Below, in pieces: positions 1 through 64,000 of a stretch of 64,000 nt of DNA. The notes under the pieces were generated by a model. The model did not search any database. It saw only the letters and a program-made list of their open reading frames with translations, and was not told where the DNA came from. This stretch comes from Dehalobacter sp. DCA (GTDB taxonomy: Bacteria; Bacillota; Desulfitobacteriia; Desulfitobacteriales; Syntrophobotulaceae). Both the position numbers and the translations under genes were made by a program. The DNA is taken from NCBI RefSeq assembly GCF_000305775.1, contig NC_018866.1, forward strand, positions 2,623,001 through 2,687,000, given 5' to 3'. Positions within the stretch are counted from its first letter, which is position 1. Each line of letters starts with the position of its first letter.

Positions 1-1499
1 CTTCTGACCTGTACGTTCGAAATGAATTGTATTCTTTCTGTACCGAATAGCATCGCTGCCAAAAATCCATACCAGGCTATCCAAAAGGCCAGGCCGGGGT
101 TTAATACCCAGAAATAGGCCCAAGGTAAAGATGCAATCAGCGTCAATATACGGTCAGAGATCTCAAGCAGCCATACTGCAGCTTGAAAAAAAATGGATGG
201 GATACCCGGAACAAAAATCAGTACCGTTCCAATAAGCCCGATCTGCAGAACTGCGCCGAGCATAAAAAGAATAAATATATTGGTGACCAGCCCAGCCAGA
301 GACAGTTTGTGAAAAACATTCGTCATAATGGGTATCACGGCAATCTGAGCGCCAAATGATACTGCTGCAGGCAGTCTCAGTAATTCAGGCAACCTGCCGA
401 ACCAGGCATTTTTCATCAACTGGGGTGATAGAACCAGCATTCCCCAAGTAGCAGCAAAGGAAAGCTGAAAACCTATATCACGCAAAAATAAAGGATTCCA
501 TAAATAAAGAATCAACGCAGCAAAGAGAAGCCATCTAAGCGGCGACATCTTTCCTCTGCCTAAGCGGCCGATCAAGACTGAGGTTCCTAAAATGGTTGCC
601 CTTAAGATAGGCGGATTACCGCTGCATAAGACTGCATAACACAAGATAACCCCAATCGTTGCGACAATTCTGGCTTTCCGGGGCAGGCCAAACAGAAACA
701 GCCATGCCAGGGCCATCACAAAGGCCACATTAGATCCCGAAGCCGCAAAAACATGCATGACTCCTGCGGCCTTGTACATCTCCAGTGTTTTCGCAGAGAT
801 CCCGCTGGAATCCCCAAACAAAATTCCTTCAAGAATACCGGCTTGCTCTGGCCAGGACGCGGTCAGAATATCATGTACATGCTGACGTATCCTTCAGGTA
901 AAACCCGGAACACCTTCCTCCAGTACATCAGCTTCCCCGAAGGCTGTAATCGTACCACTTAAGCCTCTTACAGCATAATAAAGCGGAAGGTCAAATCCGC
1001 CCTCTGTTCCCGGAGGTTTGGGATGTTCCAGCCTGGCTGTGACCAAGATGGTGTCTCCGGGCTTAACCCGATCCCATCCCTTCATATACACCCCATCTTC
1101 TTCGGGGTAAACACGAAAACTGTATTTTTCCCCCAAGCGTTCTTCCGTTCCGGGATAGACATCTTCCAGGATGAAAATACCCTGACCGGCCTTATCATCA
1201 ATCCGCCAATCCGATAGTCTGCCCTGTATCTCAATTCTTTCTATAAGCAGCGGAGAAGCGATATTGTTCTCTGCCGGTATCCCATACAAAAAACCTGTTA
1301 AAAGCCCGCAGGTCAGCAGTACCGCTTCAGGTTTGGAAGCCCTGCCAAAAAAATCGAGTGGTTTCCAGATAACCACGATTCCTATGACTAAAAGCAAGCA
1401 GATGGCCAATATGAATATTCTTGCTTCTTTTTCACTTTGAACGGCCAGCAATCCACCTGTCAGCACAGCTATAGCCTGAATGACCAGTTTATCTTTCAT
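1..1499 (-). pseudogene. comEC: ComEC DNA-uptake channel, interrupted by in-frame TGA; 3' end outside window
   Basis: ComEC forms the membrane channel that passes single-stranded DNA into the cell during transformation. The N-terminal part (about 897-1499) has membrane segments and the OB-fold-like region seen in the family (DUF4131). A TGA at 894-896 stops it after GVPGFT. The same frame then reads on without another stop to base 1, through EQAGILEGILFGD and GVMHVFAASGSNV, the equivalent of the family's HLLAVSG motif, followed by many membrane helices of the competence domain. So this is one gene with a single nonsense codon, not two frames. The start is unclear: ATG at 1499 has AAGGGG 12 bases upstream; ATG 1520 and GTG 1550 are alternatives. 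It lies downstream of comEA, as in other Firmicutes. Either a real pseudogene, a sequencing error or, much less likely, readthrough. Confidence 0.85.
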
Positions 1500-1555
1500 G
1501 ACGCTTTCATGCCCCTTCATGACCTTTTTCTCATTTTGGTATGCAAACACCCTAT

Positions 1556-1699
1556 GATCAGTCCGAGAGCTACAGTTCCGCTATGAGCGGAGCAGGATAA
1601 CGCAGCGCGGCTATTTGCGGATTGTGCCATTCATGGCACGCGGATATTGTGGCCCACAGACTTGCCTCAGACATACTGCTTTATCACGTTACGGACTGA
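1556..1699. repeat. Modular palindromic intergenic repeat, copy A
   Basis: The comEA-comEC gap is filled by an element starting GATCAGTCCG and ending CGTTACGGACTGA, so its ends are inverted. Inside are CGGAGCAGGATAACGCAGCG, then GCGGCTATTTGCGG, then a hairpin around GTGCCATTCATGGCAC. The same modules recur at 16670-16800, 56142-56247 and 56442-56553. The right edge overlaps the last codons and stop of comEA. Confidence 0.7.
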
Positions 1700-2288
1700 C
1701 AGAGATATACTTTTCCATTTTCTCATAGGTCTTTGAACCGATCCCCGAAACATTTTGAATCTCTTCCGGTGCGGAGAACCATCCGTTTTCCGTACGATAA
1801 TCAATAATTCGCTGGGCTAAGGCCGGACCGATCCCCGGAATAGTATCCAGTTCATTAATACCTGCGGTATTGATATTGACCTTTGTCGATAATCCGTCTG
1901 TTGTACCCGGCTGAGCTGCGCTGTTTTCGGTCTTATTTTGAGTCTCACTTTGGGTCTCATTTCCGGTTAATTGACCCGTTCCGGTACTCTTTAAGGCCAC
2001 AATTATTTTTTGTCCATCCTTGAGCTTTTGGGCAGGATTCAATACTTCAAGGTCAGCTTCAGCTGTCAATTCCGCTGCTTGCAGCGCATCATCCAACCTG
2101 GCATTCAAAGGGAGGTGCAAAAGACCGGGATGCACAACTGCACCCGAAATATAAACTACAATCTCCCTGTTTTCTTCTGCCTGATTAACTTCAACCGGAC
2201 TGTTTACTGGCAAAAACAGTTTCACAGCGGCCAGAACCAGTAATACACCCAAAATGCCCCACCAAAGCAGCCTCAGTTTTTTCTCCAA
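1689..2288 (-). CDS. comEA: ComEA helix-hairpin-helix DNA receptor
   Basis: ComEA is the membrane-anchored receptor that binds double-stranded DNA outside the cell and hands it to the ComEC channel. The 199-residue protein has one N-terminal membrane anchor (about 7-27, LLWWGILGVLLVLAAVKLFL), an SLBB domain (about 43-100, IVVYISGAVVHPGLLHLP), a Gln/Thr/Asn-rich linker, and two helix-hairpin-helix motifs at the C-terminus (VNINTAGINELDTIPGIGPALAQRIIDYR, then a second ending in GIGSKTYEKM; given here as family-typical HhH positions 137-195). Start is TTG at 2288 with GAGGGGGT eight bases upstream. comEC follows after a repeat-filled gap, so the two may still be cotranscribed. Length and domain order are normal. 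Confidence 0.95.
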   Translation of the reverse strand: MEKKLRLLWWGILGVLLVLAAVKLFLPVNSPVEVNQAEENREIVVYISGAVVHPGLLHLPLNARLDDALQAAELTAEADLEVLNPAQKLKDGQKIIVALKSTGTGQLTGNETQSETQNKTENSAAQPGTTDGLSTKVNINTAGINELDTIPGIGPALAQRIIDYRTENGWFSAPEEIQNVSGIGSKTYEKMEKYISVSP

Positions 2289-2477
2289 TCGTCCATACCC
2301 CCTCTTTTTCCATTATTCTCCATTTACTTCCAAATTCCTTTGTGTGGATCTCTTTTTGCCGTTTCCAAGTTAATCAGCGCGCTTAACTTTAAACCTGATC
2401 ATGAGAATGTTCCCATTTCTATTCCAAGACATAGAATATATCAGCCGAAACTGGCAAATTTTTACAAGGAGGTGCTC

Positions 2478-2783
2478 TTGCTCCCAATGACATTATTTAG
2501 AGGAACCCATTTAAATTATGAACTTGTTGCTCCTTATGCAGGGAATCAGGCCACAGTAAGTCTCTTTGACGGTAAAACCTACCACGGACAAATTGTTGAA
2601 GTCCGTCAGGACGGTATTTTGTTTCATTCCAATAACCCAGGATTTCTATTTCTTCCATTCCTGGCTATAGCCGCTTTAGCACTGAGTATTCCTTTTGCTT
2701 ACGGCGCAGGCCTGGCCTACGGTTCCCGTTCTGCTTATGGCCCCTATCCGTACGGGCCTTACAGGCCATACCCTTATTATTAA
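2478..2783 (+). CDS. Small LSm-like protein with hydrophobic segment and Tyr/Pro/Gly tail
   Basis: Function unknown. The protein of about 101 residues starts with a short beta-rich section (LVAPYAGNQATVSLFDGKTY, then HGQIVEVRQDGILF) resembling an LSm/Hfq-type fold, continues into a hydrophobic helix (FLFLPFLAIAALALSIPFAY) and ends in a tail of Tyr, Pro and Gly (YGPYPYGPYRPYPYY). Such tails occur in spore-coat and surface proteins, but that link is only inference. AAGGAGG at 2466-2472 fits a TTG start at 2478 better than the ATG at 2487, which is 14 bases away. It stands alone on the plus strand, divergent from comEA. Likely a real conserved clostridial small protein; role not recognised. Confidence 0.65.
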   Translation: MLPMTLFRGTHLNYELVAPYAGNQATVSLFDGKTYHGQIVEVRQDGILFHSNNPGFLFLPFLAIAALALSIPFAYGAGLAYGSRSAYGPYPYGPYRPYPYY

Positions 2784-2889
2784 TTGCTCATTCTGATCTT
2801 CTGAATTGCACCGCAGCATTAGGCCAGTTGAACACTTTGTTATCCCTAACGTGTTGACACCAGGCACTTCGTGTGTCATTGTCCGTGGC

Positions 2890-2930
2890 AAACCAGCCAC
2901 GATTCTCTATTTGAATCGTGGCTGGTTTTA
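2890..2930. terminator. Strong hairpin terminator
   Basis: A perfect 16-bp stem, AAACCAGCCACGATTC (2890-2905) with its complement at 2913-2928 and a 7-base loop, ends in TTTTA. It sits after the small LSm-like gene and before the promoter of the next gene. Confidence 0.85.
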
Positions 2931-2945
2931 ACTGTATATTTTAAT

Positions 2946-3005
2946 TTGACACAATTGGTAAATATGTTACAATTGCATTAGCTAATTTTTTATATTAGCT
3001 AATGC
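2946..3005 (+). promoter_or_regulatory. Promoter with paired palindromic operators for the Phd-Uma2 gene
   Basis: TTGACA (2946-2951) and TACAAT (2968-2973) are 16 bases apart. Directly behind are two copies of the palindrome ATTAGCTAAT (2977-2986 and 2994-3003), 17 bp centre to centre, extended to a perfect inverted repeat GCATTAGCTAAT/ATTAGCTAATGC. GGAGGT at 3006-3011 and ATG at 3018 follow. The layout fits autorepression by the Phd-type domain encoded next, since Phd/YefM antitoxins bind paired palindromes over their own promoters. The binding itself is inference. Confidence 0.7.
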
Positions 3006-3017
3006 GGAGGTGCTCTA

Positions 3018-3737
3018 ATGGAAATTACCTCAACTGAAGCCCAGAATAATTTTGGCCGTTATCTGAAGCTAGCCTGGTTTGAAGACATTATTATCACGAA
3101 AAACGGCAAAAAAACAGTAGTTGTTAGACGCTATGAGGATCCCGGAAAAGATGTTTCAGTCGTTGCTGAAAGAGCTGAAAGCTATTCCTGGGACCAAGAA
3201 AAGATCACGTATGAAGACTTTTTAATGCTCTCTGAATCAAGTGAAAACCGCTACGAGTATATTGACGGAGAGGTCTACCTTTTGGCTTCGCCTACTTATG
3301 ACCACCAGTGCATCATCATGGAAATATCCAATGTCCTGTACAACTATTTCAAAGGCAAGAAATGCCGTCCGCTGACTTCTCCGTTCGACGTAACCCTTTC
3401 AGTCAGTGACAATAAAAATGTTGTCCAGCCTGATATGATTGTGATTTGCGATACTGAAAATATCAATGAAAAAGGCAGGTATACCGGCGTACCTGCCCTG
3501 GTTCTTGAAGTATTGTCCGATTCGACACAGAAAAAAGACCTGCTGAAAAAACTAAATTTATATCTGCAGGCCGGTATATCGGAATATTGGATTGTGAATC
3601 CCTGGCGCAAGGAAGTCTATTTATACTGCTTTGCCGAACAGGACATCAGGGAATACCGCGTTTATCAGAGCAGCGATACGATCAAGTCTCTATATTTTGA
3701 AGGCTTGTCTGTCCCTCTTGAACAGCTATTTTCTTAA
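3018..3737 (+). CDS. Phd/YefM-like antitoxin domain fused to Uma2-family endonuclease-like domain
   Basis: A 239-residue fusion. Residues 1-45 (MEITSTEAQNNFGRYL, then IIITKNGKKTVVVRRY) look like the DNA-binding half of a Phd/YefM antitoxin. Residues 60-235 look like Uma2 (DUF820), a PD-(D/E)xK nuclease-fold family: candidate active-site residues are D139 in QPDMIVI, E164 in LVLEVLS and a Lys around 172-178 in KKDLLKKLNLY. Uma2 proteins are abundant in cyanobacteria and found in Clostridia, without a firmly known job. Promoter and palindromic operators lie directly upstream; no separate toxin gene adjoins. The gene ends 6 bp before the convergent leuS. It may be a self-regulated nuclease or a domesticated toxin-antitoxin relic. 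Confidence 0.85.
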   Translation: MEITSTEAQNNFGRYLKLAWFEDIIITKNGKKTVVVRRYEDPGKDVSVVAERAESYSWDQEKITYEDFLMLSESSENRYEYIDGEVYLLASPTYDHQCIIMEISNVLYNYFKGKKCRPLTSPFDVTLSVSDNKNVVQPDMIVICDTENINEKGRYTGVPALVLEVLSDSTQKKDLLKKLNLYLQAGISEYWIVNPWRKEVYLYCFAEQDIREYRVYQSSDTIKSLYFEGLSVPLEQLFS

Positions 3738-3743
3738 ACCGTC

Positions 3744-6236
3744 TTACCTCACAACGATATTCACCAGTTTACCCAGAACCGTGATCACTTTGATGACGGT
3801 TTTTCCTTCAAGGTGCTGTTTGACTTTTTCTGAAGACAGAATCATCTTTTCCAGTTCCTCTTTAGAAATTTCGGCTGGGACCTGAACCTTGTCGCGAACT
3901 TTTCCGTTTACCTGGAGAATAATCGTGATCTCCTCTTCGATCAGCGCCGTCTCATCTTCAATGGGCCAGGCCTGTTTATGAATGCTTTCGGTGTTTCCAA
4001 GTTCTGCCCAGAGCTCTTCGGTGATATGCGGGGCAAACGGTGCCAAGATCTTCAGCAGTGTTTCAATGCCTTCTCTGGCAACGGCCAGGTTGGCATCCTT
4101 TTCTTCTTTATACAGGTAAAGTGCGTTAACCAATTCCATAATGGAACTGATCGCGGTATTGAAATTAAATCTGCTGCCGACATCATTGGTAACCTTCCTG
4201 ATGGCACTGTGTGTGGTAAAACGCATTTGTTTGGCTTTGGCATCGAGCTCCGCGAAGGATTCACGTGCGGTACTGCCATTTCCTGCAGAAGCCAAGGCAG
4301 CTTGATACTGGACAATAAGCCGCCAGACACGGTTTAAAAAGCGATAGCAACCTTCAACACCCTGTTCGCTCCACTCCAGATCCCGTTCAGGCGGGGCAGC
4401 AAACAGAATGAACATTCTGGCCGTGTCTGCACCATATTTGCTGATGATCTCCTCAGGGCTGACGACATTTCCTTTGGATTTGGACATCTTGGAACCGTCC
4501 ATGCAGACCATTCCCTGGGTAAGCAGATTCGCAAACGGCTCATCCACCTGGAGGTAGCCAAAATCTCTCAGGGCTTTAGTAAAAAAGCGTGAATAGAGCA
4601 GATGCAGGATCGCATGCTCAACACCGCCGACATACTGGTCGACGTTCATCCATTTGGCCGTGTTTTTCTCGTCAAAAGCCTTATCCGGATTCCGCGGGTC
4701 ACAATACCTCAGATAGTACCACGAAGAGCACATGAAGGTGTCCATCGTATCGGTTTCTCTTCTGGCAGGGCCTCCGCACTTCGTACAAGTTGTCTGCACA
4801 AAGCTCTGGGAAGTGGTCAGCGGATTCTCACCGGCCTTGAACACGACATCATCGGGCAGCAGCACCGGCAGCTGATCATCCGGCACAGGCACAACGCCGC
4901 ACGTATCACAGTAAATCATCGGAATAGGCGCACCCCAATAGCGCTGACGGGAAATCAGCCAGTCTCTAAGGCGGTAATTGATTTTACGCTCACCAAGCTG
5001 CAGCTTTTCCAGTTTGGCAGCCATCCTGTCCCAGGCCGTCCGGTTATCCAGTCCGTCAAAATCAAGGGAGTTGACCATGGTCCCGTCTTCAATATAAGCT
5101 TCTTTCATCGGCATATCTTTATCTGCAGCGGAAACTTTAGGATCAAGAATGACTCTCGCAATTGGCAGACCGTACTTCCCGGCAAAGGCAAAATCTCTTT
5201 CATCATGTCCCGGGACCCCCATAACAGCCCCGGTTCCATATTCGAGAAGAACGTAATTGGCAATCCAGATCGGGATCCTTTCTCCGCTTAATGGGTTGAT
5301 GCAGTAGTGTCCGATAAACATCCCTTCTTTTTCTGCTTCCGATGAGGTTCTCGCAATTTCGTTCAAGCCTTTCATCTTCTCAATAAAAGCGAGCACACCT
5401 TGTTCATACTGTGTTCCTTTGACGAGCTGTGTAACCAGCGGATGTTCCGGGGCAAGAACCACATAGCTCACGCCAAAAATCGTATCGACTCTGGTTGTGA
5501 ATACAGTGATCATATCTGTGGTGCCTTCAATTTTAAATTTGGCTTCGGCTCCTTCAGAGCGGCCAATCCAGTTGCGCTGCATGGTTTTTACTTTCTCCGG
5601 CCAGCCGGTGAGCTTATCGAGGTCGTTTAAGAGCTGTTCTGAATAATCCGTAATCTTGAAAAACCATTGTTCAAGATCTTTTTTGGTAACAGGTGTGTCG
5701 CAGCGCTCGCAGGCACCGTCCACGACCTGTTCGTTAGCCAACACTGTCGCGCAGGACGGGCACCAGTTTACAGCGGCCTTCTTCTTATAGACCAAACCAT
5801 GTTTATAGAACTGATTAAAAATCCATTGCGTCCAGCGGTAATACTCGGGGTGGCAGGTAGCAACTTCTCTATCCCAATCGTAGGAAATACCCATTTCCTG
5901 AAGCTGTCGCTTCATGTTCGCAATATTTTTCCAGGTCCACTCTGCCGGCGGTGTCTGATGCTTGATCGCGGCGTTTTCAGCGGGAAGGCCGAAGGCATCC
6001 CAGCCAATCGGGTGCAGCACATCATAGCCCTGCATCCTTTTGAAGCGGGCAATCACATCAACGATCGAATAATTGCGGACATGTCCCATATGTAAGTTTC
6101 CAGATGGGTATGGAAACATGGCAAGTGCATAGAACTTTTCTTTACCGTTATTCTCCTCAGTTTTTCCTGCTTTGTTCTCCAGCCAGGCTTTCTGCCATTT
6201 TGACTCAATCTCGTTGAACAAATATCTTTCCTGCAT
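3744..6236 (-). CDS. leuS: Leucyl-tRNA synthetase
   Basis: Class I aminoacyl-tRNA synthetase that charges tRNA-Leu in the cytoplasm. The 830-residue protein has the HIGH motif in [11 protein letters not shown] (about residues 43-53), zinc-binding Cys pairs (WCPSC and CERCD), the CP1 editing domain ([12 protein letters not shown]), a second Cys pair (CTKCGG), the KMSKS signature [10 protein letters not shown] and the anticodon-binding C-terminal domain. Start is the ATG at 6236, where [11 protein letters not shown] begins, with GGAGGT upstream; the open frame extends 41 codons further but enters the T-box terminator region. Expression is controlled by the T-box leader. Full length for a bacterial LeuS. 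Confidence 0.98.
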
Positions 6237-6341
6237 AGATCCGACCTCCAAAGTTCTTTCCAACAGAACAGCCTTTAGTTGTTCTGCCTTATGTTTCAAA
6301 TGTTCATTCTTCTGGTAGATATTACTAGTCCAAAAATAGAT

Positions 6342-6560
6342 AAAAACCCCCATCCCCAAGGGACGAGAGTTTGCTCCCGCGGTACCACCCTAATTCTGTG
6401 CGCTTAAAGATTATAACGGTTCTCACCGGCATCCGTTGCTGCCCGGACACTGCTCAGGAACGAGTTCCCCGCCTGGTGAAAACGGCTCACACCAACCGCC
6501 GTCTCTCTGATCCATCCCTTTCAGGTACTGCTTTCCTTCAAAGCGTAAAAATATTAGATT
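6342..6560 (-). promoter_or_regulatory. T-box leader of leuS, specifier CUC (Leu)
   Basis: Read on the minus strand, the leader has an AGAGA segment and GGTTGGTGTGAGCCG of stem I, then GAACTCGTTCCTGAGC with CTC as the leucine specifier (6462-6464), the T-box AGGGTGGTACCGCGG (6377-6391) that pairs with the tRNA acceptor end, and a GC-rich hairpin followed by TTTTT (6342-6366). Uncharged tRNA-Leu would stabilise the antiterminator and let transcription enter leuS. Confidence 0.95.
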
Positions 6561-6591
6561 GGATATCCAAATTAATTATTCAATCGTTTAA

Positions 6592-6615
6592 TTTTAATTC
6601 TATATAGAATTAAAA
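6592..6615. terminator. AT-rich palindrome after rsfS
   Basis: A perfect 24-bp palindrome (TTTTAATTCTAT and its complement) lies one base past the rsfS stop. It is AT-only apart from one C and one G, so a weak terminator or a site between rsfS and the leuS leader. Confidence 0.4.
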
Positions 6616-6616
6616 A

Positions 6617-6964
6617 TCAATTATCTAATACGACTTCCCGGGCATCGCCCCACAGTCTTTCCAGACTATAAAACTCTCTGGTATCTGGTGTCATAATATG
6701 TATAACCAGATCACCACAGTCGATCAGCACCCACTGAGCTTCAGGAAGCCCTTCTATCCTTAAGACCGAAAGCCCGATCTCGGGTAATTTTTCTGCAAGG
6801 TACTCGGTAATTGCTTTGGTCTGAGTCGTGCTGTTTCCCGTGGCAATCATAAAATAATCTGCAATGACGGATATTCCCTTTAAGTCAAGGGTCAGAATAT
6901 TTCTGCCTCTTTTATCGTCAATAAAGTCAACTACTTTCTGCAACTGGTCATGACTTATTTCCAA
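6617..6964 (-). CDS. rsfS: Ribosomal silencing factor RsfS
   Basis: RsfS binds ribosomal protein L14 on the 50S subunit and blocks subunit joining when nutrients run low. The 115-residue protein matches the family throughout: ILTLDLKGISVIADYFMIATG near the start (in two parts, residues 23-43) and EAQWVLIDCGDLVIHIMTP with REFYSLERLWGDA at the end. Start is TTG at 6964 with GGAGG seven bases upstream. It follows yqeK after 3 bases, so the two are cotranslated; the nadD-yqeK-rsfS order is typical of Firmicutes. Confidence 0.96.
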   Translation of the reverse strand: MEISHDQLQKVVDFIDDKRGRNILTLDLKGISVIADYFMIATGNSTTQTKAITEYLAEKLPEIGLSVLRIEGLPEAQWVLIDCGDLVIHIMTPDTREFYSLERLWGDAREVVLDN

Positions 6965-6967
6965 ATT

Positions 6968-7552
6968 CTAACCTCCTTTAGACGCTTTTCCATTTTTCAA
7001 ATCTTCATACATCAGAATCGTCAGCGGATGAATCGGTTTATTGTTCTCCTTCAGATAGCACAAGGTATGCTCCACACAAGCCAGTGTACCTGTCATAAGG
7101 TCATAATACAACTTCTGACGAAGCTTGTCTACACCGGGAAAATCCCTCCCGGGTTCCGTGAGATCGGCACTGTAAATCAACATTTCCAGAGGGGACATAC
7201 CCGGTCTCCCCAAGGTATGATTCGCAACCGCATTCAGGACATCCTCGTTTTTTATGGCGTAAAGGTTCCGCAGCATATACGCTGCGACTCTTCCGTGAAT
7301 GACCTGGGGAATTTCCAGATCTTCCGGATAAAGAATAAGGTTCCATTCCCGGGCTTTTTTCAGCTGCTCTAAATAAATATACTCCTTAGCCAGGTCATGG
7401 GTAAGCGCAGCTAAACCCGCGTCTCCCTCTTTTACACCGAACTTCGGGGCAAGTTCCACGGCCAGAGCCTCTACCCCAAGCGTGTGCTGAAATCTTTCCA
7501 GCGAAAGTTTTTGTGAGGCTAAAGTTCTGAAATATTCCAGCCGGTCGTTCAC
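6968..7552 (-). CDS. yqeK: YqeK HD-domain diadenosine tetraphosphate hydrolase
   Basis: YqeK proteins are HD-fold metal enzymes that split Ap4A into two ADP, clearing a stress nucleotide. The protein of 194 residues carries the HD motif in LAALTHDLAKEY and later conserved His residues (VIHGRVAAYMLRN, VANHTLGRPGMS) and YSADLTEPGRDFPG. GTG at 7552 has AGAGG nine bases upstream; a TTG at 7561 is a poorer alternative. It sits between the RRM gene and rsfS. Family is clear; the substrate is taken from characterised homologues. Confidence 0.92.
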   Translation of the reverse strand: MNDRLEYFRTLASQKLSLERFQHTLGVEALAVELAPKFGVKEGDAGLAALTHDLAKEYIYLEQLKKAREWNLILYPEDLEIPQVIHGRVAAYMLRNLYAIKNEDVLNAVANHTLGRPGMSPLEMLIYSADLTEPGRDFPGVDKLRQKLYYDLMTGTLACVEHTLCYLKENNKPIHPLTILMYEDLKNGKASKGG

Positions 7553-7584
7553 AACGTTCAACCTCTCTTATTTTACCGCTCCTT

Positions 7585-7733
7585 GCCATCCATGGCGCCG
7601 GCAGCTTTATACCATCCTTAGTAACGCTGCACCGTAAAAGCTATTTAACGCTTCACCCTTCCATGGACATCGCGGCATTAGGCCACCCATGGGCGTCATA
7701 CAAGAATACGGTACAGTTTGCTGTACCGTATTC
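7585..7733. repeat. Palindromic repeat region with 13-bp hairpin
   Basis: The yqeK-RRM gap (7553-7854) holds no gene. It contains CCATCCATGGCGCC and CCACCCATGGGCG, fragments of the window's palindromic repeat family, and a perfect 13-bp hairpin, GAATACGGTACAG (7704-7716) with its complement at 7721-7733 around TTTG. The hairpin has no clear U-run on either strand; it may end the RRM transcript. Confidence 0.55.
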
Positions 7734-7854
7734 TCTCGGGTCCAGGGTCCGAAAATGTAAGATAAACCAGGATTCTTCATGTGCTATTTATATAGAGTCC
7801 TACGACTCATTAAAGATCAGAATTTATCTTAACAGAAACCCCTAACCAAAAACA

Positions 7855-8109
7855 TTAGACAGTTTGGCGAGGTCTCGCTTCGTTTACTGTCAATGAACGG
7901 TCATTGAACTCGCTACCGTTAAGTTCTTCTGCTAAGCGCTCGGCATCCTCTGAAGCAACTTCTACAAAGCCAAAGCCTCTTGAGCGACCGGTTTCTCTGT
8001 CGGTAATGATTCTGCTGCCGATTACATTGCCAAACCGAGCAAAGTACTCAGTCAGTTCCTCTGAAGTCGTACTCCAGGGGAGATTGCCCACGTACAGGGT
8101 TTTTGTCAT
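7855..8109 (-). CDS. RRM-type RNA-binding protein
   Basis: A stand-alone 84-residue RNA recognition motif. It shows RNP2 (LYVGNL, residues 4-9) and RNP1 (RGFGFVEV, about 44-51), with the aromatic residues that stack on RNA. Such small RRM proteins are widespread in cyanobacteria and Clostridia and are often cold- or stress-linked; the target here is unknown. The start is the ATG at 8109 (MTKTLYVG) with AGGTG upstream; the open frame runs 17 codons further but these do not resemble the family. Flanked by noncoding gaps on both sides, it is probably transcribed alone. Confidence 0.93.
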   Translation of the reverse strand: MTKTLYVGNLPWSTTSEELTEYFARFGNVIGSRIITDRETGRSRGFGFVEVASEDAERLAEELNGSEFNDRSLTVNEARPRQTV

Positions 8110-8199
8110 GGAATTCACCTCTAAAATAATTTTGTTTATTTTGTTTATAGTATGAAACAACTATTACTATAGTATACAATCCTATCGGAAGTCAAATGT

Positions 8200-8841
8200 T
8201 TATTTACTGATGTAAATATTATTTTCTATGATGAAACGCCGTACTTCTTCTGGAAGCAAATAACGAATAGACTTGTTATTCCAGATCCTTTTTCTGATAT
8301 CTGTCGAAGATATAGCCAGAGCGGGAATTTCCATCTCGAATATTCTGTTTTGGGCATAAGGATATCTGTCAAATAATTCTCCCAAAAAACCACCAATTTC
8401 ATACCCCGGTCTTGAAGCCCCGATAATTTTGGATATTCCAATAATTCCTTCTGCTTCCCTCCAGCTCAAAATATCCCGGAGCGCATCCGAACCGGTGATA
8501 AAAAAAAGTTCCTGTTCGGGGAACAACAGATGCAGGGCTTTTAAGGTGTCATAGGTGTATGAAGGGCCTTCCCTGTCGATCTCAATTCTGGATGCAATAA
8601 AATCCTCATTGTCGCGGATAGATATTTCGACCATTGCAAAACGCAGATCCGAATTTGCAATCTGGTGATCGACTTTATGCGGAGGAATGCCTGTGGGGAT
8701 GAATAAGACCTTATCAAGCGCAAATTCGACCCTGGCTGTCTCCGCAGCCACCAGATGGCCGTAATGAATTGGATTAAACGTTCCTCCCATGATGCCAATC
8801 CGGCATCCGCCAGCGATTGACTCTCGAACACTCCGTTCCAT
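8200..8841 (-). CDS. nadD: Nicotinate-nucleotide adenylyltransferase NadD
   Basis: NadD joins ATP and nicotinate mononucleotide to give deamido-NAD, the last-but-one step of NAD synthesis. The 213-residue protein has the nucleotidyltransferase signature GGTFNPIHYGHL (about 19-30), PTGIPPHK, a middle segment FITGSDALRDILSWREAEGI, and the ISSTDIRKRI motif near the end. ATG start at 8841 with AGGAGAT upstream. Part of the obgE-yhbY-nadD-yqeK-rsfS neighbourhood found across Firmicutes. Confidence 0.96.
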   Translation of the reverse strand: MERSVRESIAGGCRIGIMGGTFNPIHYGHLVAAETARVEFALDKVLFIPTGIPPHKVDHQIANSDLRFAMVEISIRDNEDFIASRIEIDREGPSYTYDTLKALHLLFPEQELFFITGSDALRDILSWREAEGIIGISKIIGASRPGYEIGGFLGELFDRYPYAQNRIFEMEIPALAISSTDIRKRIWNNKSIRYLLPEEVRRFIIENNIYISK

Positions 8842-8873
8842 TATTTATCTCCTAAATTTTTATTATTAAGGCA

Positions 8874-8912
8874 AGTCTCCGTAACGCTGTCTATACATTA
8901 CGGAGACTGATC
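8874..8912. repeat. Short inverted repeat of the GGAGACTGATC family
   Basis: AGTCTCCGTAACG (8874-8886) and CATTACGGAGACT (8896-8908) are inverted with one mismatch, followed by GATC. TGTCTATACATTACGGAGAC here is nearly repeated at 16775-16796 (one extra A). This looks like a minimal member, only the two ends, of the larger intergenic repeat family. Confidence 0.65.
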
Positions 8913-8987
8913 TCAGGAGAATACTTAAGTAAAATATGCTGAGAAATATCCCGCCTGCAAATTGTCCTCACTTACCAGAAAGATAGG

Positions 8988-9278
8988 TCAGGGCAGCTCT
9001 ATTTTTGGTTTTTCGCTGGCCTTCCGATAGAGCAGAAAATTCCGCCCGATCACCTGAACCAATTCTGAACGGGTAGCTTCGGCCAGCCCGGAGGCGATAT
9101 TTTTCGGGTCATCGGCACAATTCTGGAGCGCCCGTCCTTTAATCAGCTCTCTTGCCTCCAACGCATCGGCGGCCTGTTTAATCATATTATCTGTAATTTC
9201 ATCTTTGCCAACGATTAAAATGGGTTCCATTTCATTCCCCATAGCCCTTAAAAACCTTTTCTGTTTGCCTGTCAGCAT
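8988..9278 (-). CDS. yhbY: YhbY CRM-domain RNA-binding protein
   Basis: A 96-residue single CRM domain. YhbY-type proteins bind pre-50S ribosomal particles and help late assembly. Typical features are the start MLTGKQKRFLRAMGNEMEP, the GKDEITDNMI segment and the C-terminal VQVIGRNFLLYR. ATG at 9278 with GGAGG upstream. It starts one base after the obgE stop and is therefore in one transcript with that ribosome-assembly GTPase, matching its role. Confidence 0.95.
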   Translation of the reverse strand: MLTGKQKRFLRAMGNEMEPILIVGKDEITDNMIKQAADALEARELIKGRALQNCADDPKNIASGLAEATRSELVQVIGRNFLLYRKASEKPKIELP

Positions 9279-9279
9279 G

Positions 9280-10560
<1,281 letters not shown>

Positions 10561-10584
10561 TTAACCCCTTCATTCGGATTTTTC

Positions 10585-10617
10585 TAAAGAAAACTTGGCT
10601 GGCGCCAAGCCTTTGGC
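10585..10617 (-). repeat. 33-bp repeat with hairpin, inverted copy of 37994-38026
   Basis: Reads GCCAAAGGCTTGGCGCCAGC then CAAGTTTTCTTTA on the minus strand. 31 of 33 bases match 37994-38026, with a GCCAA/TTGGC hairpin inside. It lies between the spo0B-like gene and obgE, next to a second hairpin (10642-10671) that spans the spo0B stop codon. Confidence 0.75.
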
Positions 10618-10655
10618 GTCAGCCTTAGCTGCGCTTAGACCTATCAGAAAGTAAC

Positions 10656-11168
10656 TCATGCTTTCTGATAGACTGGGGAATATACATTCTGCTCAAAAAG
10701 ATTGTCTTCTTTATATAGTCTGAATTCGCAGGAAAATCCTCCGTCGACAACGCCGAACTGGATTTTTGCTGTTAATGTTTCAACATCCTGATCTCCCTGC
10801 ACGAATAGGTCTAAACAGTCTTTAGTGTATCCAGAAAAACTCAGGGCATATTCTTCCTGCCAATGATCAAGCCAAAATTCTTCTTTTTTCATTTCCGGAG
10901 GAAAATCCAACACAAATTCTGCACCTTTCAGACGCAGCTTAAAATACCATCCCAGGAGAATCCCAAGCAGTGTTTTTTGGCCAATCTTGTAAATATCTTG
11001 CTGCGGCCGAATCTCCACCAGGACTTCATCAATATAAGCCAACGCTTTGTCCGGCATATTCAGCTGCAAATACCCCTTGATGACCTGAAAATAATTCAGA
11101 AAATCATGCCGAAGGATCTGGAAATTATCCAACTGCTCATAAAGGATCTTTTTATCAAGATTGACCAT
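10656..11168 (-). CDS. spo0B: Spo0B-like phosphotransferase/sensor-domain protein
   Basis: In Bacillus, Spo0B passes phosphate from Spo0F to Spo0A at the onset of sporulation. This 170-residue protein begins with a helical-hairpin segment carrying LRHDFLNYFQVIKGYLQL, where the His of LRHD is the expected phosphorylated residue, and ends in a degenerate ATPase-like fold. The start is the ATG at 11168 (MVNLDKK) with GAGGAG upstream. Its place beside obgE and rpmA matches the Bacillus rplU-rpmA-spo0B-obg order. Many Clostridia lack a working phosphorelay, so it may act as a two-component accessory instead. The stop codon lies within a 10-bp hairpin. Confidence 0.75.
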   Translation of the reverse strand: MVNLDKKILYEQLDNFQILRHDFLNYFQVIKGYLQLNMPDKALAYIDEVLVEIRPQQDIYKIGQKTLLGILLGWYFKLRLKGAEFVLDFPPEMKKEEFWLDHWQEEYALSFSGYTKDCLDLFVQGDQDVETLTAKIQFGVVDGGFSCEFRLYKEDNLFEQNVYSPVYQKA

Positions 11169-11200
11169 TTTTCTTCTCCTCACCAAAGATAATTAACAAT

Positions 11201-11232
11201 AAAACATACCCCCGGGCTAACCCAGGGGTATG
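11201..11232 (-). terminator. Terminator after rpmA
   Basis: On the minus strand a near-perfect 12-bp stem (CATACCCCTGGG with its partner CCCGGGGGTATG) is followed by TTTTATTGTT. It separates rplU-rpmA from the spo0B-like gene. Confidence 0.85.
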
Positions 11233-11244
11233 ACGTGTAATCTG

Positions 11245-11520
11245 TTATTGGGCTTGAGTAATCCCGTTTTCCGCATGAACACTTACCTGCTTGCGGAATT
11301 TATCTTTGCGTTCGAACTTTACGTAACCATCTGTGAGCGCGAACAGCGTATCATCTTTGCCGATGCCGCAGTTTTTGCCAGGATGGAGTTTGGTTCCACG
11401 TTGGCGAACAAGAATATTTCCTGCCAAAACGTACTGTCCGTCAGAGCGTTTGACTCCGAGTCTTTGCGCATTACTGTCTCTGCCGTTTCGTGTACTTCCT
11501 ACACCTTTCTTGTGGGCCAT
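11245..11520 (-). CDS. rpmA: 50S ribosomal protein L27
   Basis: L27 sits at the peptidyl-transferase centre of the 50S subunit. The 91-residue protein starts [20 protein letters not shown] and keeps the family core [23 protein letters not shown] at 11520 has AGGAGG upstream. Most Firmicutes make L27 with an N-terminal extension cut by the protease Prp, encoded between rplU and rpmA; here both the extension and the prp gene are absent (only 50 bp separate the two ribosomal genes). The flexible N-terminus that reaches the active site is thus encoded in its mature form. Confidence 0.98.
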
Positions 11521-11570
11521 GAAGATCACCTCCTAAAAAGAACATGCTGATCGTATTCTAATTTCAACCA

Positions 11571-11882
11571 TTAAGCATTGATTGTTTCAATTGAAAGCTT
11601 CGTGTAAGGCTGACGATGGCCTTTTTTAACACGAACGTGTTTTTTGGGTTTATAACGGAATGCAATGACTTTGTCGCCTTTGCCCTGTTCCAGAACTTTT
11701 GCGACAACTGTCACGCCGTCAACAACTGGAGCTCCAACCGTTACATTACCATCTTTTTCAACAAGCAGTACCTGATTCAGGTCGAGAACCTGGCCGACAG
11801 CTACATCAAGTTTTTCAACATTGACGACATCGCCTTCCTTGACTCTGTACTGTTTGCCTCCTGTTTCGATAATTACATACAT
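11571..11882 (-). CDS. rplU: 50S ribosomal protein L21
   Basis: L21 binds 23S rRNA in the large subunit. The 103-residue protein begins [20 protein letters not shown] and ends in the basic stretch [19 protein letters not shown] typical of the family. ATG at 11882 with GGAGGTGT upstream. It heads the rplU-rpmA pair and follows the L21 leader RNA, so it is probably under autogenous control. Confidence 0.98.
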
Positions 11883-12010
11883 TTTACTACACCTCCCAGT
11901 CCCAGACTCGCCTGCGTAGGTCAGCCCGCTGCCGCTTAAACGGCAAGAAACCAGTTCATACCTAATAAGTGCGGTTGTGGTGAGAAGCCACCACGTTCTA
12001 ACATTTTAGC
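11883..12010 (-). promoter_or_regulatory. L21 ribosomal protein leader
   Basis: On the minus strand the region has a GTGGTGGCTTCTCACCAC hairpin, a second hairpin GCCGTTTAAGCGGC, then CTGACCTACGCAGGCGAGTC and GGGACTGGGAGGTGT just before the start. This matches the L21 leader known upstream of rplU in Firmicutes. It probably lets excess L21 limit its own synthesis; the mechanism is taken from the family. Confidence 0.85.
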
Positions 12011-12041
12011 ATTTTTCCTTATATTCGTCAATCAGTTGATC

Positions 12042-13313
12042 CTACAGTTCAATTGGTTCTTCTCTCGCTCTTCTCTCGTGCCAGCCTTTTCCGCCGCACT
12101 CCCGGCATTTTTCGGTGTTTCTGGCAGCTAAGGTCTGACCTTCTTTTTTGCGTGTTACCTCAACTAGCCCCAGCCTGGTGCGGCCCACTACTTTACATTT
12201 GACCTTATCCTGTTTAAAAGACTTTTCCAGCATTTCCAGCAGCTGATTCCAATCCTCATTTTGTTCCATGTCAATAAAATCGACGATAATAATCCCGCTA
12301 AGGTTTCTAAGTCTTATCTGCCTGGATATTTCTGAAGCAGCCTCCATATTCAGACTCAGCAGAGTATGCTGCAAGGAGCTTTCTCCAGTGTATTTTCCGG
12401 AGTTGACGTCAATGGCGGTCAGGGCTTCAGTCTGTTCAATCACCAGATAGCCTCCGCTTTCGAGCGGAACCTTGGGTTTTAATGCTTTCAGGATTTCATC
12501 GCCGATATGATAGCGTTCAAACAAATTCCCTTTAAAGTCAGTCCATATTTTCCCGGAAACCGAGCATCTGACTTCCCTGAGCTTTGTCCGGAGCAGCTCA
12601 GTCATTTCCCCGTCATCGGTAATAACCCTGGTTACCTCTTCGTCGATCGTTTCCCTTAAAAGACGGGACAATGGGTCGCTGCTGCTGTAAATCAGTCCCT
12701 TGCCAGACTTGCTTTTGATTCTTTCCGTTAAGGTCTGATTGATTTCTAAAATCTTTTCAATATCATCAGCCAGTTCTTTTTCCGCGACGCCTTCCGCCAT
12801 CGTCCGGACAATCAGACCAGCATTCTCAATGCTGAGATTCTGGGCAAGTTGATTAAGACGTTCTCTTTCTGTTTCCTCCGTTATTTTACGTGAAATCCCC
12901 AAATATCCGCGATTCCCGGGCAAGAGTACCACAAAACGCCCGGGCAGTGAAAGATTGGTCGTAACTCTGGCTCCTTTATTACCGACAGCTTCCCGGGTGA
13001 CCTGAACAATCACCTCCTGGCCTTCTTTTAAGAGGCTTTCGATCAATGGCACCGGCGATCCGGGTACATTTTGCACCTGGACATATTCTGGATTGACAAT
13101 ATCCCCTGCATAGAGGAAGGCATTCTTCTCGAGCCCAATATCGATGAAAGCAGCCTGTATGCCTGTAACAATATTACTGACCTTCCCCTTGTAGATATTG
13201 CCGGCCAAACGGGATTCTCTTCCGGAATCATCTAGGACTTCTGCCAGTCTACCCTCTTCCAGTACCGCAGCCCTCATCCGATGATCCTCAGTGGTAATGA
13301 CAATCTCTTTCAA
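12042..13313 (-). CDS. rng: Ribonuclease G/E family
   Basis: Endoribonuclease that cuts single-stranded AU-rich RNA in rRNA and mRNA processing. The 423-residue protein has an S1 domain (GNIYKGKVSNIVTGIQAAFI, then DIGLEKNAFLY), the DNase I-like catalytic part with the two metal-binding Asp in TAIDVNSGKYTG and IIIVDFIDME, and a Zn-link-like CREC (in EKCRECGGKGW). No long RNase E scaffold tail follows. The preferred start is TTG at 13313 (MKEIVITTEDH, like other RNase G proteins) with AGGG six bases before; a TTG at 13349 would add 12 residues. It follows the TIGR03936 gene and precedes the L21 leader. Confidence 0.95.
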   Translation of the reverse strand: MKEIVITTEDHRMRAAVLEEGRLAEVLDDSGRESRLAGNIYKGKVSNIVTGIQAAFIDIGLEKNAFLYAGDIVNPEYVQVQNVPGSPVPLIESLLKEGQEVIVQVTREAVGNKGARVTTNLSLPGRFVVLLPGNRGYLGISRKITEETERERLNQLAQNLSIENAGLIVRTMAEGVAEKELADDIEKILEINQTLTERIKSKSGKGLIYSSSDPLSRLLRETIDEEVTRVITDDGEMTELLRTKLREVRCSVSGKIWTDFKGNLFERYHIGDEILKALKPKVPLESGGYLVIEQTEALTAIDVNSGKYTGESSLQHTLLSLNMEAASEISRQIRLRNLSGIIIVDFIDMEQNEDWNQLLEMLEKSFKQDKVKCKVVGRTRLGLVEVTRKKEGQTLAARNTEKCRECGGKGWHERRAREEPIEL

Positions 13314-13364
13314 TCTTATCCCTGCTTTCAGGCTTAGTATCAAATCCAAATTTCTAAGATGACA

Positions 13365-14162
13365 CTATATCGTCGCGATCACTTCGAGTGGGTTTCTGAG
13401 CGCCCCATCGGACTGTTCGATAAACAGGCCTTCCCTTGTTGTCGTTACACCTGAAATATCTACCGGAAGTCCTTCCATGTTTTTTAGACTTTCCAGGATT
13501 TCAACCGGCCGGACTGAACCAGCGTTTCCGGTAATAATATCCAGGCGCAGTTGTACCTGATGATTCTGAGCATCCGCAGAAATAACCCCTTCTTCAGAAA
13601 TCAGTGTCATGTTTTTAACAAACGGACGAATATTCCGCTCTATTTTTTTGCCCTGCTGATAGCGAATCCCTGTTGCTTCGTCCCTGTTCAGCCAGTTCCG
13701 GCAAGCTTTACGGAGTTCTTCTGCCTCGACCGGACGAAGGAGAAGCGCTTCGGTCCGGTATCTGGCAAGATTAATCACAGCCATCAGTGCCTTGCTTCCC
13801 TTTACTGCGATCCCAGCGCCTATGATTTTTATGCCCTCGGGCAACTGGCTCTGAAGCCGCTCAACGATATTCCCAATATCACATGCTCCGACTTCTGTTG
13901 TTTCTCCAGCTTCTTCCCGAATAGCTTCCTTTTCTTGTTCTTTATTCTCTTTGACTTCGATATCGACATATTCCTGTTCTCCTTCCACACCGACTGGCAA
14001 AGGGGGACCAAAAGCAATCTTTGGATGAGGATTGAATCCTTCGGAAAAAGCCACTTCAATTTGGGCTCTGCGCAGGGCCCTGTCCAACATTCTGGTTAAA
14101 TCTAGATGCGCAATATACCGGGCTTCACCTTTCTTGGTGTAGGCCAGCCTTATCTTCATCAT
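13365..14162 (-). CDS. TIGR03936 radical-SAM-associated protein (DUF2344)
   Basis: Conserved protein of 265 residues of unknown reaction, found next to TIGR03960 radical SAM genes and rng across Firmicutes and often fused to them. It begins MMKIRLAYTKKGEARYIAHL with DLTRMLDRALRRAQI and has FSEGFNPHPKIAFGPPLPVG, the family hallmark, followed by an unusual Lys/Glu-rich stretch (KENKEQEKEAIREEAGE, about 74-90). GAGGCGG lies before the ATG at 14162. It normally follows the TIGR03960 gene directly; here a reversed gene lies between them. Probably a tRNA or rRNA modification partner, which is inference. Confidence 0.88.
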   Translation of the reverse strand: MMKIRLAYTKKGEARYIAHLDLTRMLDRALRRAQIEVAFSEGFNPHPKIAFGPPLPVGVEGEQEYVDIEVKENKEQEKEAIREEAGETTEVGACDIGNIVERLQSQLPEGIKIIGAGIAVKGSKALMAVINLARYRTEALLLRPVEAEELRKACRNWLNRDEATGIRYQQGKKIERNIRPFVKNMTLISEEGVISADAQNHQVQLRLDIITGNAGSVRPVEILESLKNMEGLPVDISGVTTTREGLFIEQSDGALRNPLEVIATI

Positions 14163-14297
14163 AACCGCCTCTTTTCCAATCTTTCCAAGATAAAAATATC
14201 AGAGCTATCTTCCAAAGCTTTGTTGTAAAGCCTTTCTTTATTCCGGCATGTTTGTAAAAAAGCCGAATACATTACTTGTAAACGAGGAGGGATTTCA

Positions 14298-14720
14298 ATG
14301 CAATTTTCTTCTGGCGAACAGACGCCGCTAAGATTGCTGGATGAGGCCAACTTCTGGAAACACCAGGAATATGAGCATACGAACGTCATCCGGGAAATCG
14401 TGCCGGATCTAGAAAGAAAATTTGTCGGAGAACTTAAAGAATGGGAACAGTCTCTGACAAGGACGCATAGCCAGGTTGTGCAGCTCACTGAAACATTGGT
14501 CAGATATGGCAATACGCAACCGGTTGTCGCCGATCAGGCTCTTCGTCTGATCAGCTTTTCTCTTGAACAAAGCGGCCGGTTTGTAAAATTCCTTTTTGAA
14601 ATTCTAGATTTGAGTCAGGCAGTCAAGAAGAATCCGACTGCTGCAGCTGTAATCAAACACATCATCCGTGAATCTGAATATTTCATCGGGATCACCCAGA
14701 CCATCTGCAGTCAAGGCTAG
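14298..14720 (+). CDS. DUF2935-like helical protein
   Basis: A 140-residue helical protein. FWKHQEYEHTNVIREIVPDL near the start (residues 17-36), with E and H residues that could bind metal, resembles one repeat of DUF2935, a ferritin-like helical family in Firmicutes. Function is unknown. GAGGAGGG lies eight bases before ATG 14298. The gene runs against its neighbours and fills the gap between two radical SAM genes that usually adjoin; its end is 13 bp from the convergent TIGR03960 gene. It looks like an insertion into a conserved block, although its base composition is not obviously foreign. Confidence 0.8.
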   Translation: MQFSSGEQTPLRLLDEANFWKHQEYEHTNVIREIVPDLERKFVGELKEWEQSLTRTHSQVVQLTETLVRYGNTQPVVADQALRLISFSLEQSGRFVKFLFEILDLSQAVKKNPTAAAVIKHIIRESEYFIGITQTICSQG

Positions 14721-14733
14721 GTTCTGTATAAAG

Positions 14734-16608
14734 TTAAGGCGCACTGAATTTTACGGGTCTGGCCAGATCCGGACAGACTCCGCAGTGGCTGCATTTTTCC
14801 CGGCAATCAGGTGTAACAGCTTCAGTCAGGGCCTTTTTATATTCTTCAAGCAAGTAAGATTTCTTGACACCTGAGTTCAGATGGTCCCAGGGAAGGATCT
14901 CATCCTCTGATATCCGCCTGTTGGCATAGAAATGCGGGTCAATGCCGATTTCCTCCATTCCCTGCTTCCACAGATCATACCGAAAATGCTCACTCCACCC
15001 GTCAAATTTGCAACCTGCGTTAACCGCCCATTCCAGTAGCTCCGCAACTTTGCGGTCACCCTTGGCAAATATGGCTTCCAGAAAGCTTGCTTCTACATCG
15101 TGGTAGATAAACTTGATCCGGTAATCCCGCAGTTTCTTGCGGAGGTATTCCTGTTTTTCTCTTAGAGTCACCATGGAATCCTGTGCTGCCCATTGAAAAG
15201 GCGTATGCGGTTTGGGAACAAATGAACTTGCCGAAACTGTGATCCTGCAGCCGCGTTTCCCAAGTTTTCTGGACAACTCTAGGACTTTTCTGGCCTGTTC
15301 GACGATTCCGTCCAGGTCCTCATAGGTTTCGGTCGGAAGTCCAATCATATAATACAGCTTGATACTGCTCCATCCTCCTTTAAAGGATGCTTCTGCCGTC
15401 CTTAAAAGATCCTCTTCCGTTACGCCTTTATTAATAACATCCCTTAAGCGCTGGGTTCCGGCTTCCGGTGCAAAGGTCAGTCCGGATTTGCGTACTTTTT
15501 GGACCTGTTCGGCAATCTCAACATCAAATGAATCCAGGCGGAGTGAGGGAAGGGATACACTGACCCCTTTGGGTTCCATTTTAGCCATCAGACCTTTAAG
15601 GACACCGTTGATGCAAGTATAATCACTGGTCGACAGCGAAACAAGTGAGATTTCTTCATAACCGGTGGCCTTGATGGATTTCTCCGCCTGTTCCAGCAAT
15701 GCTTCAGGAGACCGTTCCCGAAGCGGCCTGTAGATCATTCCGGCCTGACAAAAGCGGCATCCCCTGGTGCAACCCCTCATGACCTCAAGCATTACCCTGT
15801 CATGAATAGCCTCCGTATACGGGACAATCACTTTTTCCGGGAAGTAGGCCGAGCTGAAGTCCTGCAACACCGCCTTTCTGACTGTCTCAGAAATTCCTTC
15901 CCTGACTGTGATTTGCTGGATCGAACCATCAGGTTTGTATTCGGCCTCATAAAAACCCGGCACATAGATTCCCTGAATCTGGGCCAGTTCGACCAGAATA
16001 GCTTCCTTCAGTTTTCCGTTTTTCCTGGCTTGCTGAATCACGTGAAGAACTGCGGGAAATTGTTCTTCCCCTTCCCCCAGGAAAAAGAAATCTACAAAAG
16101 GCGCCAGAGGTTCAGGATTGTAGGCACATGGACCACCGGCAAATATAAAGGGATACGCACCCCCACTTTCCGTCCCGTTTTTTCTGTCTTCGGATTTTAA
16201 CGGTATCCCGCTGAGCTTTAGGACATTTAATAAATTGGTATAGCTGAGCTCATATTGCAGCGTGAAAGCGACCACATCAAAATCCAGCAGAGGACGAAAA
16301 GATTCCAGTGTGTAAAGCGGGATTCCTCCCTGCTTTAATTTTTCTTCCATATCCGGCCATGGAGCAAAGGCCCTTTCACAAAGAAACTCTTCATAAGAAT
16401 TGATGCGGCCGTACAGGATACGTAACGCAAGATTGGACATGCCGACTTCATATACATCAGGAAAGACAAATGCCACCCGTACATCTGTCTTTTCCCAGTC
16501 TTTTTTTATCATATTCCATTCACCACCGACATAACGACCGGGCTTAATCACCTGCGGTAAAATCCGGCCGAGTTTCTGGCGGATCCATTCACGATCCTTC
16601 TGATTCAT
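14734..16608 (-). CDS. TIGR03960 B12-binding-type radical SAM protein
   Basis: A 624-residue radical SAM enzyme of unknown substrate. An N-terminal Rossmann-like domain related to B12-binding domains (VRVAFVFPDVYEVGMSNLAL, residues 44-63) precedes the iron-sulfur motif CTRGCRFCQAG (CxxxCxxC), then a TIM-barrel core (FAPEAGTQRLRDVINKGVTE, LYYMIGLPTET). The C-terminus has a Cys cluster (CREKCSHCGVC) for a possible extra cluster. AGGGGG precedes ATG 16608. It is the first gene of the TIGR03960-TIGR03936-rng neighbourhood, whose conserved link to rng and ribosomal genes suggests RNA modification. Confidence 0.93.
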   Translation of the reverse strand: MNQKDREWIRQKLGRILPQVIKPGRYVGGEWNMIKKDWEKTDVRVAFVFPDVYEVGMSNLALRILYGRINSYEEFLCERAFAPWPDMEEKLKQGGIPLYTLESFRPLLDFDVVAFTLQYELSYTNLLNVLKLSGIPLKSEDRKNGTESGGAYPFIFAGGPCAYNPEPLAPFVDFFFLGEGEEQFPAVLHVIQQARKNGKLKEAILVELAQIQGIYVPGFYEAEYKPDGSIQQITVREGISETVRKAVLQDFSSAYFPEKVIVPYTEAIHDRVMLEVMRGCTRGCRFCQAGMIYRPLRERSPEALLEQAEKSIKATGYEEISLVSLSTSDYTCINGVLKGLMAKMEPKGVSVSLPSLRLDSFDVEIAEQVQKVRKSGLTFAPEAGTQRLRDVINKGVTEEDLLRTAEASFKGGWSSIKLYYMIGLPTETYEDLDGIVEQARKVLELSRKLGKRGCRITVSASSFVPKPHTPFQWAAQDSMVTLREKQEYLRKKLRDYRIKFIYHDVEASFLEAIFAKGDRKVAELLEWAVNAGCKFDGWSEHFRYDLWKQGMEEIGIDPHFYANRRISEDEILPWDHLNSGVKKSYLLEEYKKALTEAVTPDCREKCSHCGVCPDLARPVKFSAP

Positions 16609-16669
16609 ATGTATTTCCCCCTTGAGCCTATTTATCCAGGGCAGGTCTTCATAATATATACGCTTTCGG

Positions 16670-16800
16670 CAGCATAAAGGCTTTGACCTGCCTTTATGCC
16701 ATCCATGGCATCATAACACTAGGCCATCCATAGTCTTCGTGTGCCGCGCTCAGCATCCCTGCTCCGCTTGACGTTGTCTATAACATTACGGAGACGGATC
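16670..16800. repeat. Modular palindromic repeat, copy D
   Basis: Begins with a perfect 10-bp hairpin (GCATAAAGGC/GCCTTTATGC), continues with TGCCATCCATGGCA and GGCCATCCATAG, then GCGCTCAGCATCCCTGCTCC (inverse of the module in copy A), and ends TGTCTATAACATTACGGAGA then CGGATC, almost as at 8888-8912. It fills the gap between the TIGR03960 gene and ogt and touches the ogt stop. Confidence 0.75.
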
Positions 16801-17458
16801 ACTTATTTGTGGATAAATTATTATAGCACAGCACCTTATTCTTAAGCAAAAACCTACCTTCCAGACGCAGGAGGGCTTTCTTTTTGTCCAGGCCGCCGGC
16901 ATAACCGGTGAGTTTTCCATTGCCGCCAATCACGCGGTGACACGGAATCAAAATGGAGATCGGATTATGCCCGACTGCACTGCCTACCGCCTGAGCGGAC
17001 ATCGTTGTTAACCCCCGGACCAGAGCAATACGTTGGGCAATTTCCCCGTAAGTTATGACTTTCCCATACGGTATCTGCAGCAGTATCTCCCAGACAGTCT
17101 TCTGGAAGTCGGTCCCCACAGGAGCCAGACACAAATCCATTTTGGGGACTGAAATACCTGCCATGATACCTTTCGCATTTCTTTCCGTACTTGCTGCCTG
17201 TTCCTCTTCCCAAGCTTGTCCTTCTTGTCCCGAAAAATAAAAATCCAGCCGCCGACGCAGCGTTTCAAAAACGGGATATTCCGAATTTTCTGTCCAGCCG
17301 GAAGTAACAGCAGGATAATACTTCTGGCCAATGAACCATAAACCGCTTAGCTCATTCTGGACTGCCGCAGCTGTCATTTTTCCAAGAGGTGTATTCACCG
17401 TGCAGGTATAGGTCATGTTCGTTTTCATGTATGTTGACAGGGTACCAGCTCCCTTCAC
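16799..17458 (-). CDS. ogt: Methylated-DNA-protein cysteine methyltransferase
   Basis: Suicide repair enzyme that moves alkyl groups from O6-alkylguanine (and O4-alkylthymine) in DNA to its own cysteine. The protein of up to 219 residues has the active-site motif IPCHRVIG, the helix-turn-helix part PYGKVITYGEIAQRI and AVGSAVGHNPI, and the C-terminal GYAGGLDKKKALLRLE. The N-terminal half has an unusual loop (EEEQAASTERNAKGIMAG). The start is uncertain: GTG 17458, or an ATG 10 codons in (MKTNMTY). Stands alone between a repeat and the divergent CotJC-like gene. Confidence 0.93.
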   Translation of the reverse strand: MKGAGTLSTYMKTNMTYTCTVNTPLGKMTAAAVQNELSGLWFIGQKYYPAVTSGWTENSEYPVFETLRRRLDFYFSGQEGQAWEEEQAASTERNAKGIMAGISVPKMDLCLAPVGTDFQKTVWEILLQIPYGKVITYGEIAQRIALVRGLTTMSAQAVGSAVGHNPISILIPCHRVIGGNGKLTGYAGGLDKKKALLRLEGRFLLKNKVLCYNNLSTNK

Positions 17459-17591
17459 CTATTTGCAACCTGTCTGCCAGTCCAACCCTCTTTGCGTTGA
17501 AAAGACAAAGTGACCAATTCTCAGACAGGATAATATAATACAGTAATTGCTCGTATGAAAGCAAGTGAAAAGAAGTATTGGAGGGAAAATT

Positions 17592-18140
17592 ATGTTCAAA
17601 TACGCCGATGCGCTGTTATTTCCAGTAGAAGTCAATTATCCAGACCCGCAGTTCGGCCGGATCATGCTGGAACATTACGGCGGGAAAGATAGCGAGTTCT
17701 CCGCCGCCACCCAGTATATGAATCACCGTGCTAATATGCCCAACCACTTTGTAAGGGAGTTATTAGGTCTTATCGCAGCAGAAGAACATAGCCACATGGA
17801 GATGATTGCTGAGGCGATCAACAGACTTGGAGGACCACCACTTTGCTACGTCAATTCCGAGGGTATACCCTGGAACCTGACCTATGTCGATCAAAGCCTT
17901 GATCCTGCTGCGATGCTGCAGGCCGATGCTGAAGCTGAAATCCGCGCAAAAATGCTTTATGACACACATTTGACAATGACCAGCGATCCTGGTCTGAAAA
18001 AGATGATTCGCTTTCTGGGCGACAGAGAGGATGTCCACAAACACCTTTTTAAAAAGTCCCAAACTATGATCCTTCAGGGTGCTGCCCCAGGAAGTTTTAG
18101 CACATTAATCAGGGAATACCGAATGAGCTTCCCAGTCTGA
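17592..18140 (+). CDS. Manganese-catalase-fold protein, CotJC-like
   Basis: A 182-residue ferritin-like four-helix protein. Metal-ligand candidates are E in RIMLEHYGG or SEFSAATQYM, the AAEEHSHMEMIAEAI motif (ExxH), the AEAEIRAKMLYD helix and DREDVHKHLF (ExxH), the pattern of dimanganese catalases and of the spore-coat protein CotJC. It may remove peroxide or protect spores; which is not decidable from sequence. GGAGGG lies before ATG 17592, preferred over a start 9 codons earlier. TATAAT at about 17533 could be its -10 box. Monocistronic, divergent from ogt. Confidence 0.88.
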   Translation: MFKYADALLFPVEVNYPDPQFGRIMLEHYGGKDSEFSAATQYMNHRANMPNHFVRELLGLIAAEEHSHMEMIAEAINRLGGPPLCYVNSEGIPWNLTYVDQSLDPAAMLQADAEAEIRAKMLYDTHLTMTSDPGLKKMIRFLGDREDVHKHLFKKSQTMILQGAAPGSFSTLIREYRMSFPV

Positions 18141-18222
18141 ATGCTTCTCTATATTTACCGGTGCATGATATTTACATGCTTTTGGATCATTACCACAGTA
18201 TTCCATTCTATATGATCTTTTT

Positions 18223-19080
18223 TTATTCTTTTAATTTTCCGACCATGCAATTGAGTCCAAAATCCATCATGCCCTGGATAACTTCAGTCTCACTTAGCGT
18301 TCTTTCGATCTTATCGTCTTTACCCATTACACTGACGAGACTGAAATGATCAGCAGAAAACTTATCAATAATCTGTTTAAGCGCAGTGTCCCTACTTACC
18401 GCGAGACTCCTTCCAGGCATCAGCCCCTGCGCCAAAAGACGCTCTTTCTTGCGGCAGAGCTGCTTTAAAAAAACAATTCTGGCATTGTCCAGCTCTTTGC
18501 CGCTGCCAATCCAGAAAAAGATGCCAAGAACAATAAAAAGAACCGGTTCATAAATATAGAAGCCCATTCCCTGCATCAGGAAACCAGCGAAAACAAAAGC
18601 ACCCCCAAGGCATTTACCGGCTGCCGCCAGGAACCGGGTGGTCGGGACAAAACCAAAAGACCCCGCCAGCAGGCCACGGACAATTCTGCCGCCGTCAAGC
18701 GGCAGAACAGGAAGCAGGTTAAAGGCTGCCAGCCAGAAATTCGTTTTGGCAAATTCCAACGCCCATGCTCCGCTTAAGGTTCCGTTTTCGCGAAGAATCT
18801 GAATGAAAAAGAACAACACGACATTGACGGCTGGACCAGCAAAAGCAATGATTGTCTCCTCCTTCTTTTTTCCTTCAAAACTGTCGTCAAGAACGGCCGT
18901 CCCCCCATAGGGATAGAGCTCGATACTCCTACACCTGATCCCGTAACCTCTTGCAGCAAGTATATGACAGGCTTCATGAACAATAACCAGGCTAAAGACT
19001 AGAAGCGCCCTGACAACCTGACCGGCAAGTATACATAGGATTAACAGAATGATAAAGGTCGGGTGAACTTTAACTTTCAT
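18223..19080 (-). CDS. spoIVFB: SpoIVFB-like site-2 protease (M50)
   Basis: Membrane metalloprotease; in Bacillus SpoIVFB cuts pro-sigma-K in the mother cell during sporulation. The 285-residue protein has HEACH (HExxH zinc site, about residues 36-40) in a membrane helix, a second conserved motif LPVLPLDGGRIVRG (Asp ligand) and a C-terminal CBS-like cytoplasmic part (RDTALKQIIDKFSADHFSLV). AGGGGG precedes ATG 19080. Directly downstream of spoIVFA, as in Bacillus, so protease and regulator are paired. Confidence 0.92.
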   Translation of the reverse strand: MKVKVHPTFIILLILCILAGQVVRALLVFSLVIVHEACHILAARGYGIRCRSIELYPYGGTAVLDDSFEGKKKEETIIAFAGPAVNVVLFFFIQILRENGTLSGAWALEFAKTNFWLAAFNLLPVLPLDGGRIVRGLLAGSFGFVPTTRFLAAAGKCLGGAFVFAGFLMQGMGFYIYEPVLFIVLGIFFWIGSGKELDNARIVFLKQLCRKKERLLAQGLMPGRSLAVSRDTALKQIIDKFSADHFSLVSVMGKDDKIERTLSETEVIQGMMDFGLNCMVGKLKE

Positions 19081-19158
19081 CTTGATCCCCCTCTGTTCCC
19101 ATCCCTAGCAGATCGATTAAAAAGTATTAAGTACAATCGGGATTTTTGAATTTATATA

Positions 19159-19908
19159 CTAGTTCTGAATTAGGTATGTCAAGGGGTCGACCGGCTGACC
19201 GTCTTTTTGCAGTTCTAGGTAGAGCCAGGGTTTTTCCCGTGCTGAGCTGACTCCGACTGTCCCCAATTTTTTCCCCATCGAAACAGGTTCACCCCGTTCA
19301 ACATTAATATCGCCAAAATTCCCCAAAAGGCCTTCCCAGCCATTGCCAAAGTTGATCCGTATCACTTTTCCGAATTTTTCATTTTCACTGACTTCAAGTA
19401 CAACTCCTTCCTGGGGGCAGAGCACAGCAGTCCCCAGCGCACTTTCAATTTCAATTCCGCTGCTGATCGTCCCATCCTCATCTGTGCTCTCAAACGCCAC
19501 CTTGACAGCTCCGGCTACAGGTGGATAAAAAATCTCTTCTTTTACAGAATTCACCGGCAGGCTTTCAGAGTTCTGAAGGCCTATTGCTTCTTTTGCCATC
19601 GTGTTTAATGCCACATAGATATTTCCACTGCTCATACCGCCTTGATAAACAGCATAGACGCCTTTGGAAACAAAGTCCTCTCCGCTGGCACTGAAAACAA
19701 TCGTTAAAAACAAAAAAGCCGAAAGAAGTACTCTTTTCTGACTGCCGTTCCAACCGGCCAAAAGACCTCCGGAAGGTTTTTTATTGAAATAAGTCCGATG
19801 ATCTTTCCAGTTGCTCCTAACATATTCCTGATCATCCCTGTAACCACGTCCGATCTCCCGGGCAGCCTTTTCAAATTCCCAGTCATCCCAGCGCTCAAAC
19901 GGATCCAT
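19159..19908 (-). CDS. spoIVFA: SpoIVFA-like M23-domain membrane protein
   Basis: SpoIVFA holds SpoIVFB inactive in the forespore membrane until cut by SpoIVB. The 249-residue protein has a charged N-terminus (DPFERWDDWEFEKAAREIGR), one membrane segment (about 62-80, RVLLSAFLFLTIVFSASG) and a C-terminal LytM/M23 fold (GTAVLCPQEGVVLEV, NFGNGWEGLLGNFGDINVE, WLYLELQKDGQPVDPLTYL). The LytM zinc ligands HxxxD/HxH are not intact, so it is a scaffold and not a peptidase. GGCGGTGG precedes ATG 19908. Confidence 0.9.
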   Translation of the reverse strand: MDPFERWDDWEFEKAAREIGRGYRDDQEYVRSNWKDHRTYFNKKPSGGLLAGWNGSQKRVLLSAFLFLTIVFSASGEDFVSKGVYAVYQGGMSSGNIYVALNTMAKEAIGLQNSESLPVNSVKEEIFYPPVAGAVKVAFESTDEDGTISSGIEIESALGTAVLCPQEGVVLEVSENEKFGKVIRINFGNGWEGLLGNFGDINVERGEPVSMGKKLGTVGVSSAREKPWLYLELQKDGQPVDPLTYLIQN

Positions 19909-19976
19909 TCATCCACCGCCTTATAAAGGTTTTCCTTCAGGGAGACAACCCTAATAAAGAATATGAACAAATACGC

Positions 19977-20012
19977 AAAAAAGAACATCTTCCTGACGAA
20001 AATGTTCTTTTA
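19977..20012 (-). terminator. Terminator after rodA
   Basis: On the minus strand AAAGAACAT pairs with ATGTTCTTT across a 13-base loop and is followed by TTTTTTG. It separates rodA from the spoIVF pair. Confidence 0.85.
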
Positions 20013-20066
20013 CAAATTTCTTTACAGATTTGAATAATGGCTTGTTAACTTTTGTCATTGAAGGTG

Positions 20067-21239
20067 TCAGAACATTCGTCGTTCTCCTCTGCGACTTACG
20101 CTTAAGACCAGCCCGACCGCTAGCATATTTGCCCACATCGAGCTGCCGCCGGAAGTAATAAACGGCAGAGGAATTCCGGTGACAGGCATGATTCCTGAAG
20201 CCATCCCAACATTGATGAAAACATGGAAAACAATCATTGATACGACTCCGGAGACAATCAGGACCCCATACCTGTCTCTCGATTTGGTGGCTACGGTAAT
20301 CATCCGCAAAAGCAGGATGCAGAATATAAACAACAGTATCGATGTTCCGATAAAGCCAAATTCCTCGCCCACAACTGAAAAAATAAAGTCTGTATGATGC
20401 TCAGGTAAAAAATTATACTGGGCCTGGGTGCCTTGCTGGTACCCTTTGCCCCAAATGCCTCCGGAACCTATGGCCCAAACCGACTGAATAACATGATATC
20501 CATCCCCAGAAGTATCCTTGGCGGGATCCAGAAAAGCAATAAACCGGTTAATCTGATAATCTTTCAAAGGCAACGGCAATCCTTCCAGAAATTTCAGCGG
20601 TCCGGGAAGGTTCGTGGCTAAGTGCAATGCAACAGCACCAATGGCCGCCCCAATGCAGCCGACAATCACCGCCCCAAATTTAATCGGATTCGCTCCGGCA
20701 ACAAACATCATTCCAATGAAAATCGCCCCGAACACCATCGCAGTCCCCAAATCAGGCTGAAGAAATATTAATAAAGTAGGCGGCAGTACAAACAGCAGGG
20801 GTAGAATAAAATCCTTTACATTATTCAGTTTTCCTTCCCTCTCATTGAGAAAGCTGGCAAACGTAACAATCAGCAGCACTTTGGCAAATTCCGAGGGCTG
20901 AATGCTTTGTGTAGAGGTGATAGGTATCCAGCGCTGCGCACCCTTCGCTTCAGAACCAAAAGCAAAAACGAGAAGAAGCAGGAATATATTGAAAGCGTAG
21001 ATCCAGATACCGATCTTTTTATAGTTTTCATAATCAGTAAACGCAACAATGACTGCAAGAACAATTCCTGTAGCGATCCAGACCACCTGAGTTTTCACAT
21101 AATGATACGGGTCTGACGCCATAACATTAATGGAAGCCGTGCTTAAGATCAGCAGGCTCGCCCCCAAAAGCAGCACAACTGCCAGGACCATTCCAAGATC
21201 GAGACCTCTGATAAAATTCCAATCTCTTTCCTTTATCAT
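20067..21239 (-). CDS. rodA: RodA SEDS glycan polymerase
   Basis: RodA is a SEDS-family peptidoglycan glycosyltransferase that works with PBP2 (MrdA) in the elongasome. The 390-residue protein has about ten membrane helices and the family marks ITSTQSIQPSEFAKVLLIV, QPDLGTAMVFGAIF (catalytic Asp), LPEHHTDFIFSVVGEEFGF and TGIPLPFITSGGSSMWANM. ATG 21239 with GGAG upstream. Its place in a cluster with mreBCD and mrdA favours RodA over FtsW or SpoVE. A 420-bp structured gap separates it from minE. Confidence 0.95.
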   Translation of the reverse strand: MIKERDWNFIRGLDLGMVLAVVLLLGASLLILSTASINVMASDPYHYVKTQVVWIATGIVLAVIVAFTDYENYKKIGIWIYAFNIFLLLLVFAFGSEAKGAQRWIPITSTQSIQPSEFAKVLLIVTFASFLNEREGKLNNVKDFILPLLFVLPPTLLIFLQPDLGTAMVFGAIFIGMMFVAGANPIKFGAVIVGCIGAAIGAVALHLATNLPGPLKFLEGLPLPLKDYQINRFIAFLDPAKDTSGDGYHVIQSVWAIGSGGIWGKGYQQGTQAQYNFLPEHHTDFIFSVVGEEFGFIGTSILLFIFCILLLRMITVATKSRDRYGVLIVSGVVSMIVFHVFINVGMASGIMPVTGIPLPFITSGGSSMWANMLAVGLVLSVSRRGERRMF

Positions 21240-21420
21240 ATCTGAGATACTCCATATATAGACTGCTAACCAAGATTATATCACAGATCTCTCCGTTCAC
21301 AATGATAACTTGACAAGTAATGGGTTTTTTCTTACTAAAATACGTTGAACATCTTCATACCGACCCGACTCCATACTCCAGCCGTCCAGGCTTACGAGTG
21401 TGACAAACCTCATATAGACA

Positions 21421-21480
21421 GCCTGTCCCAAATTCGAATGCGCATTCAAAATCGACACTGGTGTCGATTTTGGGACAGGC
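21421..21480. repeat. 60-bp nested palindrome forming a three-way junction
   Basis: The outer arms GCCTGTCCCAAA (21421-21432) and TTTGGGACAGGC (21469-21480) are perfect complements. Between them are a perfect 12-bp palindrome GAATGCGCATTC (21436-21447) and an 11-bp hairpin AAAATCGACAC/GTGTCGATTTT (21448-21471). The three stems could fold as a cruciform with two inner arms; the inner hairpin competes with the outer stem by 3 bases. Confidence 0.9.
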
Positions 21481-21614
21481 CTGATTGGAGGCTAACCATC
21501 AAAATAAGAAGAGTTCCTGGACTCGTTTCCACAAACCCTTGGACTTTACGTCTTGAAACTTTGAAATCAATCCTTAACTTCAAGTCCCGATACATCCATG
21601 TAAAGTCTTGTTCA

Positions 21615-21644
21615 CAAAAAAAGAAGCTCAATGCTTCCTTTTTG
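21615..21644 (-). terminator. Terminator after minE
   Basis: On the minus strand AAAAAGGAAGC-ATTGA-GCTTCTTTTTTT: a short GC-containing stem extended by A:T pairs and a long U-run, 20 bp past the minE stop. Confidence 0.8.
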
Positions 21645-21663
21645 TTTGACTTGAGCAGTTTAC

Positions 21664-21957
21664 TCACGAAATCGACTGTGTTCTCTCCATATAGTCCCTT
21701 CTAATTTTCTTTACAGGAACACTGGCCATCAGCGCGACTTCCTTCTCATCTTGATTCAGGTATACCTCCAATCCCTCTTCGTTAATCACCATATAATTCG
21801 ATATCACCTTGACCAGATCTTCTTTTAAGCGATTCATCAGGTAGGGCGATATCGTGGCACGGTCATGAACCAGAACCAGCCGCAGCCGATCTTTGGCCTG
21901 ACTACGGCTTCCGGAATTGTCCTTGCCCAGCACACGATATAATAATTCCCACAACAT
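21664..21957 (-). CDS. minE: Cell-division topological factor MinE
   Basis: MinE drives MinD off the membrane and sets its oscillation, so that division happens at midcell. The 97-residue protein has the MinD-binding beta/helix region (RLRLVLVHDRATISPYLMNR), followed by the C-terminal dimer domain (DLVKVISNYMVINEEGLEVY). AGGAGGT-like GGGGGGAGGT precedes ATG 21957, 23 bp behind minD. Normal length for MinE. Confidence 0.95.
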   Translation of the reverse strand: MLWELLYRVLGKDNSGSRSQAKDRLRLVLVHDRATISPYLMNRLKEDLVKVISNYMVINEEGLEVYLNQDEKEVALMASVPVKKIRRDYMERTQSIS

Positions 21958-21980
21958 AATTACCTCCCCCCAGTGCAGGG

Positions 21981-22775
21981 CTAGCGTATGCCAACTAAAT
22001 TTTTCAGTTTATCCATCAGGGAATTTGATACATCCAGGTTCATTAATGGGACTTCTTCGCCTCTTACCCTCTGTGCAATCCTCCGGTAAGCTTCGCCCGC
22101 TTTGGAAACGCCGTCCATGACTGCGGGTTCTCCTCTGTTGGTCGATACAATAATCTTCTCGTCCTCCGGTACCACACCGAGAAGATCAATAGCCAAGATA
22201 TCAACGATATCCTCAATGTCCATCATGTCCCCTTGTTTAACCATCCGTGGTCTGATTCTGTTAATAATTAGTTTTGGATTACGCAGATCCGAACTTTCCA
22301 ATAGTCCGATAATTCTGTCGGCATCGCGGACAGCACTGACCTCCGGCGTCGTAACGACAATTGCTTTGTCCGCACCGGCGATTGCATTGTAAAAGCCCTG
22401 CTCAATCCCAGCCGGACAATCGATCAACGTATAATCAAATTCTTCACGCAGCTCTTCGCAGAGAACCTCCATCTCGTCGGGGCTTACTGCTGTTTTGTCT
22501 TTCGTCTGAGCAGCCGGAAGCAGATGCAGGCTGTTGAACCGCTTGTCCTTAATAAGTGCTTGTTTGATCCTGCAGCTGCCGCTTGTAACATCGACAATAT
22601 CATAGACGATCCTATTCTCGAGGCCCATAACAACATCAAGATTGCGAAGGCCGATATCCGTGTCGACCAATGCAACTTTAAATCCGGCAAAAGCCAGGGC
22701 TGTCCCCAAATTTGCTGTTGTAGTAGTTTTCCCTACGCCACCTTTCCCTGAAGTTACTACAATTGTTTCACCCAT
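21981..22775 (-). CDS. minD: Septum-site ATPase MinD
   Basis: MinD is a membrane-bound ATPase that positions the division inhibitor. The 264-residue protein has the deviant Walker A GKGGVGKTTTTANLG (residues 10-24), switch II-like LIDCPAGIEQGF and the C-terminal amphipathic helix for membrane binding (NSLMDKLKNLVGI). MGETIVVTSGK at 22775 is the likely start. It pairs with minE, but minC, often placed upstream in this cluster, is absent; the 236-bp gap to mrdA cannot hold it. Confidence 0.96.
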   Translation of the reverse strand: MGETIVVTSGKGGVGKTTTTANLGTALAFAGFKVALVDTDIGLRNLDVVMGLENRIVYDIVDVTSGSCRIKQALIKDKRFNSLHLLPAAQTKDKTAVSPDEMEVLCEELREEFDYTLIDCPAGIEQGFYNAIAGADKAIVVTTPEVSAVRDADRIIGLLESSDLRNPKLIINRIRPRMVKQGDMMDIEDIVDILAIDLLGVVPEDEKIIVSTNRGEPAVMDGVSKAGEAYRRIAQRVRGEEVPLMNLDVSNSLMDKLKNLVGIR

Positions 22776-22823
22776 AACCAAGCCTGCCTTTCATCATAAA
22801 TGATTAATGCATTGTCTTACATT

Positions 22824-22994
22824 TCAGTTATAATTTTCCATTGCCAAGTAAAAAATAAATCCCCTCTTCAGAATTTCAACCAGTACCTTGTTAGCCCAGC
22901 GTAAGCTTTGATCTGTTTCTGTGTAAGAAGATTCTACAATCCCTTTTGCTTTTCCTTTCGTAAAGAGAAAAAACCGAGGATCAAATTCCCCGGT
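22824..22994 (-). pseudogene. Possible gene remnant without start codon
   Basis: Between mrdA and minD the minus strand has an open frame of about 55 codons with protein-like composition (TKGKAKGIVESSYTETDQSL, then RWANKVLVEILKRG) ending in TGA at 22824-22826. An in-frame stop lies just upstream and no ATG, GTG or TTG precedes the sensible part. It overlaps the mrdA terminator. It could be the tail of a decayed gene or chance; no family is recognised and it does not resemble MinC. Confidence 0.25.
22968..22993 (-). terminator. Terminator after mrdA
   Basis: CCGGGGA-ATTTGA-TCCTCGG followed by TTTTTT on the minus strand, 18 bp past the mrdA stop. It suggests minD-minE use their own promoter. 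Confidence 0.8.
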
Positions 22995-23011
22995 ATTTCT
23001 TATTTATATGA

Positions 23012-25090
23012 CTATTTCCAGCCAAAATAATATTTAAATGCTGCTTTCGCGACATAACCCGATGTTTCACTGCCGTGTCCGCCATATTCCACCACGCCGG
23101 CAAATGCGATCCGAGGATTGTCATACGGTGCAAACGCGACAAACATCCCGTTATAAGCTTCTTCTTTGGATGTTCCCTTCGAACCAATCTGGGCCGTACC
23201 GGTCTTGCCGCCGCCGGTGAACTCCGGTATATCTCTGAAAAGCCAGGCCGCTGTCCCCTCACCGCTCGTTACTTCCGACATTGCTTTTTTGATTGTTTCA
23301 ATATTTTGTTGGGAAACGGAAACTTCGTTTAGAACTTCCGGCTGGTTCTGCTGGACGACTTTCCTGGTCACAGGGTCAAGAATCTTGTCCACAACATAAG
23401 GCTTGTAATGTTTTCCGCCATTGACAATGGTCGCGACATAGTTAGCCATCTGAAGAATTGAATAGTGGTTTGCGCCTTGACCAATCGAACTGTTATAACT
23501 GTCGTACAACCGCCAGTTTACATACTCATTAATGTTATTTTTATATTCCTGTTCGGCCTGAGCAATTTCATCTTCTTTATCATGCTGAAGCTTATTTTTC
23601 TCATCCTGATCTTTCGTACTGGCCAGAAGCTGCGCATATTTATCCCCAATTTCCTGAAGCTTTTCTTCTCTTTTTTTATCGTAATAAGGTTTATAATAAG
23701 ATTCCTTCCAGGCTGGAGAAGGCACATTCCCTTCCGCTTCATACGGTAAATCAACACCGCTGTTAACACCTAAGCCAAATTCGTTGGCAATTTTTTTGAT
23801 CAGCTCGGGATTTTTTTCAAAAACCCTGCGGCCAATAATTTGAAAATAGATATTGGAAGAATGTGCAAGGCCGCTATAAAGGTTCACCCTGCCAAAATTA
23901 TTTCCACCCCACTCGGCAACCCCTGCACTTTGCACATCCGGGGACCCCAGCGAAGACATGGTATCCATAAAAGTATCGTCCGGTGTAATGACGCCTGCTT
24001 CCAGAGCAGCCATTCCGGTAATCATCTTAAAAGTCGAACCGGGAGGATACGTACCGGTCAGCGCCCGGTTGAATGACGCGGCATCTTCACTGCTGAAATA
24101 CTTTTGAGCAGTTTCCTCTGAAATTGTCCCGATCAGGTCATTCGGATCCATGAAAGGACGGGAAGCCATGGCCAGTATTTTGCCTGTATTAACATCGATG
24201 ACTACCGCCGCGCCGGCCTGGGCATCGGGGTGGGTCTTCTGAATATCCTTGATCACTCTGTCCAGTTCGTTCTCCACGACACGCTGCATCTTGCTGTCGA
24301 TGGTCAGCTGCAAGGTACAACCTGCCTGGGCTTCCTGGAGCGTTTCTTTGTCGATCGGTCTCGCGTTGCCGTCGACGCTGACAATTTCTACGCCATGACT
24401 GCCGCGCAGCCAGGTATCGTAACTTTTTTCCACGCCCATTTTCCCTACAAGGTCACCCTGCGTGTAGCGATATTCGTCATCATTGGACTCTGCCTGCTCA
24501 TTGAATTGTTCAATTTCACTCTCGCTTATTTCCCTAACATAGCCCAAGATCTGACCAAGCAGTGTCTTTTGCGGATAAACCCTTTCCGCTATCGGTTCAA
24601 TGCTGACGCCGGGCAGCTCATTGCTGTGCTCGGCGATAATCGCCTGTAGTTCTTTTGGTATATCTTCCAGAATGACAACCGTCTTGTAGCTCTTCCACTG
24701 CTGGTTACGAATCATCACCAAAAGATCCTCGGTAATCAATTCTACCGATTGGTTTGGATAAGGCCAGTACGGTTTAATATATTCTGCGAGGTTAGCAACA
24801 ACATCTTTCCAGTTGGTGTTCACTTTTTGCAGGTCCGTCCAGTCCAGGGTCAGCGCAAACCTCGGCACGCTTTGGGCCAAAACGATATTGTTGCTGTCCA
24901 CAATCTCCCCGCGGACCGCGGACGTTGTGACCGTTTTCATCACATTACCGGCCGCCAGGTTAGAATAATAGGACGCTTTGGCAATCTGCAGCCACCACAG
25001 ATTAAATCCTAAAATTAAAAAAAGAAGGACGACAACCACACTAAGCCCGGTTAATCGTCTCTGATAAGGTTGTCTCTTCCTTTCTTCCAT
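23012..25090 (-). CDS. mrdA: Penicillin-binding protein 2, elongation transpeptidase
   Basis: Class B PBP that cross-links peptidoglycan in the side wall with RodA. With the ATG at 25090 (MEERKRQ; AGGAG nine bases before) it has 692 residues: a membrane anchor (about 18-40), a dimerisation domain, and the transpeptidase with active-site Ser in STFK (about 352), SSN (about 411) and KTGTA (about 629). Between SSN and KTG lies a Lys/Glu/Gln-rich insert of about 60 residues (KKREEKLQEIGDKYAQLLAS onward, about 471-525) predicted to be coiled coil, which classical PBP2 lacks. It follows mreD by 39 bp. Confidence 0.95.
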   Translation of the reverse strand: MEERKRQPYQRRLTGLSVVVVLLFLILGFNLWWLQIAKASYYSNLAAGNVMKTVTTSAVRGEIVDSNNIVLAQSVPRFALTLDWTDLQKVNTNWKDVVANLAEYIKPYWPYPNQSVELITEDLLVMIRNQQWKSYKTVVILEDIPKELQAIIAEHSNELPGVSIEPIAERVYPQKTLLGQILGYVREISESEIEQFNEQAESNDDEYRYTQGDLVGKMGVEKSYDTWLRGSHGVEIVSVDGNARPIDKETLQEAQAGCTLQLTIDSKMQRVVENELDRVIKDIQKTHPDAQAGAAVVIDVNTGKILAMASRPFMDPNDLIGTISEETAQKYFSSEDAASFNRALTGTYPPGSTFKMITGMAALEAGVITPDDTFMDTMSSLGSPDVQSAGVAEWGGNNFGRVNLYSGLAHSSNIYFQIIGRRVFEKNPELIKKIANEFGLGVNSGVDLPYEAEGNVPSPAWKESYYKPYYDKKREEKLQEIGDKYAQLLASTKDQDEKNKLQHDKEDEIAQAEQEYKNNINEYVNWRLYDSYNSSIGQGANHYSILQMANYVATIVNGGKHYKPYVVDKILDPVTRKVVQQNQPEVLNEVSVSQQNIETIKKAMSEVTSGEGTAAWLFRDIPEFTGGGKTGTAQIGSKGTSKEEAYNGMFVAFAPYDNPRIAFAGVVEYGGHGSETSGYVAKAAFKYYFGWK

Positions 25091-25129
25091 CGTGTTCATC
25101 TCCTATTAAGCAATCATGTATAACCAACA

Positions 25130-25645
25130 CTATAATTGTTGTTCGATCTTCTTTTTAGGCTGCAAAATTCCTTCTGTAAAAGACTTGTGGACGAAGGGAT
25201 AGGTAAGCGGAACCAATAGGCAGTTGTAGAAAGAAATGCCCAGAATGACCTTTACGGCATCGCCGAGGTACCAGTTAAGTCCAGCGGTGGTTGCAATCAA
25301 GGCCATCAGGGTCTGCCCAAGAACCGTTACGATAAAGACGAGCACCATGGTAAGCGGAATGTTTTCTCTGTACCAGCGCTGCTGAAGTATACTGATCAGC
25401 AGTGCAACGACAGCTAAAATGATCGCATAGAGTCCGATATACCTTCCGAGATAGAAATCCACAATCAGGCCGATCACAAACCCATACACAATTCCCTGAG
25501 CCGGTCGGTGATGCAGAGCGATATAAATAACCCAGAGCATGGCCAAATCAGGTTTTATGCCGGCCCATGACCAATAATGGAAGATTGTCCCCGGGAGGAT
25601 GAGACAGACAATAAGAATCAGTAACATTACGATAAAACGTTTCAT
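25130..25645 (-). CDS. mreD: Rod-shape protein MreD
   Basis: Small membrane protein of the elongasome. The 171 residues contain about five membrane helices, with PGTIFHYWSWAGIKPDLAML and GLIVDFYLGRYIGLYAI, the usual landmarks (substrate-like PD and DF.LG). GGAGGACAG lies before ATG 25645; the start overlaps the end of mreC by 4 bases, so translation is coupled. Short, hydrophobic and recognised mainly by context and pattern. Confidence 0.9.
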   Translation of the reverse strand: MKRFIVMLLILIVCLILPGTIFHYWSWAGIKPDLAMLWVIYIALHHRPAQGIVYGFVIGLIVDFYLGRYIGLYAIILAVVALLISILQQRWYRENIPLTMVLVFIVTVLGQTLMALIATTAGLNWYLGDAVKVILGISFYNCLLVPLTYPFVHKSFTEGILQPKKKIEQQL

Positions 25646-26508
25646 CGACTGTCCTCCGGAATGCTCACTACATAGACTTCCTCCAGAGAATCAAAATCAA
25701 CAATGGGTTCGATCGAGGCTACTTTCAGCAAGCCTTTCGCATCAATTTTAATCTCGGTAACAACACCAATCGGAATGTCCTTGGGATAGACCTCTCCTAA
25801 ACCCGAAGTATATACCAAATCTCCTGCATTGACTTCATCGTCCTGCCGGAAATTCATTTCGAGTTCTCCTGAGGAATTCAGCCTGGTGTTTTTCTTATAC
25901 GTACCTTTGACAATCCCAAAAATTGCCTCACCTTTATTACCCCTGGCAAAGGCGCCAACCTGTCCCTCTCCGTCGAGTAGCAGTAAAACATCCGAGGTCT
26001 TCGGGGTGACAGAAATGACTTTCCCGACCAGACCCAGATTGGCAACAACAGGATCATCCACTTTTACGCCGTGATCACTGCCTTTATTGACGGTGACTGT
26101 CTGATACCAGGCTGAAGGATTACGGTTTATAATGGTGGCACCAATTTTCTCATAGCTCTCCAGCGAGGGACTTTGAAAAACAGCATCAAGTTCCTGATAG
26201 CGCAGGGCAGCCAGTACCTGTTGTTTGAGCTGAAGATTGTCTCCCGTGAGCGTTTCTACCTGTTTACGAAGTTCCTCATTTTCTGCTTTGACAGTCCGAA
26301 AACTGAAAATCGCCCGAAAATTATCTTTAATCCCATCTCCCAGATTCCAAATCGCACTTTCTATCGGTGAAAGTACTCTTTGCATGGCGTTCCCGACAGG
26401 GTTCGGAGACTGACTGCCGAGTCCGGTCAAATGAATCGTCGTCAAAGTGATCAGCAGAACAGCAAAAACGAGAACGGCTATACCCATGGGATTTATTTTT
26501 TTCCCCAC
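25642..26508 (-). CDS. mreC: Rod-shape protein MreC
   Basis: MreC links cytoskeletal MreB to PBP2 outside the membrane. The 288-residue protein has one N-terminal membrane helix (about 8-28), a coiled coil (VKAENEELRKQVETLTGDNL, about 75-95) and the beta-barrel domain (NPSAWYQTVTVNKGSDHGVK, VVANLGLVGKVISV, GDLVYTSGLGEVYPKDIPIG). GTG start at 26508 with GAGGAG upstream, 18 bp after mreB. Confidence 0.95.
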   Translation of the reverse strand: MGKKINPMGIAVLVFAVLLITLTTIHLTGLGSQSPNPVGNAMQRVLSPIESAIWNLGDGIKDNFRAIFSFRTVKAENEELRKQVETLTGDNLQLKQQVLAALRYQELDAVFQSPSLESYEKIGATIINRNPSAWYQTVTVNKGSDHGVKVDDPVVANLGLVGKVISVTPKTSDVLLLLDGEGQVGAFARGNKGEAIFGIVKGTYKKNTRLNSSGELEMNFRQDDEVNAGDLVYTSGLGEVYPKDIPIGVVTEIKIDAKGLLKVASIEPIVDFDSLEEVYVVSIPEDSR

Positions 26509-26526
26509 CGATTTCTCCTCCCGCTT

Positions 26527-27543
26527 TTAATTTTTCTGCATAGCGGCAATCCTTCTTAGAATTTCCTCATTCTCAAGCACTTTACCGGTACCAAGTGCAA
26601 CACAGGAAAGCGGGTCCTCAGCAAGGTGGACGGGTATCCCTGTCTGATCGGCAATTAGCCTGTCCAGATTTCTTAACAGTGATCCGCCTCCCGCCATAAT
26701 AATGCCTCTGTCCATGATATCTGCCGCCAGTTCCGGAGGCGTTTTCTCAAGGCAGTTCTTTACCGCATCAACGATAGCATTTACCGGCTCATTTAAGGCT
26801 TCAACAATTTCTTCGGAAGTAATCTCAACGTTCTTGGGGAGACCTGTCAGGAGATCGCGTCCTTTGATGGCATACGTCAAACCTTTTTCCGGCATATAGG
26901 CCGCTCCGATCTCCATTTTGATGTTCTCAGCCGACTGATAACCGACGGAGAGGTTATAAGTTTTCTTGATATACGCAATAATGGCATCATCCATCTCATC
27001 TCCGGCTACCCGGATCGAGCCGGCTGTAACGATGCCTCCCATCGAGATCACGGCGACTTCAGTTGTGCCTCCGCCGATATCGACAATCATATTCCCGGTA
27101 GGATCGCTCACGGGCAGACCTGCTCCGATGGCGGCAGCCATCGGCTCCTCCATAATGATCGGATCTTTTGCTCCGGCTGCAAGAGCTGCTTCCTTGACAG
27201 CTCTTTTTTCAACTGCGGTAACTCCGGACGGCACACAAATGACGACCCGGGGCCGCGCAAATAAGAATTTTGATCCTAAAGCCCTGTTGATAAAATATTT
27301 AAGCATTTTTTGAGTAACATTGAAATCCGAGATTACGCCGTCTTTCAACGGTCTGATTGCAACAATATTTCCCGGAGTTCTTCCGATCATCTCCTTGGCT
27401 CTGTCTCCAACCGCCAGAGGCTCATTCTTCTCTATATCCATAGCAACCACTGAAGGCTCCCGTACTATGATTCCTTTGCCTTTCATATGTACAAGGGTAT
27501 TGGCGGTTCCCAGATCGATTCCGAGGTCCTTGGAAAAAACCAT
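26527..27543 (-). CDS. mreB: Actin-like MreB
   Basis: MreB filaments guide side-wall synthesis. The 338-residue actin-fold ATPase has the phosphate loops [15 protein letters not shown] and [18 protein letters not shown], and the adenosine motif [15 protein letters not shown]. The start is the ATG at 27543 ([12 protein letters not shown]) with GGGAGA ahead. First gene of mreB-mreC-mreD-mrdA and separated from radC by a 231-bp gap with a possible promoter (TATAAT, 27668-27673). Confidence 0.98.
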
Positions 27544-27667
27544 GTTTTGTAAATCTCCCTTCAAGATAAATCATTTCAAATTTCAAGTGATGCCTGGCAG
27601 TCTTTTCTCAGTCTCCCACAAAGTGGAATTTTTCATACCATATTTCGTATTGCTACGGCATCGTTTT

Positions 27668-27695
27668 ATTATATCATTTTTTTGCATCAAATTAA
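27668..27695 (-). promoter_or_regulatory. Possible mreB promoter
   Basis: On the minus strand TATAAT (27668-27673) lies 16 bases after TTAATT, about 125 bp upstream of mreB. The -10 box is perfect, the -35 is poor, so only moderate support. The region around it is AT-rich. Confidence 0.4.
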
Positions 27696-27774
27696 TGAAT
27701 ATTTCCTATTTTTCAATATTTTTTTATATTTGTGGTCATCTTTCGACAGTGGTACTTTTAGGCTAAAGGTCGGG

Positions 27775-28458
27775 CTAGATGATCCCCTGTTCTTTCAGGC
27801 TGACATACTTTTTATCCCCAATGATGATATGATCCAATACCTCAATCCCTAATATTTTTCCGCCTTCGGCAAGCCTTTTGGTAATATCAAGGTCTTCCCT
27901 GCTGGGCGAAGGATCGCCGCTCGGATGATTATGCAGCAAAATAATTGTATTCGTGTTACGCCGGATGGCATCCTTAAAACACTCCCTGGGATGCACAATG
28001 GATGAATTGAGAGACCCGACCGATACAGGACTTATACCCAGTACATTGTTTCGGGTGCTTAAGTGTATGATCCTGAAGTGTTCCCGGTCGAGCTTCCGCA
28101 TCTCCTCCATGACCAGATCGGCCGCGTCTGATGGCGTGTTGATCACCGGGCGTGACATAGGATCAGCGCAGACACTCCGTTTGCCGATTTCCAAGGCTGC
28201 CTTGACTTGCGCCGCTTTGGCCGGTCCTATGCCGTGAACCTGTTTTAATTCATCAACGGATAATCTGGCCAGGCCAGCCAGTCCGCCCGTTTCCGTCAAG
28301 ATTCGTTCAGATAGTTCCAGGACATTTTCCCCTCTTGAACCGGTCCTCAGCAGTATCGCCAGTATTTCTTTGGTGGACAGGTTTTCCGGACCATGCTGAT
28401 GAAGACGTTCCCTTGGCTTTAAATCTTCAGGCAAGTCCTTTAGCCGGCGGTAATTCAT
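27775..28458 (-). CDS. radC: RadC/JAB-domain protein
   Basis: RadC-family protein with an HhH part and a JAMM metalloprotease-like fold; its cellular role is not settled despite the DNA-repair name. The 227 residues show the HhH segment (VDELKQVHGIGPAKAAQVKA) and the metal motif HNHPSGDPSPSRED. ATG 28458 (MNYRRLKDLPEDLKPRERL) with GAGGGA upstream is the family-like start, although the frame stays open into maf. Sits between maf and mreB, a common order. Confidence 0.95.
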   Translation of the reverse strand: MNYRRLKDLPEDLKPRERLHQHGPENLSTKEILAILLRTGSRGENVLELSERILTETGGLAGLARLSVDELKQVHGIGPAKAAQVKAALEIGKRSVCADPMSRPVINTPSDAADLVMEEMRKLDREHFRIIHLSTRNNVLGISPVSVGSLNSSIVHPRECFKDAIRRNTNTIILLHNHPSGDPSPSREDLDITKRLAEGGKILGIEVLDHIIIGDKKYVSLKEQGII

Positions 28459-28486
28459 CCCTTTTCCCTCATGCTTCAAGGTTCTT

Positions 28487-29092
28487 TTATTTTTTAGGGG
28501 AAATCCCCTTATCCCCAAGCTTTCGCACCAGAAGCTCCATCGGCAGTCCGACCACATTCGACCAGGAACCGCTGACTGCTGTCACAAACCCGGCAGCTCC
28601 GCCCTGAATCCCGTAAGCGGCTGCTTTATCCATCGGTTCCCCTGTCGCAATATAATCCTTGATTTCCTGAACCTTCAGCTCCCGAAAAGACACAGTTGTA
28701 ATCTCAACAGCAGTCTCCACGCTGATCTGCTGACGAGCCTTGTCCATTGCGGCTAACGCAATCGCGGTCATCACCCGGTGGGTTTTTCCGCTTAAGTTAA
28801 GAAGCATTCGTTCCGCTTCCTCCTCGTCAGCAGGCTTTCCGAGCACAATATGGTCCAGCACCACAATGGTATCGGCGCCTAAAATCAAATCATCAGCCGA
28901 ACCGCTTAAATCAAGCCACGCTTCAAATCCGGAAAGCGCCTTGCGTCTAGCAAGATCCTGTACGCCTATCTCGGGCCAAACACCGGGCGGAAGAGCTTCG
29001 TCGACCGGAGCGCTGACAAGTCTGAAGTCATATCCCCATTCCTCCAGAAGCTCACGCCTCCTCGGCGAAGCCGAAGCCAAAATCAACATCAT
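28487..29092 (-). CDS. maf: Maf nucleotide pyrophosphatase
   Basis: Maf proteins hydrolyse modified or canonical nucleoside triphosphates and, in Bacillus, affect septum formation. The 201-residue protein begins ILASASPRRRELL and has LGADTIVV, GKPADEEEAERMLLNLSGKT and GEPMDKAAAYGIQG (in all the conserved Ser, Arg, Asp, Lys and Gln of the active site). AGGATG precedes ATG 29092. First of maf-radC, upstream of the mre genes. Confidence 0.95.
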   Translation of the reverse strand: MMLILASASPRRRELLEEWGYDFRLVSAPVDEALPPGVWPEIGVQDLARRKALSGFEAWLDLSGSADDLILGADTIVVLDHIVLGKPADEEEAERMLLNLSGKTHRVMTAIALAAMDKARQQISVETAVEITTVSFRELKVQEIKDYIATGEPMDKAAAYGIQGGAAGFVTAVSGSWSNVVGLPMELLVRKLGDKGISPKK

Positions 29093-29229
29093 TTTGTCAC
29101 ATCCTAAGCATCTTACTATTCTTCAAATCATCAACGTAAGCTATGATAATGCTTACAAACTTGTGGCACGCAGACCTGCCCAAGAAGATCAAGTAATCAT
29201 ACGGGTCTTACGGAAGAATAATATTAACA

Positions 29230-29252
29230 AGCCGGGTTATCGTCCCCCGGCT
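29230..29252 (-). terminator. Possible terminator after cimA
   Basis: AGCCGGG and CCCGGCT form a 7-bp GC stem; on the minus strand TTGTTAATATTATT follows. The U-run is weak. The rest of the 246-bp maf-cimA gap shows no gene. Confidence 0.45.
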
Positions 29253-29338
29253 GTTAAGTCTTCTATCAGTCTAGCACTATTCCCTTTTTTTGACAAGTCC
29301 AGCGTGTATTGACACTTTTACGACAAAAATGTAAAAGT

Positions 29339-30940
29339 CTATGCCTTGCCCTGAGAGCTCAAGATAACCAGATAGAGCGCATCAAGCAGCGCTTTAGCAC
29401 TGGCCTTAATAATATTGCTGGATACCCCGATCGTTCCCCAGGTATTGACGCCATGCTTTGTTTCAACCACAACCCGGACAACTGAACCTGTGCCCCGGGA
29501 ACCGTCAAGAACCCTAACTTTATAGTCCGTCAGCTCACTCTCTTCAATAGCCGGGAAAAAGGCACCCAAAGTGCTTCTGAGAGCTTGGTCAAGCGCATGA
29601 ACCGGCCCGTCTCCCTCGGCTGCAATATGAACCTGCTTGTCTCCGACCTGCACTTTCACAACCGCTACAGAGTCAAGCTCACCGCGCAGCGGATCACTCC
29701 AAACGTGATAATCTTCAAGTGTAAACGGCTGTTCGTATTTGCCGAGGATCTCCAGTAATAGCAGATCCAGGCTTCCCTCTGCCGTCTCATACTGGAATCC
29801 TTCGTTTTCGGCTTTCTTAATTCTTTCCATCGCCAGTTCCACGAGCGGATCATCTTTTTCAATCTCAGGTTTGAACCGGCGCATTTTCAAACACAAATTT
29901 GCTTTTCCGGATTGATCGGAGATCAGAACCCGGCGTTCATTCCCGACCGAAGCAGGGTCAATGTGCTCAAAGGTTTTGTTATTCTTCATGACCGCATCGA
30001 CATGCATACCCGCTTTATGAGCAAAAGCGCTTCTGCCCACAAACGGCTGTTTCTCATCAAACGGATAATTGGCGAGTTCCGCCACATACCTGCTTAAATA
30101 AGAAATATTGTGCAGAACCTCAGGTTCAAGCAGTTGATAGCCTAATTTCAGCTGCAACCAGGGTATCAGCGTGCTTAAATTCGCATTGCCGCAGCGTTCC
30201 CCGAAGCCGTTCCAGGTTCCCTGGATCTGATTCACTCCTGCCTCAACAGCCGCCAGCGTATTTACGACAGCCAGCCCTCCATCATTATGAGTATGAATAC
30301 CAAGTATGGCAGGGGAAAGCTCCTGCCTGACGATCTGCACCCCGTTCGTGATCTCCCTGGTATAGGTACCGCCATTCGTGTCGCAGAGGACAAGTCCTTT
30401 CGCTCCACCAAGCATGGCGGCTTCCAGACAGCTTAACGCAGACGCAGGGTCGTCCTGCCAACCGTCAAAATAGTGTTCTGCATCAAAGAAGACTTCCTTG
30501 CCGGCTTTCACAAGATATTCAACAGATTCTCTGATGATTCTTAAGTTTTCGTGTGGGCTTGTTCTTAAGACCGTTTCAACATGAAGTTTCCATGTCTTCC
30601 CAAAAATCGTCAGGGTATTCGCTCCTGAAGCAATCAGTCCGTTCAATGAATCACTTTTTTCCGGAGATTCGCCGACCCTGCAGGTGCTGCCGAATGCAAC
30701 GACCCTCGTCCGCAAACGCCAGTCCTGATTTTCGGCAGAATTCGCCCAGGAGGACATCGTACGGTAAAACTCATCATCTTTGGGATTCGCACCCGGCCAG
30801 CCGGCTTCCACATAGTCGATGCCGGCTTCAATCATTTTCTGCATATAGAAAAGTTTATCTTTGGCTGAGAAGTGGACGCCTTCTCCCTGAGCTCCGTCCC
30901 TCAGCGTCGTGTCGTAAATTGAAATACGCTTGTCTGCCAT
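29339..30940 (-). CDS. cimA: Citramalate synthase
   Basis: Condenses pyruvate and acetyl-CoA to (R)-citramalate, the first step of the threonine-independent route to isoleucine. The 533-residue protein has the DRE-TIM barrel start YDTTLRDGAQGEGVHFSAKD, the metal site LGIHTHNDGGLAVVNTLAAV, the flexible subdomain and the C-terminal LeuA-type dimer domain (about 400-533), which binds the isoleucine feedback effector in homologues. Start ATG 30940 with GGAGGG. The long second domain and sequence type (cimA/TIGR00977-like) favour citramalate over isopropylmalate or homocitrate synthase. No other isoleucine genes adjoin. Confidence 0.9.
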   Translation of the reverse strand: MADKRISIYDTTLRDGAQGEGVHFSAKDKLFYMQKMIEAGIDYVEAGWPGANPKDDEFYRTMSSWANSAENQDWRLRTRVVAFGSTCRVGESPEKSDSLNGLIASGANTLTIFGKTWKLHVETVLRTSPHENLRIIRESVEYLVKAGKEVFFDAEHYFDGWQDDPASALSCLEAAMLGGAKGLVLCDTNGGTYTREITNGVQIVRQELSPAILGIHTHNDGGLAVVNTLAAVEAGVNQIQGTWNGFGERCGNANLSTLIPWLQLKLGYQLLEPEVLHNISYLSRYVAELANYPFDEKQPFVGRSAFAHKAGMHVDAVMKNNKTFEHIDPASVGNERRVLISDQSGKANLCLKMRRFKPEIEKDDPLVELAMERIKKAENEGFQYETAEGSLDLLLLEILGKYEQPFTLEDYHVWSDPLRGELDSVAVVKVQVGDKQVHIAAEGDGPVHALDQALRSTLGAFFPAIEESELTDYKVRVLDGSRGTGSVVRVVVETKHGVNTWGTIGVSSNIIKASAKALLDALYLVILSSQGKA

Positions 30941-31065
30941 TCTCTTCCCTCCCAAAAGCTCTCTGTGCATCTGAAAAATTGCTTAAAAATGTTTAATAAC
31001 TTATTTTACCTGTAAATACAAAATTAATAAAGCCTTAATCCATTTTAGAACAGAAAAAGAAGGCA

Positions 31066-31103
31066 TCCAGCGTTAGCGTATCTGGAATACCTTCCTTCAT
31101 ATA
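31066..31103 (-). terminator. Terminator after rex
   Basis: On the minus strand GAAGGTATTCCAG pairs with CTGGATGCCTTC and is followed by TTTTTCTG, 20 bp past the rex stop. Confidence 0.85.
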
Positions 31104-31123
31104 CAAATGATCGATTCTAGGTT

Positions 31124-31771
31124 CTAAGCCATTTTCCCGCCCAGATTGAATGTCAGCACTTCAAGGTTTACAGACAAATCTACATTTCTGAGTTCCACAG
31201 TGGGAGGAACATTTAAAACCACAGGTGCAAAATTCAAAATGGCCTGGACTCCGCCTTTAATAAGTTTATCGGCAATTTCTTGGGCCGCAGACGCCGGGAC
31301 AGTTATTGCCCCGATCTGGATCTGGTTTTGGGCGACGACTTCTTCCATCGTTTCAATCGGCAATACTTCGATATCGTTAATCTTCATCCCAGTTTTTTGG
31401 GGATCGTTGTCAAAAATATTGATGATTGAAAATCCGCGTTCTTTAAAACCCTTATACGTACTCAGGGCCAGTCCGAGGTTGCCCAGTCCTACGAGGCAGA
31501 CGCTCCACTCATTGCTGAGACCCATGATCCGAAGAATATTTTTATGCAAGTCTTTGACATTGTAACCTACTCCACGAATCCCAAACTCCCCAAAATAAGC
31601 AAGGTCTTTACGAACCTGAGCAGGACTTACGCCTACTCCTTCAGCAATGTCACCTGAAGAAATTGTTATGATTCCTTTGCGGTCTATCTCTGTCAGATAA
31701 CGAGAATATACGGAAAGCCGTATAATCGTTGCTTCAGGAATTTTCAAGGTTTTCAAATCCAAATCCCCCAT
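31124..31771 (-). CDS. rex: Redox-sensing repressor Rex
   Basis: Rex represses fermentation and respiration genes when NADH is low and lets go when NADH binds. The 215-residue protein has a winged-helix N-terminus ([16 protein letters not shown], then [20 protein letters not shown]) and a Rossmann domain with [10 protein letters not shown] (GxGxxG, about 95-104) and the C-terminal swapped helix. ATG 31771 has only a weak binding site; the GGGGGA within the first codons could instead serve a TTG slightly inside. Confidence 0.96.
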
Positions 31772-31887
31772 TTCGTCTACTTCAAAGATAAGTTAATTAT
31801 ATCACTACCTAAAGAAAATGCAATTAAACCGAAGGAAATACAAGATATTACTGTTTAATCATGTTTTTTTGACCCTACCCAAAATAA

Positions 31888-32595
31888 TCAGGGATTTTGT
31901 TCAAAATACTTGTAAGTAACCCATTTATACTCAGCAAAGACTTGAAGAAGCTGCTGATTATACTTATATTGAAAATTCCCCTGACCATCCAGGGAAGCAT
32001 TAAGGGCGCTCAAATTATCCTGCAAATGCCTGAAATCTTCCGGATAATCGCTGTCTTTAACATCCTGAATTTTCTCTGCGACATCAGTTTGATCATTGTC
32101 TTGTCCAAGACCTGCACATAATGAATTCGCCAGCTCAAGTATTTCCAGAACCGTTTCCGTTTCGCTGCCGCTGACCTTATAGTGCAAAGCAGGATACGTC
32201 ACTTCCCTGACCCATGAATCAATACCGTTTTCCAATAAGCCCTGGTAATAAAAAAGCGCCTCTTCATCGGAGCCAAAGGCACCCACCGCAACCTGATAAG
32301 GCTCCTTACTGATGATCACAGCCTGCCAGCCCTTGTTATGCAAATTCTGCAGCAATGCTTCGGCATTTTCTTTATCCTTATAAACACCGATTTGACAGGT
32401 CCAAAGTTTGATTTCCGGCAAATTGAGGATCTCACTGTTTGTTTCTGACGGATTTTCTGAGGTAACGGCGGTCTCTGAGGAAACAAGCCCGACAAACATC
32501 TTTCCGGTATACCATACAAACCAACCGACAGCAGATAATCCTAGTATTACCATTATGATTGAAATCAAAACACCTGATCTAAATTTTTTTCCCAT
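31888..32595 (-). CDS. SPOR-domain membrane protein
   Basis: A 235-residue protein with one N-terminal membrane anchor (about 10-32) and a SPOR domain (about 62-130: LWTCQIGVYKDKENAEALLQ, AVGAFGSDEEALFYYQGL). SPOR domains bind peptidoglycan stripped of stem peptides, at septa or around engulfing forespores. The C-terminal part, rich in Asp and Gln, is not recognised. AGGAG before ATG 32595. Monocistronic, divergent from the response-regulator gene. Confidence 0.85.
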   Translation of the reverse strand: MGKKFRSGVLISIIMVILGLSAVGWFVWYTGKMFVGLVSSETAVTSENPSETNSEILNLPEIKLWTCQIGVYKDKENAEALLQNLHNKGWQAVIISKEPYQVAVGAFGSDEEALFYYQGLLENGIDSWVREVTYPALHYKVSGSETETVLEILELANSLCAGLGQDNDQTDVAEKIQDVKDSDYPEDFRHLQDNLSALNASLDGQGNFQYKYNQQLLQVFAEYKWVTYKYFEQNP

Positions 32596-32770
32596 CAGGC
32601 AACTCCTTCAAATCATTCTATTCCGATCATATGAAGGAGCTGCAATAATTAGTACATGGTAATATGATCAGCGCTTAAATATTGTGCAAATAAAAATAAA
32701 TTTTAGTTCCATAATATGTTATAATATTTCCTGGAAAAATAAGTATCCCAATAAGGAAGGATATGCCGAT

Positions 32771-33670
32771 ATGGAAGAATATTCGATTCTTGCAGTGGAT
32801 GATCAGGACTTCAATCTTATTTTCCTTAAAAAAACTTTAGCTGAATATCAGTTTCTTTCTGCCAGAAACGGCAGACAAGCCCTGGAATTGCTAAGAAGGT
32901 GCTCTCCTGACCTGATCCTGCTGGATATCGTGATGCCGGAAATGGATGGTTATGAAGTTCTCAGACAGCTAAAATACGATGAACGGACCAGGAACATCCC
33001 CGTTATTTTCCTGACAAGCCTTGACTCCATTGAAGATGAAGAAAAAGGGTTTAATTTGGGTGCTGTAGATTATATCACCAAGCCTTTTAAGCCAACAATC
33101 ATTCAGGCCCGGGTCAAGAACACTTTACGGTTCATCCATCAGCAAAAACTCTTGGAAAGAATGTCTCACCTGGATGGTCTTACCGAGATCCCAAACCGGC
33201 GATTTTTCGAAGAAAAACTTGCTTCCGAATTTGGCTTTGCAGCCACCAACAAGCGTCCGCTTTCGCTGATCATGATTGATGTTGATTTCTTTAAGAAATT
33301 CAACGACCAGCATGGGCACTCCAAAGGCGATGAAGCGCTTGTTAAAGTTGCCCAGATCATCCGCTCATGCTTGAATGAACCTCACGAATTTCTGGCCAGG
33401 TATGGCGGAGAGGAATTTGTCGTGATTCTTCCGGATACGGATGCGGCTGCCGGAAGTGAAATCGCCGAAAAAATACGTTACCATGTCAGTATATCCCAAC
33501 TGTTCAACAATCCCGCCGGCAGCCACGCTGCTCTGACCGTCAGTGTGGGCGGATACAGTATGATACCGGCCAATTACGAATACTGTCACAGCATATTGGA
33601 AAAAGCCGATGCCTGCTTGTACCAAGCAAAAAAACACGGCAGAAATTGCGTGAAGTGGGATTATTCTTGA
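32771..33670 (+). CDS. Response regulator with GGDEF diguanylate cyclase output
   Basis: A 299-residue two-domain signalling protein. The receiver (about 4-120) has the acidic pair DD, phospho-Asp in LILLDIVMPEMDGYEVL, Thr in IFLTS and Lys in DYITKPFKP. The GGDEF domain (about 140-297) has the active signature ARYGGEEFVVILP; no RxxD inhibitory site precedes it. It should make cyclic di-GMP when phosphorylated. AAGGAAGG lies ten bases before ATG 32771. No histidine kinase adjoins. The end overlaps convergent folC by 10 bp. Confidence 0.93.
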   Translation: MEEYSILAVDDQDFNLIFLKKTLAEYQFLSARNGRQALELLRRCSPDLILLDIVMPEMDGYEVLRQLKYDERTRNIPVIFLTSLDSIEDEEKGFNLGAVDYITKPFKPTIIQARVKNTLRFIHQQKLLERMSHLDGLTEIPNRRFFEEKLASEFGFAATNKRPLSLIMIDVDFFKKFNDQHGHSKGDEALVKVAQIIRSCLNEPHEFLARYGGEEFVVILPDTDAAAGSEIAEKIRYHVSISQLFNNPAGSHAALTVSVGGYSMIPANYEYCHSILEKADACLYQAKKHGRNCVKWDYS

Positions 33671-34986
33671 TGCGTATAATGATCCAGCAAAAATTTTCTT
33701 ACCCCGGAGATCATGTACAAGGAGCCGGTGACACAAAGCAGATCACCCGACTTCATTATTTCAAGCCCTTTTCTTACCGCTCCCGCAGGGTCTTCAACCG
33801 TCAATACGTTTTCCTGCGTTAGATACTTCTCGGCGATTCTGGCTACATACTCCCAGTCACCAGCCCTTGGGGAATCCGGCTTGGTCACGATGATTTCATC
33901 GGCCAGCGGTGCGATAATCTCAACGGCTTTTTCTATTTCTTTGTCCCTGAGCATGCCAAGACAAAGCAACAGCCTGTTTCTTTTCAAAGGTCCGCCGGCG
34001 TACTGCTGCAGCGCCTTAGCCAGAGACATCATCCCATCGGCATTATGTGCCCCGTCCAGAAGAACTCTCGGATTCCGCAGCAAGAGTTCCAGCCTGCCCG
34101 GCCAGCGGACTGCTTTGAGACCTTCCCTGACAGCACTTTCAGATATATCCAGGGAATACGTTTCAACTAATACTTCACAGACAGCTAGCGCAGCTGCTGC
34201 ATTGGTAAACTGATGTTCCCCAAGAAGTGCGAGCTCCAGATCCGGATAAGACCAGCACAAGCCTTCATAGCCAAAACGCTGCGAACCATCACCCGGGTGC
34301 CGCCAATGTACATCGCGGCCTACCTCAATCATCCTGGATCCTTTTTGGGCAGCCCGTTCCTCGATGACCTTCAGAACTTCCGGCTTGTCCGAGGAAGTGA
34401 CCACTGGAACGCCATCCTTAATAATGCCGGCCTTTACCCCAGTAATTGCTTGAAGCGTATCTCCAAGATAATCCATATGATCCATGCCAATACTGGTCAG
34501 CACAGATATTAAAGGAGTAACGACGTTGGTGGAATCAATTTCACCGCCGAGACCAACCTCCAGAAGGACCAGATCGGGTTGTTTCTCAGCAAAATAACAC
34601 AGGGCCAGCGCCGTGCAGACTTCAAATTCGGTCGGATGTTCAATCCCGAGACGCTCCATTTCCTCCAGATGGGGTTTTAGCTTATTGATCCCTGAAACCA
34701 CATCTTCCGGCGAGATCATCTCTCCGTTTATCGTGATTCTTTCCCGGAAATCATGAAGGTGGGGGGATGTAAACATTCCCGCGCGATAACCGGCCTGCGT
34801 CATAATCGACTGAAGCATTGCCGTCGTCGATCCTTTCCCGTTGGTGCCGCCGATATGAATCACTTTCAATTTCTTTTCCGGGTGATCCAGACGATCCAGC
34901 AAAGCCTTAATCCGCTCCAGTCCGAGGTTAATACCGAACTTTGTCAGATTCTTAATATATTCCAATGTCTTTTCGTATTCCGTCAT
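33661..34986 (-). CDS. folC: Folylpolyglutamate/dihydrofolate synthase
   Basis: Adds glutamate to dihydropteroate and to folates, making and retaining the cofactor. The 441-residue Mur-ligase-fold protein has the P-loop HIGGTNGKGSTTAML (about 45-59), FTSPHLHDFRERI, LLEVGLGGEIDSTNVV and DGAHNADGMMSL. ATG 34986 with AAGGAT upstream. It follows valS by 21 bp; the valS-folC order is typical in Firmicutes. Confidence 0.97.
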   Translation of the reverse strand: MTEYEKTLEYIKNLTKFGINLGLERIKALLDRLDHPEKKLKVIHIGGTNGKGSTTAMLQSIMTQAGYRAGMFTSPHLHDFRERITINGEMISPEDVVSGINKLKPHLEEMERLGIEHPTEFEVCTALALCYFAEKQPDLVLLEVGLGGEIDSTNVVTPLISVLTSIGMDHMDYLGDTLQAITGVKAGIIKDGVPVVTSSDKPEVLKVIEERAAQKGSRMIEVGRDVHWRHPGDGSQRFGYEGLCWSYPDLELALLGEHQFTNAAAALAVCEVLVETYSLDISESAVREGLKAVRWPGRLELLLRNPRVLLDGAHNADGMMSLAKALQQYAGGPLKRNRLLLCLGMLRDKEIEKAVEIIAPLADEIIVTKPDSPRAGDWEYVARIAEKYLTQENVLTVEDPAGAVRKGLEIMKSGDLLCVTGSLYMISGVRKFLLDHYTHQE

Positions 34987-35007
34987 TATCCTTAATCCTT
35001 TGCAGAT

Positions 35008-37683
35008 TTATTCAAGCTCTTCGCTTAAATCGGATAATCTGAGTTTTAGAGAACGCATTCTGACCATGATATCATCCAGTTTCTCTTTTTCCTTTTGAAC
35101 GACCTCTTCCGGCGCTTTCGAGGTAAACCCTGGGTTGCCGAGCTTGTCTTCCAGCCTTTTCTGTTCCTTGATCATATTTTCAATTTCCTTGCGGACCTTG
35201 GCCACTTCTTTGTCCAAATCAAGCAGCCCTTTCAGTGGTATATAAACGGTAACACCAGTAAGAACCGTACTGGCGGACTGCGGCGGCTTATTCTCCATCT
35301 GCTGTAAAATTGTGATGTTTTCCGCAACTGCAAGCTGCCGGATATCCGCAAGACCGCTTTGTAGAACCGAGAGCATATCTTTTTCGGGAGCTACGAGCAG
35401 GATATCTGCCCTGCGGCCCGGAGCGACACCCATCTCCGCCCGGATATTGCGCACTGCCCGGATAATATCCATCAGGACATTCATCTCTTTTTCAACCTGC
35501 TCGTTGCGATATCCTTCAACCTGCGGCCAGGAGCTGAGCATAATCGTCTTTCCTTTGATGGGCAGATGCTGCCAGATCTCCTCAGTTAAGAACGGCATAA
35601 ACGGGTGAATCAGTCTCATTGTACCTTCCAGCACTTCAAAGAGAATGCGCTGGGCGGTCTGGCGTTCAGACTGGTTTTCTTTCATATAAAGTCGTTTTTT
35701 AGTCAGCTCGATGTACCAGTCACAATATTCATTCCAGATAAATTCATAGAGTAGTCTGCCGGCTTCCCCAAGGTCAAAGCGCTCTAAAGCAGCCGTGACA
35801 TTCTGAACCGTATCTTCATAGCGTGACAGAATCCATTTGTCTGCCAGGGTAAGCTCAGCAGCGTACGGTCCGGCAGGCTGTTCCTTAGCTTCCGATTGGT
35901 AGTCCTCCAGATTCATCAGCACAAAACGGGAGGCATTCCAGATTTTGTTCAAAAAGTTTCTGGTGGACTCTAATTTTTCAAAATGGAATCTCAGATCATT
36001 ACCCGGTGTGTTGCCGGTAATCAGCATAAACCTCAGGGTGTCCGCACCATATTGATTAATGACTTCGATCGGATCGACACCGTTGCCAAGTGATTTGCTC
36101 ATCTTGCGCCCCTGCGGGTCAAGAATCAACCCGTGAATCATCACCTTGTGGAACGGAACATCTTCCCGGAATTCCAGTCCCATAAAAATCATCCGGGCTA
36201 CCCAGAAGAAAATAATATCCCTGCCGGTAACCAGAACACTCGTCGGATAAAACTGTTTCAGTTCAGCGGTATTTTCGGGCCATCCCATGGTTGAGAATGG
36301 CCAGAGTGCGGAAGAAAACCACGTATCCAGAACATCGGGATCCTGCTGCAGGTGATGGCTTCCGCATTTCGGACATGCCGCCGGATCCTCTTTCACGCAA
36401 ACTTCATCTCCACAATCCTGACAATACCAAACCGGAATACGATGACCCCACCAGAGCTGCCGCGATATACACCAATCCCGGATATTTTCCAGCCAGCCTG
36501 TATAGATCCTGGCAAAACGGTCGGGCACAAACTGCAGATCGCCATCCTGCACGACTTTGATTGCCGGTTCAGCTAATGGCTTCATTTTCACAAACCACTG
36601 CCTGCTGACTCGGGGCTCAACCACTGTGGAACAGCGGTAACACTCCCCCACTACATGGGTATGCGGTTCTATCTTAAGCAAAAGGCCAAGCTCTTCCAGA
36701 TCTTTGACAATCCGGCGGCGTGCTTCGTAACGATCCAGTCCCTGGTATTTGCCGCCATTTTCGTTGATGGTGGCATCGCTGTTCATGATATTAATCTGCT
36801 CCAAATTATGGCGGAGCCCCATCTCAAAGTCATTTGGGTCATGCGCAGGCGTAATTTTGACCGCGCCGGTGCCAAATTCCTTCTCGACATATTCATCGGT
36901 AATCACCGGAATCTCTCTTTTCACTAAAGGAAGGATCACATTCTTTCCTGCAAGATGCCGGTACCGTTCATCCTCAGGGTGGACGGCAACCGCCACGTCT
37001 CCGAGCATCGTTTCCGGACGGGTCGTCGCCACAACAACGCCTTCCCCGCCATCCGCTGCCGGATAACGGATATGCCACAGGTTTCCTTCCCGTTCATTAT
37101 GCTCGACTTCAATATCCGAAATAGTCGTATGGCACTTGGAGCACCAGTTAACAATATAGTTCCCTCTATAAATCAGGCCTTTGTTGTAAAGGTTGACAAA
37201 GACTTCTCTTACAGCCTTGGAACATCCTTCGTCCATGGTAAACCGTTCCCGTGACCAATCACAGGAAGCACCTAGTTTGCGCAGCTGACGGGTAATTGTA
37301 CCGCCATACTGTTCCTTCCAGGCCCAGACTCTTTCTAGAAATTTTTCTCTTCCAAGTTCGTGTCTGTTCGTTCCTTCTTTGGCCAGCTGTTCCTCAACTT
37401 TGGCCTGGGTAGCAATGCCCGCGTGGTCTGTCCCGGGAAGCCATAACGTATTATATCCCTGCATTCTTTTATAACGGGCCAGAATATCCTGCAGCGTGTT
37501 ATCCATCGCGTGTCCGAGATGCAAAGACCCGGTTACGTTCGGCGGCGGCATCACAATGCTGAAAGGTTTCTGCTCTGGTTCAACTTTTGGCGTAAAAAAT
37601 CCGTTCTGTTCCCAATACTGATACCATTTTTCCTCTACCTGGCCAGGATCATATATTTTGGCCATCTGTTGGTCCTCACTCAT
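35008..37683 (-). CDS. valS: Valyl-tRNA synthetase
   Basis: Class I synthetase for tRNA-Val. The 891-residue protein has PPPNVTGSLHLGHA (HIGH) near the start, the editing domain (VVATTRPETMLGDVAVAVHP), zinc-type Cys pairs (CQDC, CPKC), the KMSKS loop GRKMSKSLGN, and a C-terminal coiled-coil arm (DKEVAKVRKEIENMIKEQKR). ATG 37683 (MSEDQQMAKIYDPG) with AAAGGAG is preferred over an in-frame start 23 codons upstream. Unlike leuS, no T-box is visible in the 600-bp upstream gap. Confidence 0.98.
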   Translation of the reverse strand: MSEDQQMAKIYDPGQVEEKWYQYWEQNGFFTPKVEPEQKPFSIVMPPPNVTGSLHLGHAMDNTLQDILARYKRMQGYNTLWLPGTDHAGIATQAKVEEQLAKEGTNRHELGREKFLERVWAWKEQYGGTITRQLRKLGASCDWSRERFTMDEGCSKAVREVFVNLYNKGLIYRGNYIVNWCSKCHTTISDIEVEHNEREGNLWHIRYPAADGGEGVVVATTRPETMLGDVAVAVHPEDERYRHLAGKNVILPLVKREIPVITDEYVEKEFGTGAVKITPAHDPNDFEMGLRHNLEQINIMNSDATINENGGKYQGLDRYEARRRIVKDLEELGLLLKIEPHTHVVGECYRCSTVVEPRVSRQWFVKMKPLAEPAIKVVQDGDLQFVPDRFARIYTGWLENIRDWCISRQLWWGHRIPVWYCQDCGDEVCVKEDPAACPKCGSHHLQQDPDVLDTWFSSALWPFSTMGWPENTAELKQFYPTSVLVTGRDIIFFWVARMIFMGLEFREDVPFHKVMIHGLILDPQGRKMSKSLGNGVDPIEVINQYGADTLRFMLITGNTPGNDLRFHFEKLESTRNFLNKIWNASRFVLMNLEDYQSEAKEQPAGPYAAELTLADKWILSRYEDTVQNVTAALERFDLGEAGRLLYEFIWNEYCDWYIELTKKRLYMKENQSERQTAQRILFEVLEGTMRLIHPFMPFLTEEIWQHLPIKGKTIMLSSWPQVEGYRNEQVEKEMNVLMDIIRAVRNIRAEMGVAPGRRADILLVAPEKDMLSVLQSGLADIRQLAVAENITILQQMENKPPQSASTVLTGVTVYIPLKGLLDLDKEVAKVRKEIENMIKEQKRLEDKLGNPGFTSKAPEEVVQKEKEKLDDIMVRMRSLKLRLSDLSEELE

Positions 37684-37871
37684 AAAAAGGCTCCTTTCGA
37701 ACCAAAAAAATCTTCCGGCCCAAAGGACGAAAGACTCACATAAATACTTCATACCGGAATATTATACGATTGTACAGTTCCAGCCGGCAATGAATCAGGA
37801 AATCCTTCAGCCCCTCTGCCAATTCCATTCTAAATTCTATACTGCCGCCAACAACAAAAGGTTTGGTGGCA

Positions 37872-38026
37872 ACCAAGTTTTCTTTAGTGTAACAGAATGT
37901 ATACATCCCTTCTGTTACATCTAAGTGCAGCTAATGCTGCCGACAGCCATGGATGGCTTAGTGCCGCAATGCCAAGGATGGCAAGAAGCGACCGCCAAAG
38001 ACTTGGCGCCAGCGAAGTTTTCTTTA
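37872..38026 (+). repeat. Palindromic repeat cluster between valS and rnj
   Basis: The gap of 37684-38282 has no gene. It contains CCAAGTTTTCTTTAGTG (37874-37890), a 10-bp hairpin TGTAACAGAA/TTCTGTTACA (37888-37919), AGCCATGGATGGCT (37945-37958), TGCCAAGGATGGCA, and a 33-bp unit (37994-38026) matched 31/33 by the inverse of 10585-10617. Both CAAGTTTTCTTTA-type ends point the same way. Confidence 0.75.
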
Positions 38027-38117
38027 TTATACTGAGGCAGTAAAAAAAAGTCAAAAGGTTTTAAGCGAAAGGATCCCATTCAAATTCGTATCAGCTGAAA
38101 GGTTTCCCAGGCAATGT

Positions 38118-38147
38118 TTGTTTAAAAACACAAATACGTGATATAAT
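38118..38147 (+). promoter_or_regulatory. Probable rnj promoter
   Basis: TTGTTT (38118-38123), an 18-base spacer and TATAAT (38142-38147) lie about 135 bp upstream of rnj, in the first non-repeat part of the gap. The leader between them has no recognised riboswitch. Confidence 0.5.
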
Positions 38148-38282
38148 AATAATTAATGTGCCTCAGAACGGCTATTAAAAAATTACTGAAATATGCTTAA
38201 ACACCGGGGCGTTTGGGTTTAACCGTATTTTGGCTTGTTTTCTGCTTGTTTGACACAACACAAAATATGGAGGTAAAAGTTT

Positions 38283-40082
38283 TTGACAAAAGAGAACAAA
38301 CTGCAAATTATTCCCCTCGGCGGTCTCGGGGAAATCGGCAAGAACATGACCGTCATCCGGTATAATAATAAAATTATCCTGGTTGATGCAGGTCTGACAT
38401 TTCCAAATGAAGACCTCTTAGGTATTGACATCGTGATTCCGGACTATACGTATTTGGTTGAAAACCAGGCAATGGTTGCAGGGATACTCATTACCCATGG
38501 CCATGAAGATCATATTGGGGCTCTTCCTTATCTATTGAAGGATCTTAATGTCCCTGTTTATGGGACACGCCTTACAATTGGCCTGATTCAGTCCAAGCTG
38601 AAGGAAGCAAATATTACGAAAGCGACACTCAACGTCATTCATCCGAATGACACGGTCCGGCTCGGCGCTTTCCGGGTTGAATTCATCAACATCAGCCACA
38701 GTATTCCGGGCTCTGTCGGCCTGGCAATCCATACACCGATTGGCACCATTGTCCATACCGGAGACTTTAAGCTCGACCATACGCCTGTCAGCGGCGATGT
38801 CCTGGATATACACAAATTTACCGAATTAGGGGAACACGGCGTTCTGTGCCTGATGTCCGACAGCACGAATGTTGACCGTCCCGGCTTTACCATGTCCGAG
38901 CGGTCTGTCGGCCAAAATATTGATGAAGCCTTTTTCCACGCCGAAGGACGGATTATCTTTGCTAGTTTTGCTTCAAATATCAACAGGCTGCAGCAGGCGA
39001 TTTCCGCTGCCGTCAAATGCCAACGCAAAGTTGCTGCAATCGGACGAAGCATGGTCAATGTCATTAATATTGCGATGGATCTGGGTTATCTTGATATGCC
39101 GGAGGGAACCCTGATTGAGGTAGACAAGGCAATGGATTATCCTGGCAACCAGCTCTGCATCCTGACCACAGGCAGCCAGGGGGAACCGATGTCAGCCTTA
39201 AGCAGAATAGCCAGCGGCGACCACCGCCAGATCTCAATCAGTGAGAACGACACGGTCATTATTTCGGCCAGCGCGATTCCCGGTAATGAGAAAGCCATTT
39301 CCCGCAATATCGACCAACTGCTCAAACTCGGTGCGCATGTCATCTATGAGCCGATTTCAGGAATGCACGTTTCGGGGCATGCCAGCGAAGAAGAACTTAA
39401 ACTAATGTTCAGCATGGTGAAACCGAAATACTTCCTTCCTGTGCATGGTGAGTACCGTATGCTTGTCAAGCACGCTGAACTCGCGCAGCAGGTCGGCATC
39501 CCTAAAGAAAATATTTTTATTGCCGAAAACGGCAGTGTTCTGGAATTTACGGACGAGGGCGCTAAAATGGCCGAAAGTATTCCGGCAGGCAGAGTTCTGA
39601 TCGATGGTTTCGGGATCGGTGATGTCGGCAATATTGTACTGCGCGACCGTAAACAGTTATCGCAGGATGGGATATTGATTGCTGTTCTGACTGTCAGCCG
39701 TCCGACCGGTGCATTGGTTGCGGGCCCTGATGTCGTGACCCGCGGATTTATTTATGTGCGGGAGTCGGAAGAAATTATCAGCGAAGTCAGGTGTCTGATC
39801 CGAGTGGCTATGCAGGAATGCCAGCAAAAGGGTATCAACCAATGGGCGCCAATCAAAAACAAGGTCAAAGATATCGTCGGAAAACACCTCTATCAGAGAA
39901 CCGGCAGACGTCCAATGATTCTGGTCATCATTCAGGAAGTAAACAGCGAAGTAATCAAGGACGTAAACAAGAAAGACAATGCTGCCAGAGAAGCAACCAA
40001 CAAACCGCCAAACTACAAGGAAATGGCTGTAAAAGCGCGTCCGAAAAGAACAATGAAGCCTAAGATTCAAGCCCCAACATGA
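38283..40082 (+). CDS. rnj: Ribonuclease J
   Basis: RNase J is a 5'-3' exonuclease and endonuclease central to RNA turnover in Firmicutes. The 599-residue protein has the metallo-beta-lactamase motif THGHEDHIGALPYLL (about 75-89), HTGDFKLDH, the beta-CASP part (FASFASNINRLQQAI, TTGSQGEPMSAL) and GMHVSGHA with VHGEYRML, and a basic C-terminal tail. TTG start at 38283 with GGAGGT eight bases before. Single gene with its own promoter and terminator. Confidence 0.96.
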   Translation: MTKENKLQIIPLGGLGEIGKNMTVIRYNNKIILVDAGLTFPNEDLLGIDIVIPDYTYLVENQAMVAGILITHGHEDHIGALPYLLKDLNVPVYGTRLTIGLIQSKLKEANITKATLNVIHPNDTVRLGAFRVEFINISHSIPGSVGLAIHTPIGTIVHTGDFKLDHTPVSGDVLDIHKFTELGEHGVLCLMSDSTNVDRPGFTMSERSVGQNIDEAFFHAEGRIIFASFASNINRLQQAISAAVKCQRKVAAIGRSMVNVINIAMDLGYLDMPEGTLIEVDKAMDYPGNQLCILTTGSQGEPMSALSRIASGDHRQISISENDTVIISASAIPGNEKAISRNIDQLLKLGAHVIYEPISGMHVSGHASEEELKLMFSMVKPKYFLPVHGEYRMLVKHAELAQQVGIPKENIFIAENGSVLEFTDEGAKMAESIPAGRVLIDGFGIGDVGNIVLRDRKQLSQDGILIAVLTVSRPTGALVAGPDVVTRGFIYVRESEEIISEVRCLIRVAMQECQQKGINQWAPIKNKVKDIVGKHLYQRTGRRPMILVIIQEVNSEVIKDVNKKDNAAREATNKPPNYKEMAVKARPKRTMKPKIQAPT

Positions 40083-40140
40083 TATTCCTTTTTAAATATT
40101 TAAAAATTTAAAAACGAATAGATTTTACACATCAGACAAT

Positions 40141-40185
40141 AAAAAGATTACCTGAGTCCGTTCAATGGACTCAGGTAATCTTTTT
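40141..40185. terminator. Bidirectional terminator
   Basis: A perfect 19-bp stem (AAAAAGATTACCTGAGTCC and its complement, 7-base loop) with A-run and T-run serves rnj and the convergent sugar cluster. Confidence 0.95.
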
Positions 40186-40209
40186 ATCAGAAATTCTTTA
40201 AGTAGGACA

Positions 40210-40557
40210 TTACTTCATGTTTAGTACGATGACCCCTGCCACAATTAATAATGTCCCGCCGACCTTGGCGGCTGAAACCTGTTCCTGAAGAAATAAAAAG
40301 GAAAGCAGCATCACCAGGATATAGCCCAGACTGACCATTGGATAAGCAATACTGAGTTCCAGTTTTCTCAGGACAAATATCCACATCAGCATGCTGAAAA
40401 CAAAACAGCTTACAGCAAAGACCATCTTCAGGCTGATCATCGAATAAATAAGGTTCCAGATTCCGCTGTCCAGCCGAAGTTCCCCTGCCGCCAGCTTAAG
40501 AACGAACTGCCCGGTCGATCCCAGAGCAATGGAAATCAAGGCCAGCAAATAAATCAT
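40210..40557 (-). CDS. Small four-helix EamA/SMR-type membrane protein
   Basis: A 115-residue, four-helix membrane protein of the SMR/EamA type (LALISIALGSTGQFVLKLAA; ELSIAYPMVSLGYILVMLLS; KVGGTLLIVAGVIVLNM). Next to a polyprenyl-phosphate GT2 and a GT39-type transferase it most resembles ArnE/ArnF, which help flip undecaprenyl-phosphate sugars, more than a drug pump. Last gene of the three, starting 5 bp after the GT2 stop. The context assignment is inference. Confidence 0.8.
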   Translation of the reverse strand: MIYLLALISIALGSTGQFVLKLAAGELRLDSGIWNLIYSMISLKMVFAVSCFVFSMLMWIFVLRKLELSIAYPMVSLGYILVMLLSFLFLQEQVSAAKVGGTLLIVAGVIVLNMK

Positions 40558-40561
40558 CCGT

Positions 40562-41293
40562 TTATCTCACCTTAGCCAGCAGCGCAAAGTAACCTCTGAC
40601 TGTCTTTGATACCTGCATTTTGCTGGCCCCTTCTTTCTGTTGATAATGAAGAATAAGCGGTACCTCCCCGGCTTTAACCCCCATCCTGCTGAATTTAGCA
40701 GCGATCTCAGCCATGCAGTCAAATCCGTTGGTCGTAATCAGCTCTTTCCAGCGTTCCTGTGCCTTTCTGATTATTCTCACCCGGTATGCCCTGTAGCCAG
40801 ATGAGTAGTCATTAAGGTTTCTGATGCGGAAAAACAATTTAAAGAAACACCTGGCACCCCGGCTGAATAACTTTCGCAAGGTTTTCAGCCCAATTTCATA
40901 TCCTCCCGAAGTAAATCTGGAGGCCACAACCAAGTCAAGATCCCGACTGTTCAGCGTTTCAATCATGCTCTCGATCAGCAGGGGGCTGTGGGTATTGTCG
41001 GCATCCATGGTAACCAGGACATCGTCATCCTTCAGGTTTTCCAGCGCATAACGCAAAATTGTTTTGACGGCTTCTCCGAGGCCCTTGTTTCCGTGGTGCC
41101 TGACCAGCGTTACATAACCATGATCCCGGGCGTAAGTGCTTACAATTTCTGCAGTATTGTCGATGCTGCCGTCATCCACCAGCAGGACCCGAATATTATA
41201 CCGGCTGACCTCTCGGTAGGATGCAATGCTGTTGAATAAATGAATAATCCCGGCTGCTTCATTATAGGCGGGCAAGCCAATCAGGACCTTCAT
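40562..41293 (-). CDS. GT2 glycosyltransferase, polyprenyl-phosphate type
   Basis: A 243-residue GT2 enzyme like dolichyl-/undecaprenyl-phosphate mannosyl or glucosyl transferases: it would put a sugar from a nucleotide donor on a lipid phosphate at the inner face. It has the A-type start MKVLIGLPAYNEA, DDGSIDNTAEIV, MDADNTHSP (DxD) and DYSSGYRAYR. No membrane domain follows. GGAGGAGG precedes ATG 41293. It probably supplies the GT39-type partner encoded just upstream. Confidence 0.9.
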   Translation of the reverse strand: MKVLIGLPAYNEAAGIIHLFNSIASYREVSRYNIRVLLVDDGSIDNTAEIVSTYARDHGYVTLVRHHGNKGLGEAVKTILRYALENLKDDDVLVTMDADNTHSPLLIESMIETLNSRDLDLVVASRFTSGGYEIGLKTLRKLFSRGARCFFKLFFRIRNLNDYSSGYRAYRVRIIRKAQERWKELITTNGFDCMAEIAAKFSRMGVKAGEVPLILHYQQKEGASKMQVSKTVRGYFALLAKVR

Positions 41294-41361
41294 ATCACTC
41301 GCCTCCTCCAGGCAGTATTGCCACAAAGATAAATGTAAGTTTGCGGATAAGCAGTCGCCGC

Positions 41362-42900
41362 TCACTTTAGTACATAAATCGGGTAACCCTGTACGACCTC
41401 GATCTTCGGATATTCTCCTTCGATATAGCTCAACAGCCTCTCATCCTGATCCCCATATATTTTCCCCTGAATTGGCACAAAATATTTGGCTCCTCTTGCA
41501 ATATAATCATCCAGTTCCTGAATAGGATCTTTGGGGGTTGCAGCATACAGCCTAAGATTGTACCGCCAGCCTCTTCTGTCCGTTAAGTCCAGCAGACACG
41601 GATCCAGAGAACCGACCACAAGGAGATCGTCCTGATCCGTCAGCTGCTTTACTACATTTACTTGTTGCGCCATCACCGTGTTGATGGTGAACATCGGTTT
41701 GACCAGATCATAACTTTCCTTCATTAAGAGCAGTACCAATACCACTCCTGCAATTTTTCCCACTGGACCCGAAGCCGCCCTGGCCAAAAGATTACCGGCC
41801 AGCAAACAGCACGGCACCATCAAAAATATCAGGTAATAAAATGCCCGGATCTCGCTTACAATCAAGATTGCCTCGAAAATCATCGTGATAAACCAGACCA
41901 AAAATACTTTTTGCTTTTCCCGCAAAAAAAATATTCCTGCAAGGCAAAGAAGCAGCCCGCTCATTCCAAGGGCCCTCGGCAAATTTATCGTGAAAAAGTC
42001 AAGTGCTTCCGGACTGTAAAAGGCGGTAACCGCCTGCTTAAAAATAATATTACGGGTAATGCCCAGTGTAAATTTATACTCTGCAGCAGCAGTACTGAAA
42101 TAGTAATAGCAGGCTGGAAGCGCTGCCGTAATGAAGCCGTATATCCAAAAAACACGCATTTTCAGCCATTTCCGCCCATAATACTTAAAACAGAGATACA
42201 TCATGGGGATTCCAATAAAAATCACAGGCGGTTTGGTCATGATTGCCAAAGCTAAAAAAAACGAGCTCAAAATAAGCAAACCGTATTTGCTTCGCAGATC
42301 GCCATAATCGCAATCATTTACATCATCATTTCTATGATTATGATTGCCGTTATTCCCATGATTCCTGTGATTGTTTCTTTGACAATCCCCGCTATTATTT
42401 TGCTTGATAATCCATCGGTTAAAATAGTAAAATCCTCCGATCCAGAACATCAGGGCTGTTGACTCCGGCATAATCGCCCGGGAATAATACAGATTAATCG
42501 GCAGGATCCCATAAATCAGAAGACTGTAAGCTGCTCCGTTCCACCCCAGATACAGGCGTGCCAGCAGATACAGATATAGGGCTGAGATCAAAAAAAAAGC
42601 AATCGGAACAGCCCTTGCCAGAAAATAATGATAGCCGAATACTTTGTACAGGATCGCGATCAGATAAGTCGTAACTTGAATTTCCAATGCCGGAATATTT
42701 GGAAACATCCCGTCGTAGTTCAAATTGGGATGAAACGGATGAAAGTCATAACCCGCAAAATTCCTGGCGATTGATGCTGTGTCAGCCTGCCGCCAGCTCT
42801 CCTCAATTTCAACAGGACCGACATTCATATGATAGAGCCTGAGCAGAAGAATAAAAGTCAATAAGAAAAATAGGATGGCTTTTTCTCTTTTCGTCATCAT
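41362..42900 (-). CDS. GT39/ArnT-type membrane glycosyltransferase
   Basis: A protein of about 512 residues with roughly a dozen membrane helices. It resembles PMT/ArnT transferases, which take a sugar from a lipid carrier outside the membrane: acidic ESWRQADTASIARNF (about 34-48) in the first loop is the expected catalytic region. A run of Asn, His, Arg and Asp (about 167-201, NNHRNHGNNGNHNHRNDD) interrupts the helices, coded by low-complexity DNA at 42300-42400. The start is ATG 42900 or 42897, with AGGGG close by. The acceptor is unknown. Confidence 0.85.
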   Translation of the reverse strand: MMTKREKAILFFLLTFILLLRLYHMNVGPVEIEESWRQADTASIARNFAGYDFHPFHPNLNYDGMFPNIPALEIQVTTYLIAILYKVFGYHYFLARAVPIAFFLISALYLYLLARLYLGWNGAAYSLLIYGILPINLYYSRAIMPESTALMFWIGGFYYFNRWIIKQNNSGDCQRNNHRNHGNNGNHNHRNDDVNDCDYGDLRSKYGLLILSSFFLALAIMTKPPVIFIGIPMMYLCFKYYGRKWLKMRVFWIYGFITAALPACYYYFSTAAAEYKFTLGITRNIIFKQAVTAFYSPEALDFFTINLPRALGMSGLLLCLAGIFFLREKQKVFLVWFITMIFEAILIVSEIRAFYYLIFLMVPCCLLAGNLLARAASGPVGKIAGVVLVLLLMKESYDLVKPMFTINTVMAQQVNVVKQLTDQDDLLVVGSLDPCLLDLTDRRGWRYNLRLYAATPKDPIQELDDYIARGAKYFVPIQGKIYGDQDERLLSYIEGEYPKIEVVQGYPIYVLK

Positions 42901-43113
42901 CGGCACCCCTGTTTTCAGCTATCCAATTGCTTTCATTTTTTGCTCTGTCCACCGCGGCACTCATCATTCGGCTTAGCTTTTCCTGTATATGGATTACCTA
43001 TACTAAAACTCTTTTCAAATGAAGAAAAAACCTCTTCCCTCTTGCTCGTTCGCCCTGAAACAATGCAAGTGGAAAAGAAGCTTAAATGAAGTCAACGCTT
43101 TTGGATTGTATAG

Positions 43114-43710
43114 TTACCGTCGCCGAAGCTGCCTCTTGGTTTCAACTTCCCACCAGTTGAAAGCTTCTTCTTCCTCCGTGAGTTCCGGTTTTTTGCTGCA
43201 CAGTTCGTAGATCCGGGCCCTTTCCGCATCCGGGTCTTCACCGTACCAACTGGAATTGCTCCGAATCTCAGTTGTGGATTTCCGGTCTTCCTCTAACGGC
43301 CATTTCGATCGCACCAGACTGTTTGGATACGATATACTGTTTAGCCGTTCATAAGAGACACGTTCAGAGCCAAGAAAACCTGTACCGAGTACCCCTGCCA
43401 GCAATCCGAGACCTATTCCCTCGGAAATGATTTTGACGGCGCCAAGGCTTTCAATCGGAAAATAAAGAGCCAAAAGCAGTATGCCAACCACAGCATATCC
43501 CCCGGCAGCCAGTCCTGCAGGAAGTAGCCGGCCGGAATCTCTGCTGGCTCGAAAACCGGCTATCAGGCAACTCAGCAAAAGACCAAAATCCACAAGATAG
43601 GCGATTATCTTTTCATCAATTCCAGCCAGTGTTGTGACCAGTACAGCCAGGAGGGTCAGAACCGTGACGAGCAGGCCTATGGTAATGCCTTTTAGAATGC
43701 TTGTTCCCAT
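43114..43710 (-). CDS. TIGR04086-type membrane protein with charged tail
   Basis: The N-terminal 115 residues form four membrane helices with glycine-rich turns (LVDFGLLLSCLIAGFRASRD, LLPAGLAAGGYAVVGILLLA), the YrzE/TIGR04086 pattern, function unknown. The remaining 80 residues are charged and soluble (ELCSKKPELTEEEEAFNWWE), longer than usual for the family. GGGTG precedes ATG 43710. The promoter region has an 8-bp inverted repeat around TATAAT. Confidence 0.75.
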   Translation of the reverse strand: MGTSILKGITIGLLVTVLTLLAVLVTTLAGIDEKIIAYLVDFGLLLSCLIAGFRASRDSGRLLPAGLAAGGYAVVGILLLALYFPIESLGAVKIISEGIGLGLLAGVLGTGFLGSERVSYERLNSISYPNSLVRSKWPLEEDRKSTTEIRSNSSWYGEDPDAERARIYELCSKKPELTEEEEAFNWWEVETKRQLRRR

Positions 43711-43719
43711 AAAAAATCA

Positions 43720-43762
43720 CCCGGTTTCGTATATTATCCTATTATAATATATTAAAACCGGG
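43720..43762 (-). promoter_or_regulatory. Promoter bracketed by inverted repeat
   Basis: CCCGGTTT (43720-43727) and AAACCGGG (43755-43762) are perfect complements flanking AT-only DNA that has TATAAT on the minus strand (43741-43746). It could be a repressor site over the -10 box or a hairpin ending the antiporter-side transcript. Confidence 0.45.
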
Positions 43763-43827
43763 ATAACCTTTATTCATAGTTTTGGGAACATTTGTCTATT
43801 TTTTTCTGTGATATCTTCCATTCGGGA

Positions 43828-44817
43828 TTAAATCGCTCTTAGGGAAAGGAATAGGAAGATCGCATAGAATACCCCACCAATCATCAGGATTGCAGGATAG
43901 AGGGTTTTCGTTTTGACGATGATGAAATACTGAAGGGATGCGGAGGCTAGGGCAAGCAGCGCACTGACCAGGGCCAGCGGTTCCAGAACCCAGGAGGTCA
44001 GCGAAATGCCAATTGCCGGAATGACCGAGCTCTGGAAGACCATTGCTCCGGTGATATTTCCCATGGCCAATGTGTCTTTACCACGACGCACCCAGAGAAC
44101 ACTGTTGAATTTCTCCGGCAGTTCAGTTGCAATTGGCGTAATGATAATTGCCAGGATGAACACTGAGATTCCGGCAGCCGTCGATACAGCCTGAACAGAA
44201 TTGATGAACAGTTCCGCACCCGCAATGATAATTGCAAGCGCAGCTATAATCTGAACGAATACGACAATCAGCTTAGGCTCCCCCCTGCGGGAAAAGTAGC
44301 ACACAGGAAGTTCCTCTTCTAAATTCGCTTCACCATGGCTTGATTTGATTGTCCGGTAAACATAGGCACAATAAGCCCCCACAAGAACAATCACAATCAG
44401 CATTTTCAAAGAGTGTGTCGGTAAAAAGGAAGCAACGATTGCGAGTAAATAGACAATCAGAAAAAACTTCAGATCCCGCTCAATGACTTCCGGATGAATA
44501 TACATCGGTCTGTTTGTTCTTCGGAAAATCAGCACAGCAATCCCTGTGACGAAAAAAGCAAGTGTTCCAAGCATAAACGGCGCTCCTAAAATTGCCCCTA
44601 TTCCAATGTCATGCCCGCTTGCACCGCTGGAGGTTAGAATCGCGAGAATCGGAATCAATGTTTCAGGCAAAGCGGTTCCTACCGCGGCAAAGATACTGCC
44701 AACAGCCCCTTCACCCAAATTGAGTTTCCTGCCAAGCCACTCTATTCCGTTTGTAAACACTTCTGCACCAAGAAGAATAATACCCAGACTGACAACCAAA
44801 AAAATTATATCGATCAT
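43828..44817 (-). CDS. Sodium/calcium antiporter family protein
   Basis: CaCA-superfamily exchanger, 329 residues, about ten membrane helices in two inverted halves. Each half has an alpha repeat: GAEVFTNGIEWL with AVGTALPETLIPILA, and GAELFINSVQAV with ITPIATELPEKFNSVLWV. The two acidic residues in PE/ELPE are the cation ligands. The exchanged ions cannot be told from sequence (Ca, Na or K). GGGAG precedes ATG 44817. Single gene. Confidence 0.92.
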   Translation of the reverse strand: MIDIIFLVVSLGIILLGAEVFTNGIEWLGRKLNLGEGAVGSIFAAVGTALPETLIPILAILTSSGASGHDIGIGAILGAPFMLGTLAFFVTGIAVLIFRRTNRPMYIHPEVIERDLKFFLIVYLLAIVASFLPTHSLKMLIVIVLVGAYCAYVYRTIKSSHGEANLEEELPVCYFSRRGEPKLIVVFVQIIAALAIIIAGAELFINSVQAVSTAAGISVFILAIIITPIATELPEKFNSVLWVRRGKDTLAMGNITGAMVFQSSVIPAIGISLTSWVLEPLALVSALLALASASLQYFIIVKTKTLYPAILMIGGVFYAIFLFLSLRAI

Positions 44818-44975
44818 TTTTTATCTCCCGTTTAGCTCAATAAACTATTTCTCTTAAACTATTAATTCAAAGCTATTAATGTTATTATTTTCCATAAAAA
44901 TCTTAATTATTCTATGTTTTATTTTGCATTACTCTTCAAAATCTATTGTTCTTCTCCATTGATTATTCTTCCGGA

Positions 44976-45587
44976 TCACTCTCCGGGCTTGTCTTCCGCA
45001 TCAGGAAAGATAATATCATCCATGGCCTGATTTAGCTCCTGAAGGCCGGTACCGTCCTCTGAAGAAAAAGGAATAATCGTCTTCCAGTCCGACATTTTGA
45101 AAGATTCCGCAATGATTTTGAGATATTTGGGTCGTTGCCCCCTCGCAATCTTATCTGCTTTTGTCGCTACCACCAGAACAGGTATGTTGTTGACCTTAAG
45201 CATTTCCAGCATCATCCTGTCTTCCTCGGTCGGCTGATGGCGAATATCAACCAGCTGAATGACGCCTTTCAAATTTTCACGCAGACGAAAGTACGTCTGC
45301 ATCATCTTCCCCCACTGCATTCGGGTCTCCTGAGACACTTTTGCATAGCCATAACCCGGTAAATCAACAAGATACCATTCATCATTAATATTAAAAAAAT
45401 TGATCGTCTGCGTTTTGCCGGGCGTTTTGCCAACCTTGGCCAGCCCCTTCCGATTGACAAGCTTATTGATCAAAGAAGACTTTCCTACATTGGAACGGCC
45501 TGAGACAGCCAGCTCCGGCCTTGTTCCCTCAGGATACTGCTGCGGCTTCACTGCCGAAATCATAAATTCTGCTTTACGAAAAATCAC
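44976..45587 (-). CDS. ysxC: Ribosome-assembly GTPase YsxC/EngB
   Basis: Essential GTPase needed for late 50S assembly. The 203-residue protein has the P-loop GRSNVGKSSLINKL (about 27-40), G2 region GKTQTINFF, G3 LVDLPGYGYAKV and G4 VATKADKI. GTG start at 45587 with AGGTGATA. It lies downstream of lon, matching the Bacillus lonB-lonA-ysxC order, though a 280-bp repeat gap separates them here. Confidence 0.97.
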   Translation of the reverse strand: MIFRKAEFMISAVKPQQYPEGTRPELAVSGRSNVGKSSLINKLVNRKGLAKVGKTPGKTQTINFFNINDEWYLVDLPGYGYAKVSQETRMQWGKMMQTYFRLRENLKGVIQLVDIRHQPTEEDRMMLEMLKVNNIPVLVVATKADKIARGQRPKYLKIIAESFKMSDWKTIIPFSSEDGTGLQELNQAMDDIIFPDAEDKPGE

Positions 45588-45699
45588 ACTATCACCTCAA
45601 CGGAACATCGTGAGTACAATATCCCAACTATGTTATGTCCCAACTATGTCCTTAAACATCAACAGCTAATATTGTACTCCAAAATCGGGATTAATCCAA

Positions 45700-45815
45700 G
45701 GGAGACAAATACATCGGGAGACCGACTAAGGAGTTAGAAAACAAAGGAAAACACAGAGGGACGTTTTCTTTGTTTCCTCTGAAACAAGATACTAAAACGC
45801 CCCTCTGTCTCCCGT
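45700..45815. repeat. Intergenic palindromic element with alternative hairpins
   Basis: CAGAGGGACGTTTT (45754-45767) pairs with AAAACGCCCCTCTG (45794-45807), 13 of 14. Inside, AAACAAAG pairs with CTTTGTTT and GTTTC with GAAAC, so other hairpins compete. GGGAGAC occurs twice to the left (45700, 45716) and GTCTCCC to the right. Such GTCTCCC/AACGTCCCTCTG elements resemble REP-like repeats of Clostridia; no transposase adjoins. Confidence 0.65.
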
Positions 45816-45866
45816 CTGCCAGTATATAAGACTGAAACCTGTTTAGCAGCAGATTATTTAAGCTGC

Positions 45867-48251
45867 TTACAGCGGCCTGCTTTCAGGCTGCGTAAAATCC
45901 GTGTTGTAGACCGGCAGCTGCGGCAGGAATTCTTGTGATTTAGAAACCGGAAGAAGGGCTATATCCAGAACTTCCTCCATTCGTTTGACAAAACGGAATT
46001 CCAGTTCTTTCCTGATTTCTTCCGGAATTTCTTCCAGGTCCTTCAGGTTTTTTTCGGGAAGAATAATCGTTTTGATCCCCGCCCTATGTGCGGCCAGCAC
46101 CTTTTCCTTCAGCCCGCCAATCGGCAGCACATTGCCGCGTAGCGTGATCTCTCCGGTCATCGCGACATCCTGCCGGACAGCTCTGGAAGAAAGCGCCGAA
46201 GCCATTGCCGTCGCCATCGTGATGCCGGCGGACGGTCCGTCCTTCGGTACAGCTCCCTCCGGCACATGAATGTGCAAATCAAGCTGATCGTAAAAATCCT
46301 TGCTAATCCCCAAGCTTTCAGCCTGGGAACGGACAAATGTCAATCCTGCCTGCGCCGATTCTTTCATCACATCGCCGAGTTTTCCCGTCAGCGTCAGTCT
46401 TCCTTTGCCTGCCAGAGGCGTAGCTTCAATGGTCAGTACATCTCCTCCGACTTCAGTATAAGCCAGGCCGACGGCAGCGCCGATCTCCGGTTCGAAGCCC
46501 ACTGTTCGGTAAAAATAGCGGGGGGCTCCGAGCAGGGTTTCAATATCTTCCGGTGTCAGTGTCCTCGGCTTCCATTCCTTTTTCACAACACGGACCGCTA
46601 CTTTACGCAACACATTAGCAATTTCGCGTTCCAAATTCCTGACTCCGGATTCCCTGGTATAACCCCGGACAATCTTCAGGACGCAGGCGCTATCCAGCCG
46701 GACAACAATCTCTTTCAACCCGTGCACTTTCATCTGTTTCGGTACGAGGTGCCGAACCGCAATATTGACTTTTTCATCTTCGGTATAGCCGCTTAAATGA
46801 ATGACTTCCATCCTGTCCAGAAGCGGACGCGGAATATTTTCGATATAGTTGGCTGTCATGATAAACAGCACTTTGGAAAGATCAAATGGAACCTCCAGAT
46901 AGTGATCCGCATAGGAATGGTTCTGCTCCGGATCAAGCACTTCAAGCATGGCAGAAGCAGGATCCCCGCGAAAGTCTGAAGACATTTTATCAATTTCATC
47001 AAATAGGAAGACCGGATTTTTCGTTTCCACCTTGCGTATCCCCTGAATCACCCTGCCGGGTAATGCGCCGATATACGTCCGGCGGTGACCCCTGATCTCC
47101 GCCTCATCGCGAACGCCGCCCAGGGACATTCTGACGAACTTGCGGTCCAGAGACCTCGCAATGGATTTCGCGAGTGAGGTTTTACCTACTCCGGGCGGTC
47201 CGATAAAGCAAAGTATCGGGCTGCGCATATTTGGCGTGAGTTTACGGATAGAAAGATACTCCAGGATCCGCTCCTTGACTTTCTCCAGACCATAGTGGTC
47301 TTCTTCCAATATTTTTTCAGCCTTATGCATATCCCCTTTGTCCCTGCTCGCCTTATTCCAGGGAAGCGCGATGATCCAGTCAATATACGTCCGGACAACG
47401 GTTCCTTCAGCGGAAGATGCAGCCATTTTTTCGAGGCGGTCCAGTTCTTTCAAGGCCTTTTCCCTGGCCTCATCCGTCAGATTCGCCTTTTCGATCTTCT
47501 CTTTATATTCTTCAATTTCAGCCTGTTTTTCATCCTTGTCGCCCAGTTCTTTCTGGATCGCTTTAATCTGCTCCCGCAGGTAATATTCTTTCTGGGCCTT
47601 TTCCATCTGTTTTCGTACCCTGAGCCCAATGCGTCTTTCCAGCTCAAGAATCTCGATTTCACGCATGATCAGTTCGGTGAGCTTTTCCAGGCGTTCGCTT
47701 ACATCAATCGCGCCAAGAACCGCCTGTTTATCTTCTATCTTTAAATTCAGGTGGGAAGCCACCAAATCAGCCATCCGACCAGGCTCTTTTACAGCAAGCA
47801 CCGATCCAATCGCTTCAGGGGATACTTTTTTACTGAGACGCGCATATTCTTCAAACTGGTGGGTCAGACTTCTGGTCATATTCTCCAGTTCTGGGGTCAT
47901 ACGCTCATTACCGGGGAATCTTTCTACCTGCGCTTTAAAGAAAGGATCTTCCGCCAAAAATTCCTTGATCTCGGCACGGCAGATCCCCTCGACGAGAACG
48001 CGCATTGTCCCGCCGGGAAGTCTCAAAAGCTGTTTAATATCGACAATTGTGCCTACTGTATACAGATCATCAATCGTCGGGCTGTCTATTTCCATTTCCT
48101 TTTGCGATAGTAGAAGAATCTGGCGATCCAAGAGCATTGCTTCCTCAATGGCTGCCATGGATCTTTCCCTGCCAACATCAAGATGAATCACCATATAGGG
48201 AAAGACAAGGATTCCTCTAAGCGGAAGGATCGGTATCTCTCTTTCTTGCAT
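45867..48251 (-). CDS. lon: ATP-dependent protease LonA
   Basis: Soluble AAA+ protease for damaged and regulatory proteins. The 794-residue protein has the N-terminal LAN domain ([20 protein letters not shown]), a long coiled coil, the AAA+ module with [13 protein letters not shown] and [12 protein letters not shown], and the protease domain with the Ser-Lys dyad in [12 protein letters not shown] and [19 protein letters not shown] before ATG 48251. 38 bp after lonB; full length. Confidence 0.98.
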
Positions 48252-48289
48252 AATTTATCTCCCCTCAAAAGACTTGTCAGTGCTATATT

Positions 48290-50035
48290 TTAACACGGTT
48301 TACCTTGTTCATGCAAATTGCCGGATGGAATTTTTATCCTTTTCAGCACTTTATTCAGCGATACCTCCTTTTCCGACAAATCCACTTCGACCATGTCGGT
48401 GATCGGCAGAACAGGTTGCAGTACTGCATTCAATATCTCATCGAGCGTTTCCACCGGAATGATCTGGATGTCCTTTTCCCAGTGAGCAAACCTGGCCTGC
48501 CAGTTTTCCTGCGGAATAAATACTTTTTTACACCCTGACTGGACGGCTGCCTCAATTTTGGCACTGATCCCGCCAACCGGTTTTACTCTGCCCCGGATCG
48601 ATAACTCCCCGGTCATAGCTGCGGTATTGTCTACCTTGCATTTCTTAATTGCTGAATACACTGCGGTCGCCATTGCCGTCCCTGCAGACGGACCATCCAT
48701 TGGAACTCCCCCAGGGAAATTGACATGGATATCGTAATGACGCGGTTCAATCCTATGCTCCCGGCAAAGCACCGTCAGAACATTTTCTAGTGAGGAGCGC
48801 GCCATACTTTTCCGGCGCGTTTTTTTACCCTCATAACCTGATTCTTCCTCTTCAACAATTCCGGTTACATAGAGCTCTCCCTTACGGTTCCTGACCGGGT
48901 AGGCTGTGACCTCGATTTCCAGGAGCATGCCAAGGTTCGCTCCGTAGATTGCTAGGCCGTTGACCAATCCTATCTGGGGGAAAGGCGGAATTTTTTTCTC
49001 CGGCCTTGGCGTGTATTGTCCGGTCGTAACCACCCATTCGATGTTCTCCTCATCGATACAGCAATGACCTTCATTTTGAACGACTCCGGCTGCCAGCTGC
49101 ACGATATTGACAGCTTCTCTGCCGTTCGTGGCGTATTTTTCAAGAACTTCCAATGCTCTGTCTGTGATCTCTATATCAATTTTTTCGGCAGCGTTTTTGG
49201 CGATGACTGCAATTTCCTCCGGCTGAAGCGCCCTGAAGAAAATTTCCATACAGCGTGAGCGTACTGCCGCTGGTATTTCCTCCGGTCTTCTGGTCGTCGC
49301 ACCGATCATTCTAAAATCTGCCGGCAAGCCGTTTTGGAAAATATCGTGGATGTGCTCAGGGACATTGCTGTCCTCAGAGCTGTAGTACGAGCTTTCCAGA
49401 ATAACCTTGCGGTCCTCCATCACTTTAAGCAGTTTATTAATTTGGATAGTGTGAAGTTCACCAATTTCATCAATAAAAAGAATCCCACCGTGGGCTTTGG
49501 TGACTGCACCCATCTTAGGCTGCGGTATTCCCGCCATCCCCATGGCGCCAGCTCCCTGATAAATCGGATCATGGACAGAACCAATCAACGGGTCAGCGAT
49601 CCCTCTCTCATCGAATCTGGCTGTCGTACCGTCAATTTCAATAAATTTTGCCTCACTTTTAAACGGTGAGAGCGAATTTTTCATAGCTTCTTGAAGGACA
49701 AGCCTGGCTGCGGCTGTTTTACCGACGCCCGGAGGCCCGTACAGCAGGACATGCTGGGGATTCGGCCCGCACAAAGCAGCCCGAAGTGCTTTCACGCCTT
49801 CTTTTTGTCCAATGATCTCCGCAAAGACTTCCGGTCTGGTCTTTTCCGACAGTGGGATCGTCAAAGATATTTTACGCATTCTTTGCAGCTTTTCTTTTTG
49901 TTTCACGGACTCCTTCTCCACAGCAGATCTCGTCGAGTACTGCTGCCTTAACATCGTCCAGAAATAAATCCCGACAACCAAGACAAAAGCCAGCTGAATC
50001 ATCGCCAGTAGTGACCCAAACCCTAAACCTTCCAT
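48290..50035 (-). CDS. lonB: Sporulation-type protease LonB
   Basis: LonB is a membrane-linked Lon paralogue active in the forespore in Bacillus. The 581-residue protein has an N-terminal membrane helix (about 8-28), AAA+ motifs [13 protein letters not shown] and ILFIDEIGELHTIQ, and the protease dyad in MDGPSAGTAMAT and GGISAKIEAAV. It lacks the LAN domain. AGGAGG before ATG 50035. It normally follows clpX; here the plus-strand B12 island separates them. Confidence 0.95.
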   Translation of the reverse strand: MEGLGFGSLLAMIQLAFVLVVGIYFWTMLRQQYSTRSAVEKESVKQKEKLQRMRKISLTIPLSEKTRPEVFAEIIGQKEGVKALRAALCGPNPQHVLLYGPPGVGKTAAARLVLQEAMKNSLSPFKSEAKFIEIDGTTARFDERGIADPLIGSVHDPIYQGAGAMGMAGIPQPKMGAVTKAHGGILFIDEIGELHTIQINKLLKVMEDRKVILESSYYSSEDSNVPEHIHDIFQNGLPADFRMIGATTRRPEEIPAAVRSRCMEIFFRALQPEEIAVIAKNAAEKIDIEITDRALEVLEKYATNGREAVNIVQLAAGVVQNEGHCCIDEENIEWVVTTGQYTPRPEKKIPPFPQIGLVNGLAIYGANLGMLLEIEVTAYPVRNRKGELYVTGIVEEEESGYEGKKTRRKSMARSSLENVLTVLCREHRIEPRHYDIHVNFPGGVPMDGPSAGTAMATAVYSAIKKCKVDNTAAMTGELSIRGRVKPVGGISAKIEAAVQSGCKKVFIPQENWQARFAHWEKDIQIIPVETLDEILNAVLQPVLPITDMVEVDLSEKEVSLNKVLKRIKIPSGNLHEQGKPC

Positions 50036-50235
50036 TCTTGTACCTCCTGCTCAAGACTCTCTATGTAGTATTTACCAGATCAGAAGATTCAAAACATATT
50101 GCCAAAATCGCCCGCAGAACCAGTTGCATTAATTATATTAAAGTGATATCATTATCATATCAATTAAATGTATGATCCAGCTGTTTGATCCAGTTCGATC
50201 AGACTGGATTTTTCTCCAAGAAAGGATGGTAAACT

Positions 50236-51099
50236 ATGATCGAAAAAAAAGTATGGAAAATTAACGGGTTCTTAGGCATTCTCATTTTTTTAGCCCTTTT
50301 AGCTGCTGCAACATTTAATATTGTCGCCTCAGTCCAAGAAACAGGATTCACGAATATCGTACTGGCAGTGGTTCTGCTTCTTCTGGCACTGATTGTCTCA
50401 ACCGGCATCCAGGTTATCCAGCCGAATCAAGCCAAAGTACTGACATTTTTCGGCAGCTATATTGGCAGTATCCGCGAACCCGGTATCTGGATGACGGTTC
50501 CGTTCGTTGCCGCAAAAAAGATTTCCCTAAAAGTCCGCAACTTCAACAGTGAGCGTTTGAAAGTCAATGATGTCGACGGCAATCCGATTGAAATTGCTGC
50601 GGTTGTCGTGATCAAAGTGGTGGACTCTGCTAAAGCTGTATTTGATGTGGACAATTATGAACAGTTTGTAGAAATCCAAAGTGAGACAGCATTGCGCCAT
50701 GTTGCAACTAAATATCCTTATGACAATTATGAAGAAGGTGACGTTTCCTTAAGGGGCAACACCGAGGAAGTAGCCGAAGAAATTGCGAAGGAACTTCAGG
50801 AGCGCCTTACACTTGCCGGCGTGGAAGTAATTGAAGCCCGCCTGACCCACCTGGCCTATGCCACCGAGATTGCAAGCGCTATGCTTCAGAGGCAACAGGC
50901 CAACGCAATCCTGGCTGCCCGTCAGAAAATTGTGGAAGGTGCTGTCGGAATGGCCCAGATGGCCATTCAGCAGTTGGAAAACAGCGGGACAATTGAACTT
51001 GACGACGAACGCAAGATGGCAATGATCAACAATCTACTTGTGGCAATTGTCTCCGACCGTTCAGCCCAGCCAGTACTCAATACCGGCACCCTATATTAA
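50236..51099 (+). CDS. SPFH/band-7 membrane protein
   Basis: Stomatin/flotillin-like scaffold of 287 residues. Two hydrophobic helices (about 9-32 and 38-55) precede the SPFH fold ([40 protein letters not shown]) and a coiled C-terminal part ([20 protein letters not shown]). SPFH proteins organise membrane domains or proteases; partners here are unknown. AAGGATGG upstream of ATG 50236. A TGATAT-N7-ATATCA inverted repeat at about 50143-50161 may be an operator. It is followed 23 bp later by a small Arc-like gene. Confidence 0.9.
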
Positions 51100-51122
51100 A
51101 GAACGTCGGCAGGAGCAGGATA

Positions 51123-51287
51123 ATGGCAGACAAGAAGAACTTTCCGCTGCGTATCGATCCAAGGCTATTCAGCATTATTGAAGAATGGGCGTCCGACGAA
51201 TTCCGGAGCGTCAACGCTCACATTGAATATCTCCTGCGGGAAAGCGTCCGAAAAGCCGGAAGGATTCCTAAAAAAAAATCAGATTGA
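51123..51287 (+). CDS. Small Arc/ribbon-helix-helix-like protein
   Basis: A 54-residue protein, [20 protein letters not shown] onward, followed by [20 protein letters not shown] and a basic tail. The pattern, a short beta strand (FPLRID) and two helices, is that of Arc-type ribbon-helix-helix DNA-binding proteins. AGGAGCAGGA lies before ATG 51123. Placement directly behind an SPFH gene is seen in other Firmicutes. It could regulate that gene or be a partner; no toxin gene is adjacent. Confidence 0.85.
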
Positions 51288-51329
51288 CAAAAAGTGCCTT
51301 CTATGCAATATTGTTAGCGTAGGGAAATG

Positions 51330-51500
51330 AGAAATGAATGATTAATCCCAGGTGCCTCAGGATAAGGATAATAGGGAAGACCGGGAAACCGGCGCGGACC
51401 CACCACTGTATGCGGAGACGAATTCCGAATGCCACTGGATATGATCTGGGAAGGCCGGGAGGAGAATGACCCGTAAGCCAGGAGACCTGCCTAGGATTGG
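51330..51500 (+). promoter_or_regulatory. Cobalamin (B12) riboswitch
   Basis: The aptamer shows CCAGGTGCCTC, AGGGAAGACCGGGAAACCGG, CGCGGACCCACCACTGTAT, GAATGCCACTGG, TGGGAAGGCCGG, GACCCGTAAGCCAGGAGACC and TGCCT in order, the conserved B12-box and core of the cobalamin riboswitch. It precedes btuF-btuC-btuD-cbiZ with a terminator between, so plentiful cobalamin should stop transcription of the uptake genes. Confidence 0.95.
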
Positions 51501-51556
51501 GAAGATGATGTAATGGTAAGAACACTTCCTTCAATGATTAAATGACTTAGAATGGG

Positions 51557-51595
51557 AAAGTCTCTTAGAATATAAGAGACTTTTATTTTGTTTTA
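51557..51595 (+). terminator. Riboswitch-controlled terminator
   Basis: AAAGTCTCTTA pairs perfectly with TAAGAGACTTT around GAATA, followed by TATTTTGTTTTATT. It ends 30 bp before btuF and is the expected expression platform. Confidence 0.9.
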
Positions 51596-51627
51596 TTAAA
51601 ATGAATCGAAACAAAGGAGAAATGATT

Positions 51628-52545
51628 ATGAAGAAGAAACCAATTGCACTGCTGTTGATTCTGCCCCTGGTGCTTACCCTGGCCCTTGGGCTGGCCACAG
51701 GCTGTTCATCGCAAAATGAGCAAGCCTTGAAGGGAAAAACATTTACAGACACGATGGGCAGACAGATCACCCTTGACGCGTACCCCCAGAAAATTATTTC
51801 TTTAGCCCCTGCTATTACTGAAATACTTTTTGCCATTGGCCTTGATCAGGAAATTATCGGTGTAACCGATTACTGTGATTATCCCGAGCAAGCGTTGACT
51901 AAAGAAAAAATGGGCGGATTTAAGAACCCGAATCTGGAAACGATTGTCGCTGCCGAGCCCGATATGGTCTTTATTGCCGCCGGCGTGCAGGAAGATGTCA
52001 TCAAGAAGCTTGAAGAGCTGAAGGTGACGGTTGTTGTACTCGACGCCGATACGATCGATCAGGTTATCAGCAATATCGAATTGGCCGGTTCTCTGACCGG
52101 TAAGGAAGCAGAAGCCAAGAAAGTCACTGCAGATATGAGAACCAGAATGACAAATATAACCTCCAAACTCAAAGACGTCGCCAAACCGACTGTATTTGTG
52201 GAAATTTGGGACGATCCTCTGATGTCGGCCGGTTCAACCAGTTTTGTCAATAACCTTATCGAAGTTGCCGGAGGCGTCAATATTGCTGCCGGCAATACTG
52301 AAAAATTTTATAATTACAGCATGGAAAGTCTGCTCCAAGCCGATCCAAATTATTACATCATCAATACTCATGCCCATACCCCAGCTGATATTCAAAACAG
52401 GACCGGCTATGAAGTCTTAAGTGCGGTGAAAGACAACAAGGTATATGCAGTCGACGACAACCTAATCAGCCGCTCAGGCCCAAGAGTCATTGACGGTCTG
52501 GAGCAAATCGCAAAAATTATTCATCCTGAAATTTTTGGAAATTAA
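51628..52545 (+). CDS. btuF: Corrinoid-binding lipoprotein BtuF
   Basis: Substrate-binding protein of a vitamin B12-type ABC importer. The 305-residue precursor has a signal peptide ending in the lipobox LATGC, so it is anchored outside the membrane. The mature part is the two-lobed, helical-backbone type: TFTDTMGRQITLDAYPQKII, SLAPAITEILFAIGLDQEII, GGFKNPNLETIVAAEPDMVF. AAAGGAG before ATG 51628. The riboswitch and the cbiZ neighbour identify corrinoid over iron-siderophore as substrate. Confidence 0.93.
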   Translation: MKKKPIALLLILPLVLTLALGLATGCSSQNEQALKGKTFTDTMGRQITLDAYPQKIISLAPAITEILFAIGLDQEIIGVTDYCDYPEQALTKEKMGGFKNPNLETIVAAEPDMVFIAAGVQEDVIKKLEELKVTVVVLDADTIDQVISNIELAGSLTGKEAEAKKVTADMRTRMTNITSKLKDVAKPTVFVEIWDDPLMSAGSTSFVNNLIEVAGGVNIAAGNTEKFYNYSMESLLQADPNYYIINTHAHTPADIQNRTGYEVLSAVKDNKVYAVDDNLISRSGPRVIDGLEQIAKIIHPEIFGN

Positions 52546-52547
52546 CG

Positions 52548-53609
52548 GTGCTATTAATCATGGATGTTTTAAAAAACCGGAAAAGTTGGAAGTACCTGCT
52601 GATCTGCTTCACCTTGTTTTTGATTGCTGTGGGCATTTTTTGCACAACGGTTGGCTCAGCAGATATTTCGTTTAAAGAGAGCGCCGGAATTATCATGAGC
52701 AAAGTACCTTTATTGAATCACTGGTTTCATGCCGAAGACTATCCCCATGTCCATCAAACGATTATCTGGTCTCTGCGTGTTCCGAGGATCATTCTGGCAG
52801 CTTTGGTTGGCGGAGCTCTGGGCGTCATCGGAGGTACCCTGCAGGGTTTTTTTAAAAACCCGATGGCCGATCCTTACGTAATGGGTGTATCCTCCGGAGC
52901 AGGTTTGGGTGCGACGGTCGCCATCATTACCGGAGCAGGCGGTCTCCTGGGCATGATCGAAATTCCTGTTTTCAGTTTTATCGGTGCTTTTCTGACAACC
53001 TGGATCGTCTACTCCCTAGCCAAAGTCGGGAAAAAAGTCGTTGTCACGACACTGCTGCTGGCAGGGGTCGCACTCAGTGCGTTTCTGTCAGCAGTCATGT
53101 CTTTTCTGATGGTTTTGAATACGGATGATATCGATAAAATTTATCTATGGCTCATGGGCAGTTTTGCCAACAAGAGCTGGGAGCATATCCAACTTGCCGC
53201 ACCGTTTATCATTATTGGCGTGATTGTCTTATTCGCTTTAGCAAAGGAAATGAATGCGATGGTATTTGGCGACAGTACCGCCCAGCATCTTGGCATCAAT
53301 CTTGGGAAACTGCAAATCATTCTGCTGATGGCCACCTCCCTGACAACAGCGGGAGCCGTGGCATCCTGCGGCTCCATTGGTTTTGTCGGACTAATCGTTC
53401 CACATATTGTCAGGATTATGGTTGGTCCGGATCACCGGGTCCTGCTTCCACTCTCCTTTCTGGTGGGTGGGACCTTTTTGGTGATTACCGATACGATTGC
53501 CAGGACATGCCTGGGTTCACAGGAAATCCCTGTTGGTGTCATCACTGCGCTTTTTGGCGGACCCTTCTTCATCTATCTGCTGAAGAAAAAGAAAGAGAGA
53601 GTAATATAA
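52548..53609 (+). CDS. btuC: Corrinoid ABC permease BtuC
   Basis: FecCD-family permease with about ten membrane helices; the 353-residue protein forms the translocation path as a dimer. Landmarks are RVPRIILAALVGGALGVIGG, FKNPMADPYVMGVSSGAGLG, GSIGFVGLIVPHIVRIMVGP (the coupling-helix region) and the C-terminal IPVGVITALFGGPFFIYLLK. Start is GTG 52548 or ATG 52560. It begins 2 bp after btuF; btuD begins right at its stop. Confidence 0.95.
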   Translation: MLLIMDVLKNRKSWKYLLICFTLFLIAVGIFCTTVGSADISFKESAGIIMSKVPLLNHWFHAEDYPHVHQTIIWSLRVPRIILAALVGGALGVIGGTLQGFFKNPMADPYVMGVSSGAGLGATVAIITGAGGLLGMIEIPVFSFIGAFLTTWIVYSLAKVGKKVVVTTLLLAGVALSAFLSAVMSFLMVLNTDDIDKIYLWLMGSFANKSWEHIQLAAPFIIIGVIVLFALAKEMNAMVFGDSTAQHLGINLGKLQIILLMATSLTTAGAVASCGSIGFVGLIVPHIVRIMVGPDHRVLLPLSFLVGGTFLVITDTIARTCLGSQEIPVGVITALFGGPFFIYLLKKKKERVI

Positions 53610-54881
53610 GTGGATTCTTCAATCATCGCCAGCAACCTTACATTCGCCTATGGCAGTAAAAATATTCTGGAAGACTTAAGTCTGGAAATCAGCAAGGGCA
53701 GTTTTGTGTCCATCATCGGCCCCAACGGGTCCGGCAAGTCTACCCTGCTGAAAAATATTACCGCAGAAATTACTCCCCAAAAGGGAGTTGTCCTGCTCGA
53801 TGATCAGAATATTTTTAAGATTAGGAAAAAAGATCTTGCCAAAACGATTGCAGTGGTCCCCCAGGATACCGGAGGGGATTTTGCTTTTTCTGTCATGGAG
53901 ACGGTACTGATGGGCAGAATGCCCCATCAAAAGAGATTTGAGGGCGATTCTGAAAAGGATATGGAGATTGCTCAATGGGCGATGGAACTGACAAACGTTT
54001 GGCATTTGAGGGACCGTTCTGTGAACGAACTAAGCGGAGGCGAGCGGCAAAGGGTCATTGTGGCGAGAGCCTTAACTCAGGAACCCAAAGTGCTGCTGCT
54101 TGATGAACCCACCTCTCATTTAGATATCCAGCACCAATACGAATTACTGGAGCTTCTGGATCGTTTGAATAAGACCAAAGGCCTGACCGTGATTACTGTT
54201 TTGCACGATCTTAACCTTGCTGCCCAGTTCAGCCATAAAATCATTCTTCTCGATAAAGGCAGAATTGTGGCTTATGGCAGTCCTGTTGAAGTGCTGACCG
54301 CCCGGAAGATCCGGGACAGCTACCATATCGAAGTTGCGATTACTACGAATGAAATCACCGGACGCTTTAATATTATTCCGTTAAGTAAAAAGAAGGACCG
54401 AAGTGAGGCTGCCAGGGATGTACGTATCCATTTACTCTGCGGCGGCGGAAGCGGTGTCTATCTGATGGAACAGTTGGTTCAAGCCGGTTATCAGGTGAGC
54501 TGCGGCGTCCTGAATGTTGGAGATTCGGACTGGAAAAAAGCCAAAGAGCTTGGCATTGCCGTATCAGAAGAAGCTCCTTTTGCCCCCATCTCCGCCGAAG
54601 CGTTTAACATGAACGAAGACCTTCTAAACGAAGCGGACTTGATCATTGTTTTGTCTGTCCCTTTCGGGTACGGGAACATCGTCAATTTAGAACAAGTTTC
54701 AGCGGCTTTACACCTTAAAAACAAAAAAGTAATGATTGTGGAACCTGAATCGGAACAGTGGGATTACACAGGAGATTTTACCGGTGGCAAAGCTGACAGC
54801 CTTCTCACCGGCATGTTACAGCATGGTGCAGAGAAGTTCGAAAGCATCCGGGAACTATTAGGTAGGATCGGAGGAAAATGA
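53610..54881 (+). CDS. btuD: Corrinoid ABC ATPase BtuD with C-terminal extra domain
   Basis: The first 255 residues form the importer ATPase: Walker A GPNGSGKST (37-45), Q-loop Q85, signature LSGGERQR (141-148), Walker B VLLLDEP (161-167), switch His in TVLHDLN (H199). A further 150 residues (271-423) follow that the normal BtuD of about 260 lacks: HLLCGGGSGVYLMEQLVQAG and a Rossmann-like alternation, DLIIVLSVPFGYGNIVNLEQ, VMIVEPESEQWDY. GTG start at 53610 overlaps nothing but touches the btuC stop. The added part is unrecognised and may handle the corrinoid or sense a nucleotide. Confidence 0.93.
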   Translation: MDSSIIASNLTFAYGSKNILEDLSLEISKGSFVSIIGPNGSGKSTLLKNITAEITPQKGVVLLDDQNIFKIRKKDLAKTIAVVPQDTGGDFAFSVMETVLMGRMPHQKRFEGDSEKDMEIAQWAMELTNVWHLRDRSVNELSGGERQRVIVARALTQEPKVLLLDEPTSHLDIQHQYELLELLDRLNKTKGLTVITVLHDLNLAAQFSHKIILLDKGRIVAYGSPVEVLTARKIRDSYHIEVAITTNEITGRFNIIPLSKKKDRSEAARDVRIHLLCGGGSGVYLMEQLVQAGYQVSCGVLNVGDSDWKKAKELGIAVSEEAPFAPISAEAFNMNEDLLNEADLIIVLSVPFGYGNIVNLEQVSAALHLKNKKVMIVEPESEQWDYTGDFTGGKADSLLTGMLQHGAEKFESIRELLGRIGGK

Positions 54882-54882
54882 T

Positions 54883-56079
54883 TTGCTTCTGTGGACTTAC
54901 GAAACAGGTGATACCGTTGAGCGCTATAAAGACAGTATCATTATTTCTTTCAAGGACGACCGCAAGGTTCTGAGTACCGCCCATTTGAACGGCGGCTACC
55001 GTGAAAACCTGAAATTTGTTTTTAACCACGATATTAATTCCGGAATGGGCTTAACATGTGACATCACTCCAGCCGTCTATGAGGAACATATGAAGTTGAT
55101 TGCCACGGAATTGGGTCTTGATCCTGAAGCCTCCGCAGGCCTGCTAACGGCCGCTGCCATGAACAATGTGACCATTCAGACTGCAAGCTACGAAGATCTG
55201 ACCGTCACCGCAGTGGTAACCGGCGGCGTCGAAATGAACGGCGGCCGGATCGGTGATCCAGCTTTCTTCCATGAACGGCAGGGGGAAACGGTAAACATTC
55301 CGGCTGGAACGATTAATATTCTGCTGTATATCAATGCCGATCTTCCGGAAGAGACCCTGACCCGAGCACTTGTGACCTGTACAGAAGCCAAAACGGCTGC
55401 CCTGCAGGAGCTTATGGCCGGCAGCTGTTATTCCAGAGGCATCGCCACAGGATCAGGCACAGACGGGACGGTCATCATCTGCAACAGCAAGTCTGGCTCC
55501 CGGCTTTTCTATGCCGGCAAACACAGCAAATTGGGAGAACTGATTGGAATTACCGTCAAACAGGCTTTGAAAGAGGCTCTTTTCCTGCAGACCGGTCTTT
55601 GTCCGGAATACCAATTCAGTCTGTTGAACCGCCTGAAAAGATTCGGTATCAATGAAGAAACCCTCTGGCAGGAATACCAGAAGGGCATCGGTGTCCTGGA
55701 ATGTCAAGGATCTACGTCTCGAACGGGAGTTCCGAATCAAGCGGAATCGAGAAAACTAGGATCGCTGGATAAGCAAAAGTTCCTGAACAGGTTAATAAAG
55801 ATAGAACGCGAAGAGGAACTGGTGGTCCTCACTACGCTCTATGCCCATCTGATGGATCAATTGGACTGGCAGTTATTATCACCTGCCCAGGCTGCCTCCG
55901 AAGGCAAAATCATCATTGAACGTCTCAAGAGAAGTTATGATTTACCGGAGGATTTCCTGCATGATCCTTTGAATGATTTCTTAATTTTCTGCAGCTCCAT
56001 TGACGATGCCATACTGGAAATGTCCCATTGCTTTGCAGTGCTAACAGTAAGGATCATTGCTGCAGCGAAGATCGACTAG
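54883..56079 (+). CDS. cbiZ: Adenosylcobinamide amidohydrolase CbiZ with C-terminal extension
   Basis: CbiZ removes the aminopropanol side chain of adenosylcobinamide or pseudo-B12, giving adenosylcobyric acid for rebuilding with a preferred lower ligand. Residues 1-215 fit the family: LSTAHLNGGYRENLKFVFNH, AAMNNVTIQTASYEDLTVTA, VVTGGVEMNGGRIGDPA. Residues 225-398 are a helical extension (TGLCPEYQFSLLNRLKRFGI, LDWQLLSPAQAASEGKIIIE) not found in the usual 200-230 residue enzyme. TTG start at 54883 with GGAGG upstream, one base past the btuD stop. Last gene of the riboswitch operon. Confidence 0.9.
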   Translation: MLLWTYETGDTVERYKDSIIISFKDDRKVLSTAHLNGGYRENLKFVFNHDINSGMGLTCDITPAVYEEHMKLIATELGLDPEASAGLLTAAAMNNVTIQTASYEDLTVTAVVTGGVEMNGGRIGDPAFFHERQGETVNIPAGTINILLYINADLPEETLTRALVTCTEAKTAALQELMAGSCYSRGIATGSGTDGTVIICNSKSGSRLFYAGKHSKLGELIGITVKQALKEALFLQTGLCPEYQFSLLNRLKRFGINEETLWQEYQKGIGVLECQGSTSRTGVPNQAESRKLGSLDKQKFLNRLIKIEREEELVVLTTLYAHLMDQLDWQLLSPAQAASEGKIIIERLKRSYDLPEDFLHDPLNDFLIFCSSIDDAILEMSHCFAVLTVRIIAAAKID

Positions 56080-56141
56080 AACAGTATCCTCAAATTGTTG
56101 TTTTTTCATTTTGTATATTACATTACCATTATGTGAGGGTA

Positions 56142-56247
56142 AGTCTGTGAGCCACAATACCGCTTTTCGGCTATTGCGCCATCCTTGGCGCAAAAAGCCG
56201 CGCTGCGCTATCCTGCTCCGCTCACAGCGAACTGTGTCCCCCAGACT
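56142..56247. repeat. Modular palindromic repeat, copy B
   Basis: Bounded by AAGTCTG and CAGACTGATCTT. It holds a 15-bp imperfect hairpin CGGCTATTGCGCCA/TGGCGCAAAAAGCCG, then CGCTGCGCTATCCTGCTCCG, inverse to copies A and C. Lies 60 bp past cbiZ in a 540-bp gap (56080-56621) that has no gene. Confidence 0.75.
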
Positions 56248-56320
56248 GATCTTAGGGTTAAGTAGGTTTGCATGCTAGAATACAACTCATTATTTGTGGT
56301 ACTAGCGGTTCAAACTAAAA

Positions 56321-56355
56321 ACAGCCGCTGGCAAAGCTCATTCGTCGGCGGCTGT
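56321..56355. terminator. Hairpin between cbiZ and clpX
   Basis: ACAGCCGC and GCGGCTGT form an 8-bp stem with a 19-base loop, flanked by AAAA and TAAAAT. It may end the cbiZ transcript; the U-run is poor. Confidence 0.5.
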
Positions 56356-56441
56356 AAAATTTGCTTGGAAGCTTTATACGGAATTCCCCTCGATTCTGAT
56401 CCCGCATTCTTTATATGATGGCTTAATAGACCCAAAATTTA

Positions 56442-56553
56442 ACGTCATGTAGTCTATCCGCGGCCAAGCGGAGCACGATGCGGAGCGCGGCTTTTTGCGC
56501 CATGGATGGCGCAATAGCCAAAGAGCGGTTAGGGTACATGACGTAAACCCTAA
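56442..56553. repeat. Modular palindromic repeat, copy C
   Basis: Inverted relative to copy B 200 bp away. It is framed by ACGTCATGTA (56442-56451) and TACATGACGT (56535-56544). Inside are GCGGAGCACGATGCGGAGCG and the hairpin GGCTTTTTGCGCCAT/ATGGCGCAATAGCC. A TTAGGGT/AACCCTAA hairpin overlaps the right end. Confidence 0.75.
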
Positions 56554-56558
56554 GTTTA

Positions 56559-56597
56559 CAAAAAATACTGCCAATAGCATAAAACTATTAACAGTAT
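56559..56597 (-). terminator. Terminator after clpX
   Basis: On the minus strand ATACTGTTAATAG pairs with CTATTGGCAGTAT (with G:U pairs) across TTTTATG and is followed by TTTTTTG, 25 bp past the clpX stop. Confidence 0.85.
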
Positions 56598-56621
56598 CTC
56601 ATAGGTTTAGATTTATTCTGT

Positions 56622-57875
56622 TTAAGCTGATTCTTCCTTCTTGTTGTCCACCGTGATAAGCTCAGGCTCAATCCGCTGAAGGATTGTATCCTTGGTAACG
56701 ATGCATTTGGTGACATCCGAACGGGTTGGAATATCATACATGACATTCAGCATGATTTCTTCCATAATCGCCCTGAGACCCCTCGCTCCTGTATTACGGC
56801 GAATCGCTTCTTCAGCAATGGCTCTAAGCGCATCTTCTTTAAACTCCAGCCCTACACCGTCCATCTCCAGCAATTTTTCATATTGTTTAACCAGAGCGTT
56901 TTTGGGCTGGGTCAAAATGCTAACCAGCGCATCCTGATCCAGGGCATCCAAGGTAACAATAACAGGAAGCCTTCCGACAAACTCGGGAATTAACCCGTAT
57001 TTTAAGAGGTCTACCGGCAGGATCTGCCTTAAGAATTCCCCGACGTTCTTTTCATTCTTCTTTTGAATTTCCGCCCCAAAACCCATCACTTTCTTGCCAA
57101 TACGGTTTTGAATCAGCTTGTCAATCCCATCAAAAGCCCCGCCGACAATGAACAGGATGTTCGTGGTATCGAGCTGGATGAATTCCTGGTGGGGATGCTT
57201 GCGTCCTCCCTGTGGAGGAACACTGGCTACTGTGCCTTCCAGAATTTTGAGCAGTGCCTGCTGGACACCTTCACCTGATACATCCCTTGTAATGGATGGA
57301 TTCTCAGATTTCCGGGCAATCTTATCGATCTCATCAATATAGATGATCCCTCGCTCTGCCCTCTCAATATCATAATCAGCAGCCTGAATCAGTTTGAGGA
57401 GAATATTCTCGACATCTTCTCCGACATAGCCGGCTTCCGTCAGTGAGGTTGCATCCGCTATAGCAAATGGAACATTAAGAACTTTAGCCAGTGTAGAAGC
57501 AAGCAGCGTCTTACCGGAACCTGTTGGACCGAGCATAATGATATTGGATTTCTGAAGTTCGACATCATCGACCTTCATGCCAATGCTGATACGCTTGTAA
57601 TGGTTATAAACTGCAACAGATAATGCTTTTTTTGCTTCGTCCTGACCGACAACGTATTGATCAAGAATACTTCTGATTTCTTTTGGCTTAGGTATCTCTC
57701 CAATTTCTGAACCTACATCATCCTGGAGCTCCTCTTCTATGATTTCATTACAGAGCTCGATGCATTCATCACAAATGTATACCCCGGGACCTGCTACCAG
57801 TTTCTTGACCTGTTCCTGTGTTTTACCGCAAAAGGAACACTTCAGTTGATTCTTTTCATCGTTAAACTTTGCCAT
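56622..57875 (-). CDS. clpX: ClpX unfoldase
   Basis: AAA+ unfoldase that feeds proteins into the ClpP peptidase. The 417-residue protein has the N-terminal zinc domain (CSFCGKTQ, then CDECIELC), Walker [14 protein letters not shown], Walker [13 protein letters not shown], the pore loop GYVGEDV and the ClpP-binding IGF-type loop near [18 protein letters not shown] before ATG 57875. It follows tig by 50 bp with no clpP between, unlike many Clostridia but like Bacillus. Confidence 0.98.
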
Positions 57876-57925
57876 ATGCTCACCCCTTTACTGAGAATTC
57901 CCTTATCATTGTCGCAATAACTATC

Positions 57926-59275
57926 TTATTCATTTTCCTCCGCAACATTACTCTCTGAATCCGTGTTCTGTGCTGCAGCACTTTCCTGCCCTGCTCCATT
58001 GTTCTTGACCAGGAAATCAACGGTATGCTCTGATGTTAAACTAATTTTGAACATCTGCATCTCGCCGCGAGCTTCAAGAGCTGACTTCAGTTCTTCAGCT
58101 GTCCTGCCATACTGCATAGCCATTCTATTAATCTCGGATTCAATTTCTTCATCGGTAACCGTAATTCCTTCTTTTTCCGCAATTGCTTCGAGGACAAGTT
58201 CAGTTTTTAGTCCATCAGTTGCCTGTTGGCTAAAGGATTCGCGAAGCGCTTCTCTGCTGGTATTGACATACTGGCAATACTGCTCCATGGAAATCCCTTG
58301 ATAGGACATGTTCTGCTGCAGGTCTTCCATTAACGCATCAATGCGCTCCTGTTTCATTCCTTCAGGAATTTCACAGACTGCGTTTTCAGCGACCTTCTTA
58401 ATAACTTCGGTCTTATATTCATTGTCACGTCTGGTTTCTGCAGCTGAAATCATCTTTTCTCTAATATCCTGCTTCAATTCTTCCAACGTGTCAAATTCGC
58501 TGACGTCTTTGGCAAACTCGTCATCCAGAGCAGCCAGTTCTTTTCTCTTAATACCGTTGATCTTGACTTTAAATATGGCATCTTTTCCAGATAGCTCTTC
58601 GCTGTGATAGCCTTCCGGGAACTTGACATTAATTTCGAGTTCCTGACCATTCTTAGAACCTTTTATTTGTTCCTCAAATCCTGGGATAAAAGTGCCGGAA
58701 CCGATAGTTAACTCGTGATTCTCGCCTTTTCCTCCTTCAAACGGCACATCACCGAGGAATCCTTCAAAGTCAATCGTGACGATATCCTGGTCAATGATTT
58801 CTCCGTCTTCAACCGGAATAAGTTTAGCGTGTCTGTTTTGACGGCGTTCCAGTTCTTCGGCCACCTGCTCGTCTGTAACCTCAACAGCCTGTTTTTCGAT
58901 GCCAAGACCCTTATATTGTCCCAGCTCTACATCAGGTTTGGTCTCTACCGTAACTTTAAAAATGAGATCTTTATCTGCCTCGAATTGGACGACCTGCATA
59001 GCCGGTCTGGAAACTGGCGTAATAGAATGCTCTTTATAGGCTTCAAATAAAGCCGGGTAAGAGACCTGCTCCATCACTTCATTATTCACAGCGTCTTTAT
59101 CAACATACCTTTCTATTATATGCTTGGGGGCTTTTCCTTTGCGAAAACCTGGTATGCTGAGTCCCTGGCCAGCTCTTTTCATCACCCGGTCAAAAGCTGC
59201 AGAAACCTCTTCAACCCCAACCATAATTTCCATTTCGTAGATGTTATTGTTCTTCTTTTCGATCTTGACAGACAT
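57926..59275 (-). CDS. tig: Trigger factor
   Basis: Ribosome-bound chaperone with prolyl isomerase activity. The 449-residue protein has the ribosome-docking motif GFRKGKAPKHIIERYV (about 44-59), the FKBP-type domain (DIVTIDFEGFLGDVPFEGG, FIPGFEEQIKGSKNGQELEI) and the helical C-terminal arms, ending in a tail rich in Ala, Glu and Ser. AAGGAGGAG before ATG 59275. First gene of tig-clpX. Confidence 0.97.
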   Translation of the reverse strand: MSVKIEKKNNNIYEMEIMVGVEEVSAAFDRVMKRAGQGLSIPGFRKGKAPKHIIERYVDKDAVNNEVMEQVSYPALFEAYKEHSITPVSRPAMQVVQFEADKDLIFKVTVETKPDVELGQYKGLGIEKQAVEVTDEQVAEELERRQNRHAKLIPVEDGEIIDQDIVTIDFEGFLGDVPFEGGKGENHELTIGSGTFIPGFEEQIKGSKNGQELEINVKFPEGYHSEELSGKDAIFKVKINGIKRKELAALDDEFAKDVSEFDTLEELKQDIREKMISAAETRRDNEYKTEVIKKVAENAVCEIPEGMKQERIDALMEDLQQNMSYQGISMEQYCQYVNTSREALRESFSQQATDGLKTELVLEAIAEKEGITVTDEEIESEINRMAMQYGRTAEELKSALEARGEMQMFKISLTSEHTVDFLVKNNGAGQESAAAQNTDSESNVAEENE

Positions 59276-59304
59276 GTCCGCTCCTCCTTGGAATTTAACC
59301 TTAC

Positions 59305-59332
59305 ATTATTTTTTATATTTAAATAGTATCAA
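59305..59332 (-). promoter_or_regulatory. Possible tig promoter
   Basis: On the minus strand TTGATA (59327-59332), 16 bases and AATAAT (59305-59310), 30 bp ahead of tig. The -35 is good and the -10 fair. Confidence 0.45.
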
Positions 59333-59586
59333 CATTTCACACCAGGATATTCTGCCCTTTTTCAAAAAAATGCAAACCTAGCTTAAGCGTAAATCCCTGG
59401 AAAAAAGCAATAAGCTCAGAAAGAGGAAACATCCGTTTCCCCTTTCCAGTAAACCTGATATTGACCAGTTAATATTATCAGAAGTTTTTCAAAGAATCAA
59501 GGAAAACGCTTGATATTCTGTTTAAATCTACTACCTTGTTAACCCTAATTTTGGAATATAATGGCGAGCAGATTTCCTGCCGGGTA
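59333..59586. other. Gene-free gap between the glycosyltransferase and tig
   Basis: No gene is seen. GAGGAAAC (59423-59430) and GTTTCCCC (59435-59442) form a short hairpin followed on the minus strand by TTTCTG, a weak terminator candidate for the glycosyltransferase. AT-rich DNA near 59460-59560 has no clear motif. Confidence 0.4.
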
Positions 59587-60744
59587 CTAAATCGCTTCTG
59601 TTTTGAACGAATCGGTTTTGGTACTTTTCCTAAGTGTCAAAATATACGCGGCTGCATTCTGTGAAGGATTGACCGGCAGTATCATCCGGGCCGCAGAACT
59701 CATTGTCTCCAGTCTGGCCAAATGCTTGAACAGCTCTACTGTGTAGTGGATCAGTTCATCCGGGGTCCCGAAAGCCTTCCCCGCTCCCGCTTGTTCAACG
59801 AAATAAGCATTTCCTTTTTCATGCCCTGGGATCGGTCTGTACATCAGCAAGGGAAGCCCCATGGTCAGCGCTTCGGAAATCGTCAGTGCTCCTCCTTTAG
59901 TGATCATAAGATCAGAAGCTGCCATCAGTTCCTGAACATTGTCGACATGACCGTAGAGTCTGATGCAGAGATTTGTTTCCCGAATTTCACTGTTAAGCGC
60001 ATGGTACAGTTCTTTATTGTAGCCGCAAACCACCAATAATTGTGCCGAAATATCCTGAGCCAGGTTCCGGACAATATCCTTCAGTTCTGCGACATTGCTT
60101 ACGGGCTTACCGTTAAGACCCATGATAAGTACCGTCTTCCGGTCCAGGTCAAGCCGTAGTTTTTGTTTAGCAGCGCTTTTTTGCATGGGTTCTTCAAATC
60201 TTAACCGGAGAGGGATCCCGGACTGAATCACGTTCTGGGGCGCTATTCCTGCCTCCACGAGCCTGGTACAGGCATCCTTGCAACCTACAATATACTTATC
60301 CGTTCCGGAGTGGATCCATACGCCGTGAACAAGGTAGTCCGTCACCACCGTGACCAGCGGAACAGAAAGGAGCCCTTTCAGCTTCAGTTCACCCAGTAGG
60401 GCAGCCGGTATAAAATGAGTACTTACAATCACATCAGGATTAAACTTCCAGATGCAGTCCAACAGCTTCTTCGTTTCCAATCCCCGCACAAACTTCCGGC
60501 AATCTTCGGCAGTCAATCCTGCCGTCTTTTCAAAGAGTATTCTCCAGAGTTTTGGCGTCTTCTTAATCATTGTTGCGTAGGCTTTCCTCATAAAATAATC
60601 CGTGTTAAAGTAAAAAAAAGAACCAAAATCTAAGTGCTTTACCTCTATTGGCGAAGGTTGATGACGAAAAGCTTCGGCGAGTGCTTCGCCTGCCTGGAAA
60701 TGTCCTTCACCATAGTTTGATGAAAAAATTAGAATTCCCGACAC
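59587..60744 (-). CDS. Diacylglycerol glycosyltransferase (MGDG-synthase/UgtP-like)
   Basis: A 385-residue GT28-type enzyme that transfers a sugar to diacylglycerol at the inner membrane face. The N-terminal lipid-binding half has GILIFSSNYGEGHFQAGEAL (close to the MGDG-synthase start); the C-terminal donor half has VLIMGLNGKPVSNVAELKDI, ASDLMITKGGALTISEALTM and MYRPIPGHEKGNA, the nucleotide-sugar site. GTG 60744 with AAGGGG eight bases before is preferred; TTG 60762 would add six residues. The product (glycolipid or lipoteichoic-acid anchor) is inference. Confidence 0.9.
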   Translation of the reverse strand: MSGILIFSSNYGEGHFQAGEALAEAFRHQPSPIEVKHLDFGSFFYFNTDYFMRKAYATMIKKTPKLWRILFEKTAGLTAEDCRKFVRGLETKKLLDCIWKFNPDVIVSTHFIPAALLGELKLKGLLSVPLVTVVTDYLVHGVWIHSGTDKYIVGCKDACTRLVEAGIAPQNVIQSGIPLRLRFEEPMQKSAAKQKLRLDLDRKTVLIMGLNGKPVSNVAELKDIVRNLAQDISAQLLVVCGYNKELYHALNSEIRETNLCIRLYGHVDNVQELMAASDLMITKGGALTISEALTMGLPLLMYRPIPGHEKGNAYFVEQAGAGKAFGTPDELIHYTVELFKHLARLETMSSAARMILPVNPSQNAAAYILTLRKSTKTDSFKTEAI

Positions 60745-60762
60745 TTCTTTTTCCCCTTCCAA

Positions 60763-61028
60763 ACACTCTCTTCATTTGGTGTCATTACTATTCATATTAT
60801 GGACCGGATCAAATAATTATATATGAAAGATATTCTAGTCCAAGGATCCGGGATTATTCTGCTACATCCATATTATAATAATTGCCGGTCGACATTTAAA
60901 TACTTTTTCTCGATTTTTTCACAATCGGTGTTATATCTTCTGCAACTTCTTTGTTGCAGCACCTCCATTTTGCCAATTTGTGATCTAGTGCGTAAGAAAC
61001 GAAAATCTAAGGCTGGAAACGCAGAAAC
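60763..61028. other. Gene-free gap upstream of the glycosyltransferase
   Basis: AT-rich, with no gene, tRNA or convincing promoter seen. Short open frames on the plus strand lack binding sites. Confidence 0.4.
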
Positions 61029-61064
61029 AAAAAAGACAGTCAACCTTCTTTATAGGTCAACTGC
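61029..61064 (-). terminator. Terminator of the tRNA unit
   Basis: On the minus strand GGCAGTTGACC pairs along its length, allowing G:U, with GGTTGACTGTC, followed by TTTTTTG. It lies 18 bp past tRNA-Leu. Confidence 0.8.
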
Positions 61065-61081
61065 CTCGAAATCATCAATTT

Positions 61082-61166
61082 TGGTGCGGGAGACAGGACT
61101 TGAACCTGCACGGAGTTACCCGCTGGAACCTAAATCCAGTGCGTCTGCCAGTTCCGCCACTCCCGC
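61082..61166 (-). tRNA. tRNA-Leu (anticodon UAG)
   Basis: An 85-base cloverleaf with CCA encoded. Acceptor stem GCGGGAG/CTCCCGC, anticodon stem CTGGA/TCCAG with loop TTTAGGT (anticodon TAG), a variable arm (CGGGTAACTCCGT) typical of class II tRNAs, and T arm GGTTCAAGTCC. Confidence 0.97.
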
Positions 61167-61176
61167 ATGTAAAAGT

Positions 61177-61250
61177 TGGCTGGGGTAGATGGATTTGAAC
61201 CACCGGTGTCGGAGTCAGAGTCCGATGCCTTACCGCTTGGCGATACCCCA
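61177..61250 (-). tRNA. tRNA-Gln (anticodon CUG)
   Basis: A 74-base cloverleaf starting TGGGGTATCGCCAAGCGGTA, the usual bacterial Gln start, with anticodon stem TCGGA/TCCGA, loop CTCTGAC (anticodon CTG), T arm GGTTCAAATCC and encoded CCA. Ten bases upstream of tRNA-Leu, same transcript. Confidence 0.96.
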
Positions 61251-61359
61251 TTGGAATGAAAATCGGTTATGCAATTCCCTGACAGTTCTAACACGCAAAC
61301 AGTATTATACTTAAAAAAATTTGCCCTGTCAAACAAAATTATACAAAAAAATAGTGTCC

Positions 61360-61977
61360 TTATTTGATCGGACACTGGAAGTTTTTGCAGAAAGAGTTAA
61401 AACCAAAGACATAAAGCGCTGCTTTTTCAATTCTAAGACTCTGCCATTGTTTTATATCGATTTTTTCACCAAACCGGTTCTCGGCAATTCCATCTTTTCC
61501 GATCCAGCCTGAAGCTTCCCCCTCGCCTAAACGGATTTCCCATTTGCCTTCATTTTTACCAGGTAAGATCTGAACATTGCATCGGGCATGGAAAATTTCT
61601 ACAAGTTTGACGAACAATCTAAAAAAATATTCTTCATATTCAATGGGCTCACTTTGCGGGATCGCAAGGTCGGAACAAATATCCTCGACCAGCACTGTCA
61701 GCCCCTTGGCAGGGTTATAGCGATGATAAAATGCTGTCGTAAGGGATCCGTAATTAATGATCCCGGAATCATAATCAATCGTCAGTGGATGGTCTAGATC
61801 CGTAAAAAGAAGTGTAATCGCGTTGCCGGAAATACCCCATTTTCCTTGATAACGCGACAGCAACTGGTCTGCAATCTGAAAAGACAGAATATAGGTGGAT
61901 ATTTGCTTTTCATCTCTGATAGCGCATCCTATACAATCTCTATCCTGATTATAAGCTATTGATGAAATTCTCATCAT
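61360..61977 (-). CDS. Conserved-looking protein of unknown function
   Basis: Not recognised. The 205-residue protein is soluble without signal peptide or membrane segment. It has a CxxC in DRDCIGCAIRDE near the start, an acidic middle (LVEDICSDLAIPQSEPIEYE) and a beta-rich C-terminus (GKWEIRLGEGEASGWIGKDG). A GGGGGGG tract lies nine bases before ATG 61977. Coding character is supported by the binding site and by its undisturbed length. Two TGAAAC-type palindromes lie 35-100 bp upstream and an IclR gene beyond, so it may be IclR-regulated. Ends 110 bp before the tRNA pair. Confidence 0.7.
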   Translation of the reverse strand: MMRISSIAYNQDRDCIGCAIRDEKQISTYILSFQIADQLLSRYQGKWGISGNAITLLFTDLDHPLTIDYDSGIINYGSLTTAFYHRYNPAKGLTVLVEDICSDLAIPQSEPIEYEEYFFRLFVKLVEIFHARCNVQILPGKNEGKWEIRLGEGEASGWIGKDGIAENRFGEKIDIKQWQSLRIEKAALYVFGFNSFCKNFQCPIK

Positions 61978-62010
61978 AATCAATTACCCCCCCACTCTTG
62001 TCTCACTATA

Positions 62011-62075
62011 TGATACACTGTTTCATTTTGTACGCATAAAAATAAGTTTGTTTTATTCTTTGAAACACCGTTTCA
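62011..62075 (-). promoter_or_regulatory. Pair of palindromic operator-like sites
   Basis: TGAAACACCGTTTCA (62061-62075), a perfect palindrome around ACC, and TGATACACTGTTTCA (62011-62025), one base off, lie exactly 50 bp apart. They resemble the binding box of KdgR, an IclR-family regulator (AATGAAACATTGTTTCATT-like). They lie upstream of the unknown gene and downstream of the IclR gene. Confidence 0.65.
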
Positions 62076-62261
62076 TATTTGATCTAAACCTATTTCCATG
62101 TCCATCTTTTCATTTTTTTTGCTCAAGCTTGATTCTGATCTTTTGGTTATTTTATGCAAACTAATACAGAAGGATTCTGAAATATTTGAAAATGTAGTAT
62201 TAATATTATGTACTAGTTTTCTACTTCCGTCAAGCGTTTCTTTTGGCAGATTACTGTAATA

Positions 62262-63029
62262 TCAGCGGCCAGAATATCCTAATCTGAAGGATATATCCTG
62301 ACCAACACGCTTGATTTCCTGACCGACCTTTTCAATCCCTTTCTCCATCAGCCTGTTAATTGGTCCGGAAATGCTGATCGCGCCAATAGTTCCGCCCGAA
62401 TAATCATAAATGGGTGTTCCTATGTTAATGACCCCGACTTCAGTTTCTTCAGCGGCAACTGCAATACCTGTTCTTCTTATTTCCTTCAGCTGTTTGATCA
62501 GTTTTTCCGGATCTGTAATCGTCTGCTGAGTAAAACGGGGCATACCCTTTTTCTGCAGAATAAGCCTTACTTCCTCTTCCGGCAAAGTGGAAAGGATTGC
62601 TTTACCAACCGCCGTGCAATGCATGTAACCTCTGCTGCCTACCTTGGAGTGCATGCCGATCAACTGGGAACTTTCCTTATGATCGATAAACACCACTTCG
62701 CCGTTGTCGGGCAGGACCAGATGAACTACTTCATCAAAGGTTTTAGCCAGGCTTTCCAGATAGCGCTCGGCAACCTTCCGGACTTCAAGCTGATTGAAAA
62801 ATGCGTTGCCAACTTCGGCTATTGTTATCCCGAGACGGTACCGTTCCCTGTCTTTCTCTTTTTCGACATATCCCCGATAGCATAAAGTCTGAATAATCCG
62901 ATGTACCGTGCTTTTATGCAGCCCTATCTTGCTGCCAATTTCAGTCACGCCGAATGATTCCCTAGAACTGGCCAGCACTTCCAATATATCCAGCGCTCTT
63001 TCCACAGTCTGAACATATCTTTCTGTCAC
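62262..63029 (-). CDS. IclR-family transcriptional regulator
   Basis: A 255-residue regulator. The winged-helix N-terminus (TVERALDILEVLASSRESFG, then VTEIGSKIGLHKSTVHRIIQ) is followed by the IclR effector domain (GSRGYMHCTAVGKAILSTLP; AVAAEETEVGVINIGTPIYD, about 190-215). Effectors of the family are small carboxylic or aromatic acids; this one is unknown. GTG 63029 (MTERYVQTVERALD) with GGGAGG seven bases before is better than the longer frame. Divergent from the FN3 gene and likely to control the unknown gene downstream, itself or both. Confidence 0.93.
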   Translation of the reverse strand: MTERYVQTVERALDILEVLASSRESFGVTEIGSKIGLHKSTVHRIIQTLCYRGYVEKEKDRERYRLGITIAEVGNAFFNQLEVRKVAERYLESLAKTFDEVVHLVLPDNGEVVFIDHKESSQLIGMHSKVGSRGYMHCTAVGKAILSTLPEEEVRLILQKKGMPRFTQQTITDPEKLIKQLKEIRRTGIAVAAEETEVGVINIGTPIYDYSGGTIGAISISGPINRLMEKGIEKVGQEIKRVGQDISFRLGYSGR

Positions 63030-63208
63030 AAACAGGCCTCCCATCTTCTTGCTGATTTCTATTATGGATGATTTTAATAAGAATAACAATAAAAAATTAA
63101 ATTGAATACTCCAAAGGATTTACAAATGATTTACAGATAATAAACCAAGAAATGGTATACTTGTTTCATGGTCCCCTAAAAGAGAATGCGATGGAAGGTG
63201 AATATCAT

Positions 63209-64000
63209 ATGGGAGAAATCAGGTCTAAATCATTGGTGATACTCTTATGTTTCCTCGTCAATTTCCTGACTATGCCTCAGATTTCTGCCGCCGCTTTGTC
63301 GGCTCCGACAAACTTATCCGCTTCTACGCTCAGTCCGAATGAAATTGCGTTAACCTGGACTATCGTAAACGGCGCGGACAAGTACAATATCTACCGGTCA
63401 ACTTCCCATTCCGGAACCTACTCTTTTACTAACTCGGTCACCACAAACCAATATACCGACACCGGTTTAACCTCCAGCCAAACCTATTACTATAAGGTCC
63501 AGACTGCCGACAACAACGAAACAAGCGCACTTTCTTCCTATGCTGGCGCCACGACCCTTGCATCTTTCTCAAGTCTTTCAGCGAAATCCTCCGGACCAGG
63601 GCAAATCTATCTTTCCTGGAATTCAATCAGTGGAATGACCTCTTACGCGGTCTACCGCTCGGCTTCGTATTCAGGGACCTATACAGAGATTTCCTCGACG
63701 GTATATACCAATTATACAGATGGCAGCCTGACATCAGGCAATACTTATTATTACAAGATCAAAGCTGTTGGGAGTTCCGGTATAGGCTATTTTTCCAATA
63801 TCGTTAACGCGACCGCTGGCAGTCCAGGATCATCTTTCATAACCTCAAATCGTTTGTCAGGCAGTGACAGATATGAGACATCTGCTTTGATTTCCCAGTA
63901 TGGCTGGAGTTCTTCCAGCTATGCCGTCATCGTCAACGGTGAAAATTATCCGGATGCCTTATGCAGCGCTCCGCTCGCCTCGAAGTATAATGCTCCTATT
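63209..64000 (+). CDS. Secreted protein with FN3 domains and cell-wall-binding repeat 2 (3' end outside window)
   Basis: The first 264 residues: a signal peptide (MGEIRSKSLVILLCFLVNFL, cleaved near QISAAA), two fibronectin type III domains (about 30-118 and 119-215, each with WxxxxGAxxYxIYRS-type strands and TYYYKV), then RLSGSDRYETSALISQYGWS and VIVNGENYPDALCSAPLASK, the start of a CWB2 repeat. CWB2 triplets bind the secondary wall polymer and hold S-layer or surface proteins. AAGGTG lies nine bases before ATG 63209. The rest of the binding domain is outside the window. Confidence 0.92.
   Translation, partial: MGEIRSKSLVILLCFLVNFLTMPQISAAALSAPTNLSASTLSPNEIALTWTIVNGADKYNIYRSTSHSGTYSFTNSVTTNQYTDTGLTSSQTYYYKVQTADNNETSALSSYAGATTLASFSSLSAKSSGPGQIYLSWNSISGMTSYAVYRSASYSGTYTEISSTVYTNYTDGSLTSGNTYYYKIKAVGSSGIGYFSNIVNATAGSPGSSFITSNRLSGSDRYETSALISQYGWSSSSYAVIVNGENYPDALCSAPLASKYNAPI

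Follow-up and report, generated by a model that had tools for sequence, protein, structure and literature searches.

A Phd-Uma2 fusion gene of Dehalobacter sp. DCA is likely a stand-alone, autorepressed gene for a predicted nuclease

Uma2 proteins (PF05685, COG4636, DUF820) have been regarded as predicted nucleases since 2005, with 95 genes in one cyanobacterium, and their active-site residues were defined as H / PD / EXX / K (PMC551604). The accessible parts of the Uma2 literature yielded no measured activity, role or regulator, and according to Makarova et al. 2009 Uma2 rarely has an antitoxin neighbour (PMC2701414). Solved Uma2 proteins (6okh, 9y1l, 3ot2 and 1wdj) consist of the Uma2 domain alone. 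Phd-family antitoxins, on the other side, use their N-terminal domain to bind paired palindromes over their own promoter (PMC4803016, PMC7730913), and R10 is cited as a DNA-binding residue of YefM (PMC4803016). The gene described here combines both: it has the fold of the solved Uma2 proteins and their PD-EXX-K-type site with H, to which it adds a Phd domain and conserved putative operators. The combination of Phd and Uma2 domains is probably already visible in family databases. A literature search, conducted mostly outside subscription journals, found no paper on Phd-Uma2 operators.

The gene lies in a window (the whole stretch of DNA that was analysed) of 64,000 nucleotides, in which the following features were identified.

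2890..2928, no strand assigned: perfect inverted repeat of 16 nt with a 7-nt loop, then a short T run; terminator-like (repeat search and sequence)
2946..2973, + strand: predicted sigma-70-type promoter TTGACA-16-TACAAT, 11/12 consensus, TG ahead of the -10 box
2977..2986, no strand assigned: putative operator palindrome 1, exact ATTAGCTAAT, over the predicted transcription start; conserved upstream of relatives
2994..3003, no strand assigned: putative operator palindrome 2, exact ATTAGCTAAT, centre 17 bp from palindrome 1; conserved upstream of relatives
3018..3737, + strand: Phd-Uma2 fusion gene, an ORF with ATG start, 239 aa
3018..3155, + strand: Phd/YefM DNA-binding domain lacking the toxin-neutralising C-terminal tail, residues 1-46 (profiles, model and fold comparison)
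3156..3197, + strand: linker of low confidence, probably flexible, residues 47-60 (pLDDT <50 over residues 44-60)
3201..3734, + strand: Uma2 PD-(D/E)XK domain with H96, D139, E164 and K178, about residues 62-239 (profile, conservation and fold comparison)

The terminator-like repeat probably insulates the gene from upstream. Located at 2340-2783, an ORF of 147 aa with a G-, P- and Y-rich tail is also found beside the fusion in close relatives; it has no Pfam match.

The Uma2 half was matched by Pfam over the whole domain (residues 66-234, profile positions 2-171 of 172, E 3.5e-32). For the N-terminal half, PhdYeFM_antitox (PF02604) matched residues 3-41 slightly below its cut-off (27.6 bits vs 29.8, E 2.6e-6), and the NCBIfam profile phd_fam TIGR01552 matched above its own (23.6 bits vs 20.8). 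Residues 1-45 alone gave no real match in a sequence search against PDB sequences. An AlphaFold2 model, for which named relatives were supplied alongside the window protein, has a mean pLDDT of 79.7 and about 60-72 in residues 1-40, which is moderate confidence only; residues 1-37 were modelled as beta-alpha-alpha-beta-beta. In the fold comparison, the best match of residues 1-46 was the N-domain of VapB46 (6jqy, Z 6.5, rmsd 1.1 over 41 residues); P1 Phd (4zlx), YefM (2a6q) and a Nitrosomonas Phd also superpose, and the list of structures holds about eleven Phd/YefM-type entries. Residues 61-239 superpose on all four solved Uma2 structures (Z 19.7-24.1, the highest value being that of 6okh). 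The proposal of an earlier note that the DNA-binding part of Phd is fused to Uma2 is thus borne out by profiles, model and fold comparison alike, and the absence of a Phd fold from residues 1-50, which that note would have taken as a refutation, was not what we found.

H96, D139, E164 and K178 fit the Uma2 site, and the spacing from E164 to K178 equals that from E116 to K130 of Tt1808 (PMC551604). Two of these residues, D139 and E164, had been named correctly before; the predicted site also includes H96 and K178. In 137 fusions from Bacillota, D139, E164 and K178 are kept without exception, H96 in 136 and E80 in 136-137. Between close orthologues with measurable dS, dN/dS was 0.06-0.22 for the Uma2 domain and 0-0.13 for the Phd domain, values by which both domains are under purifying selection. 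The invariant site and the low dN/dS argue that both halves are maintained.

Because of the predicted promoter at 2946-2973, the two ATTAGCTAAT palindromes fall at or directly past the expected transcription start, which agrees with their earlier placement over it. Taken jointly they give an inverted repeat of 12 nt without a mismatch (2975-2986/2994-3005). The 3.07-Mb genome contains a single pair of ATTAGCTAAT sites within 25 bp of each other and no instance of the reversed control pattern. The pattern TTAGCTAA has fewer sites genome-wide than its reverse (21, L035-L049 and others, vs 55), and three of the 21 lie directly upstream of the genome's two Phd-Uma2 genes. The other eighteen could be further targets; one of them, at 2449216, is found some 0.5 kb ahead of the second fusion.

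This second fusion, L003, is 52% identical to the window protein, and upstream of it ATTAGCTAAT and a second AGCTAAT are located on either side of the -35 box. The genome has three Uma2 genes in all. The third (L001:1267-2022; G000:C1:2612543-2613124), located outside the window, encodes Uma2 fused to an excisionase-like HTH_17 domain. It likewise places a small DNA-binding domain ahead of Uma2 in a single gene, but its DNA-binding fold is a different one, it is separate in Uma2 trees, where HTH-Uma2 fusions cluster with one another, and it has no TAGCTA upstream.

Protein searches covered 83 genomes of the class and 398 genomes of the phylum (Bacillota). At least one full-length Phd-Uma2 fusion was found in 24 of the former and 55 of the latter (genome counts are counts of result rows), among them Candidatus Dichloromethanomonas, Syntrophomonas and Paenibacillus. 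The rarity that the earlier note had implied therefore has to be given up: the fusion is widespread in Bacillota.

For the operator survey we used the upstream DNA of the 137 distinct Bacillota fusions, 87 of which have Q at residue 9 (Q9) and 50 K (K9). When the palindromic 6-mers in the 130 bp upstream were counted with no motif presupposed, TAGCTA was the commonest (89/137), and CGTACG came fourth after two words of A and T only. Among the Q9 fusions, TAGCTA is present within 130 bp upstream in 85 of 87 (shuffled mean 10.3) and at least twice in 78 (shuffled mean 0.5), although, the surveyed fusions being kin, these counts are not independent events; two Q9 genes do not have it. Position controls gave 3/87 both at -250 to -131 and over the initial 130 bp of the coding sequence. 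The word was found downstream of 0/52 fusions and upstream of 0/32 Uma2 genes without Phd (solo or HTH-fused). The K9 clade has YGTACR palindromes within 200 bp upstream in 37/50 cases (shuffled mean 6.8), and several K9 genes without YGTACR show TCGnnCGA variants by eye. The fusion and the palindromes thus co-occur in other genomes, as the earlier note had suggested surveying, with mostly CGTACG-type sites in the K9 clade.

All Phd-Uma2 genes of the family at 47-97% identity have TAGCTA pairs or triplets upstream; two family relatives near 40% identity have TCGTACGA and no TAGCTA pairs. The distances between TAGCTA sites fall into classes of 9, 17-18, 22-23 and 30 bp, which seem to track subgroups. 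Compared with yefM-yoeB, the core is AGCT instead of TGTACA (PMC4803016), and the spacing varies instead of being constant at 12 bp (PMC7730913). The palindromes are retained even between fusions less than 50% identical in protein, amid upstream DNA that otherwise differs. Due to the enrichment over shuffled sequences in Q9 genes and the negative results at other positions and at other Uma2 genes, we see strong evidence in the sequence comparison that the protein encoded just after the palindromes uses them as its operators.

Residue 9 seems to be the counterpart of YefM's DNA-binding R10, a match that we take from our own alignment. A code of one residue, in which Q9 reads AGCT and K9 reads GTAC, was ruled out: four K9 fusions (L089, L092, L093 and L053, only 4/50) carry TAGCTA upstream, so residue 9 alone does not set the operator type.

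The QNNFGKY motif recurs in Phd antitoxins encoded separately ahead of PIN toxin genes in L023 (PF02604 and PIN_3), L024 and L282, and these Q9 antitoxin genes also have TAGCTA upstream. Of the K9 Phd-PIN antitoxins, some have YGTACR and others have sites that, by eye, resemble TCGnnCGA. The general Phd antitoxins of the class are mostly R-type and too diverse for a clean operator comparison. Since the Phd-PIN antitoxins share both the Phd type and the operator, the fusion looks like the DNA-binding half of a Phd-PIN-type antitoxin whose neutralising tail was swapped for Uma2. With the Phd/YefM antitoxins (Phd-PIN / VapBC-type, e.g. L023) it has in common the N-terminal DNA-binding fold and the Q9 TAGCTA operator, and differs from them by having neither the toxin-neutralising tail nor an adjoining toxin. 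Uma2-domain trees cluster the fusions together, separate from HTH-Uma2 and solo Uma2. The fusion label requires two changes on the tree, the second of which was attributed to the relative L109, where residues 1-31 are missing. Most simply, Phd and Uma2 were fused once and the operator changed afterwards, though Phd halves may instead have been exchanged.

We consider it likely that Phd-Uma2 is a stand-alone, autorepressed gene for a predicted nuclease. The Phd/YefM domain very probably dimerises and binds both of the palindromes with TAGCTA core that overlie the gene's promoter; the protein would thereby repress its own transcription, and as a result of this self-repression it would stay scarce. 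Autorepression itself is very likely, given a Phd domain and a paired-palindrome arrangement as in Phd-family antitoxins, and the self-repressed single gene of the earlier note is in this respect strongly supported by phylogenetic footprinting. The Uma2 domain, with its PD-EXX-K site intact, probably cuts or nicks nucleic acid; judged by conserved site and modelled fold, nuclease activity is likely, a prediction held with somewhat less confidence than autorepression. Since the nuclease replaces the neutralising tail, no separate antitoxin is present.

It is possible, though we rather doubt it, that the fusions are a selfish or domesticated endonuclease family whose paralogues spread in genomes, with Phd mainly limiting expression and without a host role. 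Selfish expansion of Uma2 was suggested by Feder and Bujnicki 2005 (PMC551604), and several copies per genome and small arrays do occur. Within about 5 kb, L107:1117-5717 and L313 each hold two or three Phd-Uma2 genes that differ in operator class (TAGCTA and CGTACG types); the array of L313 adjoins an HTH-Uma2 gene. However, both domains are under purifying selection, as seen above, and the full fusion was absent from the phage records, plasmid records and viral contigs searched. The window copy, moreover, sits between comEC/comEA-like genes upstream and leuS downstream, which is convergent on the other strand. In other genera, at 77-78% identity, L101 shows this order too, and so does L105, judging from the sizes and order of its ORFs. 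This common arrangement suggests that the locus is old and vertically kept; being retained in place across genera, the window copy is not moving.

The same housekeeping surroundings speak against the suggestion that the gene is a compact toxin-antitoxin or defence unit in one protein. Here the Phd half, bound to the operator or packed on Uma2, would keep the nuclease inactive, and loss of binding through proteolysis or titration by phage DNA would release a toxic nuclease. Such a unit would fit autorepression through an antitoxin's DNA-binding domain, the rating of Uma2 as a likely solo toxin by Makarova et al. 2009 (PMC2701414), and a match to the PADLOC candidate PDC-S03 (E 7.7e-60). This model matches the Uma2 part, the Phd part being outside the matched stretch; PDC-S03 is an entry of the candidate list only, and our search found no paper that mentions it. 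Against the one-protein unit, the linker is of low confidence and no packing of Phd on Uma2 was predicted. As in Phd/YefM loci, paired palindromic putative operators lie over the gene's own promoter, but the separate adjacent toxin and antitoxin genes of a type II system are not found, and neither is a neutralising antitoxin tail, residue 46 being followed by the linker and then Uma2. Apart from a few Uma2 paralogues and ABC ATPases, the 87 fusion loci compared show no recurrent neighbour gene. In L311 (G004:C10:317300-319800), of the same genus, the equivalents of 2932-3496 and 3601-3737 are lost, including promoter and operators; about 100 bp of the gene remain between intact flanks. Another genome of the family has a broken copy, and the gene is thus dispensable. 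With only the DNA-binding half of Phd, no recurrent partner and plain loss in a close relative, "toxin-antitoxin" is unsupported, and the lack of a partner favours an autorepressed single-gene predicted nuclease; we regard the one-protein unit as unlikely. Neither the surroundings nor the missing partner suggests a defence island, although the gene may still have a defence role. A version in which operator binding by the Phd half represses the gene and at the same time keeps the nuclease parked, with a burst of active nuclease when a copy enters or a cell loses the repressor, is more improbable still. A transcription regulator that uses a non-catalytic PD-(D/E)XK domain for DNA binding or oligomerisation, and that represses its own gene along with perhaps a few other promoters, would suit the operator evidence, the eighteen further TTAGCTAA sites and the known PD-(D/E)XK folds without catalysis (PMC551604), but we think it quite improbable, as a non-catalytic role would not need the nearly invariant E80, H96, D139, E164 and K178.

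The autorepressed predicted nuclease may, as the likeliest options, restrict incoming DNA at a low level or be a selfish gene whose expression is kept in check. If the one-protein toxin-antitoxin reading were true, the two operator classes would insulate paralogues within one genome. The DNA-binding halves of antitoxins, together with their operators, would here be reused outside toxin-antitoxin pairs, and the Q9 fusions with AGCT cores and the K9 fusions with mostly GTAC-type cores form a natural series for the reading of DNA by Phd. Uma2 proteins are very abundant, and Phd-Uma2, a large clade with a readily testable built-in switch made of a defined promoter, a defined putative operator and a defined DNA-binding domain, offers a handle on this large family.

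Follow-up and report, generated by a model that had tools for sequence, protein, structure and literature searches.

A 60-bp compound palindrome between minE and a gene of the FtsW/RodA/SpoVE family in Dehalobacter sp. DCA is probably a DNA site and not an RNA, and its sequence suggests two adjoining target sites for proteins of the DUF3102 (PF11300) family, with different specificities and common outer arms. This explanation accounts best for the data, and its support comes from the dispersed family of sites to which the element belongs, the placement of such sites at DUF3102 genes, their covariation with the recognition helix, and a 27-bp identity with a site inside a DUF3102 gene of the same genome. 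Of the possibilities raised in the original prediction (a recombinase or replication site, a protein-binding cruciform or a structured RNA), a predicted protein-binding DNA site fits best and a structured RNA fits poorly.

Anatomy and neighbourhood of the element

The window, the whole 64-kb stretch of DNA analysed, carries the element at positions 21421-21480, where sequence and script checks delimit two dyads within one pair of outer arms; neither the element nor its two sites is assigned to a strand. The left outer arm, GCCTGTCCCAAA (21421-21432, plus strand, 12 bp), corresponds to the TGTCCC arm found in the dispersed family described below, and the right outer arm, TTTGGGACAGGC (21469-21480, plus strand, 12 bp), has 21469-21471 in common with the second dyad. 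The first site (21430-21447) comprises the left half AAATTCGAATGC and a perfect 12-bp inner palindrome, GAATGCGCATTC (21436-21447), and its core is that of the upstream site at locus L182 (recognition key QKEK, see below). The second site (21446-21472) shares all 27 of its 27 bp with the site inside the DUF3102 gene at G000:1487030, whose key is QKER, G000 being the window genome. Within it lies a hairpin (21448-21471) with perfect 11-bp arms at 21448-21458 and 21461-21471 and a 2-nt loop. Three perfect nested stems had been described; each proved perfect in the script check, but since the right hairpin arm overlaps the right outer arm at 21469-21471, the three can never all be complete together. 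The symmetry does exceed chance as claimed: perfect arms of at least 11 bp with a loop of at most 4 occur at five places in the 64-kb window and at zero to two in each of 20 Markov-1 shuffles, neighbouring centres of one palindrome being scored separately. A further 32-bp near-perfect palindrome at 7703-7734 falls outside the TGTCCC-palindrome family.

Upstream of the element lies minE (PF03776; 21664-21957, minus strand) and downstream the FtsW/RodA/SpoVE-family gene (PF01098; 20067-21239, minus strand). A terminator-like hairpin behind minE (21623-21637, no strand assigned) is the only such match in the region 21200-21700 and stands at the expected distance of about 140 bp. The element itself has no terminator-like match, in which a T run would trail a GC stem, and a terminator reading was set aside. 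A promoter of the FtsW/RodA-family gene is predicted at 21275-21302 (minus strand, TTGTGA-16-TATAAT), the single match found where shuffles gave a mean of 1.1. The element is thus placed after the minE terminator and before the predicted ftsW promoter. Its flank at 21387-21420 (minus strand, ..TATGAGGTTTGTCACACTCGTAAGCCTG) corresponds to the 5' leader that DUF3102 genes with upstream sites carry. On the other side, about 115 bp between the element and the minE terminator (21485-21610) have inverted ends, GACTTTAC/GTAAAGTC; this segment occurs in G000 and G003 and is missing from G001.

Among the four congeners examined, the element is present at the minE-ftsW place in G003 and G001 (97% and 89% identity across the matched query) and missing in G002 and G004, so that the absence from close relatives that would have told against it holds for half of them. 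The nested palindrome is intact in G000 and G003 and largely so in G001, where the first dyad is unchanged, whereas in the second a single pair has changed from A-T to C-G in a compensated way, another is now G-T and a third is lost. These changes are modest evidence, read from sequence, that the symmetry may be maintained.

A dispersed palindrome family and DUF3102 genes

The genome-wide search for copies that had been suggested revealed that the element is not unique and belongs to a dispersed family of palindromes of about 44 bp, further members of which we located by BLAST and pattern searches. In 15 copies of 44 bp, 95.7% of cells are paired, a level reached in none of 500 shuffles; changes are two-sided in 34 cells and one-sided in 2, and G-U pairs are almost absent. 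Compensatory changes, sought in relatives under the original prediction, are found both in the G001 second dyad and throughout the family. A covariance model built from the 15 copies has matches in 40 of the 73 genomes of the order, and it recovers the window element at G000:2644420-2644481 (E 1.7e-8). The 3.07-Mb window genome has 12 such places: four with TGTCCC arms (the window element included), one solitary place without such arms, one within a DUF3102 fragment and six inside DUF3102 genes.

When 84,980 species were scanned for the pattern, in a collection that may omit records of the window's own genome, 23 stretches matched: 20 in Desulfosporosinus, one in a Peptococcaceae MAG and two in Flavobacterium branchiophilum. 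The last two (L135, L137), from an unrelated phylum, include three TGTCCC-palindrome pattern matches on one contig. The same pattern gave no match in viral contigs, and the 60-bp element had none in plasmid and phage collections. AAAATC-N12-GATTTT with one mismatch allowed returned mostly chance matches in the element's own genome. An orthology of copies in G000 and G020 (706584, 2153234) was dropped because the match spans only about 97 bp.

Several family copies directly precede a gene for a DUF3102 product. PF11300 occurs in 36 of the 73 genomes, with nine copies in G000 and up to 38 (G034), and in none of 14 control genomes. Palindrome and domain are both present in 34 genomes, both missing in 31 and found singly in eight (Fisher p 3e-12, kinship ignored), an association that is partly built in, since the palindrome model (R1) also catches sites inside DUF3102 genes. 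These in-gene sites encode residues 83-90 of the same DUF3102 protein. An in-gene palindrome score of at least 8 was reached by 37 of 59 full-length genes, compared with 0.4% of 5,900 synonymous-codon shuffles. Among 113 genes, of which 59 are bacterial and 54 come from viral contigs, 64 score at least 6, and the centre of every one of these 64 palindromes falls 10 nt ahead of the same leucine-type codon.

Of 168 domains we kept 152 (108 chromosomal, 44 viral), the rest being without the motif needed to place helix or site. Among the 108 chromosomal genes, 82 have an in-gene site and 28 an upstream palindrome (score at least 10; not all of the TGTCCC kind), 12 have both and 10 neither; upstream sites typically stand about 110 bp ahead of the DUF3102 domain. 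The in-gene threshold is passed by 21 of the 44 counted viral-contig genes, so the feature is not limited to these chromosomes. The viral loci, 54 in all, were found with an alignment query, a single DUF3102 protein having found no relative in the viral scan. A viral-contig DUF3102 protein had no match in the phage collection, and PHROGs matches were to families of unknown function only.

Neighbours of DUF3102 genes include DUF1659/DUF2922 or PcfJ genes. DUF1659 and DUF2922 genes adjoin DUF3102 repeatedly (L125, 800-1308, minus strand; L136, 1550-2085, plus; L120, 1475-1983, plus; assigned by Pfam matches for L125 and L136 and by translation similarity for L120), suggesting a common module. 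In viral contigs, one DUF3102 gene follows a PcfJ gene (L265) and another precedes a REP_ORF2-G2P gene (L226). The gene adjoining the DUF3102 gene at G000:1487030 looks like ftsZ, judged by eye from its translation. Two DUF3102 genes of the window genome (L188/L189; G000:928706 and 3046295) match at 96.6% identity across 950 bp, the similarity ending sharply on both sides in unrelated sequence, and from this pair the gene appears to duplicate or move as a single-gene unit. A degraded copy (L285, G000:1980776) has, by eye, a QKER helix together with a different type of site (AAATTCGCAACC) and resembles a chimera. Our literature searches found incidental mentions of DUF3102 only, with no described function, and no description of such sites among reports on palindromes in these genera or on in-gene parS-like sites.

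Recognition helix and half-site

In the AlphaFold2 model of the L136 protein (mean pLDDT 88.6), helices 45-52 and 57-70 are read as a putative helix-turn-helix. Residues 58, 59, 62 and 63 (L003 numbering, which is the model's plus one) lie in the first turns of the second helix, and they have the strongest covariation with the half-site when the site's own codons are excluded. In partial Mantel tests on 100 genes the correlation was 0.365 for the helix-turn-helix (p 0.002), 0.04 for the N-terminal part (p 0.13) and 0.13 for the C-terminal part (p 0.002), values that shared inheritance or gene conversion will inflate, as helix and in-gene site are no more than about 100 bp apart. With these four residues as a key, examples of in-gene half-sites are TTCCCAAGC for QSNN, TTCGCAAGC for QRNN, TTCGGAATC for QSNK, TTCGTCAGC for QRNR and ATCGACACC for QKER.

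For 40 further genes, partly from genomes of the first set and therefore not phylogenetically independent, the key predicted the site core with 1.60 mismatches of 9, against 1.9-2.7 for other parts of the domain and 3.83 at random; the replication set comprised 60 regions, from which 50 genes were counted. Pairs at least 90% identical elsewhere that have at most two of the four key residues in common differ by a mean of 3.25 bases (n=4), compared with 0.31 for same-key pairs (n=51). L168 (G000) and L212 (G001) are 91.6% identical over 2.9 kb, yet the helix (QSDR versus QSNK) has changed along with both halves of the site; identity in the flanking parts of the domain is 95% and 100%. Such a joint change could also result from gene conversion of the entire block. 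Among 12 genes with upstream sites the helix-site test was not significant (p = 0.10); L136 (QKER; site ATCGACAAC) is the only one of the 12 with an exact key match.

Structural comparison provides a lead toward the ParB/Noc proteins. The best Foldseek match in the PDB was Spo0J (E 1.4, not significant alone), and VIA-align returned Noc (Z 5.8; 94 residues, rmsd 2.8), Spo0J-parS (5.3) and Noc-NBS (5.3), in a ranking where unrelated coiled coils reach similar Z and further ParB chains rank below. Behind DUF3102 itself, the Pfam family that scores next is HTH_ParB, which 6 of 37 members match (best E 0.0014), and a PDB sequence search gave nothing convincing. The modelled resemblance of the DNA-binding domains is weak, below the level that would prove kinship. 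The model places the DNA-binding part first and long helices at the end; only DUF3102 passes the Pfam cut-off in the scanned proteins, an N-terminal CTP-binding (ParB/Srx) domain not being found, and for this reason we do not file DUF3102 as ParB. PMC7383237 places ParB/Noc specificity in four interface residues and describes the recognition helix as entering the major groove. Like the ParB/parS and Noc/NBS systems of the Spo0J family, DUF3102 has perfect palindromic sites at several places in a genome and, if the predicted binding is correct, reads them through a helix-turn-helix with few specificity residues. Unlike in those systems, DUF3102 sites measure 26-44 bp with a centre that varies from paralogue to paralogue, a site lies within the coding sequence at a fixed codon, and a genome may have up to 38 paralogues.

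Proposed origin and competing readings

From these observations we infer that DUF3102 proteins are putative DNA binders, probably dimeric, with a ParB/Noc-like recognition helix. Each would most likely bind its own palindrome directly and in dimeric form, which would serve autoregulation or supply a nucleation point; the in-gene half-site tracks the recognition helix of its own gene, and orphan sites would be relics or secondary targets. Most likely the window site remains from a DUF3102 unit that had an upstream site, its flank being the 5' leader of such a unit. Its nested shape may have arisen by fusion, through loss of the DNA between the middles of two neighbouring sites, after which each original site would supply one outer arm. 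At L142 and at L152 the two site types occur together, separated by about 230 bp, and L142 has, by eye, a DUF3102 remnant downstream; L017 looks like a second fusion of this kind. At the minE-ftsW place the element may have a regulatory or nucleation role.

Present use is a separate matter from the kind of site, and here there is almost an even chance that the element is a dead relic, left over from the 5' part of a DUF3102 unit that has since been lost, and that no protein reads it now. The flanking DUF3102 leader has no gene behind it, sites outlast genes elsewhere (in the degraded copy at G000:1980776 and in L142), and the element is absent from G002 and G004; on the other hand, the QKER protein whose own site matches the second dyad throughout is still encoded in the genome, and the palindrome keeps its symmetry in G000, G003 and, for the most part, G001. 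A small mobile palindrome, REP- or MITE-like and spreading as a single-strand hairpin, would explain the compensated changes by hairpin replication and the DUF3102 link by co-mobilisation. The uniform length and the paired changes of the dispersed copies, the roughly 97 bp common to non-homologous places in G000 and G020, and the sharp-ended duplication of DUF3102 units (L188/L189) are consistent with this reading, which is nevertheless unlikely, as it predicts neither a single fixed codon position, in viral contigs too, nor centres that follow the recognition helix.

Less probable still is a structured RNA or mRNA hairpin controlling expression of minE or ftsW. The minus-strand fold of the element is a three-way junction with z = -5.3 (none of 200 shuffles equally good; plus strand z = -3.9, 1 of 200), which speaks for this reading. 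The position between terminator and predicted promoter argues against it, as do the predominance of two-sided changes in the family and the lack of any Rfam match up to E 1 across 20000-23000. Watson-Crick pairs make up 1064 of the 1148 cells in the 82 chromosomal in-gene sites, and the sense-strand mismatches are A/C in 48, G/T in 14 and other in 22 (strand is ambiguous for perfect palindromes, which leaves mismatched pairs unaffected), whereas an mRNA hairpin would prefer G/T.

The preferred reading of the element as adjoining DUF3102 target sites has partial counterparts in other systems. Lambda O-type replication initiators have their origin inside their own gene, in a linker, and DUF3102 likewise has its predicted target DNA inside its own gene; the lambda O sites are iterons, whereas DUF3102 has one palindrome, and a replication role of DUF3102 is without support in these data. 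Rickettsia palindromic elements and REP sequences are dispersed palindromes with paired changes, some within coding sequence. Unlike these, the DUF3102 in-gene site invariably occupies one codon position in a single gene family, and it tracks the recognition helix.

We tentatively propose, at somewhat less than even chances, that DUF3102 proteins are self-addressed DNA binders whose own linker codons carry the palindrome they read, with a simple residue-to-base code and dozens of parallel reader/site pairs per genome, and that orphan compound sites join two readers, here between minE and ftsW. If this is true, DUF3102 would gain a function class, that of a sequence-specific DNA binder, and its target would be readable from the gene itself, together with a testable recognition code. 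The up to 38 paralogues per genome would then form a natural panel for specificity evolution in which reader and site are physically linked, and might also supply orthogonal labels for marking genome loci.
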